The translations under genes were made by a program, and so were the position numbers. Below are positions 1-20,672 of a stretch of DNA of 20,672 bases, in pieces (the first letter of the stretch is position 1; each line of letters opens with the position of its first letter). The notes beneath the pieces are model-generated. The model was given only the letters and a program-made list of their open reading frames with translations, did no database searches and was not told the origin of the DNA. Source of the stretch: an uncultured Collinsella sp. (GTDB taxonomy: Bacteria; Actinomycetota; Coriobacteriia; Coriobacteriales; Coriobacteriaceae); NCBI GenBank assembly GCA_900553165.1, contig USCN01000004.1:1-20672 (forward strand). The letters are read 5' to 3'.

Positions 1-2
1 CA

Positions 3-2903
3 GGAAGCATCAAAGCCGCTCCGCACCGCGCGCGGCGCTATCTAGGAACCGTATCGGGCGGCAGCAGACGTCAAGACATGCTCTATGTACTGCCGGCGGT
101 CTCTGTTTCCTTCCAAAAGCAGTCTGCAAACGCTGCCATTACCAGCGGAAACAATACTTATCAGTTTGACGGGGCAACATTCGATGTTTTTGAGAGCGCC
201 AGCGGCGCGCGTGTCGGCACCGTCCAGATGGACAGCAACGGTCGAGCGCAGGCAACACTCCTACCCAACACGGCATACTACCTAGTTGAGACAACAGCGC
301 CAGCTGGTTATATCCCCCGGCACGATCACATTGCCTTTACCACGACGGATAACGGCGGATACGTCACCATTGATGAACAACCCGGCACCATTACCTTGCG
401 CATTGTAAAGCTCGACGCCGCAACGAATGCAGGCCCCCAAGTTGGGGCTTCGCTCGCAGGAGCAGAATTCGTGTGCGTATCGCAATCAACCCCTGGATGG
501 ACACAAACTCTCAGGACCGATGAAAGCGGTCGAGCTACCCTCACCGATGTCCCCCTGGGAACCTTTACCATCTATGAATCGAAGGCGCCCGAGGGCTATT
601 TGCCCTCCGGTGACAGTTGGTCTTACACCGTTGGAGCCGACCAACTCGGCGATTCAGGCGTGGTCGAGATCGAATCTCGCGTTTCCGATATCCCCATTGC
701 GTTTGACCTTGAGATTTCAAAATTCAAGGACTACGGCAATAGCGATCAATCCGGCCTGGAGCAGCCGGCAGGAGATGTTGTCTTTGAGGTTGTCAGTAAC
801 AGCTCTCAGCAGGTTGTTGGCACACTGACCACAAACATCTATGGCTTTGCCTCCACCAAAGATCAGCCCGAAGCATGGTTTGGCGCAGGCAAGCGACCCG
901 CCGGTGTCCACGGAGCCATCCCATACGACCGCGCCGGCTACACCGTTCGTGAGGTTCCGGAAACCGTCCCAGAGGGTTTTAAACGTGCAGGGGAATGGAC
1001 CGTCGAGGCCAATCAGATTTCCGACGGCGCCGAGCTTCAATATATCGTGGACAACCACGCTCTGTCGACGCATCTCCAGATTGTAAAACGCGATGCCCAA
1101 ACAGGCGCTTCTGTTCCCCTAGCCGGATTCACCTTCCAACTCCTCGACAGCAATCACAAACCTGTCTCACAAACTTGCTGGCATCCAGCACATAACGTAA
1201 TGGACACCTTTACGACTGACGCGACCGGGACCGTCACACTGCCCGAATCGCTCGTGCCGGGCACCTATTATGTACGCGAAACCTCGGCCAAAGAGCCCTA
1301 TCTTGTCGGCAAAGAGATCGAGGTAAACATACCCGCCGACATGAACCTAACGCCCGTTGCAATCGCCTCGTATTATGACCACGCCGCGACCGGAAACATC
1401 AGGATCGTTAAAACCGATGTCGTAGACGGCAGCAGCCTCGCGGGCGCCATCTTTGAGATCCGTGCCTCGGGTGATATCGTGCGCCCCGACGGTAGCATTG
1501 CCGCGCTCGACGGTGAGACTGTCGCTACCGTCACAACGGATGAAACTGGAGAAGCACGCGCGGACGACCTCCCGCTGGGATCTGGCACCGCACGCTACGA
1601 GGTTGTCGAGACTCAAGCGCCGGCAGGCTTCTTACTCGACCGGACGCCCCATATCGTAGACCTCGCTTATGCCGACCAGAAAACACCCGTTGTAGAAGCA
1701 CGGCTTAACGTATCCGACAATTACACCAAGGTTGATATCTCCAAGGTCGATGCAAGCGGAGAGCAGGAAGTGAAAGGCGCACAACTCACCTTATATGGTC
1801 CCGATAAAACCGAAATAGACTCCTGGACCTCATCCGACAAGCCGCACCGCGTCGAACATCTTGCACCCGGCACCTACTCGTTGCGCGAAATGATGTCTCC
1901 GCGGACCTATGACCTTGCCGAGGAGATAACGTTTGAAATAAAGGATACGGGAGAAGTCCAATCCGTCGCGATGAAGGATGCGCCCATCGAGATCAAAGGA
2001 CAGGTCGACAAGCGTCAGGAGCTTGTCCAACCTATCGGGAAGGGTCTGCTGGCCAACGGCGATGGTAAAAATCGCGCCGCAACGCAAACCAATACGGACG
2101 GTCTTTTCTCCTATACCATCGACGCTCGAAACGATTCAGCTACCTGGGTTGATGAGTTCACAATTACCGATGATCTTGAGTGTGCCGAGGACGATACGGC
2201 GAGATTCGTCTCAATCGAAACCCCCGTCGCCATCGGCGACCTCAACGGTCTGTGCAACGTGTGGTATCGCACGACGCCGTTGGACTCGACAGACGTCGAT
2301 GAGCCGGCAAACGCGACGCTTGACGATGGGCACGAAAATCCTTGGCTTGAGTCCGACGAAGTAAAAGAGAGTCTGGGTGAAGATTGCCGCCTCGTCGATT
2401 ACGACGGCTGGCACCTCTGGAAGGCGGATGTCTCGACCACGGAATCCGCCACACTCGAGGCGAAAGAACTCGACCTTGCATCCAATACCGTCGTAACGGG
2501 CATTCGCATTGAATACGGTGCGGTAGCCGCCGACTTTACGACTCGAAGCGATACGGATTCTTGGACCCGCGATGATCTCAAAGATGAGCACGACGACCTT
2601 GACGATGCCAAAGCAATCCTTGGCACAGATGCTCGGAGCGCAGTCGTGCACATGCAGGCAACGTCGGCTTACACACCCCAAACTGCACTCACCAACAGCG
2701 CACGCGTCGATCTTTGCCGCAACGGCGGCGGCGATAAACTTGAGTCACATGACGAGGACCGTGTCATTCAACGCTGTACCCTACCGCAGGACCTACCGGC
2801 AACAGGATTAGCTCCCATCGCCGCTAGCATCACCGCGCTCCTGACCTCGGGTGCCGCAGCCCTATGGTTCGCTCGCCTTAGGTCAATCCCAAAGAAGCGC
2901 TAG
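3..2903 (+). CDS. LPxTG-anchored SpaA/Cna-B repeat surface protein (5' end outside window)
   Basis: The protein is probably a cell-wall-anchored adhesin or pilin-like stalk. The frame stays open to the left window edge, so the gene starts upstream; the first in-window ATG, at 78, is probably internal. Counting from base 3, about six SpaA/Cna-B-like beta domains lie near residues 35-115, 129-230, 233-350, 357-455, 463-570 and 575-660. Most start with an I-x-K-x-D strand and end with an E-T-x-A-P-x-G-(Y/F)-type motif, the usual Lys and Glu sites for intramolecular isopeptide bonds. Residues about 661-925 form a different acidic, Trp/Asp-rich domain that I do not recognise. The C-terminus is a typical sorting signal: LPATG at 931-935, a hydrophobic span, then SIPKKR. 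The family predicts secretion and sortase attachment to peptidoglycan; the ligand is unknown. The signal peptide lies outside the window. The next gene is convergent. Confidence 0.88.
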   Translation, partial: GSIKAAPHRARRYLGTVSGGSRRQDMLYVLPAVSVSFQKQSANAAITSGNNTYQFDGATFDVFESASGARVGTVQMDSNGRAQATLLPNTAYYLVETTAPAGYIPRHDHIAFTTTDNGGYVTIDEQPGTITLRIVKLDAATNAGPQVGASLAGAEFVCVSQSTPGWTQTLRTDESGRATLTDVPLGTFTIYESKAPEGYLPSGDSWSYTVGADQLGDSGVVEIESRVSDIPIAFDLEISKFKDYGNSDQSGLEQPAGDVVFEVVSNSSQQVVGTLTTNIYGFASTKDQPEAWFGAGKRPAGVHGAIPYDRAGYTVREVPETVPEGFKRAGEWTVEANQISDGAELQYIVDNHALSTHLQIVKRDAQTGASVPLAGFTFQLLDSNHKPVSQTCWHPAHNVMDTFTTDATGTVTLPESLVPGTYYVRETSAKEPYLVGKEIEVNIPADMNLTPVAIASYYDHAATGNIRIVKTDVVDGSSLAGAIFEIRASGDIVRPDGSIAALDGETVATVTTDETGEARADDLPLGSGTARYEVVETQAPAGFLLDRTPHIVDLAYADQKTPVVEARLNVSDNYTKVDISKVDASGEQEVKGAQLTLYGPDKTEIDSWTSSDKPHRVEHLAPGTYSLREMMSPRTYDLAEEITFEIKDTGEVQSVAMKDAPIEIKGQVDKRQELVQPIGKGLLANGDGKNRAATQTNTDGLFSYTIDARNDSATWVDEFTITDDLECAEDDTARFVSIETPVAIGDLNGLCNVWYRTTPLDSTDVDEPANATLDDGHENPWLESDEVKESLGEDCRLVDYDGWHLWKADVSTTESATLEAKELDLASNTVVTGIRIEYGAVAADFTTRSDTDSWTRDDLKDEHDDLDDAKAILGTDARSAVVHMQATSAYTPQTALTNSARVDLCRNGGGDKLESHDEDRVIQRCTLPQDLPATGLAPIAASITALLTSGAAALWFARLRSIPKKR

Positions 2904-2909
2904 CGCGAT

Positions 2910-2939
2910 GAAAGCCAGTCCCCCGGCTCGCCCGCTTTC
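2910..2939. terminator. Weak possible hairpin between convergent genes
   Basis: GAAAGC (2910-2915) can pair with GCTTTC (2934-2939) around a C-rich loop, in the 56-bp gap between two convergent genes. The stem is short and no good T-tract follows on either strand, so a role as a shared terminator is only a guess. Confidence 0.2.
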
Positions 2940-2959
2940 AATCATTTAAATCGCCGCAT

Positions 2960-3178
2960 CTACTCTGCAGACGAAGATCCACCATCAACGATTGCCTGCT
3001 CGGACTCAGGAATCCCATCGGCGCCCGTGCTCTGTTCTTGCTCCACCTCTTCGCTGATTGCGGAGGCGGGGGTCGAGCCCTTCGCGCCCACGATGTAGGC
3101 AGCTCCAAACCCTAACGCAATGGCAATCAAGGTCAAAATCACGTAGACAGGCCAATGGCGCTTAATATACGAAAACAC
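2960..3178 (-). CDS. Small single-span membrane protein
   Basis: A 72-residue protein of unknown function. The start is GTG at 3178, chosen because AAGGAG lies five bases upstream. Residues 1-9 are basic (YIKRH), residues about 10-32 form one hydrophobic helix containing a GFGAAYIVGAKG stretch, and the remainder is an acidic, Ser/Glu-rich tail (EEVEQEQ, ending SSSAE). This predicts a membrane anchor with the short basic end inside and the acidic tail either outside or as a flexible appendage. It starts 21 bp after the stop of the M28-like membrane protein on the same strand, so the two are probably co-transcribed and may act together at the membrane. No family is recognised. Confidence 0.75.
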   Translation of the reverse strand: MFSYIKRHWPVYVILTLIAIALGFGAAYIVGAKGSTPASAISEEVEQEQSTGADGIPESEQAIVDGGSSSAE

Positions 3179-3199
3179 GTTGACTCCTTAGAGCTCCGT

Positions 3200-6100
3200 C
3201 TACGAACGGCGGATAACCTCGGTCACGACCTCGGATACCGTGGCAATGTTCGTCGGGTTGACATTGTGGGGCAGGTCGTCCTCGGTACGAGCACAAGCCA
3301 GGCGCGTGCCGTCCACGCCGGCGATGGTGAGGGCTCGGCGGCTCGCCTCGAGCGCGGCATAGGCATCGGTCTTGGCATAGGGCATCTCGAGCGCGCCACA
3401 ATCGACATGGAACGACTTGCACACCTTGCTGACCAGGTTCATGATGCGGCGATCGCCCTTGAGCAGCTGCTGTTCGCCCTCAACCGTCACCACCGAAAGC
3501 CTACCGGCGCCGACGGATTCAAGATTGATGAAGAATACGCCGCGGAGCTTATCGCGATGCGAAGCCAAGAAGGCCTTCATGCCGGCGCCATCACAATCCG
3601 AGGCGCCCGTTGCCACAAACCAGATATCGTGACCGAGCAGCTCATCGTCACCCATAGAGGCGACAGCCGAGAGCATATCTTCGGAAGAAGCGCCGTCGGA
3701 AGACGTAGCGCCGCCCTTCCAGCCATCGTTATCGTCCTCGAAATTATCCCACGAACCGATGCCGCGACCGGACTTCTTGGCATCGTAATCGTCTTCGACG
3801 CCCAGCCAGTCACTCATGCTGTTCTGTTCGTTTTTCTTTTTACGACCGAACAGGCCGCCCAGGCCGCGCTTGCGAGACTTGGGTGCCGCAGGGGCGGGAG
3901 CCGAAATGGTCTCGATCGGCTGTGCGCCCGACGCAACGGGCATAGGAGGCGCAACGGGTGCCGATGTGGGTTCGGGACCCTGGGCGGTAGCAAAGGGGTC
4001 GTTGACCTGTGCGGAGGGATCGGGAAGGTCGAACAGCGACGTGCGAGACGCAACGTTTGTCTGCTTCATCGACGGCAGCGACGGATCGGGGACCGAAGCC
4101 AGCGGAGACGAGGAGGGTGCAGGCGACGGTGCCGACGCCGGATCGGGAACATTCATCTGCGGACGCGGCGATGCTTGGGAGGAAATCTGGGCCATAAGGG
4201 AATCGACCGTTTCGTCCTGGGTGGGAGCGACATTGGCAACCGTGGCACCGGAACCACTCGGGGTCGGCATGGTGAAAATCTGCGTGGAGTAAGGCCTCGA
4301 CTCATCCGTCTCGGGAGTCTCGGAAACCGCAGACACTTCCTCCTGCTCGACCTCGGTCGAATCATCTTGCTCGGCTGCCGCGTACTGCTCTTCGTCAGAG
4401 TTGACCTCGACGGGCTCGTCCTCGGTCGCATCCTGAATTTCGGCAGCATCAATGGGCTCGCCATCGCCCGCCGCGTCGTCCTGCTCATCGGAAGCAGGAA
4501 GGGGCTCGGCAATCGCGGTACCTTGCTTTTCAAACGTTATCGTGGAATCGAACTGCGCGGCATCAAACGACATGGTGCTATCGACGTGCTGCTGAGCCTC
4601 GAAAGACGTTGTAGCTTCGGCAGCGTCGACGGGTACGGACTGCATAGCCTCGTTCTGCTCGAACTCTTGCGCCGCGCGCTCACGTGCCGCCTCGGCCGCC
4701 TGCTGCTGAGCGATAGCCTCCTGCTCGGCAGCCTCGCGTGCGGCAGCGCGCTTCTCCTCGAAATCGTCGATAAATTTCTTGCCCTTTGCAAGCGCACCCT
4801 TAAAGAAGTTGGAAGCGCTGGCGCCAATCGACGAGAACGCGGATGCAATGTCGGCATGGGGCGTTGCCGCGGGAATCTCGGCCGAGAAATCAGTATCGCT
4901 CTCGTAAGACACGCGCCTCGGCTGTTCAACGTAATCGTCGTCAGACTCGTCCGCAACGTCTTGCGCCGGCGCGGCGGGAGCCAAAATGTCCAGTCCTGCC
5001 GCGGGATCGATCGCGGACCCCGCCTCGGGCTCGGCAACGGCAGCGGCAACCGCGGCAGACTCATCATCCACGGTGACAGCGGGCGCAGGTGCAGCCACGA
5101 CGGGGGCAGGCTCGGGCTCAAACGTCGGCTCCTCGCCCTCCTCGTAATCGAGCGTGCAGGACTCGGGAAGCATTCCGAGCGCACGGATGGCATCCGAACC
5201 AAAGCGGATGTTGCCGGCGGCATTGCGATAGAGCTCGGGCTCGGGCTCGGCCGCGACAGGCTCCTCCACCGGCTCGGCAGCGGAAACCTCGTCATTGAAC
5301 TCTTCGGCCTGGACAGCCTGATTCTGATCCTCGGGCACAATGGCGCCAATCAGCGTCTCGTCGGCAGACGCACCCTCAAAGCCCTCGATCTGCTCGTCGA
5401 AAGCCTCGCCCCGTTCGGGCTCGGTTTGAGCGTCGGGAGCAATCGGCTGCCCGAACTCGTCCTCAGCGTAGGTAGGCTCTTCATACTCGATGGTGTTGCC
5501 GTAGTCGTTTTGCTGCTGGGCCGCGGCATACTCCGCCGCTGCGCGCGCCATTTCCTCGGCACGACGCTTCTGCTCCCCAAAATAGGTATCGAACGGAACA
5601 TCGTCGGGAAACTCGTTTTCGCCCTGGAAGGGAGCAACGTTGTCCATAACGCCGAGCATAGCGGCGACAGAGGACTTGTTGCACACCGCGCCGGACGTAT
5701 AGGGAAGAATATGGCGGTTAAAGATGATGTTTGCCGCGTTGGCAAGTGCAACGAGGGAAGCGAGGATCGCGACAATCCACAGCAGAACCTTGAGCGCGCC
5801 GGGGAGCGGCAGAATACGCAGGATGGCAACGGCAGCGGGGGCAACCGTGGCAACGGGCAACAGCTTGGCGATGAGTGCACGATACGAAGCATAAGGCTCG
5901 CGGGCGAGCAGCTCAGCACGGGGAGAGTCGTAGTGTGCGACAACGACCACCGGGCGGTTACGCGGGGACGCGAGCGGGCCCGAGGCCTTGTGGTAGGCGA
6001 TGACATTTTGGCTCACGCCCGTCTTGCCCAGGCGCGAAACCACGGGGTGGCCCGTGCGCTCGAGCACGTAAAGAACGGCGCCGACAATGGCCAGCAAGGT

Positions 6101-6346
6101 GCCGACCAAGCCGATACCGCCGCCGATGCCCATCAGCAGGGCGCCGGCAAACGCAAGAATACCGGTAACGGCAAATGCCAACCTACTGGGCGCCGGGGCA
6201 TTGAACTCCTGAACCTCGGGGTCAAAGCCGTGGTTGCGGAAGATCTGAGCGATATCTTCGGCAGCCAAGCGCTCTTCTTCGCTGCATGCCGGCGTAATGC
6301 CGGTGTTCTGCAGCAGGTGGTTAATATAGTTCTGGGTGTTCGCCAT
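3200..6346 (-). CDS. Membrane M28-like (pseudo)peptidase with giant acidic insert
   Basis: A 1,048-residue protein. The ATG at 6346 is chosen over an upstream extension because the M28-like N-terminus begins there and GGAG precedes it. The N-terminal part (1-50) resembles the start of M28 aminopeptidases. Hydrophobic segments near 54-94 and 163-208 suggest about four membrane spans. Between them lies VVVVAHYDSP with H138 and D140, the M28 zinc-His motif. GAVCNKSSVA (219-228) matches the zinc-Asp motif but has Cys222. Residues about 240-890 are a low-complexity insert rich in Glu, Ala, Pro, Asp and Ser. The fold resumes at about 898: GASD (914-917) sits where the catalytic Glu-Glu pair is expected, INLES has E943, and LPHN has H1027. 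The metal and catalytic set is therefore incomplete, so the protein may be a pseudopeptidase or a regulated scaffold. Assignment to M28 is by motif alone. A small membrane protein follows in the same operon. Confidence 0.8.
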   Translation of the reverse strand: MANTQNYINHLLQNTGITPACSEEERLAAEDIAQIFRNHGFDPEVQEFNAPAPSRLAFAVTGILAFAGALLMGIGGGIGLVGTLLAIVGAVLYVLERTGHPVVSRLGKTGVSQNVIAYHKASGPLASPRNRPVVVVAHYDSPRAELLAREPYASYRALIAKLLPVATVAPAAVAILRILPLPGALKVLLWIVAILASLVALANAANIIFNRHILPYTSGAVCNKSSVAAMLGVMDNVAPFQGENEFPDDVPFDTYFGEQKRRAEEMARAAAEYAAAQQQNDYGNTIEYEEPTYAEDEFGQPIAPDAQTEPERGEAFDEQIEGFEGASADETLIGAIVPEDQNQAVQAEEFNDEVSAAEPVEEPVAAEPEPELYRNAAGNIRFGSDAIRALGMLPESCTLDYEEGEEPTFEPEPAPVVAAPAPAVTVDDESAAVAAAVAEPEAGSAIDPAAGLDILAPAAPAQDVADESDDDYVEQPRRVSYESDTDFSAEIPAATPHADIASAFSSIGASASNFFKGALAKGKKFIDDFEEKRAAAREAAEQEAIAQQQAAEAARERAAQEFEQNEAMQSVPVDAAEATTSFEAQQHVDSTMSFDAAQFDSTITFEKQGTAIAEPLPASDEQDDAAGDGEPIDAAEIQDATEDEPVEVNSDEEQYAAAEQDDSTEVEQEEVSAVSETPETDESRPYSTQIFTMPTPSGSGATVANVAPTQDETVDSLMAQISSQASPRPQMNVPDPASAPSPAPSSSPLASVPDPSLPSMKQTNVASRTSLFDLPDPSAQVNDPFATAQGPEPTSAPVAPPMPVASGAQPIETISAPAPAAPKSRKRGLGGLFGRKKKNEQNSMSDWLGVEDDYDAKKSGRGIGSWDNFEDDNDGWKGGATSSDGASSEDMLSAVASMGDDELLGHDIWFVATGASDCDGAGMKAFLASHRDKLRGVFFINLESVGAGRLSVVTVEGEQQLLKGDRRIMNLVSKVCKSFHVDCGALEMPYAKTDAYAALEASRRALTIAGVDGTRLACARTEDDLPHNVNPTNIATVSEVVTEVIRRS

Positions 6347-6544
6347 GTGCGCTCCACATCCATAATCCGACAAATAGGCCCAATGCATGCACATTAGAAC
6401 CGTATATAGTCGAAAGTATACCCCGAGCGAGCGCAAACGACCGAATTCGGGCCATCTTAACGCCCCGAGCGGACAAGGATATAGCCTAATCTCCATATCG
6501 GACTAAAATCATGGCAGCAAACCACCTTCTCATGCGAGGACTCT

Positions 6545-7567
6545 ATGACGGCAAGCGACACGACCGAGACAATTAAAAAGGGAAATTCGGAGCCCAGTTT
6601 CGATAAAACGGCTCAGCGCATCCTCAATCTTTTCTTTGTGCTCAATAGCTCCCCCGAACCGCTGACGACCGAGCAGATCGTCTTGGATTCTGACCTGGGA
6701 TATGGCTCGGGCAATATCGACTCGGATAAGCGCAAGTTTCGACGCGATCGTGACAAGCTGCTCGAACGCGGCATCTTAATCAAGGAGGTTCGCCCCACCG
6801 GCGCGCAGGAGACCGAGGAAAGCTCGTGGACAATCGACCGCGAGCACACGTTTGCGGCAGGCGGCCTCATTACCGCAGACGACGCCGATATCCTGCTCAA
6901 CGCCATCGACCAGACACTAGCGGCCGGCTCATCCACTTTTGCCGCACCGCTTGCCGATATTCGCTCCAAGATTGCCTATCTCACCGGCAGGACGACGGTA
7001 GACGAGGCGCCGATCAGCCGCTCTCCCACCGTCGATGCGGTTTGGAGCGCCTTTGCCGAGCGATGCGCGCTGCGATTTTTATATCAGAACGGACGCGGCG
7101 AGCAGAGAGAACGTACCGTCTGCGTCTACGGCGTGTTCGAGCGCGAGGGCGTGGCTTACTTCTGCGGCCTCGACAACGTCACCGACGACATCAGGACATT
7201 CCGCTGCGACCGTATCGTTCGCGCTTGGCGTCCTTCGAAGGCCTACGTCATCCCCGCGGACTTCAACCTCAGCGACTACCTGTTCTTTGAATTCGATTTT
7301 GCCGACCGACCGCCCGTTGCAGCCACGTTCTCATTCGCCCCTCAGACGCAGATCGATATGATCAACGGTCTCACGCGTGGGCGAGGTGAGCTCGTACACA
7401 CCGATGTGGGATGGACCTGGACCGTTGACGTGCGCGATCTTGAAGCCGGCGCCTCATTTTGCATGGCCCACGCCATGGACGGCATGAGGCCCGTGGCCCC
7501 CAAATCGCTCAAACAGGCGTGGAACCACCTCATTGAAAGGACGGTGCACGAGCATGCCCGTGCGTAA
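6545..7567 (+). CDS. WYL-domain transcriptional regulator (first of pair)
   Basis: A 340-residue DNA-binding regulator. Residues about 22-105 look like a winged helix-turn-helix (AQRILNLFFVLN, then a recognition region with KRKFRRDRDKL). Residues about 165-230 form a WYL-type domain (FLYQNGRGEQRER, AYFCGLD, TFRCDRI), and a C-terminal extension is of WCX type. The ATG at 6545 has GCGAGGA upstream at good spacing. The next gene overlaps it by 14 bp and encodes a second WYL protein. This tandem layout matches the PafB/PafC type of actinobacterial regulator pair, which acts in the mycobacterial DNA-damage response. No proteasome or Pup-ligase genes are in the window, so the target here is unknown. 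The WYL domain is a ligand- or nucleic-acid-sensing module in other members. Confidence 0.85.
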   Translation: MTASDTTETIKKGNSEPSFDKTAQRILNLFFVLNSSPEPLTTEQIVLDSDLGYGSGNIDSDKRKFRRDRDKLLERGILIKEVRPTGAQETEESSWTIDREHTFAAGGLITADDADILLNAIDQTLAAGSSTFAAPLADIRSKIAYLTGRTTVDEAPISRSPTVDAVWSAFAERCALRFLYQNGRGEQRERTVCVYGVFEREGVAYFCGLDNVTDDIRTFRCDRIVRAWRPSKAYVIPADFNLSDYLFFEFDFADRPPVAATFSFAPQTQIDMINGLTRGRGELVHTDVGWTWTVDVRDLEAGASFCMAHAMDGMRPVAPKSLKQAWNHLIERTVHEHARA

Positions 7568-8471
7568 ACTCACCAGCGAGCAGAGACTCTCGCGCGCCAT
7601 CGACATCATGGAGGCCCTCTACGCCGCCGGCGAGAGCGGCATGACACGAACCGAGATTTGCAGCCGCTTTGACATCACGGGAGTATCGCTCGACGAGATT
7701 CTCGAGATCGTCTCGACGCTCGCGGACCGAGAATCTGGTGCGCGCATCATCTGCGAATGCCACGGCGAGCGTGTGATCCTCACCGGTGACGCCGGGCGTG
7801 TGCTACCGTTGCGCCTGAGTGCCGCCGAGGGCGCTGTGCTCAACCACGAACTTGAATCGTTGGGGATCGAGCCGCAGACGGCAGCCCGGATTCGACATGC
7901 CCTTCTACCCGAAGAGCTCGGCTATAACCAGCGCGTCTTTGACACCGTCAACCACGGGTCGCACTGGCAGCAGCTGAGCTGCGCCATTCAGGACGGCGTT
8001 CGCTGCCGCATCTCATATCGCTCGATGGACGATGCACGGCCACGCGAGCGTCTGGTCGACCCCTTGCGCATTACGGCAAACGGCGACCAAACATACCTGA
8101 TTGCCTGGGACATCACAGTCGATGAGCAGCGCACCTATCGCATGGATAAAATCGAGGGACTCGCCTTGACGGAAGACTCCGTCGTGCCTCACACACCGGA
8201 CGCCGCATCCCTCCACGATTCCCTTGCCCGGACGCAGCGCAGCGCAAAGCTCTTGATGCCATTCGATATGGCGGAGCATCTGGACTGGACCGGCATCACC
8301 CTAATCGAGCGCGGCGGGGCAGACATGGCAACGGTAACCGTGCATTACGGCTCCGAGCGTTGGCTACTGAGCCAGGTAATCGCAGCGGGCGGAGCCATCC
8401 GCATCTTGGATGACCCCGCCCTGTCAAAGCGCCTGTGCGATATGGCAAAAACCCTCGTCTGTCCGCTTTAG
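7554..8471 (+). CDS. WYL-domain transcriptional regulator (second of pair)
   Basis: A 305-residue partner of the preceding regulator. The ATG at 7554 is preferred over an in-frame TTG at 7533 because GAAAGGACG lies upstream and the protein then starts MPVRKL. Residues about 8-80 form a winged helix (SRAIDIMEALYAAGESGMTRTEICSRF). A linker follows (PLRLSAAEGAVL), then a WYL domain at about 140-205 (RISYRS, DQTYLIAWD, TYRMDKI) and a WCX-like C-terminal domain. It overlaps the upstream gene by 14 bp, implying translational coupling and a heterodimer or paired function, as in PafBC. Its TAG stop overlaps the TAA stop of the convergent helicase gene, leaving no intergenic space and no terminator between them. 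Confidence 0.85.
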   Translation: MPVRKLTSEQRLSRAIDIMEALYAAGESGMTRTEICSRFDITGVSLDEILEIVSTLADRESGARIICECHGERVILTGDAGRVLPLRLSAAEGAVLNHELESLGIEPQTAARIRHALLPEELGYNQRVFDTVNHGSHWQQLSCAIQDGVRCRISYRSMDDARPRERLVDPLRITANGDQTYLIAWDITVDEQRTYRMDKIEGLALTEDSVVPHTPDAASLHDSLARTQRSAKLLMPFDMAEHLDWTGITLIERGGADMATVTVHYGSERWLLSQVIAAGGAIRILDDPALSKRLCDMAKTLVCPL

Positions 8472-11362
8472 CGCCGCCGCTCGTGGCGTGCGCGCCACAG
8501 TTGCAGATAGTGCCCGATCTGCGCCGATTCGATGCGCTGGTAGGAGCTCGTGGGCAGCGACGTTAAGAACTTCTTTCCGTAGCCCTTCGTCACCAGGCGC
8601 GGGTCGGCCAGAATCAGCACGCCGCAATCGGTCGACGAGCGGATAAGGCGGCCGGCCGCCTGCTTGACCTCGAGCACCGCCTCGGGCAGCGAATAGCGCG
8701 CCCAAGCGCGGTCTTCGCGCAGGTTGCGCTCGCACGAGAGCGGGTCCGTGGGGCTCGAGAACGGCAGCTTGGGAATGATGACGCAGCGCAGTGTCTCGCC
8801 GCTGGCGTCGAATCCCTCCCAGAAGGCCTTAAGAGCAAAAAGCGACGAGGTCGGCTCGTTGATAAACCGGTCGCGCAGGCGACGAGGAGATGAGTTGCGC
8901 TGCTGGCAGTTGAGCTCCAGACCCGCACGGGCCATCTTGGGCTCAACGCGGGCGTACAGGTCTTCCATGTCGCGCCGATTGGTAAACAATGTGAGCACCG
9001 ATCCGCCCATGGCAAGATGGGCGTCGACCAGCACGCGCTCGAGCGCCGTAAGATAGCTCTCACGATCGCGCGGATCGGGTATATCGCCCGCAACGACTAC
9101 AGCCATGTTCGAATCAAAGTCGTAGCTCGAGTCCAAGTGCAGCGATGAGGATGTTGAAGCACCGATGCGATCGAGGCCGACCGCGTGGTTAAAGTGTTCA
9201 AAGCTTTTGGACACCGTCATGGTCGCCGAGGCAAAGATAGCCGTGTGAACCTCGGGCAGCCACTCGGTTGCCAAGGCCTCGCCAATGTCGATGCGCTCTG
9301 CGGTCATTGACTCTCCGCCGGCACGCAACCTGCGATTGACCTGCAGCGAATACACGTAGTGTTCATCGGTGCCGTCGATGATGAGTTTGAGGTTCTCGGC
9401 CAGCTCGTGCAGGCGGCGCGAGATATCGCCCAAGTCGACAACAACCTCGGGCTTGTCGGCGGCGACGGCTTGCACCAGCGCGTCGACGCACTTGTCAGCT
9501 TGTTCCAATGCATCGATGGCAGCGTAGGCCGACTGTAAGAAATCATGCCAGTCGTCAGATTCGCGCAGCTCGGGGCCAATCCATAGATTGGCATTGTCAT
9601 AACCCCCACGGGCACGGCGGCCGAGCTCGCGAACGCCATCGAACACGTCGGCGATTGCCATGCTCGCGCGCGCAACCGTCGACGTCGCCTTGGCAGTAAG
9701 GCCCAGATAGAGCGTAGAGCCCTCGGAGGTTGCCAAATCACGGGAGACCTGGCTTAGCGCACCGGTGCTCGAGCCACCCAGGCGCTCAAACAGAACGCGT
9801 GATTCGTCCGCCGACACCACGCGCGCCCACTGACGGCGCGCCTCGCGCTCGATAGAATGAGCCTCGTCGATTACCCAATGACGAATCGGAGGCAAAATCC
9901 TGCCCTCGGCCGCAACATTGCGGAACAGCAGGGAATGGTTGGTGACCACCACGTCGGCATGCGCTGCACGACGGCGAGCGCCGTGGACCAAACATTTATC
10001 AGGGAAAAACGGGCAGAGGCGACGAGCACACTCGCGCGAGGCCGTCGTAAAGTCGGGGCGGTTGACGCTGCGCCACCGAATGCCGAGCGAGTCGAGGTCG
10101 CCATCGGCTGATTGGCAGACGTACGCCATAATGACCGCGACCGCCGTGAGCGTGTCCGCCGGATCGCGCTTGGTGGTAATCTCGACCTGGCCGCGGCTCA
10201 TGCGCTCAAGCTTGCGCAGGCACGGATAGTGGTCATAGCCCTTGAGGGCGCAAAATGACAGGCCACCGTCCAGTTGCTCGGCAAGTTTTGGCAGCTCATG
10301 GTACATGAGCTGGTCGGCAAGATTGTTCGATTTGGTCGCAATACCAACCGTGATGTTGTTACGGCGTGCTGCCTCGGCAAAAGGCACCAGATAGGCCATC
10401 GATTTGCCGACGCCCGTGCCCGCCTCAATTACACGATGAGTGCCCGTGACCAGCGCATCGCGGACCTCGAGCGCCATCGCGATCTGCTCATCACGCGGCT
10501 CGTAGGTGGGATACATGCGATTGACCAGGCCACCTGGCGCATAGTCTGCCTCAATCTCCTCACGACTCGGCATCTTGAGTACCGGCAGTTCGTCGGCGTC
10601 CACCCGATCGTCGGCGCGATCGGCCTTGAGAACGTCAGCACGAGCGGCGCTGAGAGAGAAGATAGAACCAGGGTTCTGCCCCGCCAAGAATGAGAAGATA
10701 GGACGATAGGACCAAGGCACATCCGGATGCATGTCGGCTAGGCGCGCCATGAGGCCCTGAGGCAAGTCGGTGAGCGCCACGAGCAACACGCGCCATACGC
10801 CACACAGGGCGTCGACGTCGGCATTGGCACGGTGTGATACCGAGTCACAGCCAAACAGATCGGCCATAAAAGACAACTTGTGCGAGGCCAGGCGAGGAAG
10901 CGCGATGCGCGACAGCGCCAGCGAATCGATCCAAATATCGCTCACGTTGACGCCGCCTTTGACCGACTCGATAAACGAGCGGTCGAACGTGGCGTTATGT
11001 GCGATCACCGGGCAACCACCGACAAAATCGGCGAGAGCGGCGACGGCCTCAACAGCCGACGGGGCATCTGCCACATCGGCATTTGTAATGCTCGTGAGCT
11101 CGGTAATCTCGGCGGGAATCAGCTGCTTGGGATGCACGAAGGTATCGAAGCGGTCGACGACCTCGCGACCCGAAAGGCGGGCCGCCGAGATCTCGATCAG
11201 CTCGTTGTCCTGCACCGAAAGACCCGTTGTCTCGGTATCGAGGACGATCACATCTTCCTCAATAAGGCCGAAGGACTGTGTTTTGGCGCGCTCGGCAAGC
11301 GTGGCATAGGAGTCGATGACAAACTGCGGCGTTCCTGACAAAACCGCGTCCTCGATTAGCAT
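8468..11362 (-). CDS. dinG: DnaQ-like exonuclease / DinG-family helicase fusion
   Basis: A 964-residue nuclease-helicase. Residues about 35-200 are a DEDDh 3'-5' exonuclease: VLDTETTGL (D42, E44), AHNATFD (D127) and HRANAD (H177, D182). Residues about 285-960 are a superfamily 2 XPD/DinG-like helicase: Walker A EAGTGVGKS (313-321), DEAH (499-502), and motif VI-like EVKQAAGRLIRS. Cys381, Cys445, Cys450 and Cys457 are spaced like the four iron-sulfur ligands of DinG/XPD, so a 4Fe-4S cluster is predicted. This architecture matches the long DinG proteins of Gram-positive bacteria, although some lack the cluster. The likely role is unwinding damaged or structured DNA, with trimming of 3' ends. The ATG lies inside the last codons of ddl (7-bp overlap), so translation is probably coupled. 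It is convergent with the WYL pair. Confidence 0.93.
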   Translation of the reverse strand: MLIEDAVLSGTPQFVIDSYATLAERAKTQSFGLIEEDVIVLDTETTGLSVQDNELIEISAARLSGREVVDRFDTFVHPKQLIPAEITELTSITNADVADAPSAVEAVAALADFVGGCPVIAHNATFDRSFIESVKGGVNVSDIWIDSLALSRIALPRLASHKLSFMADLFGCDSVSHRANADVDALCGVWRVLLVALTDLPQGLMARLADMHPDVPWSYRPIFSFLAGQNPGSIFSLSAARADVLKADRADDRVDADELPVLKMPSREEIEADYAPGGLVNRMYPTYEPRDEQIAMALEVRDALVTGTHRVIEAGTGVGKSMAYLVPFAEAARRNNITVGIATKSNNLADQLMYHELPKLAEQLDGGLSFCALKGYDHYPCLRKLERMSRGQVEITTKRDPADTLTAVAVIMAYVCQSADGDLDSLGIRWRSVNRPDFTTASRECARRLCPFFPDKCLVHGARRRAAHADVVVTNHSLLFRNVAAEGRILPPIRHWVIDEAHSIEREARRQWARVVSADESRVLFERLGGSSTGALSQVSRDLATSEGSTLYLGLTAKATSTVARASMAIADVFDGVRELGRRARGGYDNANLWIGPELRESDDWHDFLQSAYAAIDALEQADKCVDALVQAVAADKPEVVVDLGDISRRLHELAENLKLIIDGTDEHYVYSLQVNRRLRAGGESMTAERIDIGEALATEWLPEVHTAIFASATMTVSKSFEHFNHAVGLDRIGASTSSSLHLDSSYDFDSNMAVVVAGDIPDPRDRESYLTALERVLVDAHLAMGGSVLTLFTNRRDMEDLYARVEPKMARAGLELNCQQRNSSPRRLRDRFINEPTSSLFALKAFWEGFDASGETLRCVIIPKLPFSSPTDPLSCERNLREDRAWARYSLPEAVLEVKQAAGRLIRSSTDCGVLILADPRLVTKGYGKKFLTSLPTSSYQRIESAQIGHYLQLWRARHERRR

Positions 11363-12321
11363 GCAATGCCCGCTCGACGAAGGCCCATACGGATCAGGCT
11401 GTCACAGACCTGCGGGAACGTCATGTCGTCGGTGTGGCGAATCTCATCCGGATACAGCGACGTATCGGTCATTCCGGGAATGGTATTGGTCTCGAGGATG
11501 ACGGGGCCGTCCTCGCTCACGATAAAATCGCTGCGCGAGATGCCCAGGCAACCGAGGGCCTTGTGAGCAGCACAGGCAAGCTCCTGAGCGCGAGCGTAAT
11601 TCTCGGGTGAAATCTGCGCCGGAATACGATGGATGTCCGTAGGGTCGACATACTTCACGTCCAGATCGTAGAACTCGCAGTCCTCGGGCTTACGAATCTC
11701 GACAATCGGCAGAGCGCGCACGTCATCTTCGCCGTATACGCCGACGGTGATCTCGGTACCCTCGATGCACTTCTCGACCAGTACTTTGTCGCCGTACTCA
11801 AACGCCTTGGCGATTGCCGCGGGCAGCTCGGAGGGCTCATGGACCAGGGAAATGCCATAGCTGGAACCGTTGACGGCCGGCTTCACAAAGCAGCGCTCGC
11901 CACAAACCTCGACGATACGATCGATATCGACTTCATCGCCCACCTCGAGCGCAAGGCCGGGGGCAATGGGAATGCCCGCCTTGGCGTACAGGAGCTTAGA
12001 GACCTCCTTGTCGGCACCGCAGGCGCTGGCAAGCACGCCCGAAGCCGTGTAGGGGATACCCAGGGTCTCCATGGCGCCTTGCATGGCGCCATCCTCGCCG
12101 CCGGCACCGTGCATGGCGATAAACGCCACGTCAAAGCCGCCGGTTGCCATGGTTACCATAAAGTCATCAGCAGCCGTGTCGAGCAGCTCCACCGAAGTGT
12201 AGCCGGCCTCCTTCAAGGCAACCACGACGTTCTTTCCCGAATTGAGCGAGATCTCGCGCTCAGCGGAATGACCGCCCGCCAAGACCGCTACGTGCATGTT
12301 CTCTAGGCTTTTACCCGGCAT
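11356..12321 (-). CDS. ddl: D-alanine--D-alanine ligase
   Basis: A 321-residue ATP-grasp ligase that joins two D-alanines in the cytoplasm for the peptidoglycan stem peptide. Visible features are the N-terminal VLAGGHSAEREIS (about 13-25), MHGAGGEDGAMQGAMETLGIPYTASG, the ATP-binding segment CFVKPAVNGSSYGIS, EFYDLDVKY in the omega loop, and the metal/ATP end motif VILETNTIPGMT. The omega-loop Tyr favours a D-Ala-D-Ala rather than a D-Ala-D-lactate enzyme, by family knowledge. The ATG at 12321 is chosen over Met9 because AGGAGGAGTC lies just upstream. It is the first gene of a two-gene operon with the exonuclease-helicase, and is divergent from rlmN across 85 bp. No vancomycin-resistance neighbours are seen. 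Confidence 0.95.
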   Translation of the reverse strand: MPGKSLENMHVAVLAGGHSAEREISLNSGKNVVVALKEAGYTSVELLDTAADDFMVTMATGGFDVAFIAMHGAGGEDGAMQGAMETLGIPYTASGVLASACGADKEVSKLLYAKAGIPIAPGLALEVGDEVDIDRIVEVCGERCFVKPAVNGSSYGISLVHEPSELPAAIAKAFEYGDKVLVEKCIEGTEITVGVYGEDDVRALPIVEIRKPEDCEFYDLDVKYVDPTDIHRIPAQISPENYARAQELACAAHKALGCLGISRSDFIVSEDGPVILETNTIPGMTDTSLYPDEIRHTDDMTFPQVCDSLIRMGLRRAGIAC

Positions 12322-12361
12322 GGGCAGACTCCTCCTCTATAATTTCTGCAGCTGATACCAT

Positions 12362-12390
12362 ATTGTAGCGATACCCTCTACGTTTCCCCA
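12362..12390 (-). promoter_or_regulatory. Possible ddl promoter
   Basis: On the minus strand TACAAT (12367 down to 12362) could be a -10 box for ddl, giving a leader of about 34 bases. The matching -35 position 17 bases upstream reads TGGGGA, a poor match. A TATAAT on the plus strand at 12338-12343 in the same divergent gap lacks a good -35 and lies inside the ddl leader. Neither is certain. Confidence 0.3.
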
Positions 12391-12406
12391 AAATCGAAAG
12401 GCTTCC

Positions 12407-13459
12407 ATGAATCCCAGGACTAAATCTCAGGACATTCGCGACTTGAGCCAAAACGATATTCGCGAGCTCGTGGCCGAACTTGGCCAGCCAGCCTTCCGCG
12501 CGAAGCAGCTCATCGAATGGGTCTTTGAGAAGAACGTTTGTTCGTTTGACGATATGACAAACCTTCCTAAGGCTTTCCGCGAGCAGCTTAAAGAGGCTTT
12601 TGCCTTTGACACGCCGACTGAACTAACCAAGCAGGTTTCCAAAGATGGCTCTCGCAAGTATTTGCTCGAGTACCACGACGGCGTTTCCGTCGAGACTGTC
12701 GGCATGCCCCGTCGTAACAAGCTTTCCGTCTGCGTTTCCACCCAAGCTGGCTGTGGCATGGGCTGCGCCTTTTGCGCTACCGGTCTCAACGGCCTCAAGC
12801 GCTCTCTGACCGCTCAAGAGATCGTCGACCAGGTACTTCATGTATCCAACGACTTTGGCGAGCGCGCCACGAGCGTTGTCTTCATGGGCCAGGGCGAGCC
12901 GTTTGCCAACTACGACGAGGTTCTCAAGGCGCTGCGAATCCTCAACGACCCCGATGGCATCGGTATCGGCGCTCGTCACCTCACCGTCTCTACCAGTGGC
13001 GTTATTCCCGGTATTCGCAAATTTGCCGACATCCCCGAGCAGTTCACGCTTGCTGTTTCACTGCATTCCGCCATCCAGTCGACGCGCAATAAGCTCATGC
13101 CCGGTGTTAAGAAGTACACGCTGCTTCGCCTTCACGAAGCGCTTCAGCTCTACACCGAGAAGACCGGCCGCCGCCCAACCTATGAGTATGCCATGATCGA
13201 AGGCGTCAACGATACGAATCCGGAAATGCAGGCGCTTTGCGACTTCTGCGAGGGAACGCTGTGCCACGTTAACCTCATTCAGCTTAACGACATCGAGGGT
13301 AGCCCGCTCAAGCCGTCGCCGATTCATAAGGTTGAGGATCTTCAGCGTCGCCTTGAGTCCCGTGGCATCGAGACAACGATTCGTAACTCCCGTGGTAACG
13401 ATATTGACGCCGCTTGCGGACAGCTGAAGCAGCGCTTCAAAGTTCAGAAGAACGCATAG
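12407..13459 (+). CDS. rlmN: 23S rRNA (adenine-2503-C2)/tRNA methyltransferase RlmN
   Basis: A 350-residue radical-SAM enzyme that methylates C2 of A2503 in 23S rRNA and, in many bacteria, A37 of some tRNAs. The cluster motif CxxxCxxC is seen as C116-GMG-C120-AF-C123. Also present are the family motifs MGQGEPFANYDEV, LTVSTSGVIPGIRKFAD, LAVSLHSA and NDIEGSPLKPS. The C-terminal Cys337 in DAACGQL fits the catalytic Cys that forms the protein-RNA intermediate. The length is typical. The ATG at 12407 follows a modest AAAGG site. It stands alone on the plus strand, divergent from ddl, and ends at a strong hairpin. Many T-ending codons set it apart from the GC-richer genes to the left. Confidence 0.97.
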   Translation: MNPRTKSQDIRDLSQNDIRELVAELGQPAFRAKQLIEWVFEKNVCSFDDMTNLPKAFREQLKEAFAFDTPTELTKQVSKDGSRKYLLEYHDGVSVETVGMPRRNKLSVCVSTQAGCGMGCAFCATGLNGLKRSLTAQEIVDQVLHVSNDFGERATSVVFMGQGEPFANYDEVLKALRILNDPDGIGIGARHLTVSTSGVIPGIRKFADIPEQFTLAVSLHSAIQSTRNKLMPGVKKYTLLRLHEALQLYTEKTGRRPTYEYAMIEGVNDTNPEMQALCDFCEGTLCHVNLIQLNDIEGSPLKPSPIHKVEDLQRRLESRGIETTIRNSRGNDIDAACGQLKQRFKVQKNA

Positions 13460-13477
13460 GGGAGTCGCACCCCAAAA

Positions 13478-13493
13478 CGTTTCATGTGAAACA
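13478..13493. other. Degenerate parS-like site
   Basis: CGTTTCATGTGAAACA differs from the perfect parS 16-mer found at 15640 at two positions (first base and position 8). It lies between the rlmN stop and its terminator. ParB often tolerates one or two mismatches, so it may be a weak secondary site; binding is not shown. Confidence 0.4.
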
Positions 13494-13496
13494 TCG

Positions 13497-13538
13497 AACG
13501 ACCCCGGTTGCAGGATATGCAACCGGGGTCGTTTCATT
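13497..13538 (+). terminator. Intrinsic terminator of rlmN
   Basis: A perfect 16-bp stem (AACGACCCCGGTTGCA at 13497-13512, with its complement at 13518-13533) encloses a GGATA loop and is followed by TCATTTA. It begins 37 bp after the rlmN stop. The stem is symmetrical, so it could also block antisense readthrough. Confidence 0.85.
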
Positions 13539-13586
13539 TATTGACCTTAATTTTGAATCAGCTGCTACTGGTCCCATTTTTACGGC

Positions 13587-13627
13587 CAAAATAAGGGGTC
13601 CTTGTCTCGTGAATCAGACAAGGACCC
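13587..13627 (-). terminator. Intrinsic terminator of the parA-parB operon
   Basis: A perfect 12-bp stem (GGGTCCTTGTCT at 13596-13607, AGACAAGGACCC at 13616-13627) has an 8-base loop. Read on the minus strand it is followed by CTTATTTTGG. It lies 31 bp past the stop of the small YtxH-like gene and faces the rlmN terminator, so the two transcripts are separated. Confidence 0.75.
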
Positions 13628-13649
13628 ATCACAATATGCTAAGTAATTG

Positions 13650-13661
13650 TTAGGTACCTAA
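13650..13661. repeat. 12-bp palindrome TTAGGTACCTAA, copy 1
   Basis: A perfect palindrome, identical to a second copy at 17154-17165. This copy overlaps the TAG stop codon of the small YtxH-like gene. With the preceding base, GTTAGGTACCTAA is shared by both copies. It could be an operator or another protein-binding site; no binding protein is evident. Confidence 0.5.
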
Positions 13662-13912
13662 TAGCCTACATTTTCCCATTGGTTGCTGACCCAACCCTGA
13701 TTAATCTTGGGATTCTTCGTTACCTGAGCTGTACGCATGGCAACATCTTCTGTCATAACATCCATTTTCTTCTTGGATGTATCGACAATATCTTGCGCAC
13801 TACGAAGCAAACGACCTCGAAGTTCATCGTCTGTCGCGATCTTATAGCCAGCAAAGGCACCAGCCGCGACAGTCGTCGCCAATGCAATCACAGTTAAAAT
13901 TCTATTCCTCAT
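13658..13912 (-). CDS. Small YtxH-like membrane-anchored protein
   Basis: An 84-residue protein. The ATG at 13912 is chosen because AAGGAGG lies five bases upstream; an in-frame TTG at 13930 is rejected. Residues 5-23 form a hydrophobic helix with small residues (TVIALATTVAAGAFAGY), followed by a charged helical region (KIATDDELRGRLLRSAQDIVDTSKKKMDVM) of the kind seen in YtxH-domain proteins. The Trp-containing C-terminus (GWVSNQWENVGY) is distinctive. It overlaps the end of parB by 11 bp, so it is translationally coupled to the chromosome-segregation genes and is last in the operon. The function is unknown; a membrane protein linked to ParAB is an inference from position only. Confidence 0.75.
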   Translation of the reverse strand: MRNRILTVIALATTVAAGAFAGYKIATDDELRGRLLRSAQDIVDTSKKKMDVMTEDVAMRTAQVTKNPKINQGWVSNQWENVGY

Positions 13913-14807
13913 CTTGGCCTCCTTGATCAAACTGAATCATTTCGCCAAGAATACGAGAGAGCTCTTCCTCGTCTTTAAACTCAATCTCAATCTTATTCTT
14001 TCCACGCGAGCTCTTCACATGCACGTTGGTATTAAAAACCTGACGAAGCACGCGGGCTGCCTTTTTAAAAGACTGAGGGGTTGCAGGCCTCGGCGTCTTA
14101 GGTGTCTCTCCGGCAGAAAACAACGGAGCAAGATTTTCTGTCGCTCTTACGGAAAGGCCCTCTGCAACAACCTTCTCTGCAAGTCGAATTCGAGCATCCT
14201 CATAGGGAACTGCAAGAATCGCACGTGCATGACCAGCAGTAAGTTTACCCTCAAATATCATCTGCTGAACTACTTCGGGGAGATCGAGAAGACGCAGCGA
14301 GTTTGTAATTGCAGAGCGTGACTTGCTTACTGCCTTCGACAATGCCTCCTGGGTCATACCGCTGGCATCGATGAGCTGTCGATAGCCCTTAGCCTCTTCG
14401 ACGGGATTCAGATCTGAACGTTGAAGGTTTTCGATAAGAGCAAGAGCCAGCATCTCTTCATCATTTACCTCTTTAATGATGACTGGCAATTCTTCAAGGC
14501 CAGCAAGCTTTGACGCCTGGTAACGACGCTCACCAGCGATGATCTCATAGCCGTTTCCATGCTTGCGAACCAAAAGCGGCTGCAAAACGCCATGTTCTTG
14601 GATTGACTCGCTCAACTCGCGAAGTTCAGTTTCGTTAAAGTGAATTCGCGGCTGATTAGGGTTGGGAACGATATCCTCAATAGGTAGTTTTGTTTCAGAT
14701 GCAGCATTTGAAGCCGATGCAGCCGAACCGCCGGTCTCATACTCGGCCTCTGAGACCAAAGCATTCAGTCCACGTCCCAATCCGCCACGTTTCTTTACAC
14801 TAGGCAC
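13902..14807 (-). CDS. parB: Chromosome-partitioning protein ParB (Spo0J)
   Basis: A 301-residue CTP-dependent DNA clamp that loads at parS and, in known systems, recruits SMC and stimulates ParA. The N-terminus KKRGGLGRGLNAL is typical of chromosomal ParB. The ParB/CTP-binding domain shows NQPR, LRELSESIQEHGVLQPLLVR, the GERRYQASKLAG box and ENLQRSDLNPVEEAKGY. A helix-turn-helix for parS follows (MTQEALSKAVSKSRSAITNSLRLLDLP). The C-terminal dimerisation region is basic (RGKNKIEIEFKDEEELSRILGEM). The GTG at 14807 overlaps the parA stop by 8 bp and is preceded by an AGGTGATC ribosome site. Three perfect parS sites lie just upstream of parA. Confidence 0.97.
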   Translation of the reverse strand: MPSVKKRGGLGRGLNALVSEAEYETGGSAASASNAASETKLPIEDIVPNPNQPRIHFNETELRELSESIQEHGVLQPLLVRKHGNGYEIIAGERRYQASKLAGLEELPVIIKEVNDEEMLALALIENLQRSDLNPVEEAKGYRQLIDASGMTQEALSKAVSKSRSAITNSLRLLDLPEVVQQMIFEGKLTAGHARAILAVPYEDARIRLAEKVVAEGLSVRATENLAPLFSAGETPKTPRPATPQSFKKAARVLRQVFNTNVHVKSSRGKNKIEIEFKDEEELSRILGEMIQFDQGGQDEE

Positions 14808-15600
14808 GCTTGATCACCTCTTTTGCAAGGTTCATATATGCTTTTGCACCCTTATTTTGAGGTGCATAGGTAATTACTGGTTCTCCAAAAGACGGAGCTT
14901 CTGAGATTTTAACCGTACGGGGGATTAGCGTCTTAAACGCCTTATCACCAAAGTACGATTGAACCTCCTCAACAACCTGATTCGATAGTGAAGTACGCGA
15001 GTCATACATGGTCATAAGCACACCATAGGTGTCTAAGCCCTTGTTCAGCCTTGATTTGACCATCTTCATTGACTCAAGCAGCTTCGTAACGCCCTCGAGT
15101 GCGTAATATTCGCACTGGATCGGAATCAAAACGCTGTCTGCTGCGGTCAAAGCGTTGATAGTAAGCAGGCCGAGCGAAGGAGGACAGTCAATCAAAATAA
15201 AATCGAACTCGTCCTGAATCGGCTCAAGCAAATCTTTGAGGCGGGTTTCACGTGCAATTGCGCTTACGAGCTCAATTTCGGCGCCTGCAAGCTGAATTGT
15301 AGCTGGAATTACGAATACCTTTTTGCAATTTGTATCAAGAACAAGTGATTCTGCCGGCACATCATTCAACAATGCATCATAGATGCAGTGATCAAGGTCT
15401 TCTTTTTCAATTCCGAATCCACTGGTGCTGTTTCCCTGCGGATCAAAATCGACAATCAGTGTCTTACGACCCTGCTCACCCAGTGCTGCTGCAAGGTTTA
15501 CAGCCGTCGTTGACTTACCGACGCCGCCTTTTTGATTGATGATTGCAATGATACGCGTGTCTTTTGCGCTCTTTGAACGCTTAACGTCGCGAAATCCCAC
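14800..15600 (-). CDS. parA: Chromosome-partitioning ATPase ParA (Soj)
   Basis: A 266-residue ParA/MinD-family ATPase that binds DNA non-specifically and drives origin segregation with ParB. The deviant Walker A KGGVGKST is at residues 24-31, preceded by IIAIINQ. DFDPQGNSTSGFG and LIDCPPSLG (Walker B region) follow, as does the IPRTVKISEAPSFGEPV segment typical of chromosomal Soj. The start is GTG at 15600 with AGGAGG about six bases upstream; the short basic N-terminal tail (RDVKRSKSAK) before the fold is unusual but modest. It overlaps parB by 8 bp. The 134-bp gap between its start and the rsmG stop holds the three parS sites. Confidence 0.97.
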   Translation of the reverse strand: MGFRDVKRSKSAKDTRIIAIINQKGGVGKSTTAVNLAAALGEQGRKTLIVDFDPQGNSTSGFGIEKEDLDHCIYDALLNDVPAESLVLDTNCKKVFVIPATIQLAGAEIELVSAIARETRLKDLLEPIQDEFDFILIDCPPSLGLLTINALTAADSVLIPIQCEYYALEGVTKLLESMKMVKSRLNKGLDTYGVLMTMYDSRTSLSNQVVEEVQSYFGDKAFKTLIPRTVKISEAPSFGEPVITYAPQNKGAKAYMNLAKEVIKRA

Positions 15601-15639
15601 GGTCCCTCCTGGTGTGTATTTAAGCTGTCAAACGGAGGA

Positions 15640-15655
15640 TGTTTCACGTGAAACA
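15640..15655. other. parS: parS site 1
   Basis: A perfect TGTTTCACGTGAAACA palindrome, the conserved chromosomal ParB-binding site. It lies 40 bp upstream of the parA start codon. Confidence 0.95.
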
Positions 15656-15678
15656 TTCCGAATCGATATCAACCGCCA

Positions 15679-15694
15679 TGTTTCACGTGAAACA
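15679..15694. other. parS: parS site 2
   Basis: A second perfect TGTTTCACGTGAAACA, starting exactly 39 bp after site 1. Confidence 0.95.
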
Positions 15695-15717
15695 CTGCAA
15701 GTTGTTAGTATCCATTA

Positions 15718-15733
15718 TGTTTCACGTGAAACA
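15718..15733. other. parS: parS site 3
   Basis: A third perfect copy, starting exactly 39 bp after site 2 and ending one base before the rsmG stop codon. Confidence 0.95.
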
Positions 15734-15734
15734 T

Positions 15735-16472
15735 CTAGGCAAGCGGATTCTTCTTTGCCACGCCATTTGCACGAGGCAATGAAACGGATGCTGGATGACT
15801 CTTCTTAAGAACAATGAACTCCCTGTGACCCAAGCCTTCAGGCAAATCAATTGCGTCATTCAGAAGCAAAGTGAAGCCGCAAATCTTAGCTGCTGACATG
15901 CCGGAAGCAAGCTCCTCATCCGAAGGATTGCCCTTGGTTATAACAAATAGCCCTCCATCCTTCAGATACGGAGCCGCATACTCAACAAGAATCGGTAGAG
16001 GGGCCAGTGCGCGGGCGGTTACAACAGAGAACTGCTTCTTATGGCTCCGAGCATATTCTTCAAGACGATCATGAACCGCATGGGCATGTTTCAATCCAAT
16101 AGCATGGACAAAGGAATTTACCGCATCAACCTTCTTGCCAACAGAGTCAATATAAGTAGCTTTACGATGCGTGGTTATGGTTAATGGAATACCAGGGAAG
16201 CCCGCACCTGTTCCCATATCGAGCAAAGCTCCCTCAGGAGCCTTGTTGATATAGGGGAGCAAAACAAGTGAGTCGAGGATATGAAGTACTGCAGCATCTT
16301 CTACGTTAAGAATACGGGTGAGATTGGTTGTCTTATTTGTTTCTAGAACCAAATCCAAATGCTGAATACATTTCCTCAGCTCAACATCAGTTACGCTCAA
16401 GGAATACTCTTTGCAATAGAAAGCTAGACGACTCAACATCTCGTCAGCTTGCTGATCAGTAAGTACTAACAA
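15735..16472 (-). CDS. rsmG: 16S rRNA (guanine-527-N7)-methyltransferase RsmG (GidB)
   Basis: A 245-residue SAM-dependent methyltransferase for G527 of 16S rRNA. The SAM-binding motif LLDMGTGAGFPGIPL is near residue 85. Also seen are NLTRI, HILDSL, YIDSVGKKVDAVN and VTARALAPLPILVEY, all family signatures. The TTG at 16472 is preferred because AAAGGAG lies six bases upstream; an in-frame TTG at 16520 falls in the T-tract of the preceding terminator and has no ribosome site. The C-terminal tail (HPASVSLPRANGVAKKNPLA) is usual for Gram-positive GidB. A terminator separates it from jag, so rsmG-parA-parB may have its own promoter, although I see no strong one. In known bacteria, loss of this enzyme gives low-level streptomycin resistance. 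Confidence 0.95.
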   Translation of the reverse strand: MLVLTDQQADEMLSRLAFYCKEYSLSVTDVELRKCIQHLDLVLETNKTTNLTRILNVEDAAVLHILDSLVLLPYINKAPEGALLDMGTGAGFPGIPLTITTHRKATYIDSVGKKVDAVNSFVHAIGLKHAHAVHDRLEEYARSHKKQFSVVTARALAPLPILVEYAAPYLKDGGLFVITKGNPSDEELASGMSAAKICGFTLLLNDAIDLPEGLGHREFIVLKKSHPASVSLPRANGVAKKNPLA

Positions 16473-16518
16473 CGAAAGCTCCTTTCTGACAAAAATCAGC
16501 GTATCGAGAACTTTTGAC

Positions 16519-16550
16519 AAAAAAAGGGGACGTGGAAACCACGTCCCCTT
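16519..16550 (-). terminator. Intrinsic terminator after jag
   Basis: On the minus strand a perfect 12-bp stem (AAGGGGACGTGG with CCACGTCCCCTT) and a TTT loop lead into a run of seven T. It lies 18 bp past the jag stop and splits the rpmH-to-parB gene string into two transcription units. Confidence 0.92.
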
Positions 16551-16568
16551 AGCATAAACTCGAGTAGA

Positions 16569-17138
16569 TTATCGAGCAACAATCACCACATGGCGATCAG
16601 GGTCAGAACCCTCAGAATGAGTATCGACGGCATCATTGCCACGAAGTGCAATGTGAACCAGTCGACGCTCGTAGGCATTCATGGGCGGAAGCGAAACACT
16701 CTTATGAGTGCGAATGGCACGCTCGGCAGCAGACTGAGCCATGGAGGCAACCTTGTCCTGACGGCGGCTCTTGTATCCCTCGACGTCCACTACAACCGGA
16801 TACCTAAAGCCAAGTTTGCGGCTCACCAGCAAAGAGAACATAACCTGAAGGGCATCAAGGGTGCGACCATGACGGCCAATGAGAACAGCAAGGTCGGGAG
16901 CCGTTACATCCAAAATCAGCTCACCTTCGTCGCCCTCATACTCATCGATAGGAGAGTTGGCGGCATCGAAGTGCGAAAGGATGGAACGCAGGATGGAAAT
17001 AGCAACATCGGCAATGGTGTCGAGCTCCTCATCGGTCAGCTCTTCACCAGCCTTGTAGCGCTGTGCAATCTCGGGATAATCGCCCGCGACCTGCGGGGCA
17101 ACCTCCTCAAGCATATCCTCGATGATCTCTTCAGACAT
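16569..17138 (-). CDS. jag: KH-R3H RNA-binding protein Jag (KhpB)
   Basis: A 189-residue RNA-binding protein. In Firmicutes, KhpB/Jag works with KhpA as an RNA chaperone linked to cell-wall growth. The KH domain shows LAVLIGRHGRTLDALQ (83-98) and the R3H domain shows MNAYERRLVHIALRGN (about 153-168). The N-terminal 65 residues are acidic and helical and are not the classic Jag-N domain, so this is a short form. The ATG at 17138 is chosen because TTGGAG precedes it; the in-frame TTG at 17150 is part of that ribosome site. It lies 44 bp after yidC, with a TTAGGTACCTAA palindrome between them, and ends at a strong terminator. Confidence 0.95.
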   Translation of the reverse strand: MSEEIIEDMLEEVAPQVAGDYPEIAQRYKAGEELTDEELDTIADVAISILRSILSHFDAANSPIDEYEGDEGELILDVTAPDLAVLIGRHGRTLDALQVMFSLLVSRKLGFRYPVVVDVEGYKSRRQDKVASMAQSAAERAIRTHKSVSLPPMNAYERRLVHIALRGNDAVDTHSEGSDPDRHVVIVAR

Positions 17139-17153
17139 AACGTACTCCAAAAG

Positions 17154-17165
17154 TTAGGTACCTAA
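17154..17165. repeat. 12-bp palindrome TTAGGTACCTAA, copy 2
   Basis: An identical copy of the palindrome at 13650-13661, here in the 44-bp yidC-jag gap, just upstream of the jag ribosome site. Its position could allow a protein or RNA structure to modulate jag expression. Both copies lie on the same side of rpmH, 3.5 kb apart. Confidence 0.5.
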
Positions 17166-17182
17166 ATAAGATTGATATCCCA

Positions 17183-17953
17183 CTACTTCTTCTTGTGCGG
17201 GCGCGGCTTCTTCTCTCGACGAGTGACCTCAACCTGCAGCGGAGCGTTCTTAAGACGCTCCTCCTCATCGGCCTTCGCCTTGTCGATGACCTTCTGCGTC
17301 ACAAAAATCTGCTGGATAACCTGCCAAGCAGACGAGACGTCGTAGTACAGCAGAACACCAACGGGAAGGCTCCAGCCCATCCAAAGCATCATGACCGTCA
17401 TGACAACGGCCATCATACGCATGCTCTGAGCCTGCTGGCCGGTCTGGTTGCGCGACATATAGAGCTGCGGAATCAGGGTCAGGACGGCGAACAGGATCAG
17501 GCAAACCAGCGCAGGCAGTGCAACCATAAAGCCATCGGCAAAGGAAGCACTCGGCGTGGTGGTCAGGTCGGGCAGGATGTTGAAGAACGAGAACGTGCCG
17601 TCGTTAAAGTACTGCGGCAGGTTGCGCAGCAATGTAAACAGGGCGAACAGGATAGGCATCTGAATCAGCAGCGGCAGACAGCCAGCCATGGGGTTGAACT
17701 TGTTCTCGCTGTAGAACTTCTGCATCTCCTCGGCCTGACGCTGGGGATCGTCGGCATAGCGCTCCTGGATCTCGAGCATCTTGGGCTGCAGCACCTGCAT
17801 GCGAGCCGTCGACTTGGTCGACTTGAGCATGAGCGGCGTCAGCAGCAGACGGATGATGACCACCAGGATGATGATGGACAGGCCCCAGTCGACCGCAAAG
17901 GTCTGGATGAGCTTGAGCAGCTCGAAAAGGATGTTAACGATCCAATCCCACAT
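17183..17953 (-). CDS. yidC: Membrane protein insertase YidC/Oxa1
   Basis: A 256-residue integral membrane insertase that folds and inserts proteins with or without SecYEG. It is the short Gram-positive form, without the large periplasmic domain. The first core span holds the conserved Arg of the hydrophilic groove in VVIIRLLLTPL (Arg35). The cytosolic hairpin (STARMQVLQPKMLEIQERYADDPQRQAEEMQKFYSENK region) and NPMAGCLPLLIQMPILFALF follow, then three more hydrophobic spans and a strongly basic tail (RREKKPRPHKKK) that may contact ribosomes. No N-terminal lipobox Cys is seen. The ATG at 17953 follows GGAGGAAAAC. It sits 29 bp after yidD in the rpmH operon. Confidence 0.96.
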   Translation of the reverse strand: MWDWIVNILFELLKLIQTFAVDWGLSIIILVVIIRLLLTPLMLKSTKSTARMQVLQPKMLEIQERYADDPQRQAEEMQKFYSENKFNPMAGCLPLLIQMPILFALFTLLRNLPQYFNDGTFSFFNILPDLTTTPSASFADGFMVALPALVCLILFAVLTLIPQLYMSRNQTGQQAQSMRMMAVVMTVMMLWMGWSLPVGVLLYYDVSSAWQVIQQIFVTQKVIDKAKADEEERLKNAPLQVEVTRREKKPRPHKKK

Positions 17954-17982
17954 GTAAGTTTTCCTCCGATAGCGAGTGCCCG

Positions 17983-18207
17983 CTAGGGCACAGGGTCATA
18001 ACCGCCGACGTGCAGGGGATTGCAACGAGCGATGCGCCTCACGGCAAGCCAGCAGCCTCTCAAAACACCGTGCTTCTCAATCGCCTGGATGGCGTATTGC
18101 GAGCACGTTGGGTAATAAATGCAGGCGTCAGGCAATAAGGGCGAAATAACCTGTTGATATATGCGAATAGGAGCGATGGCAACACGTCGCAAAACGTGAT
18201 TGCTCAT
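17983..18207 (-). CDS. yidD: Membrane protein insertion efficiency factor YidD
   Basis: A 74-residue protein that aids YidC-dependent insertion, found between rnpA and yidC in most bacteria. The family core is clear: [34 protein letters not shown] with three Cys, then [24 protein letters not shown]. An amphipathic N-terminal helix probably lies on the inner face of the membrane. The ATG overlaps the rnpA stop in an ATGA arrangement, so translation is coupled to rnpA. The length is normal. Confidence 0.95.
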
Positions 18208-18537
18208 CGCTCCTCCCCGGCAACGCCGGCGCGCTTCATAAGCGAACGCAACGCCTTGTCCATCTCCTGCGGCGAGGAAACCCTCGTCTTGGGAGTTGCA
18301 AACAAGATGATGTCATAACCCGCAACGGGAAATCCGCAGCTGCGGGCGGCCTCGCGCATCACACGCTTAGATCGGTTGCGCACGACGGCACAACCGAGTC
18401 GCTTAGCACCAACGAAGGCGACCCTTCCGGCCTTCGCCAACCGATTCACATATGGTCATTCGAATCAGAGGGTGATTGAAACGACGCCCCTGACTGAACA
18501 CATGCTCGAAATCTTGCCGAGACTTAATAGTCTTCAT
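18204..18537 (-). pseudogene. rnpA: Ribonuclease P protein component, frameshifted
   Basis: RnpA is the protein subunit of RNase P, which matures tRNA 5' ends, and is normally essential. The ATG at 18537 opens a frame reading MKTIKSRQDFEHVFSQGRRF and on to IRMTICESVGEG, a normal RnpA N-terminus, but it hits TAA at 18405-18403. The rest of the protein (GRVAFVGAKRLGCAVVRNRSKRVMREAAR, containing the RNR-KR-RE RNA-binding signature) is in another frame, open from 18449 to 18204. The span is 334 nt, one more than a multiple of three, so one extra base between about 18450 and 18403 explains the break. GGCCGGAAGGG is a likely place. An 81-residue product from GTG at 18449 is possible but has no ribosome site and lacks the N-terminal fold. 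Sequencing error, true mutation or recoding cannot be told apart here. Confidence 0.85.
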
Positions 18538-18557
18538 GCGAGATGTGTGTATCGCTG

Positions 18558-18692
18558 CTAGACAGTGAGACGCTTGCGGCCCTTGGCGCGACGACGGGCG
18601 AGCACGGCACGACCACCCTTAGTGGCCATACGGGCACGGAAGCCATGGGTCTTGGCACGCTTACGCTTATTAGGCTGATACGTACGCTTCAT
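18558..18692 (-). CDS. rpmH: 50S ribosomal protein L34
   Basis: A 44-residue ribosomal protein ([42 protein letters not shown]), nearly the family consensus and of normal length. The ATG at 18692 follows AGGAGGAACTTAAG; an in-frame upstream extension is rejected because it lies in the leader. It is first in the operon running to jag, with the rpmH promoter about 75 bp upstream, and rnpA begins 20 bp after its stop. Confidence 0.98.
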
Positions 18693-18720
18693 CTTAAGTT
18701 CCTCCTGCTGCATTTCGAGT

Positions 18721-18738
18721 GTCCGCGGGGACGCGGAC
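18721..18738 (-). promoter_or_regulatory. Stem-loop in rpmH leader
   Basis: A perfect 7-bp GC stem (GTCCGCG / CGCGGAC) with a 4-base loop sits in the predicted rpmH 5' leader, about 28 bases before the start codon. There is no T-tract. It may affect mRNA stability or L34 expression; the role is unproven. Confidence 0.4.
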
Positions 18739-18764
18739 GCAGATATAGACACGTGAGCTTGAAG

Positions 18765-18794
18765 ATTGTAGGGAAATCAATGTTCAAATGTCAA
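18765..18794 (-). promoter_or_regulatory. Promoter of the rpmH operon
   Basis: On the minus strand a consensus TTGACA (-35, 18794-18789) is followed after 18 bases by TACAAT (-10, 18770-18765). This is a strong vegetative promoter, with a predicted leader of about 65 bases before rpmH. Confidence 0.85.
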
Positions 18795-19037
18795 GAAATC
18801 AAAGGTAAAAGGTTGCGCAGTTCACACGGTTCCCCCATAAGCACAACCGAAATTTGCGCCTCATGGCAACCTTTCACGATATTTCATCGAGTTTTCAACA
18901 GGTCATGTTGGCAATGTTGAGAACTTTTCGCCCATTTTCCAAAGTTTTCAACAAGTTTTGAAAAGTTGTCGAAAGATGAGAAACGTTGCACGGTGAGCTA
19001 CTATTTGTTCGAAACCTTTTGAAAGATTGCGAGCGGC
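18795..19037. other. oriC: Probable origin (oriC) segment with DnaA-box-like cluster
   Basis: A non-coding region between the divergent rpmH and GHKL-ATPase genes, AT-richer than its coding flanks. It holds 9-mers resembling DnaA boxes: TTTTCAACA at 18892-18900 and 18945-18953 (plus), TTGCCAACA at 18906-18914 and TTCTCAACA at 18915-18923 (minus), and looser TTTCGACAA at 18966-18974 and TTTCGAACA at 19006-19014 (minus). Around 18945-18964 there is an inverted repeat, TTTTCAA-CAAGTT-TTGAAAA. The position between rpmH and dnaA is where many bacterial origins lie. None of the boxes is the canonical TTATCCACA, so the species consensus would have to be TT-T-CAACA-like. TACTAT at 18999-19004 could be a -10 box for the downstream gene but lacks a -35. 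Confidence 0.6.
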
Positions 19038-20390
19038 ATGTCTGACGACTTTTACACCATGGTCGATTCCGGAGACCCGGCACCCGACAACGAGCACATC
19101 ACCGGCGTGCGCGAAGAGCGTGCGGAAGGCGAGCAGACGACCACGCAGGCGCCAAAAGCCATGTACGCCGCGCGCATCGCCGTCTATGACGACATGCTGT
19201 CGACACCGCGGGTGATCGTCATTGATCCGCAAGATGTCCGCACGTATTTGGAAGAGACGACCAACACCGTCTACCAGTGCATGAAAGAACAAGGTGGCCA
19301 TATCTCGCTCATGGTCATCCGCGAGATTGTCGAAAACTTTATCCACGCACACTTTGCCGAGCCCATCATCTCGATTCTGGACGGCGGAGACACCATCCGC
19401 TTTGCTGACCAAGGACCCGGCATCGACGACAAGGAACGTGCTTTCGACTTTGGCGTTACCAGCGCAAACAGCAAGATGAAGCGCTATATCCGTGGAACCG
19501 GAGCAGGGTTTCCCATGGTGCAGGAGTATTTGGAAAACGCCGGCGGTGCCGTATCCATCGAGGACAACATGGGCAACGGCACCGTGGTTACGGTAAGCCT
19601 GAACCCTAAACGCGTGCAGGAAATCGAGCGTGCCGGCGGACGCGGCGCTGCCGTGCGGCCCGAGACGGAGCAGCCCACATATCCCCTGCCGGGAGCTTTT
19701 GCGCAGCAGCCCATGGCAACGCAGCAGATGCAGCCCCCCGCGGGACAGATGCAGCAGCCCGGAATGATTCCTACACAAGAGCCCCAGGCGGCATCGATGT
19801 CGATGCTGCCAAGCATGCCAGAGGCCGTGCCGCTGGCGGATCAGGATGCAGCAGCAATGCAGCAGGCGACGGGCGCACCGGGTGGCCAGCAAATGGGCTA
19901 TCAGCCGTACCAACAAGGATATCCATATCAGCAGATGCCGCCACTGGGGTACGGCCAGCAGTTCCCGCAGCAGTACCAGCAAGGATATCAGCAGCCGTAC
20001 CAGCAGATGCCGCAGCAGCAGTACAACCCCTGGGCCCAGCAGATGCCTCCGCAGCCTTACCAACAGTGGCCTCAAAGTTTTCAACAGCAAATGCCACCGA
20101 TGCAGAGTTCTCAACAACCAGCAGCTCAAATGATGTATCCTAATGCAGCAAATCAGCATGCGCAGCCACAACCGGACGTGTTCGTAAGCGATCGCGGCAA
20201 CGCCGCGCTGGGCTATCTGGCGCAAAATCAAGCGTGCGGTGCAACCGATCTGGCGAGGGCGTTTGGAAACTCGGCCCCCACTTGGTCACGCACGCTCAAT
20301 GACTTGGCGCAGGCCGGCTTGGTCATCAAGCATGGCCAGAAATACCATCTGACCGAACTCGGCGCCGCTCGCGTGCGAGCTCAGAGCTAA
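19038..20390 (+). CDS. GHKL ATPase with Gln-rich linker and winged-helix domain
   Basis: A 450-residue protein of unknown function. Residues about 58-190 form a GHKL/HATPase fold: N box REIVENFIHAHF (E97, N100), G1 box FADQGPGI (123-129, D124), G2 region RGTGAGF (152-158) and GNGTVVTVSL (179-188). No histidine phosphoacceptor/dimerisation domain and no membrane span precede it, so it is not an ordinary sensor kinase. Residues about 205-380 are low complexity, rich in Gln, Pro, Met, Tyr and Gly (YQQGYPYQQMPP-like repeats). Residues about 383-450 look like a MarR-type winged helix (NAALGYLAQNQACGATDLARAF, NDLAQAGLVIKHGQKYHLTELG). The ribosome site is weak (GAGCGG). The next gene, probable dnaA, starts 15 bp downstream, so the two are likely co-transcribed. 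It could be an ATP-dependent DNA-binding regulator of replication or transcription; this is inference from domains and place. Confidence 0.85.
   Translation: MSDDFYTMVDSGDPAPDNEHITGVREERAEGEQTTTQAPKAMYAARIAVYDDMLSTPRVIVIDPQDVRTYLEETTNTVYQCMKEQGGHISLMVIREIVENFIHAHFAEPIISILDGGDTIRFADQGPGIDDKERAFDFGVTSANSKMKRYIRGTGAGFPMVQEYLENAGGAVSIEDNMGNGTVVTVSLNPKRVQEIERAGGRGAAVRPETEQPTYPLPGAFAQQPMATQQMQPPAGQMQQPGMIPTQEPQAASMSMLPSMPEAVPLADQDAAAMQQATGAPGGQQMGYQPYQQGYPYQQMPPLGYGQQFPQQYQQGYQQPYQQMPQQQYNPWAQQMPPQPYQQWPQSFQQQMPPMQSSQQPAAQMMYPNAANQHAQPQPDVFVSDRGNAALGYLAQNQACGATDLARAFGNSAPTWSRTLNDLAQAGLVIKHGQKYHLTELGAARVRAQS
19902..20045 (+). repeat. Imperfect YQQGY/PYQQMP-coding repeats
   Basis: The linker of the GHKL-ATPase gene contains related units, for example 19902-19941 (coding YQPYQQGYPYQQMPP-like) and 19974-20013 (YQQGYQQPYQQMPQ), with a further QPYQQWPQ unit downstream. 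They share a CAAGGATATC core and a CAGCAGATGCCGC end. Such tandem units tend to vary in copy number between strains. Confidence 0.7.
20078..20116 (+). other. Second DnaA-box-like pair, inside the GHKL gene
   Basis: TTTTCAACA (20078-20086) and TTCTCAACA (20108-20116) match two box variants in the upstream intergenic cluster. The 13-mer AAAGTTTTCAACA at 20074-20086 is identical to 18941-18953. They lie in a locally AT-richer piece of the linker, about 300 bp before dnaA. Confidence 0.4.
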
Positions 20391-20405
20391 AGAACGGGAG
20401 AGACA

Positions 20406-20672
20406 GTGGACGAGGAAGCAAGCATCATCCTGGGGGATGCCATCGCCTTTTGCCAGCGCGACGGCCAAGATGCACGCCTCATCAACATGCTGGGGCAATC
20501 GCGCGCCATAAGCCTGACCGAAGATGCGCTCACGATCGAGGCCCCCTCGCGCTTTGCCATCGCGCAGCTCAAAAAGCATCAGCCGACTATTGAGGCCTAT
20601 CTGGAAGAAATCGCCTTTGCACCGATCGCGCTCGACATCGTAGCACCGCAAGGCGCCGCGACGGAATCCGCT
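20406..20672 (+). CDS. dnaA: Probable replication initiator DnaA, N-terminal part (cut by window edge)
   Basis: The first 89 codons of a gene running off the right edge. The GTG at 20406 follows GGGAGAG. The visible part (LTIEAPSRFAIAQLKKHQPTIEAYLEEI region, about residues 40-68) resembles DnaA domain I, in which a beta strand is followed by a basic helix and a helix ending in EE. The diagnostic AAA+ and DNA-binding domains lie outside the window. The identification rests mostly on place: beside rpmH, an origin-like region and parABS. The domain I is divergent, without the usual Trp near the start. If DnaA, it opens the origin and starts replication. It lies 15 bp after the GHKL-ATPase gene on the same strand. 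Confidence 0.7.
   Translation, partial: MDEEASIILGDAIAFCQRDGQDARLINMLGQSRAISLTEDALTIEAPSRFAIAQLKKHQPTIEAYLEEIAFAPIALDIVAPQGAATESA

What the first reader, a model, noticed from the sequence alone, without database searches (positions are those of the whole stretch)
19038..20390. GHKL ATPase fused to a winged helix, next to dnaA
An ATP-binding domain of the GHKL type without a kinase dimerisation domain, a prion-like linker and a MarR-like winged helix form an architecture I do not recognise. It sits between the origin-like region and dnaA, 15 bp from dnaA and in the same direction. This could be an undescribed ATP-sensing regulator of initiation, or a SpoIIAB-like switch with its own DNA-binding domain. 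The function is inferred only from domains and location.
Basis: partly seen in the sequence, partly recalled or inferred. Interest (0 to 1): 0.75.

Follow-up and report, generated by a model that had tools for sequence, protein, structure and literature searches.

The report
GHKL–winged-helix gene conserved before dnaA
Between the replication origin and the gene for the replication starter DnaA sits a gene for a predicted ATP-binding, DNA-binding protein, kept in that place across many branches of the Actinomycetota, and it may be an undescribed control on when these bacteria copy their chromosome.

The parts
19038..20390 (+). GHKL-winged-helix protein gene (450 aa, P0001)
   Evidence: relatives
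19161..19601 (+). GHKL ATP-binding domain, aa 42-188; 147 aa without gaps in 19 sequences of the order
19323..19346 (+). N box, E96-x3-N100-x2-H103
   Evidence: invariant
19407..19424 (+). G1 box, DQGPGI, aa 124-129
   Evidence: D and two G invariant
19494..19508 (+). G2 box, GTGAG, aa 153-157
   Evidence: three G invariant
19653..20171 (+). Q/P/A/M-rich linker, aa 206-378, long mostly in Collinsella's order
   Evidence: pLDDT below 50
20172..20387 (+). C-terminal winged helix, aa 379-450, MarR-like fold
18892..18900 (+). DnaA-box-like TTTTCAACA
18915..18923 (-). DnaA-box-like TTCTCAACA
18945..18953 (+). DnaA-box-like TTTTCAACA
18966..18974 (-). fourth box position (TTGTCGAAA on the + strand here, TTGTTGAAA in most aligned relatives); could overlap the -35 of the operon promoter (inference)
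   Evidence: no sigma-70-like site on the + strand
18765..18794 (-). promoter-like TTGACA-18-TACAAT facing rpmH
   Evidence: (11 of 12; one found, one expected by chance), conserved
20078..20086 (+). intragenic DnaA-box-like TTTTCAACA in the linker coding region
   Evidence: C. aerofaciens group
20108..20116 (+). intragenic DnaA-box-like TTCTCAACA
20406..20672 (+). dnaA, start (window ends inside it)
   Evidence: the same gene in L031 is DnaA by Pfam

Best explanation
It is the gene just before dnaA, probably in one operon with it, in many branches of the Actinomycetota, and encodes a stand-alone GHKL ATP-binding protein with its own winged-helix DNA-binding domain. Most likely it works as an ATP-gated DNA-binding regulator of replication initiation: ATP binding (and probably hydrolysis, since the N box carries the Glu used as general base in GyrB, MutL and Hsp90 and present in SpoIIAB; recalled) changes its dimer state, and this sets how the winged helix binds the oriC/dnaA promoter region just upstream, so dnaA expression or DnaA assembly follows the nucleotide state. 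Shown: architecture, invariant nucleotide-site residues, linkage to dnaA, DnaA boxes just upstream. Inferred: operon, ATP binding and turnover, dimerisation, the DNA target, and the effect on initiation.
Against: No operator found: the words enriched upstream are chiefly DnaA boxes, and the paired-box dyad occurs with the gene (42 of 74) and without it (9 of 19). The gene is absent from part of the class and from much of the phylum. Linkage can reflect co-expression without acting on initiation. In pairs whose DnaA identity is 0.4-0.6 the GHKL domain is less conserved than DnaA. The recognition-helix sequence differs between Collinsella and the compact forms. No + strand sigma-70-like promoter was found before the gene. 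No biochemical data. The GHKL fold was modelled only for an ortholog, not for the window protein.
Confidence: 0.5

Rival explanations
1. A conventional transcription factor with a regulon elsewhere (for example nucleotide or stress genes), transcribed with dnaA for growth-rate coupling, with no action on initiation.
For: Winged helix of an ordinary MarR/TrmB/Csa3-like type; no operator specific to the gene found at oriC.
Against: Linkage to dnaA is kept wherever it was tested, 115 genomes in class and phylum, tighter than I would expect for a general regulator.
Confidence: 0.2
2. A DnaA partner acting by protein contact: the GHKL domain binds or phosphorylates DnaA (or the helicase loader DciA), like a SpoIIAB-type switch or an Hda/DiaA-type factor; the winged helix only tethers it to the origin.
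For: N-box Glu at N-4 as in SpoIIAB (recalled); SpoIIAB model matches 19 of 28 members and SpoIIAB chains match at about 7e-5, both weakly. In families f1 and f5 both neighbours changed: the linker is long in most and DnaA domain I is barely detectable, about 3-15 bits with a home-made model against about 80-118 in most genomes outside the class (48-58 in f42); Pfam DnaA_N found in 7 of 10 DnaAs scanned, missing in L156 and L014 here and in L031.
Against: No sigma or anti-anti-sigma gene seen at the locus; spIIAB equivalog far under cut-off (23 against 135 bits for the first member). The parallel change may be one lineage event: f5 members with fairly short linkers also score low.
Confidence: 0.2
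3. A diverged DIP2311-like (COG2865-type) regulator that lost its AlbA_2 domain and was fixed at this locus, keeping whatever that family does.
Against: No AlbA_2 and no HATPase_c_4 match for P0001 nor in the families shown for 28 members; 17-23% identity to a Collinsella DIP2311-like protein in six members; Collinsella has separate DIP2311-like proteins elsewhere. By sequence the GHKL part is nearest to histidine kinases. The function of that family is, as far as I know, unsettled.
Confidence: 0.1

Closest known systems
DIP2311-like transcriptional regulators (SLFN_AlbA_2 + HATPase_c_4 + winged helix; PDB 3lmm)
   Same: GHKL domain followed by a winged helix; best structural match to the GHKL part; colinear profile match
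   Different: no AlbA_2 domain, GHKL scores as HATPase_c and not HATPase_c_4, compact, one match per genome in the class, tied to dnaA
SpoIIAB/RsbW anti-sigma serine kinases
   Same: small stand-alone GHKL domain with Glu four residues before the N-box Asn (role of the Glu recalled)
   Different: carries a DNA-binding domain; no sigma or anti-anti-sigma gene seen beside it; equivalog score far under cut-off
Sensor histidine kinases (WalK, KinB, HK853)
   Same: closest by sequence in the PDB and top in Foldseek; G1/G2 boxes
   Different: no dimerisation/phosphoacceptor domain, no sensor part, no response regulator seen beside it
MarR/TrmB/Csa3-type winged helices
   Different: placed behind a GHKL domain; scores under curated cut-offs for P0001
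DnaA regulators Soj, YabA, SirA, DiaA, Hda (recalled)
   Same: proposed role only: control of initiation
   Different: different folds (recalled); no functional evidence here

Membership tests
GHKL ATP-binding superfamily | N box Asn, G1 DxGxG, G2 GxGxG in a HATPase fold | tested here: met
   (fold from an ortholog)
DIP2311-like (COG2865-type) | N-terminal SLFN_AlbA_2 domain | tested here: not met
   none among all 10 families for P0001; none among the 25 of 27 families shown for 28 members
DIP2311-like (COG2865-type) | HATPase_c_4 (PF13749) GHKL subtype | tested here: not met
   P0001 matches HATPase_c and not HATPase_c_4; same in the families shown
DIP2311-like (COG2865-type) | GHKL domain followed by a winged helix | tested here: met
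Sensor histidine kinase | dimerisation domain with phosphoacceptor His | tested here: not met
   no such Pfam family for P0001 or among those shown for 28 members
SpoIIAB/RsbW | full-length equivalog match (TIGR01925) | tested here: not met
   23.4 bits against cut-off 135 for the first member; matched weakly by 19 of 28
SpoIIAB/RsbW | sigma factor or anti-anti-sigma encoded alongside | tested here: not met
   in the Collinsella locus the neighbours are yidC, jag, gidB, parA, parB on one side and dnaA, dnaN, dciA on the other
SpoIIAB/RsbW | Ser/Thr kinase activity | not testable with these tools
   needs biochemistry
MarR family | MarR winged helix | tested here: inconclusive
Regulator of DnaA or oriC | binds oriC or DnaA and alters initiation | not testable with these tools
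   only gene linkage was tested

The most novel reading that the evidence does not exclude
A phylum-scale, undescribed initiation control: an ATP-hydrolysing GHKL clamp with its own DNA-binding domain, about as conserved as DnaA in the Actinomycetota that carry it, that reads nucleotide state at oriC and gates DnaA; its absence elsewhere in the phylum would mark a switch in how initiation is controlled.
Probability: 0.35. Interest if true: 0.9.

Novelty: new variant of a known kind. Interest (0 to 1): 0.7.

Why it matters
Regulators of DnaA are lineage-specific and few are known outside model organisms (background knowledge). A single-match, ATP-binding-type, DNA-binding-type protein fixed at the dnaA locus in many families of one phylum is a direct candidate, and it can be tested with one deletion and one footprint. 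It also places the GHKL-winged-helix architecture, little understood so far, at the chromosome origin.

Tried and rejected
Operator search: enriched 7/8-mers and palindromes upstream of the gene in 69 relatives gave chiefly DnaA boxes and the start of rpmH; ACAGATGT proved in most of its 12 places to be the middle of paired boxes; the paired-box dyad also occurs without the gene, 9 of 19 (mean stretch 1014 bases) against 42 of 74 (mean 489). Chance linkage rejected: 115 genomes, no counterexample. Absence as a mere assembly gap: of the genomes without a match (32, 177) I looked at 33 (13 and 20; I skipped seven listed class genomes of 59-87% completeness and those not listed); 9 of 33 had no DnaA match either, 24 had dnaA, and no GHKL match above 5.0 bits was found in those 24 loci, though two give little or no upstream to inspect (L177 starts inside dnaA, L170 has 300 bases). 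In G184 the rpmH-dnaA gap is 1.4 kb; its small open frames do not look like this gene. Defence system: only winged-helix-level PADLOC matches. The window protein's model, built on 36 similar sequences (82-99% identity), left the GHKL part under pLDDT 50, so a compact ortholog was used. The VIA-align lists were filled by the winged helix apart from 3lmm, so absence of other GHKL families there means nothing. Linker length against DnaA domain I is confounded by descent, and half of the compact long DnaAs trained the model. Papers: ten searches listed none on this gene, judged by titles and abstract starts; passages only were read in PMC4255298, PMC13270200 and PMC5109545.

Full report
The reading frame 19038-20390 is real. 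It encodes 450 aa: a GHKL domain (HATPase_c, 93-189, E 1e-10), a 173-residue linker rich in Q (29%) and P (18%), and a winged helix at the C terminus. dnaA starts 15 bp later on the same strand. The 20 nearest loci in named genomes, at 81-98% identity, are all titled Collinsella, many of them C. aerofaciens.

Upstream, 18892-18974 holds an array of DnaA-box-like sites. In the window nine sites match TTTTCAACA with at most one mismatch, against 3.57 expected; the largest of 100 shuffles was 7. In 14 aligned sequences of the genus the array largely keeps its places and spacing. The operon promoter could overlap the last box, but the scan found a sigma-70-like site only on the rpmH side, so that is inference.

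Distribution. In 39 relatives a full-length search hit 36 at E<=1e-3, but four of those (G023, G033, G035, G039) have only matches near 1e-5 that look like ordinary kinases, leaving 32 of 39. With the 147-aa GHKL domain, 264 of 296 genomes of the class matched at E<=1e-12, each with one match, and 119 of 296 of the phylum at E<=1e-10, 26 from the class and 93 from outside it.

Linkage to dnaA. I located the gene in 115 genomes, 65 in the class and 50 of the 93 outside. In 107 dnaA follows on the same strand, the two open frames at most 400 bases apart (median gap 3). In six the gene ends a closed chromosome and dnaA starts at its other end. G086 has a dnaA match only at 6e-6; in G204 the gene frame ends 11 bp from the end of its contig and the other end was not fetched. 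None contradicts. All ten of the weakest family, f43, are adjacent.

Absence. Of 33 genomes without a match that I examined (13 of 32 in the class draw, 20 of 177 in the phylum draw), nine had no DnaA match at 1e-20 either, so the region is probably missing from the assembly; 24 had dnaA and no GHKL match above 5.0 bits nearby. In five inspected more widely DnaA boxes lie between dnaA and the rpmH side; rpmH itself was found in four, and no open frame there resembles the gene. So the gene is truly absent in some lineages. Named proteins of the family come from Aquicultor, Oleimmundimicrobium, Solincola, Thermoleophilia and Miltoncostaeales, with single records labelled Firmicutes, Armatimonadota and Bathyarchaeia that may be binning errors; their places were not examined.

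Conservation. In 28 sequences from across the phylum the invariant positions include the N-box Glu, Asn and His, the G1 Asp and glycines, and the G2 glycines. The Glu four residues before the Asn is the general base in GyrB, MutL and Hsp90 and is present in SpoIIAB (recalled). Over 69 loci mean pairwise identity is 0.448 for the GHKL domain and 0.406 for DnaA, correlation 0.63; the GHKL domain is the more conserved in 63% of pairs but the less conserved where DnaA identity is 0.4-0.6. The part after the GHKL domain is about 80-110 residues in most genomes outside the class (one reaches 148) and up to 311 in Collinsella's order.

Two weaker observations. The nine codons of the two intragenic boxes at 20078 and 20108 do not vary in 17 sequences, while those between them vary; other low-variation stretches exist in the gene, so this is only suggestive. 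In families f1 and f5 DnaA domain I is barely detectable, mostly together with a long linker; this is confounded by descent.

Verdict. An undescribed protein family at a central place, matched by no curated full-length family and by none of the ten paper searches. A role in initiation control is the most likely reading, at about 0.5, and remains untested.

Noticed in passing
window 15640-15733: Three perfect parS sites (TGTTTCACGTGAAACA) starting 39 bp apart between parA and gidB, and a 2-mismatch copy at 13478.
   Followed up: no
window 20078-20116: Two DnaA-box-like sites inside the linker coding region, their codons without variation in 17 C. aerofaciens-group sequences; possibly a second origin element before dnaA.
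   Followed up: partly
L031:7369-9090 and relatives: Collinsella-type DnaA has no detectable Pfam domain I and a long region before the ATPase domain.
   Followed up: partly
upstream of the gene or of dnaA in L107-L153 and L159-L178: Back-to-back DnaA boxes (TCCACA, 2 or 3 bp, TGTGGA) recur at oriC in the phylum, with or without the gene.
   Followed up: partly
L203:541-2004, L206:1297-2574, L207:988-2550: Collinsella genomes carry separate AlbA_2 + HATPase_c_4 (DIP2311-like) proteins, some with a recognisable winged helix.
   Followed up: partly
window 3155-6496: A 1098-aa minus-strand gene with an M28 peptidase match overlaps a 1080-aa plus-strand open frame without a Pfam match, probably a spurious antisense frame.
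   Followed up: no
window 3-2903: Large open frame with five SpaA-type prealbumin-fold stretches, likely a pilin or adhesin.
   Followed up: no
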